Assembly (NCBI RefSeq): GCF_020990385.1
Contig: NZ_CP087598.1
Coordinates: 292,001 to 356,000 of the forward strand
Source: Paracoccus sp. MA
GTDB lineage: Bacteria > Pseudomonadota > Alphaproteobacteria > Rhodobacterales > Rhodobacteraceae
Direction: 5' to 3'
DNA: 64,000 bases
The notes beneath the pieces were generated by a model. That model did no database searches, had not been told where the DNA came from, and was given only the letters and a program-made list of their open reading frames with translations. The position numbers and the translations under genes are program-made. Below are positions 1 through 64,000 of the stretch, in pieces; position 1 is the stretch's first letter; every line of letters begins with the position of its first letter.

Positions 1-57
1 CAAGGTCAGGTAGCGGTCGAGAAAGGAAAGCCGGCGGGCCGGGCGGTCGGGGGTCAT
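1..57 (-). CDS. acr3: ACR3-type arsenite efflux transporter (5' end only)
   Basis: Only the first 19 codons lie in the window; the gene runs off the left edge. The peptide MTPDRPARRLSFLDRYLTL matches the N-terminus usual for ACR3 arsenite permeases, where a short cytoplasmic segment with FxRYLTLW precedes the first membrane helix. It lies just downstream of arsC on the same strand, the normal order arsR-arsC-acr3. ArsC would supply arsenite to this exporter. The call rests on a short peptide plus context. Confidence 0.75.
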   Translation of the reverse strand, partial: MTPDRPARRLSFLDRYLTL

Positions 58-69
58 CACCTATTCCTT

Positions 70-495
70 TCAGGCCGGGCGGATGCGGTTGCCCTGGGCA
101 TCCACGACCTGCTCGCCGTCTTCCTTGCTGAAAGCCGCTTGCTGCGGTGGCAGCAAATCCAGCACCTGCTCCGAAGGCCGGCAAAGCCGCACCCCCCTGG
201 GGCTGACCACGATGGGCCGGTTGATCAGCACCGGATGCGCAAGCATCGCCTCGATCAGTGCGGCATCAGTCAGCGCCGGATCGTCCAGGCCAAGCTCGGC
301 ATAGGGCGTGCCCTTTTCGCGCAGCAACTCGCGCGGCGCGATGCCCATGCGGGCGATCAGTTGTTCCAGCATCGCGCGCGAGGGCGGCGTCTTGAGGTAT
401 TCCACCACATGCGGCTCGATCCCGGCATTGCGGATCATGGCCAGCACGTTGCGCGAGGTGCTGCAATCCGGGTTGTGATAGATCACGACATCCAT
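70..495 (-). CDS. arsC: Arsenate reductase, glutaredoxin-coupled (ArsC)
   Basis: 141 residues, the usual length of the R773-type ArsC family. It reduces arsenate to arsenite in the cytoplasm using glutathione and glutaredoxin. The N-terminus is a thioredoxin-like strand followed by the catalytic loop NPDCSTSRN, with the nucleophile at Cys11. The conserved LINRPIV segment near residue 92 supplies one of the arginines that bind the oxyanion. The start lies two bases downstream of the arsR stop codon, so the two genes are co-transcribed and probably translationally coupled. Confidence 0.93.
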   Translation of the reverse strand: MDVVIYHNPDCSTSRNVLAMIRNAGIEPHVVEYLKTPPSRAMLEQLIARMGIAPRELLREKGTPYAELGLDDPALTDAALIEAMLAHPVLINRPIVVSPRGVRLCRPSEQVLDLLPPQQAAFSKEDGEQVVDAQGNRIRPA

Positions 496-497
496 GC

Positions 498-857
498 TCA
501 GGCCTCGCGGGTCAAAGTGGGGTCACAGGCACAATCCAGCGCGGCCGCGACCGGCGCGCAGATGTCCGGGTGGCCGTCGCAGCAATCGCGCATCAGGAAT
601 GCGATCAGCCCCGCCAATGTGGCAAAGACGGCGCTGTAGATGATGAAGCGCCCTTCGCGCCGGGACCGGATCAGCCCGGCATGTTCGAGATGGGTCAGGT
701 GAAACGACAGCCGCGAGGTGCTGGCACCCCCCAGGGCCTCGCCGATGGCTCCGGCCGCCATGCCCTCCGGCCCGGCCTTGACCAGCAGCCGGACGATGCG
801 CAGCCGGGTTTCCTGCGACAGGGCCGCGAAGCCGACAAGGGCGTGTTGCTCTTCCAT
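498..857 (-). CDS. arsR: ArsR/SmtB-family arsenic-responsive repressor
   Basis: 119-residue winged-helix repressor, first gene of the ars operon. The segment ALSQETRLRIVRLLVKAG is the standard ArsR N-terminal signature, and residues of about 45-75 form the recognition helix and wing. A CC pair and further cysteines (DCCDGHPDIC, then CAC) lie near the C-terminus. They are candidate arsenite ligands, at a different place from the CVC site of the R773 protein. As(III) binding would release it from an operator just upstream and allow expression of arsC and acr3. Confidence 0.92.
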   Translation of the reverse strand: MEEQHALVGFAALSQETRLRIVRLLVKAGPEGMAAGAIGEALGGASTSRLSFHLTHLEHAGLIRSRREGRFIIYSAVFATLAGLIAFLMRDCCDGHPDICAPVAAALDCACDPTLTREA

Positions 858-867
858 CGAATCAACC

Positions 868-913
868 TCTCAAGATATGTTGAGACAATGAAGGTGAGAC
901 CTGATGTTGTCAA
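868..913 (-). promoter_or_regulatory. ars promoter and candidate ArsR operator
   Basis: A perfect dyad TCTCAA-N6-TTGAGA lies at 868-885, eleven bases before the arsR start codon. Read on the minus strand, a TTGACA -35 hexamer lies at 913-908; the -10 is weak (CATTGT, 890-885). Position and symmetry fit an autoregulatory ArsR operator. The binding itself is inferred. Confidence 0.5.
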
Positions 914-1573
914 GCCAGCAGGTGCGTCTCGACGACGGCTGTTCGGGGAATCCGCGGAAGGTCAACCTTGAAGCGGACGCAGTTCAGCATCTGTAAAGTC
1001 TCGTTTCCCATGTCCTGGACGCGCGGAGGAAATAGCTGACGTGACATCATCGTATCTCGAGGGCGCGGGCCCCGACGGTCGGTAACGACGCTGGCGGCGC
1101 TTAAGGAGCCACGAGATCGGAGCGACATTCTTTCCAGCCATATGACCAGCTTGCACGATAGTTTCGATCCGGAGGGCGCAATTCCATCCCTTCGACCCCA
1201 TGTCTTGTTCATCCGAGCGGGATCTCCGGGCGGTGCCATGGAAGACCCCATTGTGGGCACCGGCCCAAAGAACGACGCTCTGGACCCGAGGGGGAGACCC
1301 GTCAGGCCCAGCAGGGCGAGCCGCCGGCAGTCCCGCAGCAGGGCGACAACGATCCGAAAGATGACCCAATGCGGAAGCCTGCTGACCACAGATGACAGCC
1401 GGCTGCCATGCGAAAGGCGAAGCGGGTGGAAACCTGCGGACCCCCGATCTTCCGGTAAATTGCCGCACCAAGGTGTGGTCGAAATCTGCGCTGGTATGCG
1501 GCATTCAAAAGCTGGAAGGTGAAGCGGCGGATCCAGGTCCGCCGTTTTCGCTCGTCCAGATAGCGAGGTTTCC
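914..1573. other. Intergenic stretch without a supported gene
   Basis: Several open frames exist on both strands, but none has a convincing ribosome binding site together with a recognisable product. The composition is typical of the window. I see no repeat, tRNA or insertion sequence end here. It may hold decayed coding sequence between the ars operon and the stress island. Confidence 0.4.
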
Positions 1574-1771
1574 ATGACCAAACGTGTTGCCCTGACCGAC
1601 GCGCTCACCGGAGCTACCGAAATCTTTGCTCAGCCGCCGTGGCATCTTGAGGGGATCCGCCATTTCCAGAATGGGGATCTGGTGAAGCTCGCCCATGACG
1701 ACGGAACAACCCGGCTCATTCCGATCAGATCTTGCACGTCCGGGCTGTTCGAGCGGTTCCGGGACTGGTGA
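1574..1771 (+). CDS. Small hypothetical protein (65 aa)
   Basis: 65 residues, mostly polar with scattered hydrophobics; no signal peptide or membrane helix. The start ATG follows an AGCGAGG purine stretch at an acceptable distance. I do not recognise the family. Its middle (HFQNGDLVKLAHDDG) resembles a small beta-barrel type fold, but this is only an impression. It opens a run of small genes leading to the cold-shock and Hsp20 genes. Confidence 0.4.
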   Translation: MTKRVALTDALTGATEIFAQPPWHLEGIRHFQNGDLVKLAHDDGTTRLIPIRSCTSGLFERFRDW

Positions 1772-1892
1772 CGCGACACGCGCCAGCCATGCTGACTGTC
1801 AAGCGGGCCGATACCGATGCAAAACGGGTATCCGGTCTTCGTCCTTTGGGGCAACCAGCAATCGCCTGACACGAGGCGCCAGGCAGCAACCG

Positions 1893-2141
1893 ATGGAAGG
1901 CAGGAAGGTGGCAATCGAAAGCCCGGATCAATACGAAGCCGCCATAGAGCACCTGCTGCAAATGCTCTTTCTGGCCACCGAGCGGCCCGGCCTGCTCATG
2001 ACGACGGATCTGCGGGAACACCTCGCTCTCGCCGCCCAGAAGCGCGACAGGCACGGAGATTTCGGCGCAGCGCGATTGCTGATCGAATGGGCCGACCGGA
2101 TCGACGCGGCAGCGGAAAGAACCGATCCCGCGCCTGAATAG
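1893..2141 (+). CDS. Small helical hypothetical protein (82 aa)
   Basis: 82 residues, predicted largely helical and acidic (segments YEAAIEHLLQMLF and GAARLLIEWADRID). No family recognised. The start is uncertain: ATG at 1893, or GTG at 1908 preceded by GGCAGGAAG, which would be a better ribosome binding site. The open frame extends further upstream, but that part does not look coding. It belongs to the cluster of small genes before the cold-shock genes. Confidence 0.45.
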   Translation: MEGRKVAIESPDQYEAAIEHLLQMLFLATERPGLLMTTDLREHLALAAQKRDRHGDFGAARLLIEWADRIDAAAERTDPAPE

Positions 2142-2574
2142 GAATCGCAAAAGCCGACTGACGCAAAACTCGTCGTAACGGCCATCGACTGCGCTGACCT
2201 CATCCTGCCGTTGCAGAACCGCTTCGTCGTCACCGAGATTTCTTTCTCGGGCTTTCCGGAGGTTGGTCGATAGGCGAATGTCTCCTATGGCCTGCAGCCC
2301 CCTGACACCCCATATCAGCCATGCCTGTTCGAATTTTTTCGTCCGGCAACAGGGAGACCCAGACCGTGGATTCCGCAGACATCGCCAGCACCCCCGAGAA
2401 ACGACCCGAGCCGCAGCATGATGCAGGAGTGCGCCGGCGTCGGAAAAGGGACGGGAACGAGCGCGGCATGCTGGTTCGCGTCGCGAGCGGCATGGGCGAT
2501 CCGACGACCGACAGGGCGTGATCGATGGGCCGGCAGGCCCAAGAAGAGCAATCACATAAAGGGAGGGGGCGAAA
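2142..2574. other. Intergenic stretch, no supported gene
   Basis: Holds the leader of the gene at 2575. A 66-codon frame at 2321-2521 has no Shine-Dalgarno sequence and no recognisable product, so I do not call it. No repeat or RNA gene seen. Confidence 0.35.
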
Positions 2575-2934
2575 ATGGTCTCATTGGTCGAGAACAGCGA
2601 CAGAGATATCAGGGAACGGCTGAGCGATATCGAGCTCCGCTTGAGCGAGCTGGAACTGCAGGGCCTCCAGGGCGGGGTCTACTCCAACCCCGGCGGCAAG
2701 GAGCAGAGCCTGAGGGATGTCCTGGCCTGGCTGGAGCGGATGACCCCGGTGGTGCGCCGGCTCTACTGGGCGATCAAGGAGGCGGCTCCCCAATTCGATG
2801 GGCCGGACAGAAAGGCGCTCGACCAGGCCGTGGGCGCGCTCGATGCATGGCAATCCGCCCATTCGCGGCTGCATGAGACGATAGCGGAAACGAACGCCCG
2901 GGAACTGGGCGGCAAGGAACAGCACGAAAGCTGA
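2575..2934 (+). CDS. Hypothetical helical protein (119 aa)
   Basis: 119 residues with a strong ribosome binding site (GGGAGGGGGCG) directly before the ATG. Residues of about 8-32 (IRERLSDIELRLSELELQ) form a heptad-like amphipathic helix suggesting a coiled coil. The middle, SLRDVLAWLERMTPVVRRL, is a further amphipathic helix. No signal peptide or membrane segment. Family not recognised. The good ribosome binding site and consistent codon use make it a probable real gene, possibly part of the stress island. Confidence 0.6.
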   Translation: MVSLVENSDRDIRERLSDIELRLSELELQGLQGGVYSNPGGKEQSLRDVLAWLERMTPVVRRLYWAIKEAAPQFDGPDRKALDQAVGALDAWQSAHSRLHETIAETNARELGGKEQHES

Positions 2935-3191
2935 GACTTGCAGTTTGCGGTAAAAACGGCGTTTCTCCGGATTTTCCGTCGATGCGGGTCGCAAATTCTT
3001 TCCTTGCCGAACAACGGGTAATGGGCCGGGATCGCATGATTCCCGGAATTTCCTCGTAAATTCAGCCGGCATGACCTATATAGGATCAGCATCTCTTGTT
3101 TTCGGACCCTGTTCCTTGCGGCTCAGCTTCGATCTTCAGCTTTGCCGAGCCGCTGCGCTGTGTGAGCGGTATTTTTGAAAGGAACAGCACG

Positions 3192-3398
3192 ATGGCCAAT
3201 GGCACCGTGAAATGGTTCAACTCCAATAAAGGCTTCGGCTTCATTGCCCCGGAAACGGGCTCGAAGGATGTCTTCATCCATATTTCCGCGCTCGAGCGCG
3301 CCGGCATCCATCATCTGAACGATGGCCAGGCGATCGCCTATGATATCGAGCGTGACCGCAATGGCCGGGAATCGGCAACGAATCTCGTGCTCTCCTGA
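3192..3398 (+). CDS. Cold-shock protein (CspA family), first copy
   Basis: 68-residue single cold-shock domain. The start [10 protein letters not shown] and the RNA-binding motifs KGFGFI (RNP1) and VFIHIS (RNP2) are intact. Such proteins bind single-stranded RNA and DNA and act as RNA chaperones under cold or other stress. A long AT-richer leader precedes it, as is common for csp genes with regulated mRNA stability. It is similar along its whole length to a second copy about 1.1 kb downstream, so the two probably arose by duplication. Confidence 0.95.
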   Translation: MANGTVKWFNSNKGFGFIAPETGSKDVFIHISALERAGIHHLNDGQAIAYDIERDRNGRESATNLVLS

Positions 3399-3422
3399 GA
3401 GCAGCGCCGAAGGGTAATACAG

Positions 3423-3455
3423 GCGGGGTCGGCTTCATGCCGTCTCCGCTTTTCC
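3423..3455 (+). terminator. Rho-independent terminator after first csp gene
   Basis: An 11-bp stem with one T-T mismatch and one G-T wobble (3423-3433 against 3439-3449) and a TTCAT loop is followed by TTTT. It lies 25 bases past the csp stop codon. Confidence 0.7.
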
Positions 3456-3470
3456 TTGAGGAGGGTGGGC

Positions 3471-3806
3471 ATGCGTTGCCCGCCATTCCAACCGTTCCGA
3501 CAGAAAAGTTTCATTATGGAAATTCACTGGGGCACGCCCCTTTCATTCGTCATTTCGTCTGCCGGCGAGGTGCAGAAGTTCAGCAAGATCGAGCAGGCGA
3601 GATACTGGCTCCGCAGGAGGTGGCCGGTTTCCAATACGGCCCAGCACCATGCGCTCGAGCAGCTGGATGCCGCCCTGCACTGCCTTGTATCGGTGGGATC
3701 GGCGCGGCGGGCTTTCATTGCCGCTGCAAAAGCTGCCGGTTTCGTGCCCGAAACCTCGATCGCACAATCCGCACGTCCCTTGTCCGCTTGCATGGCGACG
3801 ATCTGA
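3471..3806 (+). CDS. DUF982 family protein
   Basis: 111 residues. The segment from about residue 30 has the pattern of the DUF982 family of small alphaproteobacterial proteins: an RYWLRRRWPV block, then ALEQLDAALHCL and RRAFIAAAKAAGF. Function unknown; members are often found in stress or plasmid regions. The ATG at 3471 was chosen because GAGGAGGG lies just upstream. An internal ATG at 3516 would remove 15 N-terminal residues that look unlike the family and may be the true start. Cytoplasmic, no membrane segment. Confidence 0.65.
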   Translation: MRCPPFQPFRQKSFIMEIHWGTPLSFVISSAGEVQKFSKIEQARYWLRRRWPVSNTAQHHALEQLDAALHCLVSVGSARRAFIAAAKAAGFVPETSIAQSARPLSACMATI

Positions 3807-4352
3807 GACCGGGGTTGGTCCTGCTATGGCGGTGCCTGTGCGGGAATGGAAATGCTCCGCAGAGTGACCAGCCGAAAGCCAGCTGGTCGATCCTGAACAG
3901 GCTGTGGGGCCTCGGCCAAGAGCTATCGCAAGAAAGATAAGCTACCGGGACTTTCGAGTGCCTCGGATATTCCGATGCCCTTGGCGTACAAGCCAACCCT
4001 GCGCTTAGTAGGTATACGCTATAGGTGCGTCCGAAGATGGGGGCAGAAGATAATGTCCCACCATTCTCATGGTCGGGTTCCAGTCGAAAATTCTCAGATC
4101 AATCGGTTTTCGAGCGATTCCGGGAATTTTTGTCTGGCCAAGTGGAAAATAGCCAGGTTTGGCTCCATTGATTGAGGCATCGGACAAATGCGATGCAAGA
4201 ATGTTTTGCTTTATCCGGCGCGAAGGCGCATACAGGGGGCGCTACGTTGCTTCTCTCTGCATCCTGTCTCCTTTCGGCTTCAGTCTGCTTTTGAACTGAC
4301 CGGGCCGGGTTGCTGCATTCCGCGAGCGACAAATCCACAAGGAGATATCACG
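3807..4352. other. Intergenic region with csp leader
   Basis: About 550 bases without a supported gene. The section 3990-4350 is AT-richer than the surroundings and contains the promoter and long leader of the second cold-shock gene, which ends in a strong AAGGAGATAT ribosome binding site. No insertion sequence end is visible. Confidence 0.45.
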
Positions 4353-4559
4353 ATGGCGAATGGCACCGTGAAATGGTTCAACGCCGCCAAGGGCTTCGGC
4401 TTCATCGCGCCCGAGCATGGCGGCAAGGACGTGTTTCTGCACATTTCGGCCCTCGAGCGGGCCGGGCTTAACAGCGTTGCGGATGGTCAGGCCGTGACCT
4501 TCGAAATCGAGTCGGGCCGCGATGGTCGCGAATCGGCCAGCAGGCTGGCGCTCGCCTGA
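4353..4559 (+). CDS. Cold-shock protein (CspA family), second copy
   Basis: 68-residue cold-shock domain protein beginning [20 protein letters not shown], with RNP1 (KGFGFI) and RNP2 (VFLHIS) intact. It has the same length and most of the same residues as the first copy; differences cluster in the C-terminal third. The AAGGAGATAT ribosome binding site is optimally placed. Expected to bind single-stranded nucleic acid. A 10-bp hairpin at 4570-4593 lies just past the stop codon but lacks a T-run. Confidence 0.95.
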
Positions 4560-4613
4560 TCCTGTCGAACAGCCTGGCCATCTGGCCGGGCTGAACCCCT
4601 TCGGGAGACCCGT

Positions 4614-4907
4614 ATGTTGGCCAAGGCGAGAAACCTTTTCCGCGACCCTGCGCCCCTGACGGCGATGGATCGCACCACTTCCGAGGCGAAGCTCATCGTC
4701 GATGAACAGGCCCGCAAGAGGAGCGAGCTGACGGCATCCCTCAAGGCTGCACGGTTGGCGAAAGAGGCGGCAGACGCCGCCACCGGCGTGCCTGCGAAAA
4801 ACGCAAGAAATAGCGGATGCGCGGGGGCACCTGCTTTCTTCGCTGTAACGCCGACTCTCCCTACCGCCGAAACGCTGCGCGAAGATGTCTCGATCCATTT
4901 CCCATGA
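4614..4907 (+). CDS. Hypothetical protein, basic helical N-terminus (97 aa)
   Basis: 97 residues with GGGAGACC ahead of the ATG. Residues 1-60 form a charged helical region (MDRTTSEAKLIVDEQ, then KRSELTASLKAARLAKEAADAA). The last third is unlike it: cysteine and proline containing and poorly structured. That may mark a frame disturbance or a poorly conserved tail. Family not recognised. It follows the cold-shock gene by 54 bases and could share its transcript. Confidence 0.4.
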   Translation: MLAKARNLFRDPAPLTAMDRTTSEAKLIVDEQARKRSELTASLKAARLAKEAADAATGVPAKNARNSGCAGAPAFFAVTPTLPTAETLREDVSIHFP

Positions 4908-5066
4908 TTCCGATTGGACGGGATGCAGGGGATATTCATCTTTTTTAGGCCAGCGCTAGCCGGCTTGACGGCGGACAGTCTCCCGCGCTTTTCCTGTGCC
5001 TTTTATCAGCCAGACAGGGGCTTTCCCGGCGCACGAAAGAGGCCGCACTCGCGGTGCTTTCACCCC

Positions 5067-5094
5067 CTTGAACCGCCATTTCCTCGCCCTAAAT
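5067..5094 (+). promoter_or_regulatory. Candidate sigma-32 (RpoH) heat-shock promoter
   Basis: CCCTTGAA (CTTGAA core at 5067-5072) is followed after 14 bases by CCCTAAAT at 5087-5094. The RpoH consensus is CTTGAA, 13-15 bases, CCCCATnT. The site lies about 105 bases before the start codon of the small heat-shock gene, which fits its expected regulation. Confidence 0.6.
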
Positions 5095-5199
5095 CGTGGA
5101 TCGCCGGAAGCCTTGAACGGGTCCGGCATGCCGGGGCGGATGCAACGGCACCGCACGGCGAAAGACTTGTATCCATGTTGCTCAACGGAGGATGTGGCT
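5095..5199 (+). ncRNA. ROSE-like RNA thermometer in the hsp20 leader
   Basis: The last hairpin of this leader, 5173-5197, hides the ribosome binding site. CCAT pairs with GTGG, then TTGCTC faces GAGGAT across an AACG loop. In that pairing G5080 faces G5091 and T5078 faces T5093 as mismatches, while G5077 is bulged. A UUGCU segment opposite the Shine-Dalgarno, a G-G pair and a bulged G are hallmarks of ROSE thermometers of alphaproteobacterial small heat-shock genes, which melt on heating. The upstream part of the leader was not folded in detail. Confidence 0.6.
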
Positions 5200-5223
5200 A
5201 TGAGAACCACTTTCGACTTTTCC

Positions 5224-5232
5224 CCTCTCTAC
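5224..5232. repeat. Target site duplication, left copy
   Basis: CCTCTCTAC, repeated exactly at 6283-6291 on the other side of the insertion sequence. A 9-bp duplication is typical of the IS903 subgroup of IS5. Confidence 0.95.
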
Positions 5233-6282
5233 GGCTCTGTTGCATAACTCAGGTGATGGGCGCGGTTACCCCCTCCCCGGACAGACTTATCCTACAGCTT
5301 CCGTGACCGGGATGCCGAGCGCGGTGTAGCCGTTCAGGACGGCGATGCGGATCTGGAACTCGGCGACCTGACGGTCGAAGTCCCTTGCCATGAGCCGCTG
5401 GCCCAGCAGTTTGACACAATGCATCTTCGTCTCGATGCGGCTCCGGCGGTGGTATCCACTCCATCGTCGCCACAGGGTGCGGCCGAGATACCTGGACGCC
5501 CGGAGGGCCTCGTTGCGCGCGACGGCTCCAGCGGTGATGGTCTTCCAGGTCTTCGCGTTCCTGCGCGGTGGGATGACGGCATGGGCTCCGCGATCTGCAA
5601 TCGCATCGTGGCACTTGCGCGTGTCGTAGGCGCCATCTGCCGTGACGCTACCGATTTCCTGGTCCTCCGGGATCTGGTCGAGAAGGTCAGGTAGGATCGG
5701 CGCATCGCCGACGTTGCTCCCGGTGATCTCGACAGCCCGGATCTCTAGCGTTTCCTCGTCGATCCCAAGGTGGATCTTGCGCCAGACCCGCCGTTTGGGG
5801 CCACCATGCTTGCGAGCGTGCCACTCGCCTTCGCCCTCGACCTTGATTCCTGTGCTGTCGATCAGCAGGTGCAGCGGCCCTTTGGAGCCGCGATACGGGA
5901 TGTTCACAGCCAAGGTCTTCTGGCGGCGGGACAGTGTGCTGAAGTCAGGCACCGTCCCGTCGAGGCCAACCAGACGCAGCAGGCTCTCGACGAACCCGGT
6001 CGTCTGCCGGAGCGCCATGCCGAATAGCACCTTCATCGTCAGGCAGCTCTGAATGGCAGTATCGCTGTAGGTCTGCTGGCGGCCACGCCTCCCCGTCGGC
6101 ACGGCATCCCAGCTCATCTCGGGGTCGAACCAGATCGTCAGCGAGCCCCGGCGCTTGAGCGCTTCATTGTAGGCTGGCCAGTTTCTGGTCCTGTAGGTTG
6201 GCGGTGTGGGTCTGCTCATACATCACAGCTACCACCCTGGATTCACGATCTGAATCCCTGACGGGATTTGTGCAACAGAGCC
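5233..6282 (-). mobile_element. IS903-type insertion sequence (IS5 family), complete
   Basis: 1050 bp, ending in 18-bp inverted repeats that begin GGCTCTGTTGCA and differ at 2 positions. It carries a single transposase gene and is flanked by a 9-bp duplication. Length, ends, duplication size and a single-frame transposase of about 310 residues all fit the IS903 subgroup. Identical flanking repeats and an intact transposase point to a fairly recent insertion. Confidence 0.95.
5287..6219 (-). CDS. IS5-family (IS903 group) DDE transposase
   Basis: 310 residues, full length for the IS903 group. The catalytic triad is visible: Asp121 in LLIDSTGIK, Asp195 in VTADGAYDTR, and Glu263 in RRSRIETKMHC, each in the family's usual sequence context. 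The N-terminal portion (residues 1-100) carries the DNA-binding part. It is the only gene of the element and is transcribed against the interrupted hsp20. No frameshift or internal stop, so it is probably active. Confidence 0.95.
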   Translation of the reverse strand: MSRPTPPTYRTRNWPAYNEALKRRGSLTIWFDPEMSWDAVPTGRRGRQQTYSDTAIQSCLTMKVLFGMALRQTTGFVESLLRLVGLDGTVPDFSTLSRRQKTLAVNIPYRGSKGPLHLLIDSTGIKVEGEGEWHARKHGGPKRRVWRKIHLGIDEETLEIRAVEITGSNVGDAPILPDLLDQIPEDQEIGSVTADGAYDTRKCHDAIADRGAHAVIPPRRNAKTWKTITAGAVARNEALRASRYLGRTLWRRWSGYHRRSRIETKMHCVKLLGQRLMARDFDRQVAEFQIRIAVLNGYTALGIPVTEAVG

Positions 6283-6291
6283 CCTCTCTAC
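6283..6291. repeat. Target site duplication, right copy
   Basis: CCTCTCTAC, identical to 5224-5232. Confidence 0.95.
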
Positions 6292-6818
6292 CGGTCGAGC
6301 ATCGGTTTCGACCGGATGCTGAACGCGCTGGAAGCGGCAAGCCGGGTCGGGACGATCGACAACTGGCCGCCCTATGACATCGCCAAGACCGGCGGGGACG
6401 ACTATCGCATCACCATGGCGGTGGCGGGTTTCTCGCCCGACGAGCTGGCCATCACGCAGGAACGGACCGTTCTGACAGTGACCGGCCGCAAGGCTGGCGA
6501 GGACAAGGGCGAGTATCTGCATCGCGGCATTGCCGAGCGGAGCTTCCGCCGGCGCTTCCAGCTCGCCGATCATGTGAAGGTGACCGGCGCCGAACTGCTG
6601 AACGGGCTGCTGACGATCGACCTGCGGCACGAGATCCCCGAAGAGATGAAGCCGCGCCGGATCGAGATCGCGCCGGCCCAGACCCTGCCCAAATCCCAGC
6701 CGCAGCAGGTCGAGACCGGCAAGCAGGCCGCCTGAGGCCCTGTCACCGCACGATCCCCGCCGGCCGCCGGGCAGCGCCCGGCGTCTCCGGCAACCTGTTG
6801 CCATGAAGGAGGAAAACC

Positions 6819-7322
6819 ATGAATGTCCGAGATCTGATCCCCTGGAACCGCAATGGCGGCAACCAGCTTCCCACCGCCTTCCGCGACGGCGACCGCGATC
6901 CCTTCCTGTCGCTGCATCGCGAGGTGAACCGGCTGTTCGACGACGTCTTCCGCGGCTTCGGCCTGCCCGCGGTCGGCACGGTCCCTGCCTTTGGCGGCGG
7001 CTGGCCGAGCGTCGAGATCTCCGACAACGAGAAGGAGATCAGGGTGACGGCCGAGGTGCCGGGCCTTGACGAGAAGGACATCGAAGTCCTGCTGGATGAC
7101 GGCGTGCTGACGCTGAAGGGCGAGAAACGCTCGGAGGTCGAGGATAAGGACCGGCAATTCTCGGAACGCTTTTACGGCCGTTTCGAGCGCCGTATCCCGC
7201 TGGGCGCCGAGATCCGCGAGGACGAGGTCGATGCGCATTTCAGGAACGGCGTGCTGACCGTGACCCTGCCCAAGACGGAAAAGGCGCAGTCGCAGGTCAA
7301 GCGCATCGCCATCAAGGGCTGA
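6819..7322 (+). CDS. Small heat-shock protein Hsp20, second copy
   Basis: 167 residues with a strong AAGGAGGAAAACC ribosome binding site. An N-terminal arm (residues 1-60, FLSLHREVNRLFDDVF) precedes a complete alpha-crystallin domain (about 62-160), with AEVPGLDEKDIEVLLDDGVLTLKGEK and the closing NGVLTVTLPK motif. The C-terminus ends near an RIAIKG tail of I-x-I type. The arm resembles class A (HspA-like) proteins, unlike the first hsp20. It lies 83 bases after the first copy and was probably co-transcribed with it before the insertion. Confidence 0.95.
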   Translation: MNVRDLIPWNRNGGNQLPTAFRDGDRDPFLSLHREVNRLFDDVFRGFGLPAVGTVPAFGGGWPSVEISDNEKEIRVTAEVPGLDEKDIEVLLDDGVLTLKGEKRSEVEDKDRQFSERFYGRFERRIPLGAEIREDEVDAHFRNGVLTVTLPKTEKAQSQVKRIAIKG

Positions 7323-7424
7323 GCCATCGCGGCGGCGACAACCGCCGCCGCCGCATCCAGCCTTCCCCCGCAGGGGAAGGTCCATTGACGGGATCACCAA
7401 GCAACCGACAAGGAGGAGTGAACG

Positions 7425-7790
7425 ATGCTGAAATCCCTGTCTCTCGATCGCCGGACGGCATTCGACATCGCCAATGTCGTTGCCAGTCTCGGTCTTCTGC
7501 TGTCGCCCTGGTATCTCGGCTTCGCGGCCGAGACCGCCGCGGCGTGGAACGCCTGGCTCGTCGGGGCCGCGATGACGCTGATCGCGCTGGCCGCGCTCTT
7601 CGCGTTCCACAGGCTTGAGGAATGGGCCAATGTCGCCCTTGGCCTCTGGGCGGTGATCGCGCCCTGGGTTCTGGGCTTCGCGACCCTCGCGGCGGCGATG
7701 TGGGTGCATGTGATCGCCGGTCTGGTCGTCGCGATCCTGGCGGGCGTCAGCCTGTGGTCGGGCGACGACCGGCCCTATTCGACAGCGTGA
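7425..7790 (+). CDS. SPW-repeat small membrane protein
   Basis: 121 residues with an AGGAGGAG ribosome binding site. Four hydrophobic segments are visible. Two carry the SPW signature: LLLSPWYLGF (about residues 25-34) and VIAPWVLGF (about 76-84). Members of this family are inner-membrane proteins of unknown function that often sit beside heat-shock or acid-stress genes. Context (hsp20 upstream, Do-like protease downstream) suggests a role in envelope or heat stress. A good terminator follows directly. Confidence 0.8.
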   Translation: MLKSLSLDRRTAFDIANVVASLGLLLSPWYLGFAAETAAAWNAWLVGAAMTLIALAALFAFHRLEEWANVALGLWAVIAPWVLGFATLAAAMWVHVIAGLVVAILAGVSLWSGDDRPYSTA

Positions 7791-7797
7791 CCTCCCG

Positions 7798-7830
7798 AAC
7801 GGCCCGGCAACCCGCCGGGCCGTTTTCTTG
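7798..7830 (+). terminator. Rho-independent terminator
   Basis: An 11-bp perfect stem AACGGCCCGGC / GCCGGGCCGTT with a 5-base loop, followed by TTCTTG. It closes the hsp20-SPW transcript and separates it from the protease gene. Confidence 0.9.
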
Positions 7831-7888
7831 TTCTCCGTCTGGTCTCGGGCGAGAAAGGAAATCACCACCGATCAAACGGAGATTGCCG

Positions 7889-9265
<1,377 letters not shown>

Positions 9266-9362
9266 ACGACGGCGGCGGCATGGAGAGGGCCAGGAAGACG
9301 CAGGGTGTCGTCACCGATGCCTGGGCGTCGGTCATCTGACGCAGCCCCGGACCTTGCCGGCT

Positions 9363-10154
9363 TCAGAACGCCAGCCCGCAGGCCCTGCGGATGGCGAGTT
9401 GGACGGGCGAGGGCGGCAAGGCCGGGTCGAACTCGCCCTTGGGCAGCAAGGGCGGCTGGGCCATGAAACGGGGTCTTGTTCCCCGGTGCGGCTGTGCGGC
9501 ATGGACCAGGAACGGATGGCACAGATAGACCGTGCCCGCCCCGCCGGTCGCCAGCACCTCGGGGCAGGTCTCGGTCGAGGCATAGCCGTTCGCCGACAAT
9601 TGCCGCAGTGTCGCGCCTGCCGCCCCATGGGGCAGCAACTCTCGGGCAATGGTGGCGTGCGAGCCCCGCCTGATCCGGGTCGGTGCATCGCCGGGCCCGA
9701 CATCCGAGAACAGGAACAGCATCAGCAACGCGCGGCCACTGCTTTTGACATTGACCCGCCACTCCATGAAATCCGGGCTGTCGCCGAAGCTCATGTCCAC
9801 ATGCCAGCCATCGTCGCCGGGGGCGATGGGCGAGGGGAAGCGGATCGGGAAGCTGCCCAGCCCTTGCGGCGCAAGCCAGCGCCCCGGCCCGGCAAGCCGG
9901 TCATAGGCCCGGCGCAGCAGCGGGGTGTTGGCGGCCTGGACGAAGGCGGGCGTGGACATCGCTGCGATCCGGATGACGGGTCGCGTCCAGCCCTCGGGCC
10001 GGTCGGGCGAGAGGCCCGCAGCTGCCCACAACTCGTCCCGGCATTGCCGGGCGAGGTCGGTGGGGAAGGCGCCGTCGATCCTGACGAAGCCGTCCTCGAT
10101 GAAGCTCTGGACCTGACGCTCGGTCAGGCCGGTGGGTTCGGGATTGGTCATCAT
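9363..10154 (-). CDS. Phytanoyl-CoA dioxygenase (PhyH) family protein
   Basis: 263 residues, a cytoplasmic Fe(II)/2-oxoglutarate oxygenase of the PhyH type. The metal-binding HxD appears as WHVDMSFGD (about residues 117-125). The distal His is in CHPFLVHAA (about 212-220), and an Arg for 2-oxoglutarate follows in GTRPRFM. The substrate cannot be told from sequence; the family includes hydroxylases of amino acids, fatty acyl groups and small metabolites. It stands alone on the minus strand. The start is the first of two adjacent ATG codons, after a GGAG. Confidence 0.85.
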   Translation of the reverse strand: MMTNPEPTGLTERQVQSFIEDGFVRIDGAFPTDLARQCRDELWAAAGLSPDRPEGWTRPVIRIAAMSTPAFVQAANTPLLRRAYDRLAGPGRWLAPQGLGSFPIRFPSPIAPGDDGWHVDMSFGDSPDFMEWRVNVKSSGRALLMLFLFSDVGPGDAPTRIRRGSHATIARELLPHGAAGATLRQLSANGYASTETCPEVLATGGAGTVYLCHPFLVHAAQPHRGTRPRFMAQPPLLPKGEFDPALPPSPVQLAIRRACGLAF

Positions 10155-10460
10155 GCATTCTCCGCTTGGCGCCCCAATCGCGGGCGCCGTGTCGATCTGA
10201 TGGCGCGAAAGCGCCGGCGGCAGGGCCGGTCAGATCAGCGGGAAGAATGTAGACATGAACATCATGGTCGGAATTTAAGGCGGGCAGCCGGGGGCTGCAA
10301 GCCATGTTCCCTGGCCGCTTGCGACCTGTTCCCCTTGCTCGCGGTTATCGAGGGGCATTCTTGCCCGGCCAGCCGCGCCCGGCCCCTCGTCCGGACAGAT
10401 GCCCTGATATCGTCCAGAGCGCCGGATGCTCAGCGCCCGCCCTGATCCTCTGCGCCCGGC
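10155..10460. other. Intergenic leader region with a possible folded RNA
   Basis: About 300 bases without a gene, between the PhyH gene start and the DUF899 gene end. Around 10194-10236 the sequence can fold into a three-way junction. GATCTGA pairs with TCAGATC and encloses GGCGC-GAAA-GCGCC and a short GGC/GCC stem. It lies about 40 bases upstream of the dioxygenase gene on the minus strand. Nothing else seen. Confidence 0.4.
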
Positions 10461-11147
10461 TCAGTATTCGTCATGCAGCCTGAGCCAGCTCATGGCGCCG
10501 TTCTCGTTGCGGCCCTTGGGGGTGAGGTCCAGCCAGTTGAACGCGCCCATCAGCAGTTCCACGCCGCGGTGATAGGTGGAATAGCTGTGGAAGAGGGCGC
10601 CGTCCTGCCGCACGAAGATGCTGACCCCGAACATGTCCGGGGTGTTCCTGATCACCGTGCCGTAATTGTAGATCGCCCGGCCGGCGGCGCGGTCCTCTTC
10701 CGTGAACGAGACGCCGAAATCGTAGTTGAAATCGCCGTCTCCCGAAGACAGCCAGGGAAAGCGCCAGCCCATCCGCCGGAGGACCTCCTCGATCTGCGGG
10801 ACCGGCGCGCGCGAGACGGCGGCGAAGGCCAGGTCCGCCTGCTCGAAATGCTGCCGGGCGGCATCGACATGATCGGCGACGAAGGAACAGCCCGAGCAGA
10901 GATGCTCCGATCCCGGCGTCAGCATGAAGTGATAGACGGCAAGCTGGCTTCGGGTCCCGAACAGGTCGGCCAGCGTCACCTCGCCGTCGGGCCCGTCGAA
11001 GCGATAGGGCTTGTCGATGCGGACCCAGGGCATCCGCCGCCGCTCGGCCCGCAGCGCGTCGAGCTGATGGGTCATGTCGCGTTCGCGGGCCAGCAGCGCC
11101 TTGCGGGCTTCCAGCCATGCCTCGCGGGAAACGATGGCTTGGGTCAT
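10461..11147 (-). CDS. DUF899 thioredoxin-fold family protein
   Basis: 228 residues, matching the DUF899 family. It has a [19 protein letters not shown] core, then the cysteine motif [16 protein letters not shown] (a CxxC in thioredoxin-like surroundings), and the family's DFGVSF and [10 protein letters not shown] blocks. Proteins of this family are predicted thiol-disulfide or peroxiredoxin-like; the substrate is unknown. The start at 11147 was chosen over the longer frame because AAAGGAAACC precedes it and the family begins here. Its ATG overlaps the stop of the small membrane gene (ATGA), so the two are coupled. Confidence 0.88.
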
Positions 11148-11383
11148 GGTTGGTTTCCTTTCCGGGTTGGGCCTTGGCCCGGCAGCAGCCGCAGCCAGGG
11201 CGGCAGGTGGAACAGGCTCATCAGCAGATACATCATGGTCATGCCGTCCAGCGGCAGCGGGCCGGGGTCGGACAGGCAGAGCGCGGGCGAGGCCGCCGTG
11301 ATTCCGGCCATGGCGGCGAAGCAGGGCGCCGCCGCAAGGGCCAGCCAGCCGGCCGCGCCGGGCTTTTCCGTGGACGTTGTCAT
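11144..11383 (-). CDS. Small membrane protein upstream of DUF899 gene (79 aa)
   Basis: 79 residues with two hydrophobic segments ([19 protein letters not shown] at about 12-30 and [20 protein letters not shown] at about 50-69). It is probably an inner-membrane protein with two helices. No family recognised. It overlaps the DUF899 start by four bases, which argues that it is a real gene whose product works with or beside that thiol protein. It is divergent from the TPR-HTH regulator. Confidence 0.6.
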
Positions 11384-11414
11384 TCGGGGCCTCCCGTCCG
11401 ATGCTTTGCGGGAC

Positions 11415-12674
11415 ATGAAGCAGTCTAGGACGGGGCGGCATCCGGGCGTGAGTAACAAGCATGACGGGATTGCGGCGGCGTCACAGGCGCTGGCGGCAAG
11501 GGATGCGCTGACGGCGCTGAAGCGGGTCGCCCTGCGCGACGACCCGCCGGCGCTGGCGCTGCGCGGCATCGCCATGGCACAGCTTGGCGATCTGGACCGG
11601 GCGCGGGACCTGCTGCGCCGCGCCGCGCGGGGGCTCGGTGCCGATCCCCTGGCCCGCGCCCGCTGCCGGCTGGCCGCGGCGGAAATCGCGCTGATCACGC
11701 GCGACCTGGGCGGTCTGGAGCGGGCGCTTGGCACGGCGCGAGGCGCGCTTGCGGCGCAAGGCGACTGGGCGAACGCCGCCCATGCCGGCTACCTGCAGGC
11801 CCGGCTGCTGCTGCTGACCGGGCGTCTCGATCAGGCCGAGGCGGTGCTTGAGACGCTGGATGCCGCCGCGCTGCCCCCGGCGTCGCGCCCCGGCTGCTGG
11901 TTGGTCGCCGCGGGCATCGCCATGCGGCGCATCCGGGCCGGCGATGCGCGGGCCGCGCTGGACCGGGCCGCCCGTGCCGCGCATCAGACGGGCATCGCCG
12001 CATTGGCGGCCGAGGTCGCACAGGCGCGCGCCGCCTTCGACGCCCCGGCCGGGCGGCTGATCGAAAGCGGGCGCGAGACCCTGCTGGACCTGGCCGGGGT
12101 CGAGGCGCTGCTCGGCGCGGACCTGCTGCTGGTCGATGCCTGCCGCAACCTTCTGCGCGGCGGCGCGACGCTGGTGCCGCTGGCCGGGCGGCCGGTGCTG
12201 ATGGCGCTGCTGCGCGCGCTGGCCGAGGCATGGCCCGGCGACGCGCCGCGCGAAACCCTGCTCGCGCGTGCCTTTCGCGCCCGCCATGCCGACGAGTCGC
12301 ATCGGGCAAGATTGCGGGTGGAGATCGGGCGGCTGCGCGAACACCTCTCCCCGCTGGCCGGGATAAAGGCGACGGGCCGGGGCTTCGTGCTGGAGCCTTG
12401 CGGAGGGCGCAGGATCGCCGTGCTGGCCCCGCCGGTCGAGGGTGATCATGCCGGGCTGCTGGCCCTGCTGGCCGATGGCGAGGCCTGGTCGAGTTCGGCG
12501 CTGGCCCTGGCGCTGGATGTCAGCCCGCGCAGCGTGCAGCGCGGGCTCAAGGCGCTGGAGCGGGCCGGCAGGGTGGAATGGCTGGGCCACGGCCGCGCCC
12601 GGCGTTGGGTCGCGCGAAGCGTGCCGGGTTTCCCGACAGGCTTGTTACTCCCGGCCGCGCTGCCGATGCGCTAG
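11415..12674 (+). CDS. TPR-like repeat protein with C-terminal helix-turn-helix, probable regulator
   Basis: 419 residues, alanine-rich and helical. Residues of about 20-200 look like degenerate TPR/SEL-like repeats ([41 protein letters not shown]). A winged-helix-like region lies near 290-350, and a second HTH near 385-410 ([26 protein letters not shown]). It probably regulates the divergent DUF899 operon, whose first start is 31 bases away. The ATG at 11415 has only a weak GCGGGA site; a GTG about 36 bases later is an alternative. No close family recognised. Confidence 0.7.
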
Positions 12675-12683
12675 GATGGCCTC

Positions 12684-13292
12684 ATGAAACGCATGGCCGA
12701 AATCATCCGCGAATACGGCCCCTTTCCGGGGATCGAGGAGGTGCATGGCGTCAGTTTCGACGGAAGGCAGGTCTGGTTCGCCAGCGGCGAGCTGCTGGGC
12801 GCGCTGGAGATCCCCGCCGATGCCGGCACGGCCTTCGACGGCCGGCATCTGTTCCAGATCGCCGGGCCGGTCATCCGCAAGATCGATCCCGAGAGCGGCG
12901 AGGTCCTGGCGACCATTCCCGCGCCGGAGGGCGGCAATTCCGGGCTGGCCTGGGCCGAGGGCGCGCTTTGGGTCGGCCAGCATCGCGGGCGCCGCATCCA
13001 CCAGGTCGATCCCGAGACCGGCAAGGTGCTGCGCAGCATCGACTGCGACCGCTTCGTCACTGGCGTCACCTGGGCCGACGGCGCGCTCTGGCACGGCACC
13101 TGGCAGGGCGAGGAAAGCGACATCCGGCGCATCGACCCCGCCACCGGCGCAGTGCTGGAACGGCTGGAGATGCCGCCGGGCACCGGGGTCTCGGGGTTGG
13201 AATCGGATGGCGGCGCGCGGTTCTTCTGCGGCGGCGGCAGCAGCGGCACGCTGAGGGTGGTTCTGCGCAAGGCGGATCAGGACGCGACTTAG
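12684..13292 (+). CDS. Beta-propeller protein, glutamine-cyclotransferase/YVTN-like
   Basis: 202 residues built of repeats of about 40-45 residues. Each has the pattern of an Asp-Pro turn then hydrophobic strands (IRKIDPESGEVLATIPAP, IHQVDPETGKVLRSID, IRRIDPATGAVLERLEMP), alternating with GxLWxG strands (ALWVGQHRG, ALWHGTWQG). This is a YVTN or glutaminyl-cyclase type propeller, here with few blades. No signal peptide, so cytoplasmic. Function unknown; it could be a binding protein. It starts nine bases after the regulator stop, so the two are one transcript. Confidence 0.7.
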   Translation: MKRMAEIIREYGPFPGIEEVHGVSFDGRQVWFASGELLGALEIPADAGTAFDGRHLFQIAGPVIRKIDPESGEVLATIPAPEGGNSGLAWAEGALWVGQHRGRRIHQVDPETGKVLRSIDCDRFVTGVTWADGALWHGTWQGEESDIRRIDPATGAVLERLEMPPGTGVSGLESDGGARFFCGGGSSGTLRVVLRKADQDAT

Positions 13293-13390
13293 GGCCTCCG
13301 GGCATTGGGGCTCCTGGCGGCGGACCTGACAGCGGGGCCTCGGCAGGCTATGCTGTCGGGGTCCTTTCCACCAGCCACCGGGAGGCAGCG

Positions 13391-13798
13391 ATGAGCGACG
13401 AACACGCGGGCAAGGGTGTCATCCATCTACCGCCGGGCGACGGACGGCGCTACGTCCTCGGCCGGATGACGGCGGTGTTCAAGGCCGACGAGGGTGAGAC
13501 GGCCGCGCGCTACAGCGTCTCGGAATGGTGGCTGGAGCCCGGCGCCGACGGTCCGGGTGCGCATGCGCATGAGGGCAATGACGAGATCTTCTACGTCATC
13601 GCCGGCACCGTCAGCTTCCTTGCCGGGGAGGACTGGCTGGACGCGCCGCAAGGGACCTTCCTGCGCATCCCGGCCGGCGTGACCCATGATTTCAGGAACC
13701 GCACCGCAGAGCGTGTCGGCCTTCTCAACGTCTTCATCCCCGGCGGGTTCGAGCGCGACATGCCCGCCATCGCCGACTGGTTCAGGGACAATCCCTAG
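13391..13798 (+). CDS. Cupin-domain protein
   Basis: 135 residues, single cupin domain. Motif 1 is GADGPGAHAHEGNDEIFYVIAG (about residues 54-75), with the metal-binding His, His and Glu. Motif 2 is FLRIPAGVTHDFRN (about 94-107), with the third His. Such small cupins bind a metal and act as dioxygenases, isomerases or sensors; the substrate is not evident. The GGGAGGC ribosome binding site fits the ATG at 13391. It is followed four bases later by the aac(3)-like pseudogene, which may once have been co-transcribed. Confidence 0.85.
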   Translation: MSDEHAGKGVIHLPPGDGRRYVLGRMTAVFKADEGETAARYSVSEWWLEPGADGPGAHAHEGNDEIFYVIAGTVSFLAGEDWLDAPQGTFLRIPAGVTHDFRNRTAERVGLLNVFIPGGFERDMPAIADWFRDNP

Positions 13799-13802
13799 GG
13801 TC

Positions 13803-14180
13803 ATGCGCGGCAAGGCCACGATCACGGCGGATCTCCGGCGGCTTGGCCTGCGGCCGGGCGATCTGGTGATGGTCCACGCCTCGCTGAAGGCGCTCGGCCC
13901 GGTCGAGGGTGAGCGGCCGGGGTCGTCCAGGCGCTGCTGGATGCCGTGGGGCCGGGCGGCACGGTGATGGGATATGCCTCCTGGGACCGCTCGCCCTATG
14001 AGGAAACCCTGAACGGCGCCCGGATGGACGAGGCCCTGCGCCGCGACTGGCCCGCCTTCGATCCCCGGACCGCCGGGACCTATCGCGGCTTCGGCCTGCT
14101 GAACCGGTTTCTGGCAGAACTGCCCGGTGCCCGGCGCAGCGCCCACCCGGATGCCTCGATGGTCGCGGTCGGCCCAGCGG
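13803..14180 (+). pseudogene. AAC(3)-family aminoglycoside N-acetyltransferase, frameshifted and truncated
   Basis: Frame 1 from 13803 encodes MRGKATITADLRRLGLRPGDLVMVHASLKALGPVEG. A single base is missing near 13908-13912, after which the homology continues in the next frame (VVQALLDAVGPGGTVMGYASWD to HPDASMVAVGP). Adding one G restores a continuous AAC(3) N-terminal half of about 125 residues. The C-terminal half, with the rest of the active site, is absent, and unrelated mobile sequence follows. AAC(3) enzymes acetylate the 3-amino group of aminoglycosides, and chromosomal family members may have other substrates. Not functional here. Confidence 0.85.
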
Positions 14181-14207
14181 CCTCGCGAACCGCACGGAGA
14201 CCCGACG

Positions 14208-14357
14208 ATGAAGCCCGACCTTTCCGACCTGCCGCCGCGCTTCCTGCGCACACCGGAGGCCGCGTATTTCCTCGGCCTCTCAGGCCGGACGCTGGAAAAG
14301 CACCGCAGCTTCGGCACCGGACCGGTCTTCCACAAGCTCGGCGGCTGCTTGGTCTAG
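14208..14357 (+). pseudogene. HTH/excisionase-like DNA-binding protein, 3' truncated
   Basis: 49 codons. The segment LPPRFLRTPEAAYFLGLSGRTLEKHRSFGTGPVFHKLGG is the helix-turn-helix of the AlpA/MerR-like proteins found in integrative elements and plasmids of alpha- and betaproteobacteria. The family normally continues with RVVYxxxDLxxW. Here it stops at CLV, where the IS427-type relic begins at about 14346. It is a leftover of a former mobile element whose other genes are gone. Confidence 0.7.
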
Positions 14358-14885
14358 GTCATGTTGACAAATGGCGAAGCCATAGCCTGATGCAGGCTAT
14401 GTCGACGAAGCCGATGAAGCTGTCTGCGGTTTTGTCCTAGCGGGTTGCCAGCCGTCGGGTGTTCTTCAGCTTGTTGAGTGAGCCCGTGAATGCCACCGGT
14501 TCGAGAGAACGGGCGAACGCGCTCGACCATGTTGCGCAAGGTGTAGATGGCCATGTCGACGACCTTGCGAACCTTCCGGCTCTTGCGCATCGGGATCATC
14601 GGCAGGGCGTTGCGGCTCTCGATATCTTCCCGATCTTTATCAGAGTCATAGCTCCTGTCGGCGACCAGAACGGCGGGCTGCGGCAGGGTGTCGGCCATCA
14701 CCAGATCGGAGCCGGTGTCATCTGAATCCTGGCCCGGCGTGATTTCGGTCCTCATCGGGAGGCCAGCGCCGTCGACGCGGAGATGGATCTTGGTCGAGAA
14801 CCCACCTCTCGAACAGCACGAATGAAGCCCTCGAAGAAGGCCCACTCATCGTCGGATATCAGGTTGCGCGCCAAGATCATCTCCT
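14346..14885 (-). mobile_element. IS5-family (IS427-type) relic, internally deleted
   Basis: On the minus strand the element begins with an orfA fragment (NLISDDEWAFFEGFIRAVR, 14880 downwards). It then jumps to the catalytic part starting GGFSTKIHLRVDGAGLPMRTEITPGQ, so the middle of the transposase is missing. A later frameshift after LRNMVERV puts the remaining homology in another frame (SLNKLKNTRRLATR...DKTADSF pattern, down to about 14360). It therefore has at least one deletion and one frameshift and cannot transpose by itself. Clear terminal repeats were not identified, so the boundaries are approximate. Confidence 0.75.
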
Positions 14886-15211
14886 ACGTAGAGATGAGCT
14901 TGAATCATAGGTCGCCGACCAGCGGAAGCCCTTTGCTCAACACGACCTAGGAGAACGAGTTCAGACGAGATCGGGTAGCCCTCGACCGTTACAAAATATG
15001 TCGCGACGGCCCCTGCTGCTGCCATCGGTTGGACAAACCCCCACTCGATAATCTTGCGCCCGGTGGCCTGCTTACTCCCGGGGTATCCTGGGATGATGAG
15101 AAAGGAACTGACCAGAAGAAGAATCAGGATAGCATTTTGTGAAGTCGGGGCATAGTGGACCAGGAACGCCACCATCGGCACCAAGACATAAATGAGAGGC
15201 TGGTTTGTCAT
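14846..15211 (-). pseudogene. Small membrane protein gene, 3' end replaced by IS relic
   Basis: 121 codons. Residues of about 5-45 carry two hydrophobic helices (PLIYVLVPMVAFLVHYA, AILILLLVSSFLIIPGY); a third, weaker one follows near 70-85. No family recognised. The last 12 or so codons are encoded inside the neighbouring IS427-type relic, so the original C-terminus has been lost. The start at 15211 follows a GAAGG. Its upstream region is in turn interrupted by the IS21 element. Confidence 0.5.
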
Positions 15212-15275
15212 GGAAGGCCTTCTATGCAGATGAGAACAAATAGCGTACATAATGCGACTGACACGATCAAACTCC

Positions 15276-15283
15276 CTTTGGGG
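15276..15283. repeat. IS21 target duplication, left copy
   Basis: CTTTGGGG, repeated exactly at 17753-17760. An 8-bp duplication is within the 4-8 bp range of IS21-family elements. Confidence 0.92.
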
Positions 15284-15413
15284 TGTCAATCGGCACGCAA
15301 CTTTGACCCCCTTTCGGCGCCCAATAATGACCCCGCTTGGTCAGCACGGGTAGCTGGCCCGATGCGGTGTAGCCTCCATACAGCGCAACCGGATCGGGCC
15401 AGCGGCGTCTCGG

Positions 15414-16142
15414 TCATTCCCGCGTCTTGAAGCGCCAGCTCTCGTTGCCGGTCTCGACGATGTCACAGTGATGGGTCAGTCGGTCGAGGAGCGCCGTTGT
15501 CATCTTCGCGTCTCCGAAGACGGTCGGCCATTCGCCGAAGTCGAGGTTCGTCGTCACGATGATCGAGGTGCGTTCGTAAAGGCGACTGATGAGGTGGAAC
15601 AGGAGCTGGCCACCCGTCTGGGCGAACGGCAGATATCCCAACTCGTCGAGGATCAGGAAGTCGAGGCGGCACAGGAGATCCGCAGTGCGTCCCTGTCGGT
15701 CGGCGCGGGCTTCGGCGTCCAGCTTGTTCACCAGGTCCACGACGTTGAAGAAGCGGCCGCGCTTGCCACGGCGGATGCAGGCCCGGGCGATGCTGACGGC
15801 AAGGTGGGATTTGCCGGTCCCGGTGCCGCCGATGAGGACGACGTTACGCTGATGCTCGAGGAACTCTCCGGAGGCCAGATCGCGCACCAGCGTTTCGTTT
15901 ACGGGCGTGTCTTCGAAGCTGAACTCGTCGACTTCCTTGGCCAAGGGCAGCTTGGCGATGGTCATCTGGTATTTGATCGAGCGAGCTTGTTTCTCGCTGA
16001 TCTCGGCGTTCAGCAGGTCGCCCACGATTTGCTGCGGTTCGTGCTGTCGCTTCACCGCCGTGGCGATGATCTCATCGTAGGCGGCCTTCATGCCGTAGAG
16101 CTTCAACTGGCCCATCGCGTCCAGCACCTGTGATCTTTCCAT
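15414..16142 (-). CDS. istB: IstB-like ATPase, IS21 transposition helper
   Basis: 242 residues, a DnaC-related AAA+ ATPase. Walker A is [11 protein letters not shown] (about residues 105-115) and Walker B is [14 protein letters not shown] (about 165-178). IstB assembles on target DNA and activates the IstA transposase. Length and motifs are those of complete family members. Its start overlaps the end of istA by 71 bases in another frame, the usual compact IS21 arrangement. Confidence 0.97.
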
Positions 16143-17640
16143 GGCGGGGTCTCCTGAGGCTGTCGTAGCGTTTGCAGTCGGCCACGGGCTCGCAGGTCAG
16201 GCGCAACGCGTCCGGCGTGGCGATGGTCAACGGAGGTGGTGGCTCGCGATGTCGGGCCAGGATGTTCAGAACGACCGATGCCGCCGGGGCGCCTTCGGTC
16301 AGGGCCTCGACGCAGGCAGCCTCGACGGCTTCCAGTCCATCCGTTGGGATCATGCTCAGGATCTGGACCATCTGACGGTCACCGTTCGGCACGCGCCCCA
16401 GCTTACGCTGGACGCGTCGTATCGCCGGCGGCAGTTCCCATTCCTTGAAGGGAGCGCCGTTTCGAAGGGCGCCGGGCTTGCGGGCCAGCACCGGGATGTA
16501 GTGCAGCGGGTCATAGATGGCCTTGTCGCGCCCGAAGGCGCGGTCGTGCCGGCCGACGATCTTGCCGTCCTGCCAGACCTCGACCCGCTCGGCATAGGCG
16601 CGGATCTCGACCGGACGGCCGACGGCGCGACCATCGACCGAGTAGCGGTTCTTGTCGAACCTAACGAGGCAGGTCTTGGACACCGAGGCCGGCACGGCAT
16701 GGAATCCGTCGAAAGGGCCGACGTAGGGCACCAGGCTCGCCCGCTCATCCTGGAACACGTCCCAGATTGTCCGATCACGCAATTCCTGGTGCGGATGGGC
16801 CTTGGCCCAGGCAATACAGCGATCCTGAAGCCAGGCGTTGAGTTCCGCGTAGCTCTTGAAGCGCGGCCGCGGCACGAAGAACCGCCGCCGGACAACGCCA
16901 ACCTGGTTCTCTACTTGTCCCTTCTCCCAGCCGGACGCGGGGGTGCAGGCGACGGGATCGACAAGGTAGTGTCCGCACATCTGCTGGAACCGGCGATTAT
17001 ACGCGCGGTCGCGGCCGACGAAGATCGTGTCCACCGCCGTCTTCATGTTGTCGTAGATCCCACGCGCACAGGCGCCGCCGAAGAAGGCAAAGGCCTTGTC
17101 ATGGGCATCGAACACCATTTCCTGCGTCTCTCGCGGGTAGGCCCGGACGAACAGCATCCGGCTATGACAAAGCCGGACGTGAGCCACCTTCACCGTGGTG
17201 GTCACGCCGTCGATCAGAACGACCTCGTGACTCCAGTCGAACTGGTAGGCTTCACCCGGATCGAAGCTCAGTGGCACATAGGCGGCGGCTGACGCTTCCT
17301 GCTCCGCCTGCGACCACGAAGCCGCATAGCGTCGGACCGCGTCGTAGCCGCCGTCATATCCGAGGGCCCTGAGCTCTTCGAAAATCCGGATGCGGGTCAG
17401 CCGCTCGCGCTTCGGCTTGCGCGCATTCGCCGCCAGCATCTCGTCGAGCTTGCCTTTCCAGGGACCGATCTTCGGCTGCGGTTGGACGGTTCGCTCGTAA
17501 GTCATCTCCGTTGCGCCGGACCGGATCACCTTCCGAACCGTGTTCCGCGATACCCGCAGCTCTCGGCAGATATGCTTGATCGACTTCTTGTCCTGGAAAT
17601 ACGCCCGGCGGATCTTCGCAATCGTCTCCACAACCAGCAT
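16072..17640 (-). CDS. istA: IS21 transposase IstA
   Basis: 522 residues. An N-terminal HTH ([26 protein letters not shown], about residues 16-41) is followed by an rve-type DDE integrase domain: [12 protein letters not shown] (first Asp, about 134), then [11 protein letters not shown] (second Asp), then [16 protein letters not shown] (Glu). A C-terminal beta-barrel/Mu-like part completes it. It catalyses strand transfer together with IstB. No frameshift; full length. Confidence 0.97.
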
Positions 17641-17752
17641 CCCACACTGTGCCCCCCGATAGCCTCGGAGGCATCATGACCATCAGCGTAAGGGGGTCAT
17701 TTTTGGAAGCCGATTACCCCGTTACGGGGTCAATTTTGCACGCCGGTTCACA

Positions 17753-17760
17753 CTTTGGGG
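17753..17760. repeat. IS21 target duplication, right copy
   Basis: CTTTGGGG, identical to 15276-15283. Confidence 0.92.
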
Positions 17761-18471
17761 AGCCTTTTTCTACCGTCGAAGTCGGTTGAGATCCTGGGCC
17801 ACTGCGTCAGTCACGCGCCATGCCGATGGGGGCGTCTGCGTATCCGACAAGACAGCCGCAAAGCTGAGATTGTGGTGACGGTCCGCCAGCGCTTCGAATT
17901 GCTCGACAAGGTAGAGGTCACGCGGGGCGGCGTGCGCCGTCGGCACCGACCCGCCGGCGTCGCTTTCTGCGATTTCCCTCCTTCGCCGGCGCGGGCCGTT
18001 GGTCCGGATGTCGAATCGTGGCGGAGGAAGGGGCGTCCTGGCGCATCGCGCTGCGGGACCATCGAGCTTTGCGGCGGGGACGCCGCTGCCTTGCCGAATC
18101 ATGGGAAATGGACTGTTCCAACGGGTCCGGCGACGCAGGACTCGGATCGTCCCCGGTCGGACGGTTCTGGCGGCATTCTTTCCGCCCAACCGGTCATGCG
18201 CGGAAAAGCGCCTGTTTTTTCGGGTTTTTTCCGTCATATCCGCCCGGTGCCCCAACGGTGGACGATTCGCTATTGATCCGTCAGCATTGCTGGGCCAATC
18301 AATGCGCGAGGTATTAGACATATTGGACTTCGCCGCGCGGAGGCTTTGCAAAGAATCCGGTTTGCCTTATGAACATGAAGGTTCGATTTGCGTCGGCGTC
18401 ACTGTGTACGAGTTTTTTGTTCCGCGGGCCTTGCGGAGCAAGTTAAGGAGTAATGAGGGGGTTTCTTGCGG
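17761..18471. other. Intergenic stretch, no supported gene
   Basis: About 710 bases between the IS21 element and the TetR gene. Open frames on both strands lack start signals and recognisable products. The last 200 bases are AT-richer and probably contain the tetR promoter and leader. The joined flanks of the IS21 element suggest this was once upstream DNA of the truncated membrane gene. Confidence 0.35.
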
Positions 18472-19116
18472 ATGCCTAAGGCTCTTCCGGTGACGCGCGG
18501 CCGAAAATTTTTGCAGGTGCTGGAAGGCGCCCGTACGATCTTTCTGCGCGATGGGTTCGAGGGGGCAAGCGTCGACGACATCGCCCGCGAGGCGGGGGTG
18601 TCCAAGGCGACGCTCTACAGCTATTTTCCCGACAAGCGCATCATGTTCATGGAGGTCTTCCGCAACGAGCTTGCGCGCGAGGCCGCCGATGCCAGCGCGC
18701 TGATCGAGGTCGACCTGCCGGTCGAGCAGGTGCTGCCCTTCATCGTGCAGATCATCTCGGCGCATATGATCTCGGAATTTGGGCTGCGCATCTTTCGGGT
18801 CAGCGTGGGCGAGGCCGAGCGTTTCCCCTCTCTGGCGCAGGAATATTACGAATCCGGGCCGGCGCTGCTGCGCCAGCAGCTCATCGGCTATCTCGACCGT
18901 TGCGTCCAGCGCGGCGAACTCAGCATCACGGACCTGGAGCTGGCGGCCGACCAGCTGATCGAGCTGGCGGGCGTGACCATCCACGACCGCGCCCTGTTCC
19001 TGGGACCGCAATCGGTGGACAAGGAGCTGCTGCGCAAGGTGAATCGCAGCGCGGTGGCCATGTTCCTGGCCTGCTATGGCAATGGTCGCAAATCGTTGAT
19101 CGAGGCTGCCGAATAG
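18472..19116 (+). CDS. TetR-family transcriptional regulator
   Basis: 214 residues. The N-terminal HTH covers about residues 12-60, with FLRDGFEGASVDDIAREAGVSKATLYSYFPDKRIMF, a classic TetR signature. The C-terminal ligand-binding domain resembles the AefR/YhfC group (segments EFGLRIFRVSVGEAERFPSLAQ, LARQLI-type helices). It is probably a repressor of a gene outside its immediate surroundings, as no efflux pump or enzyme gene adjoins it. The ATG at 18472 is preceded by GAGGGGG eleven bases upstream. Confidence 0.93.
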   Translation: MPKALPVTRGRKFLQVLEGARTIFLRDGFEGASVDDIAREAGVSKATLYSYFPDKRIMFMEVFRNELAREAADASALIEVDLPVEQVLPFIVQIISAHMISEFGLRIFRVSVGEAERFPSLAQEYYESGPALLRQQLIGYLDRCVQRGELSITDLELAADQLIELAGVTIHDRALFLGPQSVDKELLRKVNRSAVAMFLACYGNGRKSLIEAAE

Positions 19117-19229
19117 GTAGCCATGCTTTGATGCAACGCACCGGCGCTTCCTGCGGGGGGCCGCTTCTCATTCCCCTGCGGCCCGCTTATGATGCCGCGG
19201 CAGAAATTCTCTCACTGGATGATCGCCCG

Positions 19230-19568
19230 ATGACCCGAGCCCTGATCGCGCTTCTTGCCCTTGCCCCCCTGGCCGCCTGCGCGCCGGCCTATCAGTCCGC
19301 GCCCGAGCCGGTTGCCGCCGTGCAGCCCTTGCCGCCCGTCCCGGTGGCCGGCGTCAGCGGGCTGGAATCGCGCGAGCCCGATGCCTGCCATGCCAAGAAT
19401 TACGTTTCGGCCCTGGGCCAACCCGGCACGATCATCCCCAGCCTGGGCGTCACGCGCGAATATCGGGTCGTGGAATATCGCGGCATCGAGCCGCAGGAAT
19501 ACGACCCGCTGCGCATCGTGTTCCGCCTGGATGCGGCCGGCAACATCTACAACATCGACTGCGGCTGA
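19230..19568 (+). CDS. Peptidase inhibitor I78-like lipoprotein, first copy
   Basis: 112 residues. A lipoprotein signal peptide ends in LAPLAAC (Cys17 as lipidation site). The domain from about residue 50 (DACHAKNYVSALGQPGTIIPSLG, ending DPLRIVFRLDAAGNIYNIDCG) has the I78 elastase-inhibitor pattern: a paired Cys, an xxLGQP motif, and a final strand with RLD...G.I..I.CG. Such small inhibitors protect the cell envelope from host or foreign serine proteases. It is anchored at the membrane facing the periplasm. A second related gene begins four bases after its stop codon. Confidence 0.75.
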   Translation: MTRALIALLALAPLAACAPAYQSAPEPVAAVQPLPPVPVAGVSGLESREPDACHAKNYVSALGQPGTIIPSLGVTREYRVVEYRGIEPQEYDPLRIVFRLDAAGNIYNIDCG

Positions 19569-19571
19569 CGG

Positions 19572-19850
19572 ATGCGGCGTTTCCTGCTGCTCGTCCCGCT
19601 TTGCGCGCTTGCCGCCTGCGTCGAGGCCGAGCCTCCGGCGCAGGCCCCCGGGACCGAGTCCGACAGCTGCAACGCGGCATCCTTCCGCGGCCTGATCGGC
19701 CAGCCGCGCGGGGTCCTTGACAGGATGACGTTGCCCGCGGGCACGCGCGTCATTGGTCCGCGCGATGCGGTGACGATGGATTTCCGTGCAAGCCGGATGA
19801 ATTTCGAGATCGGCGAAGACGGCCGGATCGCCAAGATCGGCTGCTACTGA
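19572..19850 (+). CDS. Peptidase inhibitor I78-like lipoprotein, second copy
   Basis: 92 residues with a lipobox LCALAAC (Cys16) and a short linker. The I78-type domain follows (DSCNAASFRGLIGQPRGVLDRMTLPAG, RVIGPRDAVTMDFRASRMNFEIGEDGRIAKIGC). The pattern is closer to the published I78 consensus (LIGQP, IxP, T-D-F-RxxRxNxxxD..G.I..I.C) than in the first copy. The tandem arrangement suggests duplication followed by divergence. It would be a membrane-anchored protease inhibitor; the target protease is unknown. Confidence 0.78.
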   Translation: MRRFLLLVPLCALAACVEAEPPAQAPGTESDSCNAASFRGLIGQPRGVLDRMTLPAGTRVIGPRDAVTMDFRASRMNFEIGEDGRIAKIGCY

Positions 19851-20609
19851 ACCAGGCCCGGCGGCATTTTCGCCGGTCCGGGCGGCTGTATCCCCTTTGC
19901 CTCCGGCAATGCGCACCTTCAATCCTTCGTGGCGAAGTACGAGGACGGCGAGCGGCGGGTCGAGGTGGTGGAACTGGTCGAAATAGCTATAGCGATGGGA
20001 TCAGACCCCCGCGATATCGTTCAGATCGTGCGAGATGCGCCGAGGCCCGTGAACTGGAACTGCGGGCATGTTTTGGGGTCTCCATAAAAATCGCTGCCAT
20101 GATCGCCTGGGCCGTGGGGGTGCCGAGCGTCTTGGCCGCTGATTCCGCCCCCGTCATCGGGCTGGAGGACGTCCGGGAAGATCCCGCGAATATGCCGAGG
20201 CGTGCCGCTAAGGGCGATATTGATTCGATGTGTGGCGGGCGCCTCACGGCATCGCATCTGCGTATCTCGTGAGCGCCACCGTTCGTCCATAACGAAGCGA
20301 CCTGGGAGGGTGACTGTTGCAAACGGGCGAGAGCGGACTGATAATAGCGTAGAGAGCGGCGAATCCGTCGGCAATACATAATATGGCGATCGGCAGGATA
20401 TCGAGATCCTGGGCAAGATCGCGTTTGTTCTTCGGATTATGAAACGCGGTAGAGTTCGAGTTCCCGGTATCGCAATTCGCCACCTGCCCATTCGAATTGC
20501 CCGAATCCTAAGAAAGCACTTGTTTGCGGGTTGGAGCAGCTCTGCCCCCAAACGCTGGTAATACTCGTTTCTCGAATTTATTATCAGTCAATAGCCTGCG
20601 GCTGGAGGA
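19851..20609. other. Intergenic stretch before the CRISPR relic
   Basis: About 760 bases without a convincing gene. A stretch near 19860-20090 reads open as a possible gene tail on the plus strand (QSFVAKYEDGERRVEVVELVE). Around 20098 a short frame resembles a signal peptide (MIAWAVGVPSVLAADSA). Neither has a full gene structure. The part after 20300 is AT-richer than the window average. It may be debris from the same rearrangements that damaged the CRISPR locus. Confidence 0.35.
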
Positions 20610-21479
20610 ATGAAGATTTTGAAATACTATGCGCATACGGGTATTCGTGAGGATCGAAGCGATTGGCAATTGCTGGCCGACCATCTCGAGAATACGGCTG
20701 CTCTGGCTGCCGGTCGAGCTGCACCCCTCGGGTTGCCGGCGGCGGCGTATATGGCTGGCCTTTTCCATGACTTTGGCAAATATGACCCCGCCTTTGATCG
20801 TGTCCTGTCCGGCGAAAAATTGCTTGTGGATCATTCGACGGCTGGGGCTGCCCTGCTGCATGCCCGGACGCCTGCCGGTTTGCGGCCAATTTCTGAAGTG
20901 ATCGGCTATGCTATTCTGGGCCATCACGCCGGGTTGCCTGATCGCCATGGCGGCGACAGCAGTATGGAGCGCCGGCTTGAGACCTTCCGCGACCCGATCG
21001 CGCCGGAAATCTCGGCCGCGGCCAGCCCAGATTTTGGCCCGGTTGCCAGGGAACTGGCTAAGCTGATGCGCCCGGCATCTTGCGGCTTCGACCTGTCGGT
21101 CGCGGCGCGCATGGTGTTTTCCTGTCTGGTCGATGCCGATTTCCGCGATACCGAGTCCTTCTATGCCGGGCTGAACGGCACGCGGCCGGATCGCGACTGG
21201 CCGGCCCTGGCCGATCTGTTGCCGGAATGGAGAGACGCCTTCGGTGCGCATATGGCGGGGTTTCGCCAGAATGGCCGCATCAACCGCCTGCGCGCCGAGA
21301 TCCTGATCCATGTCCGGCAGGCTGCGGCGATGGCGCCGGGGCTTTTCACGCTGACCGTGCCCACCGGCGGCGGCAAGACGCTGGCTTCACTGGGCTTTGC
21401 GTTGGACCACGCGGCACGTCATGGGCATCGCAGGATTATCTTTGCGATCCCTTACGCGGGGGCGGGGATCGAAACCTGA
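20610..21479 (+). pseudogene. cas3: Type I-C CRISPR nuclease-helicase Cas3, truncated
   Basis: 289 codons. The N-terminal HD nuclease domain is complete: HLENTA, GLFHDFGKYDP, DHSTAGAALLHA and ILGHHAGLPD carry the metal-binding His and Asp residues. The helicase begins normally with Walker A (FTLTVPTGGGKTLASLGFALDHA, about residues 247-269) and HRRIIFAIPY. It then breaks off at Tyr284, where Cas3 normally continues TSIIEQ. The next codons (AGAGIET) are read from a CRISPR repeat, then a stop. Full-length Cas3 is about 700-800 residues, so all later helicase motifs are missing. An isolated HD nuclease could still fold, but the interference function is gone. Confidence 0.92.
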
Positions 21480-21620
21480 ACACGGACACGCTGCGCATGC
21501 GCTACAACCCGTCGCTCCCTTCGCGGGGGCGGGGATCGAAACATCGAGGAGTGCCTGCATTGGAAGCGCACCTTCCGCGTCGCCCCCTTCGGTCGAAAGG
21601 GGGCGCAAAGTGAACGAAAC
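21444..21620 (+). CRISPR. Relict type I-C CRISPR array, two spacers
   Basis: One full 32-nt repeat at 21511-21542 starts GTCGCTCCCTTCGC and ends GGGGATCGAAAC, the type I-C repeat form. A partial repeat at 21444-21475 shares its last 21 bases exactly; its 5' part is replaced by cas3 codons. A degenerate end copy at 21579-21620 begins GTCGCCCCCTTCG and ends GAAAC. The spacers are 35 nt (21476-21510) and 36 nt (21543-21578), typical of type I-C. No other cas gene is present. Confidence 0.88.
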
Positions 21621-21675
21621 TGTAAACGCCGGAATGAGGGGAAAGACCGGAACGGCACAAGCTCTTGAAAAGACT

Positions 21676-21749
21676 TGGAGGCGGGTACCGGAATCGAACC
21701 GGTCTTCACGGATTTGCAATCCGCTGCGTAACCTCTCCGCCAACCCGCC
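21676..21749 (-). tRNA. trnC: tRNA-Cys (GCA)
   Basis: 74 nt including an encoded CCA. The acceptor GGCGGGT pairs with ACCCGCC, the discriminator is T, and the anticodon GCA lies in ATTGCAAAT. The T-arm GGTTCGATTCC is standard. It lies 56 bases from the end of the CRISPR relic. Confidence 0.97.
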
Positions 21750-21855
21750 GGAGCCTCGCGTTTGCTAGGGTTTTCGCGGCGCGGGGTCAAGAGGGTTGTT
21801 GCGGGCCCGGCGCTTTCCGGCAGACGGCCGGACCGCCGCCATCCCCGTCGCTGGC

Positions 21856-23118
21856 TCAGCGATAGATATGGTCCCGCCGGAACGGATAGGCGGATTGCGC
21901 GCCGGGCAGGTCCGGGGTTGCCAGGCTCGGATCGGGGCGGATCAGCAGGATCTGGTAAAGCGCCACCCAGCCCTGCTCGAAGGCCAGCGCGCAGCCCGCC
22001 AGATACAGCCGATAGGCCTGCAGCACCTCGGAGGCGCGGTTCGGCGGCATCGAGCGCGCCAGAACCCGCTCGGCCTCGGGCAGCTGCGCTTCCAGCGCGT
22101 CGGACCAGGCCCAAAGCGTGCGCGCGTAATGCGGCCGCAGGTTTTCGGTATCGACCATTTCCAGCCCGGCCTGGGACATGCTGCGGATGGCCTGGCTGAC
22201 ATGGATCAGCTCGCCGCCCGGGAAGATGTATTTCTCGATGAAATCGCCCAGGCCGCCGCCGACCATGGCATCGTCCAGCCCCGAGGCGGCGATGCCGTGG
22301 TTCAGCGCCAGCCCGCCGGGGCGCAGCAGGCGGCGCAGGGTCTCGCAATAGGTGCCCATCCTGGCGCGGCCCACATGCTCGAACATCCCCACCGAGGCGA
22401 GCTTGTCGAAAGGCCGCCCCGGCTCGAGATCGCGATAGTCGCACAGCAGGATGCGAACCCGGTCGCCCAGGCCCTCCTCGGCGATGATGCGGCTGACATG
22501 GTCGAACTGGTTCTGCGACAGGGTGATGCCGGTGGCATCGACGCCGTAATGGCGCGCGGCATGCAGCAAAAGCCCGCCCCAGCCGGCGCCGATATCGACG
22601 AAACGCTCGCCCGGGCGCAGGTCCAGCTTGCGGCAGATCAGGTCCAGCTTGGCCTCTTGCGCCTGCGCCAGCGTCATCTGCGGCTCGGCGAAATAGGCGC
22701 AGGAATAGACCCGGCGCGGATCGAGCCAGAGCGCGTAGAACTCGTCCGAGACGTCGTAATGCGCGCGGATCTGCCTTGCGTCGCGGCCGCGGCTGTGGCG
22801 CAGCACCGAAAGCAGGTGATTGGACAGCCGCTGCCAGGGCTTCGGTGTGACCGGCTGGCCGTCCTGGGGCACCAGCGCCGCGACGATCCGCATCAGGTCG
22901 CGCATCGAGCCCTCGATCCGGGCGCGGCCGCGGACGATCTCGTCGCCCAGCCGCCCCAGCCGGGCCGAGGCCAGCGGTGCCAGCGCGGCCATGTCCTTGA
23001 AGGTGATGGTGACCCGCGCGTCGGGCGGGCCCAGCCGCCGCCCCGAGGGCAGGTGCACCGCCAAGGGGACCGAGAGCTGTTGCAGTTTCCGTTCGATCAG
23101 AGCTTCCAGAGCCGGCAT
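21856..23118 (-). CDS. cfa: Cyclopropane-fatty-acyl-phospholipid synthase
   Basis: 420 residues. The SAM-binding motif is FVDIGAGWGGLLLHAARHYG, followed by GITLSQNQ. The family blocks HYDVSDEFYALWLD, YSCAYF and KLASVGMFEHVG are present, as is a C-terminal YIFPGGELIHVSQ. The enzyme transfers a methylene group from SAM to the double bond of unsaturated acyl chains in membrane phospholipids, typically on entry into stationary phase or acid stress. The start at 23118 has AGGTGATC; the open frame upstream of it includes non-coding DNA. Length is close to the roughly 400 expected. Confidence 0.95.
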   Translation of the reverse strand: MPALEALIERKLQQLSVPLAVHLPSGRRLGPPDARVTITFKDMAALAPLASARLGRLGDEIVRGRARIEGSMRDLMRIVAALVPQDGQPVTPKPWQRLSNHLLSVLRHSRGRDARQIRAHYDVSDEFYALWLDPRRVYSCAYFAEPQMTLAQAQEAKLDLICRKLDLRPGERFVDIGAGWGGLLLHAARHYGVDATGITLSQNQFDHVSRIIAEEGLGDRVRILLCDYRDLEPGRPFDKLASVGMFEHVGRARMGTYCETLRRLLRPGGLALNHGIAASGLDDAMVGGGLGDFIEKYIFPGGELIHVSQAIRSMSQAGLEMVDTENLRPHYARTLWAWSDALEAQLPEAERVLARSMPPNRASEVLQAYRLYLAGCALAFEQGWVALYQILLIRPDPSLATPDLPGAQSAYPFRRDHIYR

Positions 23119-23315
23119 GATCACCTCACGCTTGACTGGCCGCGATTCGGGGGATTGTGGTTGCGAGGCGCGGCAGCTTGTTCCTGACGGCTGTCCCGGA
23201 TGTGGCAGCCGGGGCAACTCCGGTGCCATACTAGCGCCGATTCGCCGAAAATGGCCAGAGCCCGGGTGACAGGTCTGCCGCAGGTTGATCCTGCTGCGCG
23301 GAAACGGGTGCCGGA

Positions 23316-23342
23316 AAAGCAAAAAGCGGCCCGAAAGGCCGC
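23316..23342 (-). terminator. Terminator downstream of tRNA-Gly
   Basis: On the minus strand, GCGGCC-TTTCG-GGCCGC is followed by TTTTTGCTTTT. It lies 28 bases past the 3' end of the tRNA. Confidence 0.88.
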
Positions 23343-23369
23343 CTCTTCGCCGATCCCGAAGGAAGAATT

Positions 23370-23444
23370 TGGAGCGGGCGATGAGATTCGAACTCACGAC
23401 CCTTACCTTGGCAAGGTAATGCTCTACCCCTGAGCTACGCCCGC
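23370..23444 (-). tRNA. trnG: tRNA-Gly (GCC)
   Basis: 75 nt including encoded CCA. The acceptor GCGGGCG pairs with CGCCCGC, the anticodon GCC lies in CTTGCCAAG, and the T-arm GAGTTCGAATCTC is standard. Confidence 0.97.
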
Positions 23445-23641
23445 GCTCCGTTCCGATGACGCTTCGCCTTCGGTGAGGCGTCATTTATGGGAGCGCGCCG
23501 GGGGGTGCAAGGGGAAAAATCGCGCGGCCGGGAAAATTTTCGCGCCATGCTCCGGGCCGGCGCGAAAGCCCTCCGCAACGGGCGCGGCGGGCTTGACCGG
23601 AGGCCCGGCTTGCCGAAACCTGCCGGCCAGAGGGGACGCCG

Positions 23642-24262
23642 ATGAAACCATCCGACCAGCTTTCCGAATTCGTCCGCCGGGCCATGGCGCAAGGCGGCGA
23701 CCGCGACGGCATCGCCCGGGCGCTGGCCCATGCCGGCTGGTCCGCGCCCGAGATCGACGAGGCGCTGGAGGGCTGGGAAACCGCCCCCGGCCTGCCGCCG
23801 GTGCCGCGCCCGCGCCCCTATGCCTCGGCGCAGGAGGCGCTGCTTTACGGGCTCCTGTTCCTGTCGCTGGGCATGATCGGCTGGCATGTCTGCGAGCTGG
23901 GCATGGCGCTGATCGACCGGCTGATTCCCGATCCGGCCGACCGGCCCTATTACGGCCCCGGCAGCTCGGTGCGCTGGTCCATCGCCTCGCTGATCGCCTT
24001 CGTGCCGCTGTTCCTGGCGCTCAACCGCCGGGTGGCGCGGATCAGCCAGGGCGATGCCGGGCGGCGGCGGTCGCTGGTGCGCAAATGGTTCGCCTCGCTG
24101 ACGCTGCTGGTCGCCTCGCTGGTGTTCCTGGCGGACGGGATCTCGGTGATCTATGCCTTGCTGAACGGCGACCTGACCGCGCGTTTCGCCGCCAAGGCCG
24201 CGCTGGTGGCCGGAGTCGCGGGGCTGGTCTTCGCCTATTACCGGGACGAGCTGAATGATTAA
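23642..24262 (+). CDS. DUF5671-like membrane protein
   Basis: 206 residues. The cytoplasmic N-terminus (about residues 1-47, FVRRAMAQGGDRDGIARALAHAGWSAPEIDEAL) is a UBA-like helical module. It is followed by four membrane helices at about 65-90, 115-130, 150-175 and 182-200. This layout fits the DUF5671 group, whose function is unknown. The last eight bases overlap the next gene, which suggests a two-gene unit. Confidence 0.7.
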   Translation: MKPSDQLSEFVRRAMAQGGDRDGIARALAHAGWSAPEIDEALEGWETAPGLPPVPRPRPYASAQEALLYGLLFLSLGMIGWHVCELGMALIDRLIPDPADRPYYGPGSSVRWSIASLIAFVPLFLALNRRVARISQGDAGRRRSLVRKWFASLTLLVASLVFLADGISVIYALLNGDLTARFAAKAALVAGVAGLVFAYYRDELND

Positions 24263-24689
24263 GGGCTGGGCCGCCTTTGCCATTGCGCTGCTGGCCGCCG
24301 TCGCGGTCATCGCCGGGCTGGCGCTGACCGGCGGCCCCGGCCAGGCCCGCAAGGAGCGCCGCGACCGCGAGCGGGAAAGCGACCTTTCGGCGCTGGCCCG
24401 GCTGGTGGTCTGTCTGGCGCGCGAGAACGGCGACCGTCTGCCCGCGGCGCTGGCGATCACGCCGCAATGCGACTGGCAGGTGCGGCTGGCCGATCCCTTT
24501 ACCGGCGACGCCTATCGCTACGAGGTGACGGGGCCGCGCAGCTATCGGCTTTGCGCCGGGTTCGAGCTGCCGCCGCGACGCCCCTCCGGACCGGCGGCGC
24601 GCGACGCGACGGGCTGCAGCGCCCGCAGCTTCATTCCCGCCGGGCCGCAGCGGCCGGGGGCGGCGGCGGCGATTCCCTATCGCGACTAG
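24255..24689 (+). CDS. Hypothetical membrane-anchored protein (144 aa)
   Basis: 144 residues with one N-terminal helix (FAIALLAAVAVIAGLALTG, about 7-25) and a periplasmic part. The latter contains three cysteines and the segment DPFTGDAYRYEVTGPRSYRLCAGFE, which resembles the pilin-like or YxYxxxG strand patterns of secreted peptides. No family recognised. It starts inside the preceding DUF5671-like gene and probably works with it. Confidence 0.6.
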   Translation: MIKGWAAFAIALLAAVAVIAGLALTGGPGQARKERRDRERESDLSALARLVVCLARENGDRLPAALAITPQCDWQVRLADPFTGDAYRYEVTGPRSYRLCAGFELPPRRPSGPAARDATGCSARSFIPAGPQRPGAAAAIPYRD

Positions 24690-25141
24690 GCCAGGGGCTT
24701 TTCCATATAGATGCGGTGCAGCCCGGCCTCGGTCACGCGGCGGGTTTCGGCATAGCCGAGCCGGGCATAGAGCGCCTGATTCTCGACCATGGCCACATGG
24801 GTATAAAGCCGCAGCCGGGGCAGGCCCGCCGCGCGGGCGCGCTTTTCCGCGAAATCCATCAGCCGCCGGCCAAGCCCCAGCCCCTGCGCCCGGGGTGAAA
24901 CCGCCACGTTCTCGACCAGCAGCGCATCGGCCTGCGGGATCAGCACGATCAGGCCCAGCACCGCGCCGTCCCGTTCCAGCAGATGCGTCCGGCCGGCGGC
25001 GATGCGCGCGGCATGGTCGTCCAGCATCGGCCCCGGCTTGCGGCCGATGCGGGGCACGTAATGCGCATAGGCGCTGTTCACCAGCGCCTCGATTCCGGCC
25101 AGATCGCCGGCCGTGGCAAGGCGCATGTCGTCGTTGTCCAT
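24686..25141 (-). CDS. GNAT-family N-acetyltransferase
   Basis: 151 residues, one GNAT domain. The acetyl-CoA loop is VSPRAQGLGLGRRLMDFAEKRA (about residues 82-103), followed by LRLYTHVAMVENQALYARLGY, the typical late GNAT segment. Cytoplasmic; substrate unknown. It overlaps the convergent plus-strand gene by four bases. It lies just downstream of the siderophore condensation gene on the same strand but has no clear link to it. Confidence 0.88.
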   Translation of the reverse strand: MDNDDMRLATAGDLAGIEALVNSAYAHYVPRIGRKPGPMLDDHAARIAAGRTHLLERDGAVLGLIVLIPQADALLVENVAVSPRAQGLGLGRRLMDFAEKRARAAGLPRLRLYTHVAMVENQALYARLGYAETRRVTEAGLHRIYMEKPLA

Positions 25142-25198
25142 CCCGTGCCCTCCTGCCTGGGCAGTCTGCGCCGGGGCGGGCGGGCCGGCAAGGGCGCG

Positions 25199-26548
25199 TC
25201 AGCCGGGCAGTTCGTCCAGCGGCCGCGCCAGGTTTTCCGGCGCCAGCGCCGCGGAAAGGAAGCGCGGCAGGCCCCCGGCCAGCCGGGCGAAATCCCCGGG
25301 CGGGGTCAGGGTCGGATCGGCCTCGACCAGCAGCTCCAGCCCCCGCGCCTCGCCATCGCCGCGGATGGTGATGTTGAACCCGTCGCCCGGCCCGTTCGAC
25401 AGCACGTGCCGCGCGGTGTCGCAGCCGGCGAAGCGCGCCTCGTCAAAGGGCAGCACGTTGATCAGCGGCGAGAAGAAGAAGCGGCTGCGCGGTTCCATGC
25501 CGTAATCCTCGGCGATCTGCTCGATGCGATAGCGGCCATGGCGGCGCAGCTTGCGCAGCCGCGCGCCCAGCCGGGCCAGCGCCTCGGCCAGCGGTTCGCC
25601 CGGATGCAGCGTCACGTCCAGCGGCAGGATGTTCACCACCAGCGCCGGGACCGAGACGGCGACGCTGCCCATGCGGCTCATATAGGGCAGCCAGACCGGC
25701 ATGGCGATGCGGCCCTGCGCATCGCGCTTGTACGCGGCCGAGCCGTCGCGCAGGCGCAGCGCCGCCCAGGCCGAGCAGAGCACCGTCAAGAGGTCCGGCC
25801 AGCCCATGCCGACCGCCTGCGCCTGCCGCATCAGCGCCTCGCGCAGGGCCGAGAGGTCATGCGCGGCCGACAGCGCCTCGGCGGGATAGTCCTCGGAGCC
25901 CTTGCGCAGCACCCGCGGGTGCGGCTCGGCTTCCAGCACCGCGGCCCAGTGCCGGCCGTCGGCGGCGTGGCGCGGGCTGGCGCGATAGTCGGTTTCCTCG
26001 TTCAGATAGTCGGCCAGCGGGCGCAGCGGCTGGCCGGGATCGGCGCCCTGGACCAGCGCGGCGTAAAGCTGGGCGCAGCGGCGCTCGATCAGGCCCATGG
26101 CATAGCCGTCCAGCGCGATGTGATGGCCGCGGTTGAACCAGAGGTAATGCCCGTTGGCCAGCCGGATCAGCCATTGCGCCGCGATGGGTTGCGCCAGCAG
26201 GTCCAGCGCCGCATCGACATCGGCCTGCATCAGCGCGAAGGCGTGGTCGCGCGCATCGGCGCGGTCCGACAGGTCGATGCGGCGCAGCGCGGGCCGCCGC
26301 GCCGGATCGACCCGCTGCACCGGCTGGCCGTCGGCGTTGGTGCGGAAGCGCAACGCCATGATGTCGGTCTCGGCGATGGTGGCCTCGATGGCGCGGGCCA
26401 GCGCCTCGGGCTCGGCGACCCCGCGCAGTTCCATGGCATGGGCGACGGTCGAGACCGCCTCGCCGGGGTGAAAGCGGAACTCTTCCCAGAAATCCAGCTG
26501 GGCCAGCGTCAGGGGCATCCACAACCCCGCGGCCTGATGATGCGTCAT
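25199..26548 (-). CDS. Stand-alone NRPS condensation enzyme (VibH-like amide synthase)
   Basis: 449 residues consisting of one condensation domain only. The catalytic motif HHIALDG is at about residues 142-148. The N-terminus PLTLAQLDFWEEFRF and the late blocks (MGSVAVSVPALVVNILPL) match the family. No adenylation or carrier domain is attached, as in VibH, which joins DHB from an aryl carrier protein to a free polyamine. With the DHB genes alongside, the likely product is a DHB-polyamine amide, the core of parabactin-type siderophores. The start at 26548 was preferred because upstream codons look non-coding and the family begins here. Confidence 0.88.
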   Translation of the reverse strand: MTHHQAAGLWMPLTLAQLDFWEEFRFHPGEAVSTVAHAMELRGVAEPEALARAIEATIAETDIMALRFRTNADGQPVQRVDPARRPALRRIDLSDRADARDHAFALMQADVDAALDLLAQPIAAQWLIRLANGHYLWFNRGHHIALDGYAMGLIERRCAQLYAALVQGADPGQPLRPLADYLNEETDYRASPRHAADGRHWAAVLEAEPHPRVLRKGSEDYPAEALSAAHDLSALREALMRQAQAVGMGWPDLLTVLCSAWAALRLRDGSAAYKRDAQGRIAMPVWLPYMSRMGSVAVSVPALVVNILPLDVTLHPGEPLAEALARLGARLRKLRRHGRYRIEQIAEDYGMEPRSRFFFSPLINVLPFDEARFAGCDTARHVLSNGPGDGFNITIRGDGEARGLELLVEADPTLTPPGDFARLAGGLPRFLSAALAPENLARPLDELPG

Positions 26549-26731
26549 GAAATCCCGTCCCTGTCCCAAGGCTTGACGATGCGAAGCGAGAGAGGGCTGG
26601 CTGGGAAACGCCGGGAAGGCGCGGCTGGCTTGCTTCGAGAGAGAAAGCGAGATAAAAATACTCAACTATTAACGCCCGTCAAGGTGCCGCAGGTGCCCTG
26701 AGCGGGGCTTTGCCGTCGATAAGGTATTCGC
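26549..26731. promoter_or_regulatory. Divergent siderophore promoter region
   Basis: 183 bases between the condensation gene (minus) and the DHB-AMP ligase gene (plus). An AT-rich run at 26651-26672 stands out in this GC-rich locus and is a candidate binding site for an iron regulator such as Fur or RirA. The site was not matched to a consensus. Confidence 0.4.
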
Positions 26732-28351
26732 ATGATTGAATTCAGCCCCTGGCCGCAGGATCTCGCGCAACGCTATCGCGAGGCCGGCTATTGGATCGAC
26801 CAGCCGCTGACCCATATCCTCGACGCCCAGCTTGCCGCCGCGCCCGCAGCCGAGGCGCTGGTCTGCGGCGACCGGCGTTTCAGCTATGCCGACCTGGACC
26901 GGCTGTCGCGCAACCTGGCGGCGCGGCTGGCGCAGCAGGGGCTGGGCCATGGCGACACGGCGGTGGTGCAGCTGCCCAATGTGGCCGAGTTCTACATCGC
27001 CTTCTTCGCGCTTTTGCGCATCGGCGTGGCGCCGGTGAATGCGCTGTTCAGCCATCGCCGGCTGGAGCTGACCGAATATGTGCGCCAGATCGCGCCGCGT
27101 CTGGTCATCGCCTCGCGCCAGCACGAGCTGTTCCGCGACGACGCCCTTGCCGATGAGCTGCGCGCCGGCGGGGTGGGCCATGTCCTGCTGCTGGGCGAGG
27201 ACGCGCCCGAACGCAGCCTGACCCATTGGCTGGCCGATGGCGCCGAACTGCCGGCGGGGGCCGGGCCGACGCCCGCCGATCAGGTTGCCTTCTTCCAGCT
27301 GTCGGGCGGCAGCACCGGCACGCCCAAGCTGATTCCGCGCACCCATAACGATTACGACTACAGCATCCGCGCCAGCGTCGAGATCTGCGGCGTCACCTCG
27401 GCCACGCGTTTCCTCTGCGCGCTGCCGGCGGGGCACAACTTCACCATGAGCTCGCCCGGCGCGCTGGGGGTGTTCCATGCCGGCGGCACGGTGGTCATGG
27501 CCCCCAGCCCCGAGCCGCTGACCTGTTTCGACATCATCGCCCGCGAGCGCGTCACCATGGCCCCGCTGGTCCCGCCCGCCGTGGCGCTGTGGCTGCGCGC
27601 GGTCGAGGAAGAGCCCGCGCGCCGGGTGCAGATCGGCAGCCTCGACCTGATGCTGGTCGGCGGCGCCAGCTTTGCCGAGGCCACGGCTCGGCGCGTGCCG
27701 GAACTGCTGGGCTGCCGCTTGCAGCAGGTTTTCGGCATGGCCGAAGGGCTGGTGAACTACACCCGCCTGACCGACCCCGAGGAGGTGATCTTTACCACCC
27801 AGGGCCGCCCGATCAGCCCCGACGACGAGGTCCGCATCCTGGACGAGGACGGCCAGCCGGTCCCCGATGGCACGCCGGGCGCGCTGGCCACCCGCGGCCC
27901 CTATACCTTCCGCGGCTATTACCGCAGCCCCGAGCACAATGCGAAGGCCTTCGATGCCGAGGGCTTCTATCACTCGGGCGACGTGGTGGTGCGGCAGGGC
28001 GGCAACCTGCGCGTCGTCGGCCGCATCAAGGACCAGATCAACCGCGGCGGCGAGAAGATCGCCGCCGAGGAGATCGAGAACCTGCTGGTCCGCCATCCCG
28101 ACATCACCCATGCCGCGCTGGTCGCGGCCCCCGATGCGCATCTGGGCGAGAAAAGCTGCGCCTTCCTGGTGCTGCGCGACGGGGCGGGCAAGCTTTCCCC
28201 GCCGGCGCTGCGCCGGCACCTGCTGGAACTGGGCGTGGCCGAATACAAGCTGCCCGACCGTTTCCGCTTCCTGCCCGAACTGCCGCTGACGGCGGTGGGC
28301 AAGATCGACAAGCGCCGCCTGCGCGACAGCCTGGTGGCCGAAACCGCCTGA
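26732..28351 (+). CDS. 2,3-dihydroxybenzoate-AMP ligase (EntE/DhbE/VibE type)
   Basis: 539 residues, full length. It activates 2,3-dihydroxybenzoate (DHB) with ATP and loads it on an aryl carrier protein. The A3 loop is QLSGGSTGTPKLIPRTHNDY (about 189-208). A FGMAEGLVNYTRLTD block and the hinge/A8 region (VVGRIKDQINRGGEKIAAEEIE) are present, and the A10 lysine lies in GKIDKRRLRD. The substrate pocket sequence GHNFTMSSPG is typical of DHB ligases. The next gene, 11 bases on, is the carrier protein. Confidence 0.95.
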   Translation: MIEFSPWPQDLAQRYREAGYWIDQPLTHILDAQLAAAPAAEALVCGDRRFSYADLDRLSRNLAARLAQQGLGHGDTAVVQLPNVAEFYIAFFALLRIGVAPVNALFSHRRLELTEYVRQIAPRLVIASRQHELFRDDALADELRAGGVGHVLLLGEDAPERSLTHWLADGAELPAGAGPTPADQVAFFQLSGGSTGTPKLIPRTHNDYDYSIRASVEICGVTSATRFLCALPAGHNFTMSSPGALGVFHAGGTVVMAPSPEPLTCFDIIARERVTMAPLVPPAVALWLRAVEEEPARRVQIGSLDLMLVGGASFAEATARRVPELLGCRLQQVFGMAEGLVNYTRLTDPEEVIFTTQGRPISPDDEVRILDEDGQPVPDGTPGALATRGPYTFRGYYRSPEHNAKAFDAEGFYHSGDVVVRQGGNLRVVGRIKDQINRGGEKIAAEEIENLLVRHPDITHAALVAAPDAHLGEKSCAFLVLRDGAGKLSPPALRRHLLELGVAEYKLPDRFRFLPELPLTAVGKIDKRRLRDSLVAETA

Positions 28352-28362
28352 AAGGACGAAGG

Positions 28363-28605
28363 ATGGATATTGCCGAAAAGACCGATCTCAGCCCCGAATG
28401 GCTGGCCGCCCGCGTGGCCGCGATGATCGAGGACGATTGCGAGATCGAGCCGGGCGAGAACCTCGTCCTTTACGGGCTCGATTCGATCGCGGTGATGACC
28501 TTTTCGTCCGAACTGAAGCAGATGGGCATCGAGGCCAGCTTCGAGGAGCTGGCCCGCGAGCCGTCGCTGGACAACTGGTGGGCGCTGATCGCGTCGCGGC
28601 TGTAA
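28363..28605 (+). CDS. Stand-alone aryl carrier protein
   Basis: 80 residues. The phosphopantetheine site is Ser41 in LYGLDSIAVM. In most enterobactin and vibriobactin systems this domain is fused to the isochorismatase (EntB, VibB); here it is a separate gene and the isochorismatase below has no carrier domain. It would carry DHB-thioester from the ligase to the condensation enzyme. A separate ArCP is less common but known. Confidence 0.92.
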   Translation: MDIAEKTDLSPEWLAARVAAMIEDDCEIEPGENLVLYGLDSIAVMTFSSELKQMGIEASFEELAREPSLDNWWALIASRL

Positions 28606-28611
28606 CGGGCT

Positions 28612-29382
28612 TCAGGCGCGCAGCGTCGCGCCGCCGTCGACATACAGGTCGGCCATGGTGACATGGCCCGCCTGATCCGACAGCATGAACATCACCGCGC
28701 CGGCGATGTCCTCGGGCGTCGCCAGCTTCTTCAGCGGGATGCCGGTGCGATAGGCTTCCAGGCTGCCCTCGATCACCGCGCGCTCGCCGGCGCCGCCGTC
28801 CTCGGTCCACATGCCGGTCTGCATCGGCGTCAGGGTCGAGCCCGGCGCGACGATGTTGCAGCGCACGCCCTGCGCCGCCAGTTCCAGCCCCAGGCAGCGG
28901 ACCAGCATGGTCGCCGCCGCCTTGGATGCGGCATAGGCGCCCATGTTCAGGCGCGGAATCCCCGCCGCGTTCGAGCTGACCGCGACAATGGCGCCGCCGC
29001 CGTTGCGCACCATGGCGCGGCCGAAGGCGCGGGTGACGTTGAAGGTGCCCCGGGCATTGACGCCCATCACCCGCTCCCATTCCTCGGGCGCGATATCCAG
29101 CAGCGGCCCGATGCCCAGCACGCCGGCCGCATGGACGCCCAGCCCCAGCGGGCCATGCGCGGCCTCGACCTCGGCCACCAGCGCCTCGACGGCATCGCCG
29201 TCGCGCACGTCCAGTGCCCGGTTCTCGGCCCCCGCGACCGGGTTCGCGGCCAGCGCCGATTCGGTATCGCTGGCGACGACCGTCGCGCCGGCGTCCAGCA
29301 GTGCGGCGACCACGGCCCGGCCGATGCCGCCGGCCGCGCCGGTGACGATGGCGGTCCGGCCCTGAAATCCGGTCAGGCGCAT
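28612..29382 (-). CDS. entA: 2,3-dihydro-2,3-dihydroxybenzoate dehydrogenase
   Basis: 256-residue short-chain dehydrogenase. The NAD-binding motif is TGAAGGIG (about residues 14-21), followed by the HAAG strand. The active site is [19 protein letters not shown] with Tyr and Lys, and the tail ends [10 protein letters not shown]. The enzyme oxidises dihydro-DHB to DHB. The assignment as EntA rather than another SDR rests on the adjoining entB and entC homologs. It overlaps entB by 10 bases and has an AGAGGTGAAG ribosome binding site. Last gene of entC-entB-entA. Confidence 0.9.
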
Positions 29383-30029
29383 GACTTCACCTCTTGCGCT
29401 TCCAGTGCGGCCAGCGCCTGCCGGGTGGACAGGGCCACGCCGCAGGTGGCGGCGATCCAGCCCATGGCCATGTCGTGCTTCTCGCGCGAGAAATCGGCCT
29501 GGGCATCGGCCACGGCAAAGACCTCGATGTCGCGCTGGAACGCCTCGACGGCGGTGGCGAGGCAGCCGATATGGGCATAGACGCCGCAGATCATCAGCTG
29601 GTCGCGGCCGCGCGCCCGCATCAGATGCTCCAGGTTGGAACGCTGGAAGGCGCTGTAGCGATGCTTGACCAGCACGATGTCGCCCGCGGCCGGGGCCAGT
29701 TCGGGCAGGATCTCCTCGTGTTCGGGGACGGCGCTCATGCCCGGCCCCCACAGGTCGGCCTGCAGGCCGCGATCCGGGCGGAACTGGTCGCCCTTCTGCG
29801 CAGTGTAGAACACCGGCACGCCCGCCGCCCGCGCCGCATGGATCAGCCGCGCGATATTGCCGACCACCGGCGCCAGCGGCGCGCCCTCGGGATAGGGGCG
29901 GCAGAAATAGCGCTGCATGTCGTGGACCAGCAGCGCCAGCCGGTCGCGGTCGGGCTGCCAGGGCCCGCGGGCCTTGGGCAGCTCGGCCTCGGTTGGGGGG
30001 GCATAGGGGGCGATGCCGGGCAGGGCCAT
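29373..30029 (-). CDS. entB: Isochorismatase (EntB type without carrier domain)
   Basis: 218 residues. Isochorismatase signature: LLVHDMQRYFCRPY (catalytic Asp), VLVKHRYSAFQRSNLEHLMRARGRDQLMICGVYAHIGCLATA (Lys and general Tyr/His region), and a DAQADFSREKH block. It hydrolyses isochorismate to 2,3-dihydro-DHB and pyruvate. The C-terminal aryl carrier domain of E. coli EntB is absent; a separate carrier gene exists on the other strand. Its ATG overlaps the entC stop by one base (TGATG), so translation is coupled. Confidence 0.95.
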   Translation of the reverse strand: MALPGIAPYAPPTEAELPKARGPWQPDRDRLALLVHDMQRYFCRPYPEGAPLAPVVGNIARLIHAARAAGVPVFYTAQKGDQFRPDRGLQADLWGPGMSAVPEHEEILPELAPAAGDIVLVKHRYSAFQRSNLEHLMRARGRDQLMICGVYAHIGCLATAVEAFQRDIEVFAVADAQADFSREKHDMAMGWIAATCGVALSTRQALAALEAQEVKSCA

Positions 30030-31237
30030 CAGTTCTCTCCGTCCTTGCGCGCCACCCCGGCCAGGCCCGCATCCTGCGGCAGGCCCAAGGCGGCCAGGAA
30101 GGCGCCGAATTTCGCGCCGGTTTCGGCGGCCTCGGCCATCGGGTCCGAGCCGGGAACGATCCCCGCCCCGGCATAAAGCCGCGCCCGCCGGCCGCTGATC
30201 TCGGCGCAGCGGATGGCGACATACCAGGCGCCGTCGCCGCCTGCCTCGCACCAGCCGACCGCGCCGGCATAGAAATCCCGCGCCACGGGTTCAAGGGCCT
30301 TGATGAAGCCCGCCGCCCGCGCCATCGGCACGCCGCAGACCGCCGGCGTCGGATGCAGTGCCGAGGCCAGCACGACCGAGGGCGTGCCCTCGTCCTTCAG
30401 CCGCCCCTCGATCCGGGTGCCCAGGTGCCACATGCTGCGGGTCGAGGTGACGCGCGTGCCCTCGGGGCAGCCCAACTCGCGGCACCAGGGCGCCAGCGTG
30501 TCGAGGATGGATTCCACCACCAGCGCATGTTCGCGGTGATCCTTGCCCGAGCCGGCCAGCGCCTCGGCGGCGGCGCGGTCGGCGACCGGATCGGCCAGCC
30601 GGCGCGCCGAACCTGCCAGCGGATGCGAGGCGATGCTGCGGCCCCGCTTCTCGACCAGCAACTCGGGCGTGGCGCCGCAAAGCGTCCGGCCCTGCGGATG
30701 GTCGGGCCCGGCGGGCAGCGCCACGCGGAAGGCCGTGACACTGCGGTCGGCGCGCAGCCGGGCCATCAGCGCCTCGACCGGGATCGGGACGGCGGATTCG
30801 ACCAGCAGCGTGCGGGCCAGCACGATCTTTTCCAGCGCGTGGCGGCTGCCGGCCTCTTCGGCCATGATGCCAAGCGCGCGGGCCACGGCGCCGGCATAGT
30901 CCCCTGCCGCAGGCTCGGCGGCCAGGTGCCAGTCCGGCAGCGGCAGGCCCTGCGGCGCGATGCCCGTCGGCGCGGGCGCCTCGCCGCGCCGGCATTGCCA
31001 CAGACAGTCCGCCGCCTCGCGGTCGAAGGGCAGGGCACCGCCGATCATCTCGCCCGGCGCGGCTGCGGCAAGGGCCGCTGCGACCCGCGCCTCCAGCGTC
31101 GCCGCATTGCCGGGGGCGACCCGCCGCGCCGCGCCCCGGCCAAGGATGCGCCCCGAAGGGCCGTCGAAACCGAAAAGGACTGGATCAGGCACAGGCGACG
31201 CCGCTTTCTCAGGCGCCTCGGACAGGCGGATGTTCAT
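30029..31237 (-). CDS. entC: Isochorismate synthase
   Basis: 402 residues, the usual length of EntC/DhbC. The chorismate-binding core is present: KIVLARTL, GATPELLVEKRGRSIASHPLAGSA, and EHALVVESILDTLAPWC. It ends in LHPTPAVCGVPMARA and FYAGAVGWCEAGGDGAWYVAIRCAEI with the Mg-binding Glu. It converts chorismate to isochorismate, the first step of DHB synthesis. It is the first gene of the entC-entB-entA operon and is preceded by 370 bases that probably carry an iron-controlled promoter. Confidence 0.95.
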   Translation of the reverse strand: MNIRLSEAPEKAASPVPDPVLFGFDGPSGRILGRGAARRVAPGNAATLEARVAAALAAAAPGEMIGGALPFDREAADCLWQCRRGEAPAPTGIAPQGLPLPDWHLAAEPAAGDYAGAVARALGIMAEEAGSRHALEKIVLARTLLVESAVPIPVEALMARLRADRSVTAFRVALPAGPDHPQGRTLCGATPELLVEKRGRSIASHPLAGSARRLADPVADRAAAEALAGSGKDHREHALVVESILDTLAPWCRELGCPEGTRVTSTRSMWHLGTRIEGRLKDEGTPSVVLASALHPTPAVCGVPMARAAGFIKALEPVARDFYAGAVGWCEAGGDGAWYVAIRCAEISGRRARLYAGAGIVPGSDPMAEAAETGAKFGAFLAALGLPQDAGLAGVARKDGEN

Positions 31238-31607
31238 GATGCATCTCTTTTCAAAGGAATTTCGCCCCGGGCCCGGGTGCCGCCCGCTGCGGGGAAAATG
31301 GCGTGGGCTGCGCAGACATGGACGATGCTGCGATCAGATATCCGGGGCAGAACTCTCCTGCGCAGGGTTGGTGACTGACGTCTCGGGTGGCGAACCGCCG
31401 CAACCCCCAAGGGGCCGGGCCGGTCGGGTGGATGTCCCGCCCCTCAGCTTCCCGGGCGCAATCTGTCAAAGCACCTCCGGAAAGGCAAGTAAAAAGATCA
31501 GGATTATTCCCGGCAGGCGAAATGTCGCAGATTTACCCATGGGCAGGGTCGGAACCCGGCGCCGGGCAAGGGGGTTGCGGGGCGTGGCAACGGGGAAAGA
31601 CGACCAG
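31238..31607. other. Divergent leader region of entC and lipid kinase
   Basis: 370 bases without a supported gene. An AT-richer patch at about 31488-31520 lies far upstream of entC. Between 31330 and 31470 the sequence is rich in short inverted repeats, but I match no known riboswitch. A small frame on the minus strand (72 codons) has no clear product. Confidence 0.4.
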
Positions 31608-32570
31608 ATGACCAGCCAATGCGACCCTGCGGAAGGCCCCGGATTCGAACTGGGCAATGCACGGGTCTGTGCCATCGTGAACATGGGCTCGGGCCGCGAG
31701 GCGGGCGAGGACATCGCCGGCAAGTTGCGCGGCGCGCTGCACGGGCGGGTGGCCGCGTTCGAGGTCCGCGGCACCGGCAAGGGCGCCGACCTGCCCGCCA
31801 TGGCCCGGGCCGCGGTGGCCGAGGGCTTCGACCTGATCGTCGCGGCGGGGGGCGACGGCACCCAGGCCGCCGTGGCCGGAGCGGTCGCGGGCACGCGGGT
31901 GGCGATGGCGGTGATCCCCGGCGGCACCTTCAACTATTTCGCCCGCGACCTCGACTCGGGCGAGACGGTCGAGGCGGCTCTGGCGATCTTCGACGCCCCC
32001 CGCATCCGCCGGGTCCATGTCGGCGAGATGAACGGCATGATCTTCCTGAACAACGCCAGCTTCGGCGCCTATCCCGAGATCCTGCGGCGCCGCGAAAGCA
32101 TCTATCGCCGCTGGGGCCGCTCGCGGCTTGCGGCCTATTGGTCGGCGGTGGTGGCGCTGTGGACCCTGCGCCGGCCGCTGCACCTGACGGTGCGCGCGAA
32201 TGGCGAAGAGCGGCATTTCACCACCGCGCTGGCCTTCGTGGCGAAAAGCGCCTACCAGCTGGACAGTTTCGGGCTGGAGGGGGCCGATTGCGTGCGCCGG
32301 GGCCAGCTGGCGCTGCTGGTGGCGCGGGCCAGGCGGCCGGGGCCGCTGGTGCGCTCGGCCCTGCGGCTGGCCATCGGCAAGACGGCGCGCTATGCCGATT
32401 TCGACCTGATCTGCGCCGATGAATTCGAGCTAGAGACCGTGCCGCGCCATGAATACGTCGCCCATGACGGCGAAAAGACCTGGATGGATTCACCCTTTCG
32501 CGTCCGCGTGCGGCACGGCGCGCTGAAGGTGCTGGTCCCGGCTGGAAGCGGCGGGCGGGATGCCGGATGA
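31608..32570 (+). CDS. Diacylglycerol kinase-family lipid kinase
   Basis: 320 residues. The nucleotide-binding loop is IVAAGGDGTQAAVA (about residues 78-91) with VIPGGTFNYFARDL just after, the pattern of the DAGK/sphingosine/YegS catalytic domain. A C-terminal beta-rich domain follows. It probably phosphorylates a lipid alcohol at the inner membrane; the substrate is not determinable. The ATG at 31608 is used though the frame continues upstream. The last four bases overlap the phosphoesterase gene (ATGA), so the two form one unit. Confidence 0.88.
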   Translation: MTSQCDPAEGPGFELGNARVCAIVNMGSGREAGEDIAGKLRGALHGRVAAFEVRGTGKGADLPAMARAAVAEGFDLIVAAGGDGTQAAVAGAVAGTRVAMAVIPGGTFNYFARDLDSGETVEAALAIFDAPRIRRVHVGEMNGMIFLNNASFGAYPEILRRRESIYRRWGRSRLAAYWSAVVALWTLRRPLHLTVRANGEERHFTTALAFVAKSAYQLDSFGLEGADCVRRGQLALLVARARRPGPLVRSALRLAIGKTARYADFDLICADEFELETVPRHEYVAHDGEKTWMDSPFRVRVRHGALKVLVPAGSGGRDAG

Positions 32571-33355
32571 CCCGCATCCTGCATCTCTCGGACCTGCATT
32601 TCGGGCTGGAGCGCAAGCCGCTGGTCGAGCCGCTGATCGAGCGGATCAACGCCGCCCGCGCCGATCTGGTGGTGGTGACGGGCGACCTGACCCATCGCGG
32701 TCGCTCGGCGCAATTCGCCCAAGCCGCCGCCTTCCTGCGGCGGATCGAATCGCCGCTGCTGGCGGTGCCCGGCAATCACGACATCCCGCTTTATCGGCTG
32801 GCGGACCGGATGATGCGCCCCTATCGCCGCTGGCGCCGCGCCATCGCCGAGAATCTCGAGCCTGTCGGCCATGTCGGCCACCTCCGGGTGCAGGGCGTGA
32901 ACAGCGTCGATCCGATGGCCTGGCAGCGCGGGATCATCACGCCGGCGCAGGTGGCGCGGGTGATCGCCGGGCTGGACCCCGACTGCATCAACATCGTCGC
33001 GCTGCACCACCCGATGCAGCAGCGCCCGCAGGTGGACAAGGCGCTGATGCAGGGCGCCCCCGCCGCCCTGGCCCGCTTCGAGGCCGAGGGCGTGCAACTG
33101 GTCCTGTCCGGCCATCTGCATCTGTGGTCGATCGGCGCCTTCCTCGGCGACGAGGGGCGGGCGATCCTGCAGGTCCAGGCCGGCACCGCGCTTTGCGACC
33201 GCCCCGGCGACCGTCAGAACGAATTCGCCGTGCTGGACTTCGCCGGCCCGGACCTGCTGGTCGAACGCCATGTCGCACCCATGACCGAACCCGGCTTCCG
33301 CCCGCCCGAACATCTGCGCTTCACGCGCCGCAGCGGGCTTTGGCGCCCGGCCTGA
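32567..33355 (+). CDS. Metallophosphoesterase (calcineurin-like)
   Basis: 262 residues. All metal motifs are visible in order: ILHLSDLHFG (D9, H11), VVTGDLTHRG, VPGNHD, VALHHPM and LSGHLHLW. This is the dinuclear phosphoesterase fold of the CpdA/Icc or YfcE group. Cytoplasmic. Possible substrates include cyclic nucleotides or phospholipid headgroups; coupling to a lipid kinase gene suggests lipid-related work, but that is inference. Confidence 0.9.
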   Translation: MTRILHLSDLHFGLERKPLVEPLIERINAARADLVVVTGDLTHRGRSAQFAQAAAFLRRIESPLLAVPGNHDIPLYRLADRMMRPYRRWRRAIAENLEPVGHVGHLRVQGVNSVDPMAWQRGIITPAQVARVIAGLDPDCINIVALHHPMQQRPQVDKALMQGAPAALARFEAEGVQLVLSGHLHLWSIGAFLGDEGRAILQVQAGTALCDRPGDRQNEFAVLDFAGPDLLVERHVAPMTEPGFRPPEHLRFTRRSGLWRPA

Positions 33356-33356
33356 G

Positions 33357-33442
33357 ATCTTTCTTGGACAAATATCCCGGGGGAGCGCCTTCCCGGCCCC
33401 GTCGAGGGGCCGGGAAGGCGCGGGGGCAGAGCCCCCGGCCGG
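33357..33442. repeat. REP-like palindromic element, copy 1
   Basis: Starts TCTTTCTTGGACAAATATCC, followed by an extended palindrome (CGCCTTCCCGGCCCC ... GGGGCCGGGAAGGCG) and CGGGGGCAGAGCCCCCGG. The same modules occur at 39233-39285 (TTCTTTCTTGTGCAAGTATCC then CCGGGGGCAGACAGCCCCCGG). It lies between the convergent phosphoesterase and VOC genes and may also end both transcripts. Confidence 0.7.
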
Positions 33443-33444
33443 CG

Positions 33445-34239
33445 TCACCGCCTGGGCTCGACGCGGATCCGGGTGCCCCAGGGGTCGCGGAACTCGGTCG
33501 CCCCCAGCGCCTGCAGCCGGTCGGGATCGGCGGCCAGCACCACCTCGGCCAGCCCGGCCGCATCCGGGCTGCGCAAGCCCGCGCCGCGGCTGTTCCAGAC
33601 ATTGCCCGCCACATGGTGATGATATCCGCCGGTGGCGAAGAAGCTGGCGCCGAAGCGATGCGCCATGCGCGCCATGCCCAGACGGTTCATCCAGAAATCC
33701 TCGGCCGCGGCCAGATCGCCGACCTGCAGGTGCACATGCCCGACCACGCTGCCCCCGGGCGCACCGCGCCAGGGCCCGTCCGCCGCCGCCAGCAGGGCGC
33801 GCAGGTCCAGCGCGCCGGTGTCCATCCGCACCTCGGCGCCGTCATGCTGCCAGGCCGAGCGCGGCCGGTCGGCATAGATCTCGATGCCGTTGCCCTCGGG
33901 GTCGCGCAGATAGACCGCCTCGCTGACCAGATGGTCCGAGGCGCCGTCAAGGCCGATCCCCCGGTCGGCGGCATGGCGCAGCCAACGCCCCAGCGCCCGA
34001 CGGTCGGGCAGCAGGAAGGCGGTGTGGAACAGCCCCGCCTCTTGCGGGCGCGGCCGGGCGGCCTTGTCGCGATGCAGCTCCAGCAGCGGCAGGCTGCCGG
34101 CGCCCAGCACCAGCTCCTCGCCGCCGCCCGAAAGCCGTTCCAGCCCGATGGCGGACTGGTAGAAATCCGCGACCCTGTCGAGGTCGTTGACGATCAGCGC
34201 CACCCGGCCGATCTGGATCGGGGCATCGCTCGTGGCCAT
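33445..34239 (-). CDS. VOC-family protein, catechol 2,3-dioxygenase-like
   Basis: 264 residues with two vicinal-oxygen-chelate domains. The first is at about residues 8-125 (RVALIVNDLDRVADFYQSAIGLE, LFHTAFLLPDR, YLRDPEGNGIEIYADR). The second is at about 160-264 (VGHVHLQVGDLAAAEDFWMNRLGM, GYHHHVAGNVW, FRDPWGTRIRV). His and Glu metal ligands are in place. It resembles the YfiE/CatE group of extradiol dioxygenase-like proteins; the substrate is unknown. The start at 34239 has an AAGGAGACC site. The frame continues upstream without coding signals. Confidence 0.88.
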   Translation of the reverse strand: MATSDAPIQIGRVALIVNDLDRVADFYQSAIGLERLSGGGEELVLGAGSLPLLELHRDKAARPRPQEAGLFHTAFLLPDRRALGRWLRHAADRGIGLDGASDHLVSEAVYLRDPEGNGIEIYADRPRSAWQHDGAEVRMDTGALDLRALLAAADGPWRGAPGGSVVGHVHLQVGDLAAAEDFWMNRLGMARMAHRFGASFFATGGYHHHVAGNVWNSRGAGLRSPDAAGLAEVVLAADPDRLQALGATEFRDPWGTRIRVEPRR

Positions 34240-34404
34240 GTCGGTCTCCTTCATTCCCGTTACGCCCCAGATAGGCGCGGGCGGAATGGCAGGAAATGGC
34301 GCCAATCGGGAAAAACTGACGCCAATAAGGCGACAATCGGCGCGGATTGCCTTCCCTGACGCCGCGGCGCATGATGCGGGGCCCTTTTCGCCTGCCGGAA
34401 CCCG

Positions 34405-35616
34405 ATGAAGCCCCGCGCCCCCAAGACCCGATCCGCCAAGACCCCGTCCCGCCATGCCGCGCCCAAGCCCCCGCCCGGACCGCAACCCGAGCCGGCGCCG
34501 CTGGCCGCCGATCCGGCGCGGATGGAGATCTTCCTGGTCGCCACCCCCGGGCTGGAGGAACCGCTGGCCGAGGAAGCCCGCGCGCTTGGCTGGGACGCGC
34601 AGGTCCAGCCGGGTGGCGTCAGCTTCATCGGCGGCTGGCCGGATGTCTGGCGGGCGAATCTGGACATCCGCGGCGCGACGCGGGTTCTGGCCCGCATCGG
34701 CGCCTTTCGCGCCATGCATCCGGCGCAGCTCGACAAGCGCGCGCGCCGCTTTCCCTGGGCCGACTGGCTGCGCCCGGACGTGCCGATCCGCATCGAGGCC
34801 AGCAGCCGCAAGTCCCGCATCTATCACGCCGGCGCCATCACTCAGCGCGTCGGGGCCGCCCTCCGCGACAGCCTGGGCGCCTCCGTGGCCGAGGATGCGC
34901 CGGTCACGCTGAAGATCCGCATCGAGGACGACCTTTGCACCCTCAGCCTGGACACATCGGGCGAATCGCTGCACCGGCGCGGCCACAAGCAGGCGGTCGG
35001 CAAGGCGCCGATGCGCGAGACCATGGCGGCGATGTTCCTGCGCCAATGCGGCTTCGACGGGGCCGAGCCGGTACTGGACCCGATGTGCGGCTCGGGCACC
35101 TTCGTCATCGAGGCTGCCGAGATCGCGGCGGGCCTGCGTCCCGGCCGGATGCGGCATTTCGCCTTCGAGCGGCTGCCCGGCTTCGACGCGCAGGCATGGC
35201 AGGCGATGCGTGCCGCCGCGGTCCCCTCTGCCCCCGCGCAGCCCCGCTGTCACGGCAGCGACCGCGACCCGGGCGCCATCCGCATGAGCCGCGAGAATGC
35301 CGAACGCGCCGGGCTGGAAGGCTGGACCCGCTTCGAGAACCGCGCCATCGCCGAGTTGGAGCGTCCCGAGGGACCGCCCGGCCTTGTCATCATCAACCCG
35401 CCCTATGGCGCCCGCATCGGCAACAAGGGGCCGCTCTTCGGCCTGCATGCGGCGTTGGGCGAGGTGCTGCGCGACCGCTTCCGCGGCTGGCGCGTCGGCC
35501 TGGTGACCAGCGAGGCGCCTCTGGCCCGCGCCACCGGCCTGCCGTTCCGCGAGCCCGGCCCATATGTCGCGCATGGCGGGCTGAAGGTGCGGCTGTGGCA
35601 GACGGGGCCGCTGTGA
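34405..35616 (+). CDS. THUMP-domain rRNA guanine-N2 methyltransferase-like protein
   Basis: 403 residues. After a basic N-terminal tail (1-40) comes a THUMP domain (about 41-170), then a Rossmann methyltransferase with DPMCGSGTFVIEAAEIA (about 225-241) and the amino-methyltransferase motif NPPYG (about 331-335). It resembles the N-terminal methyltransferase half of RlmL (23S rRNA m2G2445), without the RlmK half. It may methylate 23S rRNA. The next gene starts within its stop codon (GTGA). Confidence 0.9.
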   Translation: MKPRAPKTRSAKTPSRHAAPKPPPGPQPEPAPLAADPARMEIFLVATPGLEEPLAEEARALGWDAQVQPGGVSFIGGWPDVWRANLDIRGATRVLARIGAFRAMHPAQLDKRARRFPWADWLRPDVPIRIEASSRKSRIYHAGAITQRVGAALRDSLGASVAEDAPVTLKIRIEDDLCTLSLDTSGESLHRRGHKQAVGKAPMRETMAAMFLRQCGFDGAEPVLDPMCGSGTFVIEAAEIAAGLRPGRMRHFAFERLPGFDAQAWQAMRAAAVPSAPAQPRCHGSDRDPGAIRMSRENAERAGLEGWTRFENRAIAELERPEGPPGLVIINPPYGARIGNKGPLFGLHAALGEVLRDRFRGWRVGLVTSEAPLARATGLPFREPGPYVAHGGLKVRLWQTGPL

Positions 35617-36110
35617 GGGGCCGCGCCGGAAGCCGGGGCATCGCCGCCCTGATCCTGGCGCTGGCCGCCGGCCCGGCGCTGGCCGATTGCGCGCCGCCGG
35701 GCGAGTTGCTCTTTGCCTGCGAATTCCCCGAGCGCAAGGCGCGGGTCGAGATCTGCAGGCTGCCCGGCGGCGCGCTGGACTACGCCTATATCTCGCCCAA
35801 GGGCCGCGAGCTGAGCTTCCGGGCCGACAGCGGCATCGGCGGCGTCAAGGGCCATGTGCAGGGCATCCATGGCCCGGCCTATGCCACCGCGCTGTCGAAC
35901 GGGGGCACGGTCTATGCGGTCTTCGTGGACGGCGCGTTGATGAACCTGGACGGCGAAGGGCAAGAGCTGAGCTCGCCCAACCCGGCGGTGCTGCAGGTCT
36001 ATGGCTCGGAACAGGATTTCAACGATTACAAGCAGGACAGGCCGATCCAGCGCCGGGTCTGCTATCCTCCCTCGATCAGGATCGATGATGAAAATTTCGG
36101 GCCGGGCTAA
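35613..36110 (+). CDS. Secreted protein of unknown function, paralog A
   Basis: 165 residues. A signal peptide (about 1-24, ending ALADC) is followed by an exported domain with three further cysteines. The GTG start overlaps the methyltransferase stop by four bases. The C-terminal part (QVYGSEQDFNDYKQDRPIQRRVCYPPSIRID) aligns with the end of the next protein, so the two are paralogs. No known family recognised. Probably periplasmic. Confidence 0.7.
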   Translation: MRGRAGSRGIAALILALAAGPALADCAPPGELLFACEFPERKARVEICRLPGGALDYAYISPKGRELSFRADSGIGGVKGHVQGIHGPAYATALSNGGTVYAVFVDGALMNLDGEGQELSSPNPAVLQVYGSEQDFNDYKQDRPIQRRVCYPPSIRIDDENFGPG

Positions 36111-36113
36111 GCG

Positions 36114-36599
36114 ATGACGGGGAAAAGGCAGTTTCTTGCCGGATTGGGCCTGGCCTGCCTGGCCGGGCAGGCGGTGGCGAATTGCGGGCCGGGCATGATG
36201 CCGGTGCTGACCTGCGACATCCTGACCGCCGACCAGCGGGTCGAGTTCTGCGCCGAACGGCCGGACGCCGAGGGGCAGTCGAACCGCTACAGCTACAATT
36301 TCGCCGAGGCCCTCGGCGCACCCGAGCTCTATTTCGAGGACACGGGCTATTATTTCTCGACCAAATATTACCAGCCCAGCCAGGATGCCGAAAATACCCA
36401 GGGCTTCGGCCTGGCGCATGGCCAGCACGTCTATGCCTTCTTCGTGACCGGGGTGGACGGCGGCCATGTCCGCATGGCGCAGCTGCATGTCTACGACAGC
36501 CTCGACGCCTTCCAGAGCGACCGGGGCGAGACCGAGAGCCTGCGGCTTTATTGCGAACCGCGCTCGATCCGGGTGAACTGGGACTTCATTCGCCCCTAG
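36114..36599 (+). CDS. Secreted protein of unknown function, paralog B
   Basis: 161 residues. The signal peptide covers about 1-22 (ending GQAVAN), with Cys24 just after, as in paralog A. The C-terminal block HVYDSLDAFQSDRGETESLRLYCEPRSIRVN corresponds to that of paralog A. The middle is rich in Tyr and Phe (ELYFEDTGYYFSTKYYQP) and suggests a beta-rich fold. It begins three bases after the stop of paralog A. Function unknown; periplasmic. Confidence 0.7.
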   Translation: MTGKRQFLAGLGLACLAGQAVANCGPGMMPVLTCDILTADQRVEFCAERPDAEGQSNRYSYNFAEALGAPELYFEDTGYYFSTKYYQPSQDAENTQGFGLAHGQHVYAFFVTGVDGGHVRMAQLHVYDSLDAFQSDRGETESLRLYCEPRSIRVNWDFIRP

Positions 36600-36603
36600 C
36601 GGC

Positions 36604-37137
36604 CTAGTCCTTGCCGATCCTTGCCATGCGGTGGCGAGCCGGCCAGCGCGGCAGGTCCGGCACCTCCAGCAACTCGCCCGGCCGCACCACCGAGGCGAGC
36701 CAGGTCAGGTCGCGCCGGGCCATGGCGATGCAGCCGGCGGTGGGAAAGCCCGGCCGGCGCCATTGATGCAGGAAGATCGCCGAGCCGGCGCCGGGCCGCG
36801 CCTGCGGAAAGTTCCAGTCGGTGACCAGCACGATGTCGTAAAGCGGATCGGCCCGCCGCATCGCCTCGTGGCTGGGGGCGAAGGGCGCGCGCACCGGCTG
36901 GTTATAGGCCGGATCGCCCGAGGCATCGCACCACAGGTCGCCGGGCAGGATCGGCCGCGCCCAGCCCGAGGGCCGCGCCACCCGGTCGGGACGATAGAGC
37001 AGTCCGACGATGCGGTGCCGGCCGACGGGGGTCGCGCCGTCGCCTTCGCGCTTGGCGCGCGTCAGCCCGCCGCGGCCGACCGAACAGGGCAGCAGCCGGC
37101 CGCGCGCCCACAGCCCCAGCGGCGTCAGCCGGATCAC
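36604..37137 (-). CDS. L,D-transpeptidase (YkuD) family protein
   Basis: 177 residues, a compact YkuD domain. The catalytic segment is [24 protein letters not shown], with His and Cys at about residues 123 and 140, the HxnTxGC pattern of the family. L,D-transpeptidases form 3-3 crosslinks in peptidoglycan or attach proteins. No clear signal peptide is seen, which is common in this short alphaproteobacterial subgroup. GTG start; its first bases overlap the stop of ribA (GTGA), so it is translated after it. Confidence 0.85.
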
Positions 37138-38195
37138 AGCAGGTGCCCCGATTTAGCCGCCTTCACGTCCAGATAACCGGTATTGTGGCGGTTGCGGGGG
37201 GTGATCAGCGGCACGCGCTCGGCCACGCGGATGCCGTGGCCCTCCAGCATCGCGACCTTGCGCGGGTTGTTGGTCATCAGCCGCAGCGAACCGAAGCCCA
37301 TCTTCTTCAGGATGCCGGCGCCGATGCGGAAATCGCGCTCGTCGTCCTCGAAGCCCAGGCGGTGGTTGGCCTCGACCGTGTCGAAGCCCTGGTTCTGCAA
37401 GGCATAGGCCCGCATCTTGTTGGCCAGGCCGATGCCGCGCCCCTCCTGGTTCAGATACAGCAGCACGCCTTCGCCCGCCTGACCCATGGCGGCCAGCGCG
37501 GCATGCAGCTGCGGGCCGCAATCGCATTTCAGGCTGCCCAGCACGTCGCCGGTGAAACAGGCCGAATGCAGCCGCGCCAGCACCGGCGCCGCGCGCGAGG
37601 GGGCGCCGATCTCGACCGCGTAATGCTCGGCCTCGCCGGTGTCGGGGCGGAAGATGTGCAGCTTGGCGTTCTCGGCGGCCAGCAGCGGCAGGCGCGCGGC
37701 GGCGACGGGGGCCATCGCGGCCTCGGTCGCCATCTGCGCCAGCGCCGGGCCGGGGGAAAGCCGCGTCAGCCCCTCGGGCGGATCGGCCAGGGGCACCACC
37801 AGCACCGCAGGCAGCAGCTGCGCCGATTTCGCCAGCGCGATGCCGGCGCGATGCGGATCGACATCGCCGCCGCGCGGGCTGCGGAACGGCCCCTTCATCG
37901 GCGTCATCAGGTCGCCGGCCGGATCGGCCACGGCGCGCAGCCAGGCCAGATCGGCATCGTCCGGCACCGCGACCCGCGCCAGGTCGCGGTCATAGACCCG
38001 GACCTTCAGCGTCTCGGCCCGCGGCTCGGTGATCGCCAGCACGGCGGGGCCGAGGGCGCGCATCGTCTTCAGCCGGTCGGCGCGCAGTGTCTCGACCGCC
38101 GCGACCAGCTGGCCGCCGATGACCACGGGCAGGCCGATGCGCAGATCGGCGCGGGCGCGCGACAGGGTCTCGGTCAGGGTCGGGATCAGGGTCAT
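37134..38195 (-). CDS. ribA: GTP cyclohydrolase II (RibA)
   Basis: 353 residues. The C-terminal half is a GTP cyclohydrolase [25 protein letters not shown] carries the zinc cysteines (Cys213, 224, 226), and [20 protein letters not shown] and [20 protein letters not shown] follow. The N-terminal 170 residues form an extra domain seen in alphaproteobacterial RibA-like proteins, unlike the DHBP synthase of RibBA. The enzyme opens the imidazole ring of GTP in riboflavin synthesis. It forms a two-gene unit with the L,D-transpeptidase. Confidence 0.93.
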
Positions 38196-38328
38196 CGGGC
38201 CAGCATGGTTGAAACAATCTGAAACATAGGGCGGATTTCCGACAACTCCATGTGAGAATTGCTGCAAACCGCTGGACGCCTGCCGCGCCGCGCCACAGTT
38301 TTCCGCCATAACGCCAAAGGAGGCAAGA

Positions 38329-39015
38329 ATGGCCGGACTGAAAAAGATCCTGCTGGTCGACGACGAGGAAGACCTGCGCGAGGCCCTGGCCGAGCAATTG
38401 GTCGCCACCGAGGATTTCGAGGTGTTCGAGGCCGGCACGGGCCACGAGGCGGTGGAAAAGAGCAAGGGCGCCATCTTCGACCTGGTGGTGCTGGACGTGG
38501 GCCTGCCCGACACCGACGGGCGCGAGCTGTGCAAGCGGCTGCGCAAGCAGGGCGTCAAGTGCCCCATCGTCATGCTGACCGGCCACGATACCGACGCGGA
38601 CACCATCCTGGGCCTGGATTCGGGCGCGAACGACTATATCACCAAGCCGTTCAAGTTCCCGGTGCTGCTGGCCCGGCTGCGCGCCCAGCTGCGCACGCAT
38701 GAGCAGTCCGAGGACGCGATCTTCCAGCTTGGCCCCTATACGTTCAAGCCGGCGATGAAGATGCTGATCGACCAGAAGGACCGCAAGATCCGGCTGACGG
38801 AAAAGGAAACCAACATCCTGAAATTCCTGTATCGCGCCCAGGACGGGGTGGTGCCGCGCGACGTGCTTCTGCACGAGGTCTGGGGCTACAATGCCGGCGT
38901 GACCACGCATACGCTGGAGACCCATATCTATCGCCTGCGCCAGAAGATCGAGCCCGACCCCTCGAACGCGCGGCTGCTGGTCACCGAATCCGGCGGCTAT
39001 CGCCTGGTCGCTTGA
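38329..39015 (+). CDS. OmpR/PhoB-family response regulator
   Basis: 228 residues. The receiver domain (about 5-120) has acidic DDEED, phospho-acceptor Asp56 in VVLDVGLPD and Lys106 in ITKPFKF. The DNA-binding winged helix (about 135-228) has [18 protein letters not shown] and [16 protein letters not shown]. Its histidine kinase is not next to it. Start after an AAAGGAGGC ribosome binding site. It is followed by a good terminator. Confidence 0.94.
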
Positions 39016-39098
39016 TCTATGTTCATCGGCGGAACCCGAGCATGGCTTGCGGGTTCTGCCTGCGAAGCCCGGTGGTCGGCGGATGCGGCCACATGATG

Positions 39099-39132
39099 AC
39101 CCGGCCCCGGCCCGTCCGGCGGCCGGGTTTTC
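39099..39132 (+). terminator. Terminator after the OmpR-type gene
   Basis: ACCCGGCC / GGCCGGGT stem (39099-39106 and 39121-39128), followed by TTTCC with a T-run at 39128-39131. Confidence 0.7.
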
Positions 39133-39143
39133 CGTCGGCGCGG

Positions 39144-39285
39144 CCCTGCGGGGGCGCTTCGCCCCCCGCACCCCCCGAGGATATTTAAGCAAGAAAGAAG
39201 CCCGAAGGCTCGGCCCCCTGATGCGGGGGTGTCCTTCTTTCTTGTGCAAGTATCCTCGGGGGTCCGGGGGCAGACAGCCCCCGGC
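39144..39285. repeat. REP-like elements, inverted pair
   Basis: Two units face each other. The first, at about 39144-39200, ends in CCCCGAGGATATTTAAGC and AAGAAAGAAG. The second, at 39233-39285, reads TTCTTTCTTGTGCAAGTATCC then GGGGGTCCGGGGGCAGACAGC. The second unit has the same orientation and modules as the element at 33357. An inverted pair of this kind resembles a BIME mosaic. It fills most of the gap between the regulator and exonuclease III. Confidence 0.75.
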
Positions 39286-39347
39286 CGCAGCCGTGATGGA
39301 CAAGCCGGCCATGGCCCCTTAGGGTCCGTCCCCGAAAAGGAGCTGCC

Positions 39348-40133
39348 ATGTTCACCATCGCCACCTGGAACATCAATTCGGTCCGTCTGCGCGAGGCGCT
39401 GGTCGCCCGCTTCCTGACCGAGGAAGCGCCGGACATCCTGTGCCTGCAGGAGACCAAGAGCCCGGTCGAGAAGATCCCGCTGGAGGCGTTCCGGGCGCTG
39501 GGCTACCGGCATTTCGTGGCGCGCGGGCAGAAGGGCTATAACGGCGTCGCCATCCTGTCGAAGCTGCCGATCGAGGATGCGGGCGACCGCGACTATGCCG
39601 GGCTTGGCCATGCCCGCCATGTCGCCGCCCGGCTGGAGAACGGGGTCATCATCCACAACTTCTACGTGCCGGCGGGCGGCGACATTCCCGACCGCGAGCA
39701 GAATGTGAAGTTCGGCCAGAAGCTGGATTTCCTGACCGAGATGCGCGACGCCTTCCACGCCGACAGGCCGGTGCGCTCGATCATGGTGGGCGACCTGAAC
39801 ATCGCCCCGCGCGAGGACGACGTCTGGTCGCACAAGCAATTGCTGAAGATCGTCAGCCACACGCCGGTCGAGGTCGAACATCTGGGCGCCGCGCAGGATG
39901 CCGGGAAATGGGTGGACATCACCCGCCAGGACATTCCGCAGGGCCTGCTTTACAGCTGGTGGAGCTATCGCGCCCGCGACTGGGACGCCGCCGACAAGGG
40001 CCGGCGCCTGGACCATATCTGGGCCACGCCGGACATCGCCAATGCGGGCCATGGCAGCCGCATCCTGCGGCCGCTGCGCGGCTGGCAGCAGCCCAGCGAC
40101 CATGTGCCGGTGCTGGCGAGCTTCGATCTCTGA
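39348..40133 (+). CDS. xth: Exodeoxyribonuclease III
   Basis: 261 residues, the usual length. The endonuclease/exonuclease/phosphatase motifs are intact: TWNINSVRLR, LQETK (Glu35), GYNGVAILSK, YVPAGGD, GDLNIAP, LDHIWAT and SDHVPV. It is an AP endonuclease and 3'-phosphatase/exonuclease in base excision repair. AAAAGGAGCTGCC precedes the start. Confidence 0.95.
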   Translation: MFTIATWNINSVRLREALVARFLTEEAPDILCLQETKSPVEKIPLEAFRALGYRHFVARGQKGYNGVAILSKLPIEDAGDRDYAGLGHARHVAARLENGVIIHNFYVPAGGDIPDREQNVKFGQKLDFLTEMRDAFHADRPVRSIMVGDLNIAPREDDVWSHKQLLKIVSHTPVEVEHLGAAQDAGKWVDITRQDIPQGLLYSWWSYRARDWDAADKGRRLDHIWATPDIANAGHGSRILRPLRGWQQPSDHVPVLASFDL

Positions 40134-40224
40134 CCCCGCCCGAAGGCCGCGCCGCCAGGCGAAACTTGCATCGCGCCGGCCGCTGCGCCATCTAGGGGGC
40201 AACCCTTTCGCATGAGGAATTCCG

Positions 40225-41136
40225 ATGCTCGAGCTTGGCTCCGCCCCCAAAGATGCCGCCCCGGCCGATCTCATCAAGGACGTGACCGAGGCGACCTTCA
40301 TGGCCGATGTGGTCGATGCCTCGATGACGGTGCCGGTCATCGTCGATTTCTGGGCGCCCTGGTGCGGCCCCTGCAAGACGCTGGGCCCGCAGCTGGAGGC
40401 CGAGGTCGCCCGCCACAAGGGCCGCGTCCGCATGGCCAAGGTCAATGTGGACGAGAACCAGATGATCGCCGGCCAGTTGCGGGTGCAGTCGATCCCGACG
40501 GTCTATGCCTTCTTCCAGGGCCAGCCGGTCGACGCCTTCCAGGGCGCGATCCCGCAAAGCCAGATCAAGCAGTTCGTCGAGAAGCTGGCGGCCATGGCCG
40601 GCGATGACGGCGGCCTGGCCGAGGCGCTGGAGGCGGCCGAGGCGATGATCGCCGAGGGTGCGCCCGAGGATGCGGCCGAGACCTTTGCCGCGATCCTGGA
40701 GGAGGAGCCCGAGAACGCCGCCGCCTGGGGCGGTCTGGTCCGCGCCCATCTGGCCGCCGGCCATGCCGACCGCGCCCAGGAGGCTTTGGCGCAGGTGCCC
40801 GCTGCCATCGCCAATGCCGCGCCGGTCGAGGCCGCGCGCGCCCAGCTGCAGCTGGCGCGGCAGGCCGCCGAGGCCGGGCCGCTGGACGAGCTGCGCCAGA
40901 AGGTCGAGGCCGACCCGGCCGACCAGCAGGCGCGTTTCGACTATGCCACTGCGCTGCATGCCGCGGGCGAGGTCGAGGAGGCCATCGATCAGCTTCTGGA
41001 AGCCTTCCGCCGCGACCGCGACTGGAACGAGGGCGCCGCCAAGGCGCAGCTCCTGACCATCTTCGACGCCATGAAGCCCACCGATCCGCTGGCGCAGAAG
41101 GGGCGCCGCCGGCTGTCCTCGCTGATCTTCGCCTGA
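40225..41136 (+). CDS. Thioredoxin-TPR protein (YbbN/CnoX-like)
   Basis: 303 residues. The N-terminal thioredoxin domain (about 20-130) has an active site WCGPC (Cys47, Cys50). The C-terminal part (140-303) is a TPR-like helical region (ALEAAEAMIAEGAPEDAAETFAAIL, DQQARFDYATALHAAGEVEEAIDQL). E. coli YbbN lacks one active-site Cys and acts as a redox holdase with GroEL; here both cysteines are present. It heads a unit with the LON-domain and Trm112 genes. Confidence 0.93.
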   Translation: MLELGSAPKDAAPADLIKDVTEATFMADVVDASMTVPVIVDFWAPWCGPCKTLGPQLEAEVARHKGRVRMAKVNVDENQMIAGQLRVQSIPTVYAFFQGQPVDAFQGAIPQSQIKQFVEKLAAMAGDDGGLAEALEAAEAMIAEGAPEDAAETFAAILEEEPENAAAWGGLVRAHLAAGHADRAQEALAQVPAAIANAAPVEAARAQLQLARQAAEAGPLDELRQKVEADPADQQARFDYATALHAAGEVEEAIDQLLEAFRRDRDWNEGAAKAQLLTIFDAMKPTDPLAQKGRRRLSSLIFA

Positions 41137-41137
41137 C

Positions 41138-41776
41138 ATGTCGCGCGGCATCGACCTGCCCGAGACAGTCCCGCTGTTCCCGCTGCCGGGCGCGGTGCTG
41201 ATGCCCCGCACCCGCCTGCCGCTGCAGATCTTCGAGCCGCGCTATCTGCAGATGGTCGAGGACGTGCTGAAGACGCCCTCGCGGCTGATCGGCATGATCC
41301 AGCCGGCCGAGGGCGGGCTGGACGCGCTGGCCCAGGTCGGCTGCGCGGGCCGGATCGTCGCCTTTTCCGAACTGGACGACGGGCGGCTGATGATCTCGCT
41401 CAAGGCGCGCTCGCGCTTCCGGCTGAACGAGGTGCGGCCCGGCTTCACCCCCTATCTGCGCGGCCAGGTGGACTGGTCTGGCTATGAGACGGACCTGGCC
41501 GTCCAGCCCGAGGAAGACCCGCGGTTCGAGCGCAAGGGCTTCATGGCGCGGCTGGGCCGCTATATGGAGCAGCGCGGCCTGTCCACCGACTGGGACGCCG
41601 CCGAGGCTTCCGAGGAGGAGACGCTGGTCAATTCCCTGTCCATGCTGCTGCCCTTCGCCCCCGAGGAAAAGCAGGCGCTGCTGGAGGCGCCGACGCTGTT
41701 CAAGCGCCGCATCCTGCTGGAGGGGCTGCTGGAATACGCCCTGCACGGCGGCGACAACGAGGAGACGATCCAGTGA
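41138..41776 (+). CDS. LON substrate-binding domain protein
   Basis: 212 residues, a stand-alone Lon N-terminal domain: [34 protein letters not shown] and the [21 protein letters not shown] strands. No ATPase or protease part. Family members are thought to be PUA-like binding proteins of unknown substrate. It starts one base after the thioredoxin-TPR gene and overlaps the Trm112 gene by four bases, so the three are co-translated. Confidence 0.93.
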
Positions 41777-41964
41777 CCGATGCGACCGAACGCGGCTATG
41801 ACCGCCACATGCTCGAGGCGCTGGTCTGCCCGGTGACCCATGCGACGCTGCGCTACGACGCCCGGGCGCAGGAGCTCGTCTCGGAGGCCGCGGGGCTGGC
41901 CTTTCCGATCCGCGACGGCATTCCGATCATGCTGCTGAACGAGGCGCGGCAGATCCGCGCCTGA
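41773..41964 (+). CDS. Trm112-family protein
   Basis: 63 residues: [46 protein letters not shown], the YcaR/Trm112 pattern. Only one of the zinc cysteines of the eukaryotic form is kept, as is usual for alphaproteobacterial members. Such proteins can activate methyltransferases. Overlaps the LON-domain gene by ATGA-type coupling. Confidence 0.92.
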
Positions 41965-41971
41965 GAAAAGG

Positions 41972-42010
41972 GCGGGCGCACGGACGGCTTGGGGGAGGTC
42001 GTGCGCCCGC
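41972..42010. terminator. Hairpin between convergent genes
   Basis: GCGGGCGCAC (41972-41981) pairs perfectly with GTGCGCCCGC (42001-42010) over a 19-base loop. Read on the minus strand it is followed by CCTTTTC. It could terminate the DUF779 transcript, and less clearly the Trm112 one. Confidence 0.45.
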
Positions 42011-42017
42011 GCCGCGG

Positions 42018-42374
42018 TCAGAGCCGGCAGATCTCGGACCGCACCAGGAAGCGCCGCTCGCGCCCGTTGTCCAGGCTGAACATGCCACCGCGGCCGGGCA
42101 CCACGTCGATGACCAGGCGGGTATGCTTCCAGGCTTCGTATTGGCTGGCCGAGATATAGAAGGGCATGCCGCCGATCTCGCCCAGCTTCACGTCATGCGC
42201 GCCGATGCGGAATTCGCCCTGCGGGTAGCACATGGGCGAGGACCCGTCGCAGCAGCCCCCGGACTGGTGGAACAGCACCGGCCCGTGATCGGCGACGATC
42301 TCGGCCAGCAGCGCCAGCGCCGCCGGGGTGGCCTCGACCTGGTCCGGCCCATCGGGATTGGCGACGGGTTCCAT
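42018..42374 (-). CDS. DUF779 protein
   Basis: 118 residues of the DUF779 family: VLFHQSGGCCDGSSPMCYPQGEF (a Cys-Cys-x7-Cys cluster), LGEIGGMPFYISASQYEAWKHTRLVIDVVPGRGGMFSLDN. Its function is not known, but the gene is regularly found beside NAD-dependent aldehyde dehydrogenases, as here. It follows the alcohol dehydrogenase by two bases and belongs to that operon. Confidence 0.93.
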   Translation of the reverse strand: MEPVANPDGPDQVEATPAALALLAEIVADHGPVLFHQSGGCCDGSSPMCYPQGEFRIGAHDVKLGEIGGMPFYISASQYEAWKHTRLVIDVVPGRGGMFSLDNGRERRFLVRSEICRL

Positions 42375-42376
42375 GC

Positions 42377-43411
42377 TCAGCCCGCCATGTCCAGCACCAT
42401 GCGGCCCTCGATCTGGCCCTGGTGCATCTTGCCGAAGATGTCGTTGATGTCCTCGAGCTTCGCCTTGTGCACGGTCGCCCTGACCTTGCCCTCGCCGGCG
42501 AAATCCAGCGATTCCTGCAGGTCCAGCCGGGTGCCGACGATCGAGCCGCGCACGGTGATGCCGTTCAGCACCATGCCGAAGATGTCCAGCGGGAAGTCGC
42601 CCGGGGGCAGGCCGTTCAGCGCCACCGTGCCGCCGCGTGCGACCATGCCGATGGCCTGCTCGAAGGCCTTGCGGCCGACCGCCGTGACCAGCACGCCCTG
42701 CGCGCCGCCATCGGTCTGGCGCTTGATCGCCGCCGCCGGGTCGGGCTCGGTTGCGGCGTTTACCGTCACGCTGGCGCCCAGCTTGCGGGCCAGCGCCAGC
42801 TTGTCGTCGTCGATATCGACGGCGGCGACGTTCAGCCCCATGGCCTTGGCATATTGCACCGCCATGTGCCCCAGCCCGCCGATGCCCGAGATCACCACCC
42901 AGTCGCCGGGCTTGGTGTCGGTGACCTTCAGCCCCTTGTAGACCGTGACGCCCGCGCAGAGCACCGGGGCGATGTCCAGGAAATCGACGTTCTTCGGCAG
43001 GTGGCCGACATAGTTCGGATCGGCCACCACATATTCGGCAAAGCCGCCGTTCACGGAATAGCCGGTGTTGAGCTGGCTTTCGCACAAGGTCTCCCAGCCG
43101 CCCAGGCAATGCCGGCAATGGCCGCAGGCGGTATAGAGCCAGGGCACGCCGACCCGGTCGCCTTCCTTGACATGCTTCACCCCGGCGCCCACGGCCGAGA
43201 CGAAGCCCACGCCCTCGTGCCCCGGAATGAAGGGCGGGTTGGGCTTGACCGGCCAGTCGCCCTCGGCGGCGTGCAGGTCGGTATGGCAGACGCCGGACGC
43301 CTGGATCCTGACCTGGATCATGCCGGGGCCGGGTTCGGGGACCGGCACCTCGTCGATGGTCAGCGGCTTGCCGAATGCGCGCACGACGGCGGCCTTCATG
43401 GTCTTGGCCAT
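42377..43411 (-). CDS. adhP: Zinc-dependent alcohol dehydrogenase
   Basis: 344 residues, full-length medium-chain dehydrogenase. Catalytic zinc ligands are Cys42 (VCHTDLHAAEGDW) and His65-Glu66 (GHEGVG), with Cys around residue 152. Structural zinc cysteines are 95, 98, 101 and 109 (CGHCRHCLGGWETLC). The NAD loop is ISGIGGLGHMAVQYAKAMG. The sequence pattern matches the ethanol-active AdhP class. The enzyme should oxidise short alcohols to aldehydes in the cytoplasm, and the aldehyde dehydrogenase upstream in the same operon would handle the product. Confidence 0.93.
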   Translation of the reverse strand: MAKTMKAAVVRAFGKPLTIDEVPVPEPGPGMIQVRIQASGVCHTDLHAAEGDWPVKPNPPFIPGHEGVGFVSAVGAGVKHVKEGDRVGVPWLYTACGHCRHCLGGWETLCESQLNTGYSVNGGFAEYVVADPNYVGHLPKNVDFLDIAPVLCAGVTVYKGLKVTDTKPGDWVVISGIGGLGHMAVQYAKAMGLNVAAVDIDDDKLALARKLGASVTVNAATEPDPAAAIKRQTDGGAQGVLVTAVGRKAFEQAIGMVARGGTVALNGLPPGDFPLDIFGMVLNGITVRGSIVGTRLDLQESLDFAGEGKVRATVHKAKLEDINDIFGKMHQGQIEGRMVLDMAG

Positions 43412-43453
43412 GAGAGGGGACTCCTTGCAGTTGTCATCGGGGAGGGGAGGAAC

Positions 43454-43483
43454 GGGCCGGGCGCGGGGTGACGCGCGCCCGGC
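43454..43483 (-). other. Hairpin between aldehyde and alcohol dehydrogenase genes
   Basis: An 11-bp perfect stem GGCCGGGCGCG / CGCGCCCGGCC (43454-43464 and 43473-43483) with an 8-base loop. It lies just past the aldehyde dehydrogenase stop and has no T-run. It may protect the upstream mRNA end or attenuate the downstream genes. Confidence 0.45.
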
Positions 43484-43490
43484 CATTCCC

Positions 43491-45017
43491 TTAGAAGAAG
43501 CCCAGCTTCTTCGGGGAATAGCTGACCAGCATGTTCTTGGTCTGCTGATAGTGGTCCAGCATCATCTTGTGCGTCTCGCGGCCGATGCCGGACTGCTTGT
43601 AGCCGCCGAAGGCCGCGTGGGCCGGATAGGCGTGATAGCAATTGGTCCAGACCCGGCCGGCCTTGATGCCGCGGCCCATGCGGTAGCAGGTATTGGCATC
43701 GCGGGACCACACACCGGCGCCAAGCCCGTAAAGCGTGTCATTGGCGATCTCCAGCGCCTCGGCCTGGTCCTTGAAGGTGGTGACCGAGACCACCGGGCCG
43801 AAGATTTCCTCCTGGAAGATCCGCATCTTGTTGTTGCCGCGGAAGATCGTCGGCTCGATGTAATAGCCGCCCGACAGCTCGCCGCCCAGATCGGCCGCCT
43901 TGCCGCCGGTCAGCACCTCGGCGCCTTCCTTCTTGCCGATGTCGAGATAGCTGAGGATCTTTTCCTTCTGCTCGCTCGACGCCTGCGCGCCGATCATGGT
44001 GTCGCTTTCGCGCGGGTCGCCCTGCTTGATCGCCTGCACGCGCTGGACCGCGCGCTCCATGAACTTGTCATAGATCGATTCCTGGATCAGCACGCGCGAC
44101 GGGCAGGTGCAGACCTCGCCCTGGTTCAGCGCGAACATCGTGAAGCCTTCCAGCGCCTTGTCGAAGAAATCGTCGTCCTCGCGCGCGACATCGGCAAAGA
44201 AGATGTTCGGGGACTTGCCGCCCAGTTCCAGCGTCACCGGGATCAGGTTTTCGGATGCGTATTGCATGATCAGCCGCCCGGTCGTCGTCTCGCCGGTAAA
44301 GGCGATCTTGGCGATCCGGTTGCTGGACGCCAGCGGCTTGCCGGCCTCGAGCCCGAAGCCGTTGACGATGTTCAGCACGCCCGGCGGCAGCAGGTCGCCG
44401 ATCAGGTTGGCCCAGACCATGATGCCGGCGGGGGTCTGCTCGGCCGGTTTCAGCACCACGCAATTGCCGGCGGCAATCGCCGGGGCCAGCTTCCAGCAGG
44501 CCATCAGCAGCGGGAAGTTCCACGGGATGATCTGCCCCACCACGCCCAGCGGCTCGTGGAAGTGATAGGCGACGGTGTCGTCGTCGATCTGGCTGATCGA
44601 GCCTTCCTGCGCGCGCAGCACGCCGGCGAAATAGCGGAAATGGTCGATGGCCAGCGGCAGGTCGGCGGCCATGGTCTCGCGGATCGGCTTGCCGTTGTCC
44701 CAGGTCTCGGCGGTGGCGAGCAGCTCCAGGTTCTGCTCCATCCGGTCGGCGATCTTCAGCATGATGTTGGCGCGCTCGGCCGGGCTGGTCGCGCCCCATT
44801 TGTCCTTGGCGGCATGGGCGGCATCCAGCGCCAGCTCGATATCGCCGGCCTCGGAGCGCGCGATCTCGCCGATCTCGGCGCCGGTGATCGGGGTCGTGTT
44901 GGTGAAATACCGGCCCGAGACGGGCGCCACCCATTTGCCGCCGATGAAATTGTCGTAGCGCGCCTCGAAGGGCAGCGCGTTCACGCCCCGGAAGGGATGC
45001 GTCTGGTCGTTCGGCAT
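43491..45017 (-). CDS. NAD-dependent aldehyde dehydrogenase (ExaC/AcoD type)
   Basis: 508 residues. Nucleophile Cys303 in [11 protein letters not shown], general base Glu264 in LELGGKSPN, and the FTGETTTG nucleotide loop are present. The form [11 protein letters not shown] is typical of the acetaldehyde dehydrogenases that work with ethanol oxidation (ExaC, AcoD, AldB). Full length. It oxidises acetaldehyde or related aldehydes to acids. It is the first gene of an operon with adhP and DUF779; a regulator gene of suitable type lies just upstream. Confidence 0.95.
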
Positions 45018-45054
45018 GATCTTCCTCCTGTCAGCCCGGCTCCTCCAGCCGGTT

Positions 45055-45070
45055 GCACAAGAGCCTGTGC
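45055..45070. promoter_or_regulatory. Dyad upstream of the aldehyde dehydrogenase gene
   Basis: GCACA-N6-TGTGC, a perfect inverted repeat 38 bases before the aldehyde dehydrogenase start, between it and the regulator gene. It is a candidate operator of the neighbouring Fis-type regulator; no binding data. Confidence 0.3.
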
Positions 45071-45122
45071 CCGGACGCCTTCCGGGTCAACGCGGGGCTT
45101 CGCGCCGCAGGGCGGATGTGTT

Positions 45123-46121
45123 TCAGGGGCGAGACAGTTTGCCGGGATTTTCGTCGATGCCCAGCCGCGCCATGCGGCGATAGAGCGTCGCCCGCCCCAC
45201 GCCGAGGGCCCGGGCGGCGGCCGAGACATTGCCCTCGGCCCTGGCCAGCGCGCGAATCACGGCGGCGCGTTCGGCGCGCTCGAACCCGGTCGCCTCGTCC
45301 TGCCGGCCCAGCAGGTCCGAGGCCGGGCGCGGGCGCAATTGCCCCTCTTTCTCAAGGCCGAAGGCGCGGCGGGCGGCGCGGTTGGCGCCGATGGCCAGAT
45401 CGTCCTTGTCCACCGCGATCAGCAGCGTGCCGTCCTCGACCCCCTCGGCAGGCGGCGCGACAATGCGCGCGCCGGGGAAGGAGACGCGGAAGAAGGCTGC
45501 CTCGATGGCGCGGGCGCTATGCGCGACCTGCGCCGCGATCAGCGCGTTCAGCCGTTCGGTATGGTCGGCGCGGGCCGAACTGACGTCCAGCGCCGCGATC
45601 AGCCGGCCGTCCGGTCCCCAGATCGGCGCATCCATGCAGGACAGCCCGGTATTGCTGGCATAGAAATGCTCGTCGCGGTGGATCGTGACCTGCCGTCCCT
45701 CGGCCAGGCAGGTGCCGATGCCGTTGGTGCCCTGCACCTCCTCGGACCAGTCCATGCCGCGCCACAGCCCCCAGCCGCGAAAGGTGGCGGCGTCGCCCTG
45801 GCTGACGCGGTGCTCCAGCACGATGCCCTGCGCGTCGGTCAGCAGCAGGTTGCAGCCGGTCGGGCAGACCAGCTGGAACAGCTGGTCCAGCTGCGGCCGG
45901 GCGACGGCGATGAAGCGGTCCATGCGCTCGACGCGCTCGGACAGCTCGCGCTCGGTCAGGCGGCGCGGCTCGGGCGGCCGGGTCGGGTCCAGCCCATGCT
46001 TGAGAATCGAGCGCCGCCAGCTTGCCGCCAGCCGGCTGACGGCGCCGGGCGATTGCGAGGCCTGGACCACGCGATCCTCGTGGCGGATTGTGCTGGGCGT
46101 TGCCGGGCGGGTCTCGGGCAA
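45123..46121 (-). CDS. GAF/PAS and Fis-HTH regulator (AcoR-like, no AAA+ domain)
   Basis: 332 residues. A GAF-like domain covers about residues 55-195 (PTGCNLLLTDAQGIVLEHRV, GTNGIGTCLAEGRQVTIHRDEHF), a PAS-like segment 215-260, and the Fis helix-turn-helix 295-325 (AEGNVSAAARALGVGRATLYRRMARLGI). The sigma-54 AAA+ domain of AcoR is missing, so it should act as an ordinary activator or repressor. Probable target is the adjacent aldehyde/alcohol dehydrogenase operon. The start is a TTG preceded by GGGGAGGACG; a later in-frame ATG (MDRFIAV) would delete most of the N-terminus. Confidence 0.88.
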   Translation of the reverse strand: MPETRPATPSTIRHEDRVVQASQSPGAVSRLAASWRRSILKHGLDPTRPPEPRRLTERELSERVERMDRFIAVARPQLDQLFQLVCPTGCNLLLTDAQGIVLEHRVSQGDAATFRGWGLWRGMDWSEEVQGTNGIGTCLAEGRQVTIHRDEHFYASNTGLSCMDAPIWGPDGRLIAALDVSSARADHTERLNALIAAQVAHSARAIEAAFFRVSFPGARIVAPPAEGVEDGTLLIAVDKDDLAIGANRAARRAFGLEKEGQLRPRPASDLLGRQDEATGFERAERAAVIRALARAEGNVSAAARALGVGRATLYRRMARLGIDENPGKLSRP

Positions 46122-46250
46122 GGCGTCCTCCCCTTCCTTACGCGATGGCGGGATTATGGCCCGGCGGGACGCGATCGGGCAAGCAATGCTTTCGTGACCC
46201 GCCTGCGGCGAAACACCCCGGCCGTTTCGCGGCCGGGATGCCTGCGGTTT

Positions 46251-49200
46251 TCAGGGCGTGACGGTGACGGTGCCGCTGTCCGACCAGGCGCGGAATTCGG
46301 GGCGATACATGTCCTCGACGCTGGCGGCCGGGTGGCGGAATTCGCCCGGCGTCACGGCGCGGACGATATAGGCCAGCCGGAACCGCTCGGCCGAGGTCCA
46401 GGTCAGCGCCGCCGCGAAACGGTCGGCGCGGAACTCGGTCATCTCGGCCGAGGTCTCGCCTTCCAGCCAGTCCAGCGCCGAGACGTCGCCGGCGCGCAAG
46501 AGGTTCGGGTTGTCGATCTCCCACCCCGCCGGCAGCGGATCGGCGATGACCAGCCGCCCGCCGCCCTCGGCCTGCGGCGAGATCTCCAGCTCGACCACCA
46601 TGCGCGTGCCTTGCGGCAGGCTGGCGGGGTCCAGCGCCTCGCCCTGCATGCTGTAATAGCGGCGCGCGATGGCATAGCCCTTGCCGCCGGCCGCGACTGG
46701 GCCCGCGGGCTTGCCGGTCGCGGTCAGCGTCACTTCCAGCGCGCTTTCGCCGGTATTGGCGATGCTCGCATCCACCGGCAGGCTTGCGACCGGCTGGGTC
46801 AGCGCCACGCCGTTCAGCGTCGCGGGCGGGGTCGCGCCGAACAGCGACTGCGCCGCCAGCACGGTCCAGACCGATTCCTGGGTGGACAGGCTGCGCCCGT
46901 CCTCCTCGGCCCGGGCGATGCGCTCGGCGATCTGGCTGGTCAGGCCGGTGGCGTCGACCGCCTGCGTCCTTGCCTCGGCCGCCAGCGCCAGAAGCGCCGT
47001 GGCGTCGCGCAGCCGAGTGCCGTAATCGGCGCGGAAGGCATAGGGCTCGGGCGCGCCCAGGTTCAGCAGGTTCCGCGCTTGCGTGAACAGGCGATCCGCC
47101 CGCTGCTGGTCGCCGTAAGAGGCCAGCGCAGCCCCCAGATGGGCCGCGGCCATCGGGGTCGAGAACGACCCCGCGGCGGTATCGGCGTAATAGCGCAGAT
47201 CGCCCACCGTCGCCGCCCGTTCCCGCGCCAGCACCGCCAGCGCATAGGCCAGCGCCGCGTTCTCCTCGGCCGAGGCGGCGGCGGGTTCGGTGGCGTAATT
47301 GGCACGGTTGCGCAGGTTGTCGATGGCCATGCGGAAGCCGGTCTCGGGCACCTGATGGCCCGCCGCCCGCGCCCGCGACAGGAAATCGGTGACATAGGCC
47401 TCAAGCCACAGATCGCCCGAATCGGCATACCACAGGCCGAAGCCGCCATTGCTGCCCTGCCGGGTCAGGATCTGGGTGATCGCCTTCTGCACCTGCTCGG
47501 CCGTATCCTCGCCCCGGATCCCCTCGGCGGCGGCCAGGCCGGGCAGGTAGAGCAGCGGCATGGCGCCCGAGGTCAGCTGTTCGGTGCAGCCATAGGGATA
47601 GCGCGCCAGCCGCATCAGCGCGCCCGCCACGTCCAGCCGGGCATAGGGGCCGATGGCGGCGGTGATCTCGGCGCCCGGCAGCAGGCCCTGGGTCAGCCCG
47701 GCGGGGATGGTGACGCTTTGCCCCGGCTCGACCACCAGCCGGTCGCGGCGCTGGATGTCGGATTCGTTCAGCGCGATGGGGATGGCGATGTCCTTGGTCA
47801 GATCCTCGCCCTCGGGCGTGGTCAGCACCAGCCGCAGGTTGGCGGTGCCAAGCGCCTCGGTCGCGGTCACGGGGATCTGCAGCTGCGCCTCGGCCTGTTC
47901 GCCAAGCTGCACCTGCGGCTCCACCGAATAGGTCAGCCCGCCCTCGCCGCCGACCTGCGACAGCGCCAGCCGCATCTCTCCGGCGGGGCCCGAGGTATGG
48001 GTCAGCCGCAGGCCCAGCCGGGCGCTGTCGTTCGGCGCCAGGAAGGCCGGCGCGGTCACGGTCATCACCACCGGATCGCGCACCAGCACCGAGGCATCGG
48101 CCTGGCCCAGGCCCTTGGCGGACCAGACCACGGCCATCATCCGCACCTCGCCGTTGAAATCGCCCACCGGCACCTCGACGGTGGCGGTGCCGTCCGCGCC
48201 CACGGTCAGCGGACCCGAGAACCAGCTCATCAGCTTTTCGGTCGGCGGCGGCGCCTCGGCATTGCCGGCAAGGCTGGCGTCGCCCCCCTCGCGCAGCGCG
48301 CCGTCCGGGGCGCCGGTCGGCAGGATCAGCCGCCCGTAAAGATCGCGCAGCGCCACGCCCAGCCGGCGCTGGCCGAAATAATGCTGCGAGGGGTTCGGCG
48401 GCTGGAAGCGGGTCAGGTTCAGGATGCCCTGATCGACGGCGGCGACGGTGGCATGCACCGTCTCGCCCGCCGCGCCCTCGACCTTCAGCGTGACGGGGAT
48501 CGTGCCGCGCGGCCGGGTCTCGGCCGGGGCCTCGATGCTGGCGGCAAGCCTCCGGTCGCCGGGATCGACGGCGGCATGGGCCAGACCCAGCGCCCGCACC
48601 GGCTGGCGGTCGCCGGGCCGCGCCTCGCCCAGCGGGCGGATGGCGCTGACGGTGACATAGACCCCGGCGCCCCAGTCGTCGGTCACCGGCAGGTCGATCT
48701 GGTTCTCGCCCGCCTTCAGGGCAACGGTCTGCATGGACACCAGCCGGTTCGACAGCACCGAAACGAGGCCCAGCCCCTCGCTGGCGGCCTCGACCCGGAC
48801 GCGGGCGACATCGCCGCTGCGATAGGCGGGCTTGTCCAGCACCACCTGCAAGCGGTCGGGCGTCTCGGTCCCCGAATTGGCGACCGCACCCCAGCCGGCA
48901 TAGAACCGCACCGAGCTTTGCCCGCCCTGACCCGAGGCCGGCTCGGCCACCAGCTCATACTGGCCCCATTCGACGGGGGCGGCGATCTCGGCCGGGGCCT
49001 GGCCCGGCTCGGCCACGCCCTCGGTGATGCGGGTGCGGGTGGTGATCGCCTCCCAGTTCCATTGCCCGCCCAGCGAATACCATTGGTAGTCGGTGTCGAT
49101 GCGGTTCAGCACCCAGCGCAGCGGCTCGGCGGCCGGTTTCAGGTCCGGGCCGACCGCGACCAGCGCAAAGCGCGCGTCCGAGCCTTCGGACACGGTGTCG

Positions 49201-51752
49201 CCCTCGAACAGCGGGCGGATGCCGGCGACCGGCGCCTCGGGCATGACCACGCGCGTTTCGCTGCGCTCGACGGGGCGGCCGGCGCCTTCGCGGATGTCCA
49301 GCACCACCTCGGCCGCGACCGGGCGGGGGCCGAGCCGGCCGGCCGGCGGCAGTTCGATCTGCGTCTGGTAATGGCCCTGCGCATCGGTGGTGCCCGGCGG
49401 CAGGCTGTCCGTCACCGGCGCGCTGTCGTCATCCTCGCGTCCGAAGACATAGCCGTCGAAGCCGGTCAGGCTGCGGGTCGGCGACAGGCGCAGCTGCCCC
49501 TCGACCGGCAGGTTCGCGGCCGGTGCGCCGAACAGCCAATGCGCCGAAAGCGACAGTTCCAGCGTGCCGCCGGCGCGGGCCGGGCCTTCGGGCAGGCGCG
49601 GGGTGAAGTCGATGCGCTCGGGCAGGAAATCCTCGACCAGCAGGCGCGCCGTGGCCAGCGCCGGGCCGTCCGCCTCGGTGCGCAGCTCCATCCGCCAGGT
49701 GCCGCGCGGGGCGTTGCCGGGGATCTGCCAGTTGACCACGCTGCCGCCGGCGCCGGCATCCTGCGCGGGCAGGCGCGTCGCCTCGACCCCGTCGGGACGC
49801 AGGATCACCGCGGTCAGCGGCAGGTTCTCCAGCGCCCGGGCCTCGGCATTGCGGGCCAGCACGGTGGCGTTCACCGTCTCGCCGACGCGATAGGCGCCCC
49901 GGTCGGTGGTCAGGAACAGGTCGATGGGCGGGGCGGGCGGCTGGCCCTCGACCCCGCGGTCGGAAAGGTCGAATTCCGGGTCCGAGAGCGACAGAAAGGC
50001 CATGTCGCGCGGCGCGCGCTCGGCGCCCTCGCCCTGCCAGTCGGTCACCGTGACCAGCGCCGGGGCGGCGCCGTCCTTGCCCATGGCGAGGCCCGGCGCG
50101 AAATGCGCGATGCCCTCGGCATCGGTCGCGGCCTTGGCCAGCACCTCGTTCGAGCGGCTGACCAGCGCCACCTCGGCCCCCGCCTTGGCCGAGGTGTCGG
50201 CCAGGCTGCGCACCGCCACGGTCAGCCCGTCGGCGCCCGAGAAAGTGGAGATCCCGAAATCCGAGATCACGAACCATTGCGTCGCCAGCCCGGTGTCCTG
50301 GACGTTTTCGTTCTCGATCCCGGCTTCGGCGATATAGATGCCGGGCTCCAGCGGGCCGGCCTCGGCGGGAAGGGCGAGGCTGGTGGTCAGCTCCTGGTTC
50401 AGGCTGTCCTGTCCCATCGGCTTGGCGACCTGCGCCGTGCCTTTCCAGATCTCGCGCGCCATGCGGTCGCTGAAATAATCGGCGCGCCAGCTGTCCAGCG
50501 GCGTCGCGAACATGTCCTCGGCCATGGCGCGGATCAGGTTGCGGTCAGAAATCCGCAAGAGGCGCAGGTTGATCGTATCGGCATTGACCGTGACCATGGA
50601 CAGCCGCTGGTCGCCCGAGGCGGGCAGCACATAGGCGCGGCCGGGAAAGCGGACCGAGGGCGCGCGGTCGCGGACATAACCCTTGACCGTCACGTCGCGG
50701 GCCAGCACCTCGCCGTCGGCGGCGGGCAGGCCGGCGCGCAGGGTCAGTTCCACCTCCTGGCCATGGGTCAGGCCGGCGACGCAAAGCCGGTCGCCATCGG
50801 CCTCGACGGTCAGGTCGCGGCCGGGCAGGCGCAGGAATTGCGCGTAATCGGTGCCGGAGGACAGGTCGCGCGACATCACCGCGCAGAACCGCGGCAGCTT
50901 GCCTTCGGATTCGACCTGGGTGTCGGTGACCCGCAGCCCGTTGCGGGCCTGCGATTCCTCCAGCGCCTGGGCGATGGCATTGTCGCCGGGCGCGAGCCGC
51001 GCCGCCAGCCGCAAGGCCGCCAGCGCGTCGCGGCCGCGGTCCAGCCGCTCCCACGCCATGGCAAGCCAGGACAGCGCCCGGGCGGCCACCGCGTCCTCGG
51101 CCCCGCGCAGATAGCCGTTGATCGCCATCGACGCGATGGCGTTCGACGCCTCGCGGTCGCTCTGGTCGCTGGTATAGAGCGTCAGCCGGGCCAGATTGGT
51201 CCAGTCCTCGGCCCGGTCGTAGCGCGCGGCCTCGGCGGCGAGGATGCGGGCGGCCAGCACCAGCTCGCCCGTGTTCTCGGCATCCTGCGCGCTGCCCTGC
51301 GGATAATCCGCGCCCAAGGGCGGGTGCAGGGCGGGGAAGCTGCGGGCCAGCGATTGCGCGGCGGCCAGGTCCTGCGCGGCAAGGAAGGGCGCGGCACCGG
51401 CGCGGGATTCGGCGCGCAGCCGCTCCTCGGCCGTCGAGGCGACGACATGGCCCGACAGCGCACCGGCAAAGGGCGCCGCGGCCCCTGCGCCCTCGCCCTT
51501 GGGGAAGCAGGCGCGGGACCGCTGGTTGTAGGTCAGCGCGCGGCAGTCGTCATTGCCAAGGCAGGCCTGCACGCAGGCTTGCAGCGTGGTGTCGAAGACC
51601 GGCCCCAGGTCGCCGCCCGGCAGGTCGGTATCGGCCTGCAGCGACAGTCGCCGCTCGGGCAGGGGCGCGTCCTGCGCCAGCGCGCCGGTGCCGGCGATGA
51701 GAAGCCCGCCCAGGGCCGCCGCGATGAAACCGTGCCAGACGGGATGTGCCAT
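46251..51752 (-). CDS. Bacterial alpha-2-macroglobulin with PAN domain
   Basis: 1833 residues. Signal peptide (1-26) is followed by a PAN/apple-like domain (about 45-80, TLQACVQACLGNDDCRALTYNQRSRACF). Many macroglobulin beta-domains follow, then a complement-like alpha/alpha toroid with the thioester motif GCTEQ (Cys1389). Bacterial forms trap attacking proteases in the periplasm. The typical partner pbpC (PBP 1C) is not adjacent. A strong GGAAGGAGGAAGG site sets the start. It differs from the short E. coli form by the N-terminal PAN domain. Confidence 0.95.
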   Translation of the reverse strand: MAHPVWHGFIAAALGGLLIAGTGALAQDAPLPERRLSLQADTDLPGGDLGPVFDTTLQACVQACLGNDDCRALTYNQRSRACFPKGEGAGAAAPFAGALSGHVVASTAEERLRAESRAGAAPFLAAQDLAAAQSLARSFPALHPPLGADYPQGSAQDAENTGELVLAARILAAEAARYDRAEDWTNLARLTLYTSDQSDREASNAIASMAINGYLRGAEDAVAARALSWLAMAWERLDRGRDALAALRLAARLAPGDNAIAQALEESQARNGLRVTDTQVESEGKLPRFCAVMSRDLSSGTDYAQFLRLPGRDLTVEADGDRLCVAGLTHGQEVELTLRAGLPAADGEVLARDVTVKGYVRDRAPSVRFPGRAYVLPASGDQRLSMVTVNADTINLRLLRISDRNLIRAMAEDMFATPLDSWRADYFSDRMAREIWKGTAQVAKPMGQDSLNQELTTSLALPAEAGPLEPGIYIAEAGIENENVQDTGLATQWFVISDFGISTFSGADGLTVAVRSLADTSAKAGAEVALVSRSNEVLAKAATDAEGIAHFAPGLAMGKDGAAPALVTVTDWQGEGAERAPRDMAFLSLSDPEFDLSDRGVEGQPPAPPIDLFLTTDRGAYRVGETVNATVLARNAEARALENLPLTAVILRPDGVEATRLPAQDAGAGGSVVNWQIPGNAPRGTWRMELRTEADGPALATARLLVEDFLPERIDFTPRLPEGPARAGGTLELSLSAHWLFGAPAANLPVEGQLRLSPTRSLTGFDGYVFGREDDDSAPVTDSLPPGTTDAQGHYQTQIELPPAGRLGPRPVAAEVVLDIREGAGRPVERSETRVVMPEAPVAGIRPLFEGDTVSEGSDARFALVAVGPDLKPAAEPLRWVLNRIDTDYQWYSLGGQWNWEAITTRTRITEGVAEPGQAPAEIAAPVEWGQYELVAEPASGQGGQSSVRFYAGWGAVANSGTETPDRLQVVLDKPAYRSGDVARVRVEAASEGLGLVSVLSNRLVSMQTVALKAGENQIDLPVTDDWGAGVYVTVSAIRPLGEARPGDRQPVRALGLAHAAVDPGDRRLAASIEAPAETRPRGTIPVTLKVEGAAGETVHATVAAVDQGILNLTRFQPPNPSQHYFGQRRLGVALRDLYGRLILPTGAPDGALREGGDASLAGNAEAPPPTEKLMSWFSGPLTVGADGTATVEVPVGDFNGEVRMMAVVWSAKGLGQADASVLVRDPVVMTVTAPAFLAPNDSARLGLRLTHTSGPAGEMRLALSQVGGEGGLTYSVEPQVQLGEQAEAQLQIPVTATEALGTANLRLVLTTPEGEDLTKDIAIPIALNESDIQRRDRLVVEPGQSVTIPAGLTQGLLPGAEITAAIGPYARLDVAGALMRLARYPYGCTEQLTSGAMPLLYLPGLAAAEGIRGEDTAEQVQKAITQILTRQGSNGGFGLWYADSGDLWLEAYVTDFLSRARAAGHQVPETGFRMAIDNLRNRANYATEPAAASAEENAALAYALAVLARERAATVGDLRYYADTAAGSFSTPMAAAHLGAALASYGDQQRADRLFTQARNLLNLGAPEPYAFRADYGTRLRDATALLALAAEARTQAVDATGLTSQIAERIARAEEDGRSLSTQESVWTVLAAQSLFGATPPATLNGVALTQPVASLPVDASIANTGESALEVTLTATGKPAGPVAAGGKGYAIARRYYSMQGEALDPASLPQGTRMVVELEISPQAEGGGRLVIADPLPAGWEIDNPNLLRAGDVSALDWLEGETSAEMTEFRADRFAAALTWTSAERFRLAYIVRAVTPGEFRHPAASVEDMYRPEFRAWSDSGTVTVTP

Positions 51753-51809
51753 GACCTTCCTCCTTCCGCGCTCGGCATAGTTGTGGCACCGGGGCGCGGG
51801 CGAGGCAAT

Positions 51810-52868
51810 CTATTCCCATTCCAGCTGCGTATAGGCCGCCGCGGCGTTGCGGGCGGTGGTGGCCCGGAAATCCGCCCAGCCTTCCGAGACCGGCTGCATC
51901 GCCGCGACGATGGCCGGGATCGCCCGCGACAGCGGCAGGCCGGCGCCGATCGCCTCGCGCGTGGCGTCGCGCAGGGCGGTCAGGTAATGGCGCTGCGGCG
52001 TCACCGCCTCGTCCCAGCTTTCCACGACCGGGCCGTGGCCGGGCACGATCAGCGCCGGCTCGGGGTCGGGCTTCCGCCCGATCCAGTCGAGCCAGCCCGC
52101 CAGCGAACCGTCGAGCGACGGCGTCAGTCCCAGGAACACCAGATCGCCGGCGAACAGCGTGGCGGTTTCCTCGTCCAGCACGGTCATGTCGCTGCCGGTA
52201 TGGGCCGAGGGCACCGGCGTGAGCCGCAACTGCCGGTCGCCCAGCGACAGCGTCTGCGTCGCCTCGACGGTCTGGTCCACGCTGGCGATGCGCGTGCCGG
52301 CGAAATTCGCCGCGCCGATCTGGCGCGGGACCGAGGCCATCCAGCTGTCCGCGCGCCGCGTCACCGCCTCGGGCAGGCGGGCATCGGCGACGACGGTGGC
52401 GCCGGCCTCGGAAAACACCTCGGCGCCCAGGATGTGGTCGGGATGCATATGGGTCAGGATCACATGGCTGACCGGCCTGTCGGTCACCTGCCGGATCGCC
52501 GCGTAAAGCGCCTCGCCCTCGGCCCGGCTGCCGCCGGCATCGATCACCGCCACCGTCTCGCCGATGACGAAGGAGAGATTCGCGATCCGCCCGCGGTTCT
52601 GCGGCGAGATCTGCGCCACCGCCCCCTGATGCACATGCACGCCCGGCGCCACCTCTTGCACGGTCAGGGCGGGCAGGGCGGCGGTTTCGACGCAGCGCGC
52701 GCCCTCGCTGCCGGTCAGTTCAGGGTGCCGGGCCAGCCAGTCGCGGGCGATGGGCGCGGCGCGCGCCTCGCATTCCTCGCGCGTGGGCGCGTCGCCGGCG
52801 GGCAGCAGGCGGGGCTGGCAGGTGGCGGGCTGGGCCGCCAGACAGGCGGCAAGGACCAGATGGAACAT
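51810..52868 (-). CDS. Quinoprotein relay system zinc metallohydrolase
   Basis: 352 residues with a signal peptide (about 1-18) and a metallo-beta-lactamase fold. The metal motif is THMHPDHILG (HxHxDH), followed by SAHTGSD, FAGDLVF and IVPGHGP with the remaining ligands. N-terminal cysteines (CEARA, CVET) and sequence layout match the group that accompanies PQQ-dependent dehydrogenases and their SoxYZ-like carrier. The periplasmic substrate is unknown. It diverges from pqqA, and the SoxYZ-like carrier is at the other end of the pqq operon, which supports the assignment. Confidence 0.85.
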   Translation of the reverse strand: MFHLVLAACLAAQPATCQPRLLPAGDAPTREECEARAAPIARDWLARHPELTGSEGARCVETAALPALTVQEVAPGVHVHQGAVAQISPQNRGRIANLSFVIGETVAVIDAGGSRAEGEALYAAIRQVTDRPVSHVILTHMHPDHILGAEVFSEAGATVVADARLPEAVTRRADSWMASVPRQIGAANFAGTRIASVDQTVEATQTLSLGDRQLRLTPVPSAHTGSDMTVLDEETATLFAGDLVFLGLTPSLDGSLAGWLDWIGRKPDPEPALIVPGHGPVVESWDEAVTPQRHYLTALRDATREAIGAGLPLSRAIPAIVAAMQPVSEGWADFRATTARNAAAAYTQLEWE

Positions 52869-52936
52869 CCGCTCTCCTCTCGGCCCGACAGGCTAGCACA
52901 GCGATGCCCCTCGCGCCATCTACGACCTTTGGCGCG

Positions 52937-52964
52937 TTGACTGCCGGCCCGAGCGGCCTAGCAT
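52937..52964 (+). promoter_or_regulatory. Candidate pqq promoter
   Basis: TTGACT at 52937-52942 and TAGCAT at 52959-52964 with a 16-base spacer, about 45 bases before pqqA. Confidence 0.5.
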
Positions 52965-53007
52965 CGACCTGCCCGCACCCATGCGGCGGCCTTGAGGAGG
53001 AGACCAT

Positions 53008-53100
53008 ATGGCCTGGACCAAACCCGCGCCGAAGGAAATCGCCTGCGGCATGGAAATCAACATGTATGCCCCGGCCGAGGACGAGCCGGTCCTGTTCTAA
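53008..53100 (+). CDS. pqqA: PQQ precursor peptide PqqA
   Basis: 30 residues. It contains the conserved Glu16 and Tyr20 (EINMY) whose side chains are joined by PqqE and become the carbon skeleton of PQQ. The GGAGGAG ribosome binding site is strong. Confidence 0.97.
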   Translation: MAWTKPAPKEIACGMEINMYAPAEDEPVLF

Positions 53101-53121
53101 CCCGCCGGCGACAATCCGGGT

Positions 53122-53146
53122 CCGGTCCCCGTTTGCCGGGGGCCGG
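53122..53146 (+). other. pqqA-pqqB intercistronic hairpin
   Basis: A 9-bp stem (53122-53130 with 53138-53146) in the 65-base gap after pqqA. In other bacteria such a structure lets pqqA be expressed far above the enzymes. Only a short T-run follows, so partial termination or RNA stabilisation is likely. Confidence 0.5.
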
Positions 53147-53165
53147 GCCTGCCGGAGCCTTTCCC

Positions 53166-54056
53166 ATGCGTATCGTGATTCTCGGCAGCGGCGCAGGCGG
53201 TGGCGTGCCGCAGTGGAACTGCGGTTGCCGCAACTGTGACGCCGCGCGCGCAGGACGCATTCCCGCGATGAGCCAGAGCGGGATCGCCGTTTCCGCGAAT
53301 GGCCGGGACTGGGCGCTGGTCAACGCCTCGCCCGACCTGCGCCAGCAGCTGGTCGCCACCCCGGCGCTGCGGCCCGAGGGGCTGCGCGGCTCTCCGATCC
53401 GGTCGGTGCTGGTGACGAATGGCGACATCGACCATGTCGCGGGGCTGTTGACCCTGCGCGAGGGGCAGGGCTTCGACCTGTTCGCGACGCCCGCCATCCA
53501 TGCGGTGCTGGCCGGCAATCCGCTGCTGTCGGCGCTGGACCCGCGCCTGGTCGCCCGGCGCGAGGTGGCGCTGGACGCCGCCTTCGACCTTGCCCCCGGC
53601 CTCACCGCCACGCTGTTCGCGGTGCCCGGCAAGGTGCCGCTGTATCTGGAAGGCGAGCGGGTCGAGATTGGGCTGATGGGCGAGCAGACCGTGGGGGTCG
53701 AGCTGGCCGCCAACGGTCGGCGGGTGTTCTACATTCCCGGCTGCGCCTCGGTCCCGGACTGGCTTTGCGCCCGCATCTCGGGCGCGGATGCGCTGCTGTT
53801 CGACGGCACGCTCTGGACCGATGACGAGATGGTTCGCGCCGGGCTGGGCGCCAAGACCGGGCGGCGCATGGGCCATGTGCCGGTCTCGGGTCCCGGCGGC
53901 AGCCTGGACGGGCTGCGCGCGGTGCCCCTGGGCGCCCGCATCTATGTGCATCTGAACAATTCGAACCCGCTGGTCGATCCCGCCAGCCCCGAGCGCGCAG
54001 AGGCGCAGGCGGCGGGCTGGCAGATCGGCCATGACGGCATGGAGATCGCGCCATGA
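53166..54056 (+). CDS. pqqB: PQQ biosynthesis protein PqqB
   Basis: 296 residues, MBL-fold enzyme: MRIVILGSGAGGGVPQWNCGCRNC, then VTNGDIDHVAGLLTLREGQ. It acts as the hydroxylase that processes the excised Glu-Tyr product. The late block HLNNSNPLVDPASPER is typical. The last four bases overlap pqqC (ATGA). Confidence 0.97.
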   Translation: MRIVILGSGAGGGVPQWNCGCRNCDAARAGRIPAMSQSGIAVSANGRDWALVNASPDLRQQLVATPALRPEGLRGSPIRSVLVTNGDIDHVAGLLTLREGQGFDLFATPAIHAVLAGNPLLSALDPRLVARREVALDAAFDLAPGLTATLFAVPGKVPLYLEGERVEIGLMGEQTVGVELAANGRRVFYIPGCASVPDWLCARISGADALLFDGTLWTDDEMVRAGLGAKTGRRMGHVPVSGPGGSLDGLRAVPLGARIYVHLNNSNPLVDPASPERAEAQAAGWQIGHDGMEIAP

Positions 54057-54871
54057 AGCTTGCCGACCACCGCGCACAGACCCGCGCCGAGTTCCACGAA
54101 CGCCTGAAGCGCATCGGCGCCGAACGCTATCACGACCGCCACCCGTTCCACAAACGCCTGCATGGCGGGCAATGCACGCCGGACGAGGTGCGGGCCTGGG
54201 TCATCAACCGCTGGCATTACCAGTCGCGCATCCCGATGAAGGACGCGGCCTTCCTGTCGCGCGTCGAGGACCCGCAGCTGCGCCGCATCTGGCGCCACCG
54301 CATCGAGGATCACGACGGCGGCGCCGAGGCGGGCGGCGGCATCCGGCGCTGGCTGGCCCTGGCCCGCGCCGTGGGCCTTGATCCCGATTACGTCGCCAGC
54401 GGCGCGGGGGTGATGCCGGCGACGCGCTTCGCCGTCGATGCCTATGTCCGCTTCGTGCGCGACATGCCGCTGCTCGATGCCGTGGCCGCCAGCCTGACCG
54501 AGATGTTCGCGCCCAAGATCCATGCCGAGCGCATCGAGGGGCTGCTGAAGCATTACGACTTCGCCGACGAGACCAGCCTCGCCTATTTCCGCAACCGGCT
54601 GAGCGAGGCGCCGAAGGATGTCGAGTTCGGCCTGACCTATGTGCTGGACCATGCCGACACGCTGGAAAAGCAGGACGCGGCGGCGGCGGCGCTGGTATTC
54701 AAGACCGATGTGCTCTGGGCGCAGCTCGACGCGCTCTGGCACGGCTATGTCGAGGGGCGGATTCCCCCCGGCGCCTGGCGGCCGGGCGAGGGGCTGCTGG
54801 ATTCGGCGATCCCCGAGCCGGGTCCGGAAGCAACCCCCGCCCCCGCCCCCGATGCGGCGGCGGCCTCATGA
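54053..54871 (+). CDS. pqqC: PQQ synthase PqqC
   Basis: 272 residues. It performs the final eight-electron ring closure to PQQ using oxygen. The conserved helices are present: HPFHKRLHGGQCTPDEVRAWVINRWHYQSRIPMKDAAFL, RHRIEDHDG and RFAVDAYVRFVRDMPLLDAVAASLTEMFAP. The last 20 residues are an Ala/Pro-rich tail beyond the usual 250. The gene overlaps pqqB and pqqD by four bases on each side. Confidence 0.97.
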   Translation: MKLADHRAQTRAEFHERLKRIGAERYHDRHPFHKRLHGGQCTPDEVRAWVINRWHYQSRIPMKDAAFLSRVEDPQLRRIWRHRIEDHDGGAEAGGGIRRWLALARAVGLDPDYVASGAGVMPATRFAVDAYVRFVRDMPLLDAVAASLTEMFAPKIHAERIEGLLKHYDFADETSLAYFRNRLSEAPKDVEFGLTYVLDHADTLEKQDAAAAALVFKTDVLWAQLDALWHGYVEGRIPPGAWRPGEGLLDSAIPEPGPEATPAPAPDAAAAS

Positions 54872-55167
54872 CCGGGCCGCGCATCAGCGGTGCCGCGGTG
54901 CCCTATCTGCCGCGCGGGGTGCGGCTGCAGGACGACCGGGTGCGCGGCCTGCGCGTGCTGCTGGCGCCCGAGCGGGTGATCCAGCTCGATCCGGTGGGCC
55001 ATGCCATCCTGTCCGAGCTGGACGGCAAGCGCAGCCTGGCCGAGGTGATCCTGACGCTTTGCGCCCGCTACGACGCGCCGCCCGAGCAGATCGAGGGCGA
55101 TGTGCAGGATTTCCTGCGCGACCTGATGGAGCGGCGCATGGTGTTTCTGGACGGGGATGCGGCATGA
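54868..55167 (+). CDS. pqqD: PQQ biosynthesis peptide chaperone PqqD
   Basis: 99 residues; the core YLPRGVRLQDDRVRGLRVLLAPERVIQLD and SELDGKRSLAEVILTLCARYDAP match PqqD. It binds PqqA and presents it to PqqE. Coupled to both neighbours by ATGA overlaps. Confidence 0.95.
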   Translation: MTGPRISGAAVPYLPRGVRLQDDRVRGLRVLLAPERVIQLDPVGHAILSELDGKRSLAEVILTLCARYDAPPEQIEGDVQDFLRDLMERRMVFLDGDAA

Positions 55168-56300
55168 GAGACCATCCCGTTCCCCGCGACATCGACGGCA
55201 ATCCGGTCCGCGTCGGCCTGCCCATGGCGATGCTGGCCGAGCTGACGCATCGCTGCCCGCTGGCCTGTCCCTATTGCTCGAACCCGGTCGAGCTGACCCG
55301 CGCCAGCGCCGAGCTGAAGGCGGCGGAATGGGCCGACGTATTCCGGCAGGCCGCCGATCTGGGCGTCTTGCAGCTGCATCTGTCGGGCGGCGAGCCCGCC
55401 TCGCGCCGCGACCTGGCCGAGATCGCCGCCTCGGCCCGCGACGCCGGGCTTTACGTCAACCTCATCACCTCGGGCATCGGGCTGACCGAGGCGCGGCTGC
55501 GCGAACTGGACGGCGCGGTCGATCACATCCAGCTGTCGCTGCAGGGCATCGATGCCGAGATGGCCGACTGGATCAGCGGCTATGGCGGCAGCTTCGCCCG
55601 CAAGATGCAGGTCGCGGAATGGGTGCGGGCCATCGGCTTTCCGCTGACGCTGAACGCGGTGGTGCATCGCCAGAACCTCGACCGCCTGCCCGAGATGATC
55701 GACCTTGCCGAACAGCTCGGCTGCCGGCGCATCGAGGTCGCGACCGTGCAGTTCCACGGCTGGGCCGACCTGAACCGCCGGCCGCTGATGCCGACCCAGG
55801 CGCAGGCGAGCCGCGCGCGCGCGGTGGTGGACGGGGCCCGCCAGCGCCTGCGGGGCCGCATGGTCATCGACTACGTACCCGCCGACCACCTGTCGGCCTT
55901 TCCGAAAAGCTGCATGGGCGGCTGGGGCTCGACCGGGCTGAACGTGGCCCCGGACGGCACCGTGCTGCCCTGCCATGCCGCCCAGACCATCAAGGGGCTG
56001 GCCTTCGAGAACGTGCGCGACGTGCCGCTGGCCCGGATCTGGCATGACGGGGCGGCGTTCAACGCCTTTCGCGGCACCGGCTGGATGCCCGAGCCCTGCG
56101 CTTCCTGCGAGCGGCGCGAGATCGATTTCGGCGGCTGCCGCTGCCAGGCCATGGCGCTTGCCGGCGACGCGCGGGCGACCGATCCGGTCTGCTTGCGCTC
56201 GGACCTGCACGCCCGGCTGCGCGCCGCTGCCGAGGCCGAGGCGGCGAGCGATTCGACCGTGCTGGTCTATCGCCGCATGACACGGGAGAAACGACCATGA
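55164..56300 (+). CDS. pqqE: PqqA peptide cyclase PqqE (radical SAM)
   Basis: 378 residues. The radical SAM cluster motif is CPLACPYC (about residues 31-38). The SPASM cysteines near the C-terminus (CHAAQ, CASCERREIDFGGCRCQA, PVC) hold auxiliary clusters. It joins Glu16 and Tyr20 of PqqA by a C-C bond. The ATG at 55164 was chosen for its overlap with pqqD and the family N-terminus; the longer frame upstream overlaps pqqC/D and is not coding. It is followed by a SoxYZ-like carrier; no pqqF or pqqG protease is present here. Confidence 0.97.
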   Translation: MRDHPVPRDIDGNPVRVGLPMAMLAELTHRCPLACPYCSNPVELTRASAELKAAEWADVFRQAADLGVLQLHLSGGEPASRRDLAEIAASARDAGLYVNLITSGIGLTEARLRELDGAVDHIQLSLQGIDAEMADWISGYGGSFARKMQVAEWVRAIGFPLTLNAVVHRQNLDRLPEMIDLAEQLGCRRIEVATVQFHGWADLNRRPLMPTQAQASRARAVVDGARQRLRGRMVIDYVPADHLSAFPKSCMGGWGSTGLNVAPDGTVLPCHAAQTIKGLAFENVRDVPLARIWHDGAAFNAFRGTGWMPEPCASCERREIDFGGCRCQAMALAGDARATDPVCLRSDLHARLRAAAEAEAASDSTVLVYRRMTREKRP

Positions 56301-57067
56301 GACTGGCAGCCCTGCTTGCCGCCCTTGTCCTTGCGCCGGCGGCGATGGCGGCCGAGGTGGCCAATCCCCTGCAGCCCTCGGCCCTGTGGGACGACATGCG
56401 GCTGGCGGTGATCGGCACCGAGGAGGAGCCGCCGGTCGATCCGGCGATCTTCGACCTGGACGCGCCGCCGCGTGCCGACAATCCGGCGCTGGTGCCGGTG
56501 CGCATCACCCAGCCGCCCGGCGCGCCCGCGATCCGCGCGCTGGCGCTGGTGGTGGACGGCAATCCCGCGCCGGTCGCGGCCGAGTTCACCTTCGGCGAGG
56601 CGCTGATGCCGCTGGATTTCGAGGTGCGGGTGCGGGTGGACAGCTATTCCGACCTGCGCGCCATCGCCACGCTGGCGGACGGGCGCAAGGTGATGGCCGG
56701 GCGCTTTGTGAAAGCCTCGGGCGGCTGCGCGGCGCCGGCCGGGAAAAGCATGGAGGAGGTGCGCGCCACCATGGGCGAGATGCGCTTTCGCGCGGCCGAG
56801 GAGGACGGGCGGCAGGTCGGCACGCTGATGATCCGGCACCCGAATTTCTCGGGCCTGCAGCGCGATCAGGTGACGCTGCTCACCATCCCGGCCGAGTTCA
56901 TCCAGGTGCTGGAGGTGAAGCGGGGCGAGGAGCCGCTGTTCACCATGGAGGCCGGGATCTCGATCTCGGAGGACCCGGTGTTCCGCTTTGCCCATGCGCC
57001 GGGCGAGGGGCCGGTCACGGTCCATGCCGAGGATACCGAGGGCCGGGTCTGGGATCAGTCCTTCTGA
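56297..57067 (+). CDS. Quinoprotein-associated SoxYZ-like carrier
   Basis: 256 residues with a signal peptide (1-18). A fused SoxY-like (about 25-150) and SoxZ-like (about 155-256) protein: LVPVRITQPPGAPAIRALALVVDGNP, then VKASGGCAAPAGK, whose Cys is the carrier residue, then ISISEDPVFRFAHA. Such fused carriers occur beside PQQ-dependent dehydrogenases and the relay metallohydrolase. Periplasmic; the cargo is unknown. It overlaps pqqE by four bases, so it is part of the pqq operon, and overlaps the convergent ABC gene by 13 bases at its end. Confidence 0.9.
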   Translation: MRLAALLAALVLAPAAMAAEVANPLQPSALWDDMRLAVIGTEEEPPVDPAIFDLDAPPRADNPALVPVRITQPPGAPAIRALALVVDGNPAPVAAEFTFGEALMPLDFEVRVRVDSYSDLRAIATLADGRKVMAGRFVKASGGCAAPAGKSMEEVRATMGEMRFRAAEEDGRQVGTLMIRHPNFSGLQRDQVTLLTIPAEFIQVLEVKRGEEPLFTMEAGISISEDPVFRFAHAPGEGPVTVHAEDTEGRVWDQSF

Positions 57068-57657
57068 AGCCGGGTCTGAAGTCGGGCCGGCTGGCCGGCC
57101 AGCAGCAGCGGCCGGGCGTGCAGCGCCTCGGCCTCGCGCGGGTCGTGGGTGACCAGCACCAGCCCGGCGCCGGTGCGGGTCAGCAGCGCATCGGTCAGCG
57201 CCAGCATCCGGCCCGCCGTCCCGGCATCCAGCGAGGCGAAGGGTTCGTCCATCAGCAGGATGTCGGGGGCCGCGGCGAAGGCGCGGGCCAGCGCCAGCCG
57301 CCGCTGCTGGCCCAGCGACAGCTGGCGGGGGAACTTCGCCTCGTGCCCGGCCAGTCCGACCTGCGCCAGCCAGTCCCGCGCGGTGGCCGCGTCGCAGCCG
57401 GTCGGGATGATGATGTTCGCCACCGCGTCGCGCCAAGGCAGCAGCACCGGCTCCTGGAACACCACGGCGAGGCGGTCGGCGCCGTCAAGCCGGCCGCGAT
57501 AGGCCCGGTCCAGCCCGGCCAGGATGCGCAGCAGCGTCGATTTCCCGATGCCCGAGGGGCCGAGGATCGCCACCCGCTCGCCGCGCGCGACCGAAAGCGT
57601 CAGCGCCCCCAGCACCTCGCGCGGGCCGAAGGACTTGCCGTCGAGTTCAAGCCGCAT
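57055..57657 (-). CDS. ABC importer ATPase (nitrate/sulfonate type)
   Basis: 200 residues. Walker A is GPSGIGKST; the signature is QLSLGQQRRLALARAFA, in which the usual SGG is SLG; Walker B is ILLMDEPFASLD; H-loop VTHD. Short for the type, lacking C-terminal extras. It energises import with the permease just upstream. It converges with the SoxYZ-like carrier gene and overlaps it by 13 bases. Substrate not known. Confidence 0.93.
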   Translation of the reverse strand: MRLELDGKSFGPREVLGALTLSVARGERVAILGPSGIGKSTLLRILAGLDRAYRGRLDGADRLAVVFQEPVLLPWRDAVANIIIPTGCDAATARDWLAQVGLAGHEAKFPRQLSLGQQRRLALARAFAAAPDILLMDEPFASLDAGTAGRMLALTDALLTRTGAGLVLVTHDPREAEALHARPLLLAGQPARLQTRLQKD

Positions 57658-58429
57658 CCTGCCTCCAGCGATTGGCGCGCCGCTCCCACGGGCGCAGCAG
57701 GAAAAGGTCGATGGCCAGCATGACCGCGACGAAGGCCAGCGCCCAGGCCAGCACGCCGGTCACGTCGAAGCTGGAGAACAGCAGGTGGATCTTGAAGCCG
57801 ACGCCGTTCGAGCGGCCGAGAAACTCGACCACCAGCACGATCTTCCAGATCAGCGAGATGCCGGCCCGGGCCGCGGCGGCGATATGCGGCGCCAGCTGCG
57901 GCAGCACGACATGGCGCAGCCGCGCCAGCGGCGCCATGCGGAAGGCGCGGGCCATGTCGTCGAGGTCGGGCCGCAGCGCCCGCGTGCCCTCGCGGATCAT
58001 CACCGTGACCACCGGGATCTTGTTCAGCGCCACGGCAAGGATCGCCGCGGTCTCGTTGAGCCCGATCCAGATGTAGCACAGCACGATCACCACCAGCGCC
58101 GGCACGTTCAGAAGGATGATGACCCCGGGATTGAACCATTGGTCCGCCCCGCGGCTGCGGCCCATCCACAGGCCCAGCGCCATGCCCGCGGCCATGGCCA
58201 GGGCAAAGCTGGCGATGACGCGGAACAGCGTCATGCCGGCGTTGAACCACAGTTCGCCGCTGGCGCTCAGCCGGGCGATGCGGGCCGCGACATCCCAGGG
58301 CGCGGGCAGGGTCTGCGGCCGGTCGGTCAGCTGCGAGGCCAGCGTCCACAGCAGCAGCATGGCCAGGATCGACAGAACCCCCGGCACCAGGCCGGGGCGG
58401 GACGAGGGGGGCTTGGGCGTGCCGGTCAA
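57647..58429 (-). CDS. ABC importer permease
   Basis: 260 residues with about six membrane helices and the BPD_transp_1 signature. The EAA loop reads AFRMAPLARLRHVVLPQLAPHIAAAARAGISLIWKIVLVVEFLG. Permease of the SsuC/TauC/NrtB group. It overlaps the ATPase gene by 11 bases and follows the binding-protein gene by 7, so the three form one operon. Confidence 0.94.
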   Translation of the reverse strand: MTGTPKPPSSRPGLVPGVLSILAMLLLWTLASQLTDRPQTLPAPWDVAARIARLSASGELWFNAGMTLFRVIASFALAMAAGMALGLWMGRSRGADQWFNPGVIILLNVPALVVIVLCYIWIGLNETAAILAVALNKIPVVTVMIREGTRALRPDLDDMARAFRMAPLARLRHVVLPQLAPHIAAAARAGISLIWKIVLVVEFLGRSNGVGFKIHLLFSSFDVTGVLAWALAFVAVMLAIDLFLLRPWERRANRWRQDAA

Positions 58430-58436
58430 TGCGGGG

Positions 58437-59426
58437 CTACTCCGGCCACCAGAACAGTCCCTCGGGCAGGGTGGCGACGCCGCCGGTCAGTTCCTCGCCG
58501 CCAAGCTCGGCCATGGTGGCGAACATCTGCTGCGCGTTCTCGGCATCGACCGGGCCATGGGCGGGGATGCCGGCGCGCCAGCCGGCCTTCAGCGCCTCGA
58601 ATTCGGCATCGTCGGCGGCCTCCATGATCGGGCGCAGCTCTTCCCAGGCGGCATCGTCCTTGGCCAGCAGGTCCTTGGCGGTGCGCGAGGCGCGCGCCAG
58701 CCCTTCGGCCAGCGCCGGATTGGCCGCGATCCAGTCGTCGCGCAGCACATAGCCCAGAAGCGGCGTCGAGGGGTCCAGCCCCAGATCGCTGGCCGCCGTC
58801 TCGACCGACATGATCTCGCGCATGCCCCGCGCCTGCATCTTGGCCTGGAAATGCCAGAAGTTGATCGCGGCATCGACCTCGCCGGTCTCGGCGGCGTTCA
58901 GGATCATCGGCGGTGCGCCGAAGACCTGCTGCGTCACGTCGGCGAGGTCCTCGCCCAGCCTCTCGCGCGACCAGGCGCGCAGGATCAGCCAGCTCTTGTC
59001 GACTGGCCCGCCGGCGATGCCGATCTTCTTGCCCTTCAGGTCGGCGAGCGACTGCGCCGGGCTGTCGCCGCGCACCATCACGCCGCCCACGGCGGTCGAA
59101 TAGGGCAGGAAGCGGAAACCGGCGCCGCGCGCCCGCTGCTGCGCCACCCAGAGGAAGTCCGAGACGATGGTATCGACCTCGCCGCCCTGCATGGCGACCT
59201 GGGTGGCGGGATTGCCGGCCAGGATCAGCGGCTGCAGCGTGAAGCCGTTCTCCTGGTCGAGGCCGCGCTTGCGGATCGTCTCGATCTCCCAGTTGACGGT
59301 GCCGTTCTCCAGCGTGCCGATGCGGATCACCGGGGGCTCGTCGGCGCCCTGGGCATGGGCGGGCAGCGCCAGCCCGACAAGCGCGGCGGCTGCGGCCACC
59401 AGGGTGATTCTGCGGCTGAATGGCAT
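58437..59426 (-). CDS. ABC importer substrate-binding protein
   Basis: 329 residues. Signal peptide 1-25 (ALPAHAQG), then an NMT1/SsuA-like fold: VIRIGTLENGTVNWEIETIRKRGLDQENGFTLQPLILAGNPATQVAMQGGEVDTIVSDFLWV. It binds a small periplasmic solute of unknown nature. Because the operon sits between pqq genes and a probable quinoprotein regulator, the solute may be related to quinoprotein metabolism, but that is inference. It is the first gene of the operon. Confidence 0.93.
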   Translation of the reverse strand: MPFSRRITLVAAAAALVGLALPAHAQGADEPPVIRIGTLENGTVNWEIETIRKRGLDQENGFTLQPLILAGNPATQVAMQGGEVDTIVSDFLWVAQQRARGAGFRFLPYSTAVGGVMVRGDSPAQSLADLKGKKIGIAGGPVDKSWLILRAWSRERLGEDLADVTQQVFGAPPMILNAAETGEVDAAINFWHFQAKMQARGMREIMSVETAASDLGLDPSTPLLGYVLRDDWIAANPALAEGLARASRTAKDLLAKDDAAWEELRPIMEAADDAEFEALKAGWRAGIPAHGPVDAENAQQMFATMAELGGEELTGGVATLPEGLFWWPE

Positions 59427-59616
59427 GGTGATTTCCCCCCTTGGACCAGCTGAAAGTGACATGTGCCCGATTTGCGGCCAATACAACCGAAGTCGTAGCC
59501 GCGGCGCGGTTTTCCGGTCCAACGGGCTTGCGCCGGCGGGCGGCGGTCTTAAGATGGTTGCGCAAAGGCCGGCGCGCCGAAACCCCCGGCCCTGTCGTTT
59601 CTTTGGGAGGAGAACG

Positions 59617-60327
59617 ATGGCCTCAGCCGAAATGCAGTCGCAAGACCGCGCCGCATCGCCAAGGCTTTCCGCAGATCGTGTCCGCGAAATCCTGATCGTG
59701 GACGACCATCCGCTGATGTGCGACGCGCTGGCCCTGACGCTGAAGATCAGCTTCGGGCTCAGGAACGTGCGCACCGCCCGCAGCCTTGCCGCCGCGCTGG
59801 AACAGATCCGCAGCCAGGGCGCCCCGGACGCGGTGATCCTGGACCTGAACCTGCCCGACGCCAAGGGGGCCGAGGGGCTGGTGACGCTGCGCCGGCAGAT
59901 CCCGGACGTGCCGATCACCATGATCTCGGCCGATCTGGAAAACGCCATGATCTCGGCCGCGATGGCGGCGGGGGCGCAGGGCTATATCAGCAAGTCGCTG
60001 GGCCGCGAGGCGCTGGTCGACAGCCTGCGCCGCATGTGGGAGGGCGAGCGGGTGACGCCCGACAGCTACCAGCCCGAACATGCCGGCGAGGAGGACGCGG
60101 CCCGCGCCGAGCTGGCCCGCCGCTTCGCCACCCTGACGCCGCAGCAGATGAAGATCCTGCGGCTGATCTGCCAGGGCAAGGCCAACAAGGAGATCAGCTA
60201 CGAGCTGTCCATCGCCGAGGCGACGGTCAAGACCCACATCACCGCGATCATGTCCAAGATCAATGCCCGCCGCCGCACCCAGGCGGTGCTGCTGGCCAAT
60301 AGCGTGAGGCTGTTCGAACCGGCATGA
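59617..60327 (+). CDS. LuxR-family response regulator, ErbR/ErdR-like
   Basis: 236 residues. The receiver domain (about 22-145) has phospho-acceptor Asp76 in VILDLNLPD and Lys in YISKSLG. The C-terminal LuxR HTH (about 168-225) is LTPQQMKILRLICQGKANKEISYELSIAEATVKTHITAIMSKI. Together with a FIST protein and a hybrid kinase it resembles the modules that control PQQ-dependent alcohol oxidation in Pseudomonas (ErbR/ErcS' region) and C1 oxidation in Paracoccus (FlhSR). GGGAGGAG precedes the ATG; the last four bases overlap the FIST gene. Confidence 0.9.
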   Translation: MASAEMQSQDRAASPRLSADRVREILIVDDHPLMCDALALTLKISFGLRNVRTARSLAAALEQIRSQGAPDAVILDLNLPDAKGAEGLVTLRRQIPDVPITMISADLENAMISAAMAAGAQGYISKSLGREALVDSLRRMWEGERVTPDSYQPEHAGEEDAARAELARRFATLTPQQMKILRLICQGKANKEISYELSIAEATVKTHITAIMSKINARRRTQAVLLANSVRLFEPA

Positions 60328-61517
60328 GCCCCGCCTTGCCCGAAGCCCGGCCCGAGCCCTGGCCCGGCGGCGTCCGGCCCCAGGCGCGGCCGGTCCTGCC
60401 GCCGGCGCCCGTCGCCGTCTCGGTCCCGGCCGAGGGCGAGGACACCGCCCGGCGCATCGCCGAGGCCATGGCGCCGCTGGACCCGGCCCTGGTGCTGCTG
60501 TTCGGCATGCCGGCCGAGGGGCTGCCCGCCCTGGGCACCGCGCTGCGCGAGGCGCTGGGTCAGGGCTGCCGCGTCGTCGGCTGTTCCTCGGTGGGCGAGA
60601 TCGGCCCCGGCGGCTATTGCGCCCGGACGGTGACGGCGCTGGGCTTTCCCTCGGCCAGCTTCCGGGTCGGCGTCTGCGTGCTGCGCGACCAGGCGCTGGT
60701 GCCGGTGTCGGAATGGATGGCCACGCTGCGCCGCTTTCACGCCGATTTCCGCCCCGACCTGCGGCGCTCCAGTTTCGGCGTGCTTCTGGCCGATGCGCTG
60801 GCCCGGCAGGAGGACGTGCTGACGGCGACGCTGGACGCGGCCATCCCCGGCCTGCCGATCGTCGGCGGCTCCAGCGCCGAGGGCATGCGCTTCGAGCCGA
60901 CCTGCCAGATGGTGGACGGCGCCGCCCATCCCGGCGCGGCGCTGTTCCTGCTGGTCGAGACCGATCTGGCGGCGGCCGAGGTCTCGTTCTCGCATTTCAG
61001 CCCGACCGACCGGCGCGCCGTGGTGACGGCCGCCGACCGGCACAACCGCGTCATCCTGGAGCTGAACGGCGAGCCGGCGGCGCAGGAATACGCCCGGCTG
61101 GCCGGCATCCCGGTCGAGGCGCTGACGCCGACGGAATTCGCCCGCCACCCGCTGCTCTTGCGGACCGGCAAGCGCCACCATGTCCGCGCCATTCGCGCCA
61201 TCACCCCCCAGGGCGGGCTGCAATTGCTGTCCGGGATCGAGGCCGGCAACATCCTGACGCTGGGCCGGGCGATGGACATGACCCGCGGCTTTGCCGAGGT
61301 GCTGGACGCCTTGCCGCGCCCGCCGCTGATGGTGCTGGGCTTCGACTGCGTGCTGCGGCGGCTGGCGCTGGAACGCGCCGGCATGGACGGGCAGATGTCC
61401 GAATTGCTGGCGCGCTATCGCGTCGCCGGCTTCAACACCTATGGCGAGCAGCACAGCGGCATGCATGTGAACCAGACCTTCGTCGGCATGGCGCTGATGC
61501 CCCCCGAGCCCGGCTGA
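60324..61517 (+). CDS. FIST sensory-domain protein
   Basis: 397 residues. FIST_N covers about 50-230 (DPALVLLFGMPAEGLPALGTALREALGQGCRVVGCSSVGEIGPGG, AAIPGLPIVGGSSAEGM). FIST_C covers about 250-390 (HNRVILELNGEPAAQEYARLAGI, GFNTYGEQHSGMHVNQT). FIST domains are thought to bind small ligands such as amino acids. No signal peptide, so cytoplasmic. It lies between the response regulator and a hybrid kinase that lacks any input domain, so it may supply the sensing function. Confidence 0.95.
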   Translation: MSPALPEARPEPWPGGVRPQARPVLPPAPVAVSVPAEGEDTARRIAEAMAPLDPALVLLFGMPAEGLPALGTALREALGQGCRVVGCSSVGEIGPGGYCARTVTALGFPSASFRVGVCVLRDQALVPVSEWMATLRRFHADFRPDLRRSSFGVLLADALARQEDVLTATLDAAIPGLPIVGGSSAEGMRFEPTCQMVDGAAHPGAALFLLVETDLAAAEVSFSHFSPTDRRAVVTAADRHNRVILELNGEPAAQEYARLAGIPVEALTPTEFARHPLLLRTGKRHHVRAIRAITPQGGLQLLSGIEAGNILTLGRAMDMTRGFAEVLDALPRPPLMVLGFDCVLRRLALERAGMDGQMSELLARYRVAGFNTYGEQHSGMHVNQTFVGMALMPPEPG

Positions 61518-61520
61518 ACC

Positions 61521-62846
61521 ATGTTCCTGCGCGACGACGATCCCCCCGCCCGACGGGTCGAGAAGCTGACGCGCATCGCCGATGTGCTGGTCGAGCGCAT
61601 CGACCGGCTGGAGGAAAGCCGCGGCTCGGCCTGGTCGATGTTCCAGGCCGCCGTGGCGCTGGAGCAGGAGGTGCAGGTCCGCACCCGCGAGCTGGAGCAG
61701 GCGCTGGCCGACCTGTCCGAGCGCAACCGCGAGCTGGCCGTGGCCCGCGCCTCGGCAGAGGAGGCGAACCGCTCCAAGACCCGCTTCCTGCGCGCCGCCA
61801 GCCACGACCTGCTGCAGCCGCTTTCGGCCGCCAAGCTGTTCCTTTCGGCGCTGAAGGACACGCCGCTCGACCCCTTGCAGCGCGAGCTGACCGACCGGCT
61901 GTCGGGAGCCTTCGAATCGGTCGAGGAGCTGATGCATGCGGTGCTGGACATCTCGCGCCTCGACAGCCAGCGCATCGAGTTCCAGCGCAAGCCCGTCGAT
62001 CTGGGCGAGCTGTTCCGCCGCCTCGCCGTCGAATACGCGCCTATGGCCGAGGCCAAGGGGCTGCGGCTCAGCTTCGCGCCGACCACGGCCGCGGTGGAAA
62101 GCGACCCGACATTCCTGCGGCGGATCGCGCAGAACCTGGTCTCGAACGCGATCAAGTATACCGACCGGGGCGGGGTGCTGGTGGGCGTGCGCAAGCGCGG
62201 CGAGCGCGCCTGGCTGGAGATCTACGACACCGGCATCGGCATCGCCGCGCCCGACCGCGCCCGCATCTTCGACGAGTTCCAGCGCATCGGCCGCGAGGGC
62301 GGCGGCGTGCCGGGCATGGGGCTGGGCCTGTCGATCGTGCGCCGCGCCTGCGCCAAGCTGGGCCATCCTATCGCCATGGACAGCGAGCCGGGGCGCGGCA
62401 CCGTGTTCCGCGTCAGCCTGCCGCTGGTCGCGCCGGGGGTCGAGCCGGCGCGGCCCGAGGGCGCCGGTCATGGCCCGTATCTGCGCGGCCGGGTGGCTCT
62501 GGTGGTCGAGAACGACGACGCCATGCGCCGCGCCCTGCAACTGGTGCTGCAGGACAAGCTGGGCATGGTCGCCCGCGTCTCGGGCGGCATCGCCGAGGCG
62601 CTGGCGCAGATGGGCGACGAGCCGCCGGACGTGGTGATCGCCGATTACAATCTCGACAACGGTGATACCGGGCTGGAGGCCATCGCCGCCCTGCGCGAGG
62701 CTGCGGGACAGGCGGTGCCGGCCATCGTCGTCTCGGCCCGCCGCGCGCCGGAACTGGGCGCAAGCCAGCGGATGGGCGTGCCGGTGCTGGAAAAGCCGGT
62801 CCGTCCCGAGGATCTGCAGGCCATGCTGCAGCAGATGCTGGCCTAA
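61521..62846 (+). CDS. Hybrid histidine kinase without an input domain
   Basis: 441 residues. An N-terminal coiled coil (about 15-85) is followed by the phospho-acceptor His95 in FLRAASHDLLQPLSAAK, an ATPase domain (QNLVSNAIKYT N-box, DTGIGI, GMGLGLSIVRR), and a C-terminal receiver (about 325-441) with Asp375 in VVIADYNLD. No membrane helix, PAS or GAF domain is present. It probably phosphorylates the LuxR-type regulator two genes upstream, perhaps with the FIST protein as sensor. It begins three bases after the FIST stop. Confidence 0.95.
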   Translation: MFLRDDDPPARRVEKLTRIADVLVERIDRLEESRGSAWSMFQAAVALEQEVQVRTRELEQALADLSERNRELAVARASAEEANRSKTRFLRAASHDLLQPLSAAKLFLSALKDTPLDPLQRELTDRLSGAFESVEELMHAVLDISRLDSQRIEFQRKPVDLGELFRRLAVEYAPMAEAKGLRLSFAPTTAAVESDPTFLRRIAQNLVSNAIKYTDRGGVLVGVRKRGERAWLEIYDTGIGIAAPDRARIFDEFQRIGREGGGVPGMGLGLSIVRRACAKLGHPIAMDSEPGRGTVFRVSLPLVAPGVEPARPEGAGHGPYLRGRVALVVENDDAMRRALQLVLQDKLGMVARVSGGIAEALAQMGDEPPDVVIADYNLDNGDTGLEAIAALREAAGQAVPAIVVSARRAPELGASQRMGVPVLEKPVRPEDLQAMLQQMLA

Positions 62847-62930
62847 GACCAAAGCACGAAAGTGCCGCCGGCGGGCTTTCGTCCCGACCCCGGCGGGGGC
62901 AGGGTCGCAAACAGGAAAGGGAGGATCGGG

Positions 62931-63545
62931 ATGAGGATCTTGCGCGGCTTGGCGGTGATCGGATTGCTGGCTTCGCCGCTTGCGGCGGGCGAGGCGGGGG
63001 ATCTGGTCTTTGCCGAACGCGGCCCCTGGGACCTGTCGCAGGGCCCGCTGGTCTGGGCGCTGCGCCAGACCGGGCCCGAGGTCGAGGGCTTCACCCCGCT
63101 GGGCGAGGGCACGATCTCGCTCAGCCAGGTTGCCGATCCCTCGGACGGCCAGCCGGTTCTGGAACTGGCCGAGGAAACCGAGCGCATCCAGCGCAGGATC
63201 GGGCCCTTCCCGGTCTCGGGCGGCGATCCGGCGCTGACCTTCTTTCTGGAAACCACGGCGCGGGACATGGTCGCGCTGACCGGCGGCAGCCCGTTCTATA
63301 TCCGCAACCGGCTGAAGGATGCGCTGTTCCGGGGCGGCGAGGTCCGGCGCGAGGGCGAGGCGACCGTCGCCGTCTTCGCCCCCTTCCGCGAGGACGAGAA
63401 CCGCGAGCGCATGTTCGGCTTCGACACGCTTGAGCTGCGCTTCACCCTGGGCGATCCGAAGCGGCCGATCCGGCGCATGCTGGCCGAAACCGGCCCGCTG
63501 GCGGGCGGCCGGCCGGCCTATCACAGCGAGATGGTGTTGAAATGA
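62931..63545 (+). CDS. Secreted protein of unknown function (204 aa)
   Basis: 204 residues with a signal peptide (about 1-19, LLASPLAAGEA). The mature part is soluble and without cysteines; blocks such as FFLETTARDMVALTGGSPFYIRNRLKDAL and MFGFDTLELRFTLGDPKRPIRRMLAET suggest an alpha/beta fold. Family not recognised. The AAAGGGAGGATC ribosome binding site is strong. It overlaps the next gene by four bases. Given the surroundings it may serve periplasmic quinoprotein oxidation; this is inference. Confidence 0.75.
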   Translation: MRILRGLAVIGLLASPLAAGEAGDLVFAERGPWDLSQGPLVWALRQTGPEVEGFTPLGEGTISLSQVADPSDGQPVLELAEETERIQRRIGPFPVSGGDPALTFFLETTARDMVALTGGSPFYIRNRLKDALFRGGEVRREGEATVAVFAPFREDENRERMFGFDTLELRFTLGDPKRPIRRMLAETGPLAGGRPAYHSEMVLK

Positions 63546-63880
63546 TCCGGGCAACCCTGACGGCAGCCCTGACGCTTTCGGCCGGCATGGCCGGGGCGCA
63601 GGCGGTGAACGACTATCCGACCAATGCGCGCGCCGATTACGTCTTCGTCTGCATGGCGACGAACGGCCATACCCGCGAGATGCTGGAGCGGTGCAGCTGC
63701 GCCATCGACCAGATCGCCGAAATCCTGCCCTATGACGATTACGTCAAGGCCGAGACGGTGCTGGCCATGCGCCAGACCGCCGGCGAGCGCGCCGGCATGT
63801 TCCGGCAGGGCGTCGCCGTCAACGAGATGATCGCCAATTTCCGCCGCGCCGAGGCCGAGGCCGAGATCCTCTGTTTCTGA
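63542..63880 (+). CDS. Small secreted cysteine protein (112 aa)
   Basis: 112 residues. The signal peptide covers about 1-19 (LSAGMAGAQA). The mature part is helical with four cysteines (VFVCMATNG, LERCSCAID, EILCF), so probably two disulfides. Family not recognised. ATGA overlap with the preceding gene makes the two a translated pair; both would be periplasmic. Confidence 0.75.
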   Translation: MIRATLTAALTLSAGMAGAQAVNDYPTNARADYVFVCMATNGHTREMLERCSCAIDQIAEILPYDDYVKAETVLAMRQTAGERAGMFRQGVAVNEMIANFRRAEAEAEILCF

Positions 63881-63938
63881 ACTGGACAATCCGGCCGCCC
63901 CGCGCTTCCTTGTCGGCAAGCTGAACAGGAGGGAAGCC

Positions 63939-64000
63939 ATGGATCTGGGGATCAGGGGCAAGAAGGGCCTTGTCTGCGCCGCGTCGAAGGGCCTGGGCCG
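63939..64000 (+). CDS. Short-chain dehydrogenase/reductase (5' end only)
   Basis: 20 codons before the window ends. MDLGIRGKKGLVCAASKGLGR holds the start of the Rossmann fold with the AxxKGLG glycine motif, a form seen in FabG-like reductases. AGGAGGGA precedes the start. Confidence 0.8.
   Translation, partial: MDLGIRGKKGLVCAASKGLG

Follow-up and report, generated by a model that had tools for sequence, protein, structure and literature searches.

The 64,000-nucleotide stretch of Paracoccus sp. MA DNA analysed here (the window) contains the beginning of a type I-C cas3 gene that runs directly into a CRISPR repeat. This locus raises the question of how a CRISPR-Cas system came to be reduced to such a remnant, and whether the event was peculiar to this strain or one instance of a process that strikes the same places repeatedly. 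The anatomy of the collapse and its recurrence can be stated firmly; the mechanism calls for a more graded answer.

The open reading frame left from cas3 (20610-21479, forward strand) encodes 289 aa. Its best PADLOC match is Cas3c (5.7e-70, residues 3-283 being aligned with positions 10-223 of the 612-position profile), and it scores 91.5 bits with the NCBIfam Cas3'' HD model (cut-off 43.45) and 24.4 bits with the Pfam HD model (cut-off 22). The protein is 96% identical to the Cas3 of the relative G014 and, over its first 282 residues, 94% identical to the full-length Cas3 of G013, a member of the same genus. The complete helicase is missing: native residues stop at codon 282, compared with the 742 codons of the G013 gene, and the fragment terminates within the first RecA domain, past motif Ia (motif Ia, Walker A and helicase motif being names that we assume to apply to the cas3 sites discussed here). 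At the junction, the cas3 frame reads ATT ATC TTT GCG ATC CCT TA and is directly followed by CGCGGGGGCGGGGATCGAAAC, the 21 bases with which the repeat GTCGCTCCCTTCGCGGGGGCGGGGATCGAAAC ends; the register agrees with that of the junctions in other species described below. Re-reading of the sequence, together with the Cas3 and HD profile matches, bears out an earlier, sequence-only reading of the locus, according to which the frame passes through the HD domain and Walker A to IIFAIPY and then into the last 21 bases of a repeat; the two spacers and the degenerate end repeat that it had described were located as well (Table 1).

Table 1. Features of the collapsed locus and its flank in the window (the slash marks the point of joining)
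Feature	Positions	Strand	Remark
5' part of type I-C cas3 (HD nuclease domain, Walker A, motif Ia to IIFAIPY)	20610..21454	+	
Deletion junction CCCTTA/CGCGGGG (between 21454 and 21455)	21452..21457	+	Joins the motif Ia codons to the repeat on its hairpin-loop side
Partial type I-C repeat, last 21 bases	21455..21475	+	
Spacer 1, 35 nt	21476..21510	+	Matches a phage major head gene (33/35, 5' flank TTC)
Complete 32-nt repeat	21511..21542	+	30/32 identical to the G013 repeat
Spacer 2, 36 nt	21543..21578	+	No target match
Degenerate terminal repeat, palindrome kept (GTCGCCCCCTTCGGTCGAAAGGGGGCG)	21579..21605	+	
tRNA-Cys	21676..21749	-	Downstream of the locus also in G013 and G014; close by but inverted in G039 and G059
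cfa-like gene (CMAS domain)	21856..23484	-	Downstream also in G013 and G014; far from cas3 in G039

The repeat of the window shows the hallmarks of type I-C, namely a length of about 32 nt, a hairpin and a GGATCGAAAC end, and the viral match of spacer 1 marks the remnant as that of a real type I-C array. The protospacer of spacer 1 lies on a viral contig of IMG/VR (L129:8009-8043) with TTC, given as the type I-C PAM in PMC8406640, immediately 5' of it; the gene that contains it encodes a major head protein (PHROGs, 2.8e-75), the Pfam search of this gene giving no match. Spacer 2 had no match in IMG/VR, and a 5' TTC was found for spacer 1 only. Neither spacer had a convincing target among phage and plasmid records, where spacer 1 gave five weak Azospirillum matches (E 0.3). 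The spacer search suggested earlier was therefore productive for one spacer and fruitless for the other. Like orphan CRISPR arrays, the array of the window is left without a cas operon; it differs from them in that its origin can be read as a single precise junction with cas3.

The intact counterpart of this locus is found in G013, where a single strand carries cas3-cas5c-cas8c-cas7-cas4-cas1c-cas2-array (NCBIfam models), the operon order expected for type I-C and the one assumed in the sequence-only reading. The G013 array has 90 repeats by our count, of the type GTCGCCCCCTTCGCGGGGGCGTGGATCGAAAC, and the tRNA-Cys/cfa stretch lies about 3 kb past it, oriented relative to cas3 as in the window; the proposal that a relative should hold a full I-C locus near these two genes thus proved right. 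The two loci have their neighbourhood, cas3 (94%) and repeat (30/32) in common, but in the window all that lies between cas3 codon 283 and the array is missing, and two spacers are retained, versus the 90 repeats counted in G013. On the G013 map, the equivalent cas3 base is 7,038 bases from the centre of the first repeat and 12,927 bases from that of the last, and these distances would bracket the size of the deletion if the ancestor of the window resembled G013.

The genome of the window (G000) gave no match to Cas1 (PF01867) or Cas8c (TIGR01863), the two proteins searched for. Among the 13 genomes examined, Cas8c was also not found in G039, G118, G014, G059, G106 and G420, and G074 and G121 hold only sub-threshold scraps of it, while all four intact controls (G013, G032, G060 and G120) possess it. 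The G013 locus and the lack of Cas1 and Cas8c matches in G000 uphold the view that one deletion runs from inside cas3 to an array repeat, with the refinement that this repeat need not have been the first. The protospacer and PAM of spacer 1, the full operon of G013 and the occurrence of like junctions in complete genomes of other species argue against chance or an assembly artefact. We consider it probable, though by no means certain, that a working I-C locus collapsed here through a single deletion of about 7 kb or more, and that this is a case of recurrent precise collapse at a hairpin loop and fixed cas3 codons.

The earlier interpretation did not include the recurrence of the break, at the same codon, in many independent lineages. 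In a survey limited by design to short proteins, which gave 1,036 Cas3 relatives, 40 of the best 120 carry the join in exact register (39 recognized by a script and P0112 by eye), that is, IP[YF] or LPF followed by three residues and [WRG]I[EK][TA], the repeat being read in the frame VAPFAGAWIET; P0019 stops after the I. Four others (P0002, P0014, P0020 and P0091) appear by eye to share this point of joining, either in a different frame or, for P0002, with a degenerate end repeat as the partner. The remainder of the 120 have repeat peptides elsewhere (5), have none (67) or are missing the Walker A motif (4). The repeat-derived letters vary from protein to protein (TGAWIET, TEARIET, AGAGIET, TRARIET and others), indicating that different repeats were involved, and the tail that follows IET is spacer-derived and differs between species. 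The 260-aa protein P0002, from a contig of 53,662 bases, has a near-identical (95%) cas3 5' end that, as read from the protein only, apparently continues from that codon into the degenerate end repeat, which would mean that the array is entirely gone.

A degenerate pattern made from the junction, which also admitted the I-C repeats of other groups, was run over a genome collection and gave 11 matches. By tblastn, a Cas3 N-terminus runs into the junction in 10 of them; the flank of the eleventh, L080, is cas3-like by eye only, and the L086 stretch ends 174 bases short of the pattern. The organisms concerned are Paracoccus solventivorans, P. kondratievae, P. mutanolyticus, P. versutus, Haematobacter, Chelativorans, Mesorhizobium, Rhizobium, Neorhizobium, Hephaestia and a Rhizobiales MAG, all of which we take to be Alphaproteobacteria. 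In seven of the 11 loci, and also in G121 when the reading is extended, another repeat of like type lies past the junction. Five of the 11 matches come from the genomes G074, G039, G121, G118 and G420 of the samples described next, so that the scan and the genus and family counts are not independent. In the Rhizobium MAG (L085), the collapsed locus retains an array in which we counted 41 repeat ends, starting at the junction.

Within the genus sample, 33 of 125 Paracoccus genomes match the full-length G013 Cas3. The cas3 gene is joined to a repeat at codons 282/283 (spot 1) in five of the 125 (G000, G039, G074, G118 and G121) and at LDSCV/Q, around codon 543 (spot 2), in two (G059 and G106); in the genus loci that were read to their ends, no repeat-joined truncation was seen beyond these two spots, several short decayed cas3 matches (for instance in G030, G061, G094 and G095) occurring besides. 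G014, the nearest relative with cas3 intact at the site of the window junction, breaks at spot 2 too, but its partner is an integrase-like remnant next to tRNA-Cys. The family sample (27 of 394 genomes with a Cas3 match) added one spot-1 case, G420. In the class sample of 385 genomes, 17 Cas3 matches fell below 1e-60, in 16 genomes, and that of G000 was the sole one to end before position 549 of the 612-position profile. When the survey of short proteins was repeated with a non-alphaproteobacterial query, from N. vulgaris, none of the best 120 of 2,401 Cas3 proteins had the fusion and three had repeat peptides elsewhere; two proteins of this list also stand on the first, at least one (P0205) is labelled Alphaproteobacteria, and the control query was without the seven fusion residues AGAGIET in which the first one ended. 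The collapse is biased toward the alphaproteobacterial clade.

The wide occurrence of one junction could also mean that a single ancient fused allele moved between species by transfer and homologous recombination, wiping out resident operons; gene transfer agents, which are typical of alphaproteobacteria, are an example of a suitable vehicle. The nearly identical register everywhere is what such a spread would produce, as is the confinement of the scan matches to one clade and their lack of counterparts among the best 120 of 2,401 proteins of the N. vulgaris survey. Comparison of the alleles themselves speaks against it. Over the last 300 bases before the junction, the fused allele of G121 differs from the intact gene of G120 at 6 of 240 positions and at 1 of the final 60, versus 59-68 (of 240) and 13-16 (of the last 60) differences from four other fused alleles. 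G000 and G014 differ at four of the last 60 bases, and the alleles closest to that of the window are the fused P0001 and P0002, followed by G014 and G013, both intact at spot 1. Fused alleles thus track their own intact relatives up to the junction, and the repeat half matches the array of the same genome wherever a second repeat is readable.

The phylogeny leads to the same conclusion. In a tree of 134 Cas3 N-termini, 50 of them fused (including four recognized by eye; P0052 and P0078 were unusable, and G121 and P0060 were excluded for their shortness), the fused state, treated as irreversible, was gained 33 times; collapsing branches with SH-aLRT below 80 left 26 gains, and collapsing those below 95 still left 16. 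Shuffled labels gave a mean of 43 gains on the full 134-row tree. The spot-1 collapse arose many times independently, and the spread of a single fused allele, rejected on the local identity to intact relatives and on the tree, is in our judgement very improbable.

Could recurrence reflect nothing more than sequence shared by cas3 and the repeat? An ordinary microhomology-mediated deletion, with polymerase slippage at the common CCCTT, would recur wherever the best-matching stretch lies, and the sequence-only reading had pointed out short homology at the junction. Near the join, both partners do contain CCCCT/CCCTT, and several species have C.C in common there; the match noted earlier is thus real, but CCCTT is one base out of register. 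With G014 as parent, cas3 and the repeat have no base in common at the exact join TTA/CGC, and a run of one base in the register of the other species; this run is equalled or beaten at 836 of 1596 cas3 positions, and the left-side match is equalled at 745. With G120 as parent of G121, the run is two bases, equalled or beaten at 491 of 2195 positions, and 1048 match as well on the left. About half of the positions in the G014 gene therefore match the repeat as well as the one used, and longer matches remain unused, so that short homology is not supported as the cause.

The comparison is somewhat more favourable to homology in G013, where 7 of 14 bases agree in the register (equalled at 159 of 2227 positions) and only 232 of 2205 positions equal spot 1 in similarity over the 12 bases on the left, which leaves room for a weak contribution: similarity may help without deciding. 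By local alignment of the repeat with the G013 cas3, however, the used site ranks only seventh, with exact 10-base matches elsewhere in the gene, and in G060 it ranks lower still. Counted by register, 146-497 positions are as good in each of five genes. Nine bases of the G013 leader match the reverse of the cas3 site, but in four other leaders no such match falls at that site, and its length is at about chance level. Homology at the join amounts to 0-3 bases and does not single out spot 1; the local-alignment ranking and the null counts disfavour microhomology as a sufficient cause, and we regard such a deletion as an improbable explanation.

The break sites do have some DNA features in common. 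Wherever the repeat is readable, its side of the junction opens at or beside the hairpin loop and the 3' arm is kept. Spot 1 is an AT-rich, weakly structured patch: in 25 intact genes (2 of 27 could not be placed), a median of only 2% of 40-nt windows are lower in GC and 7% of 60-nt windows less structured. At spot 2, weak structure is absent from four of the five genes in which the spot was located, which leaves no consistent DNA-structure signal there. The N. vulgaris cas3 is likewise low in GC at the site, yet its survey gave no fusion among the best 120 of 2,401, which implies that composition is not enough. Ku was found in 12 of the 13 genomes examined and not in G039, so the joining does not depend on Ku in every case.

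The collapse that we favour would accordingly be read from these features as follows. A functional cas3-cas5c-cas8c-cas7-cas4-cas1-cas2-leader-array locus would lose, by a single deletion spanning about 7 kb or more, everything from cas3 codon 282/283 to the centre of an array repeat, leaving a truncated Cas3, two spacers and an end repeat. Two favoured break points, the repeat hairpin loop and fixed cas3 codons, would be joined again and again, the cas3 side being mostly the motif Ia codons IP[YF]T and sometimes the region around codon 543 (LDSCV/Q). The joined ends share 0-3 bases. We infer that the repeat hairpin extrudes or opens, that strand switching or end joining then attaches its 3' arm to cas3, and that the remnant would be inert after the collapse. 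One property of the junctions counts against this favoured explanation: within a fixed register, the break position varies by 1-3 bases only, which is tighter than ordinary end joining would give.

This precision would suit an enzyme that cuts or recombines and so removes the cas cassette site-specifically, be it an endonuclease or recombinase of a mobile element that targets conserved codons of cas3 or the integrase of the CRISPR system itself, working on a site that resembles a repeat. A near-fixed register with 0-3 bases of homology is what such an activity might leave, and the existence of two separate fixed sites in cas3, each at a helicase motif, the clade bias and the joins to partners other than a repeat (the integrase-like remnant at spot 2 in G014 and an ABC ATPase near spot 1 in P0039) point the same way. 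The 1-3-base shifts of the break speak against it, as does the failure to find a candidate enzyme, a fused junction in IMG/VR, or a reciprocal junction with one pattern in 125 genus genomes and IMG/VR, although assemblies rarely hold circles. All told, we think an enzyme rather unlikely. It is with the same reserve that we entertain a site-directed process opening the cas3 helicase-motif codons and the repeat hairpin loop, and thereby excising the whole cas cassette from alphaproteobacterial I-C loci; that the opening enzyme would then come from invading elements or from the system's own adaptation machinery is a tentative suggestion of similarly low probability.

P0039 itself is a 433-aa protein whose Cas3 N-terminus ends near the motif Ia site and is followed by an ABC-type ATPase, with no repeat. 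Short decayed cas3 fragments lie scattered along the P. mutanolyticus chromosome (G121, L090-L092), far from the collapsed locus; at first sight suggestive of a reciprocal product, they are no more than remnants of decay.

The regularity of the junction might instead reside in its product, if the truncated HD protein were selected for a function and the precise fusion kept or re-selected. The frame of the window is open, the spot-1 frame is mostly the same, and the pairwise dN/dS of the cas3 fragment is 0.25 versus G014 and 0.18 versus G039. Since the divergence from G014, the changes unique to G000 number 11 synonymous and 5 non-synonymous. On its own branch, the truncated gene shows no relaxation of selection, a pattern compatible with recent loss but proof neither of inertness nor of function. 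Selection on a protein, however, is unable to fix a junction to the base; spot 2 is in a different frame, the tail after IET is spacer-derived and variable between species, and in 4 of the 11 collapsed scan loci the cas3 frame is broken (G118 and G121), split (L081) or unrecognisable (L080). To judge by the match to the Cas3'' model, the HD domain of the window resembles that of stand-alone Cas3'' HD nucleases, from which the fragment differs by stopping in RecA1 after motif Ia and by lying in a genome without a Cas8c or Cas1 match. The leftover Cas3 piece is probably inert, and we give hardly any credence to a selected HD product.

Self-targeting of cas3 by a spacer of the array was rejected. 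When 410 spacer entries (some loci being entered twice) were compared with seven intact cas regions and the window, the one collapsed locus of the set, only matches of 15-20 nt were obtained, apart from the array copies of the spacers themselves; two of these (15 and 16 nt), of the order expected by chance, fall within a cas3 gene of a different genome and not at the break site. The closest experimental parallel that we found concerns self-targeting: Vercoe et al. 2013 (PMC3630108) describe deletions caused by CRISPR self-targeting and a model of alternative end joining, the targeted island being lost and three sequenced mutants having the same 7-base joint sequence. The two situations have in common a large deletion with short homology at the joint; they differ in that here the cas genes are lost, the joint comprises 0-3 bases, and the same codon is hit across genera. 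Among the papers listed by the literature searches, judged largely by their abstracts, none was seen to describe a cas3 gene fused to a repeat.

CRISPR-Cas systems are often lost, but the loss usually shows itself only as absence. The scar described here is legible, exact to a few bases and of many origins, and so provides a fixed, PCR-sized test site for the discarding of CRISPR. If DNA structure alone brings about the favoured collapse, the repeats would carry an inherent self-destruct point. Were a site-directed process responsible, CRISPR would be lost by a route that operates at the level of DNA, or through an anti-CRISPR attack aimed at the gene for Cas3, and a nuclease or recombinase behind the collapse would be a new, gene-level way to disarm CRISPR.

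Finally, the neighbourhoods of these loci show some features of their own. An IS21-family pair, istA and istB, lies in the window at 15414-17640 on the reverse strand, about 3 kb upstream of the cas3 remnant. In P. kondratievae (G039, L036), an inverted second cas3 5' end and an inverted tRNA-Cys stretch adjoin the collapsed locus, and the region looks rearranged by insertion elements. In G014 (L034, oriented 4257-6197), LDSCV is joined in frame to what by eye resembles the C-terminal half of a tyrosine recombinase, beside tRNA-Cys; the open frame so formed has 654 aa, and the ATG start is now GGG.
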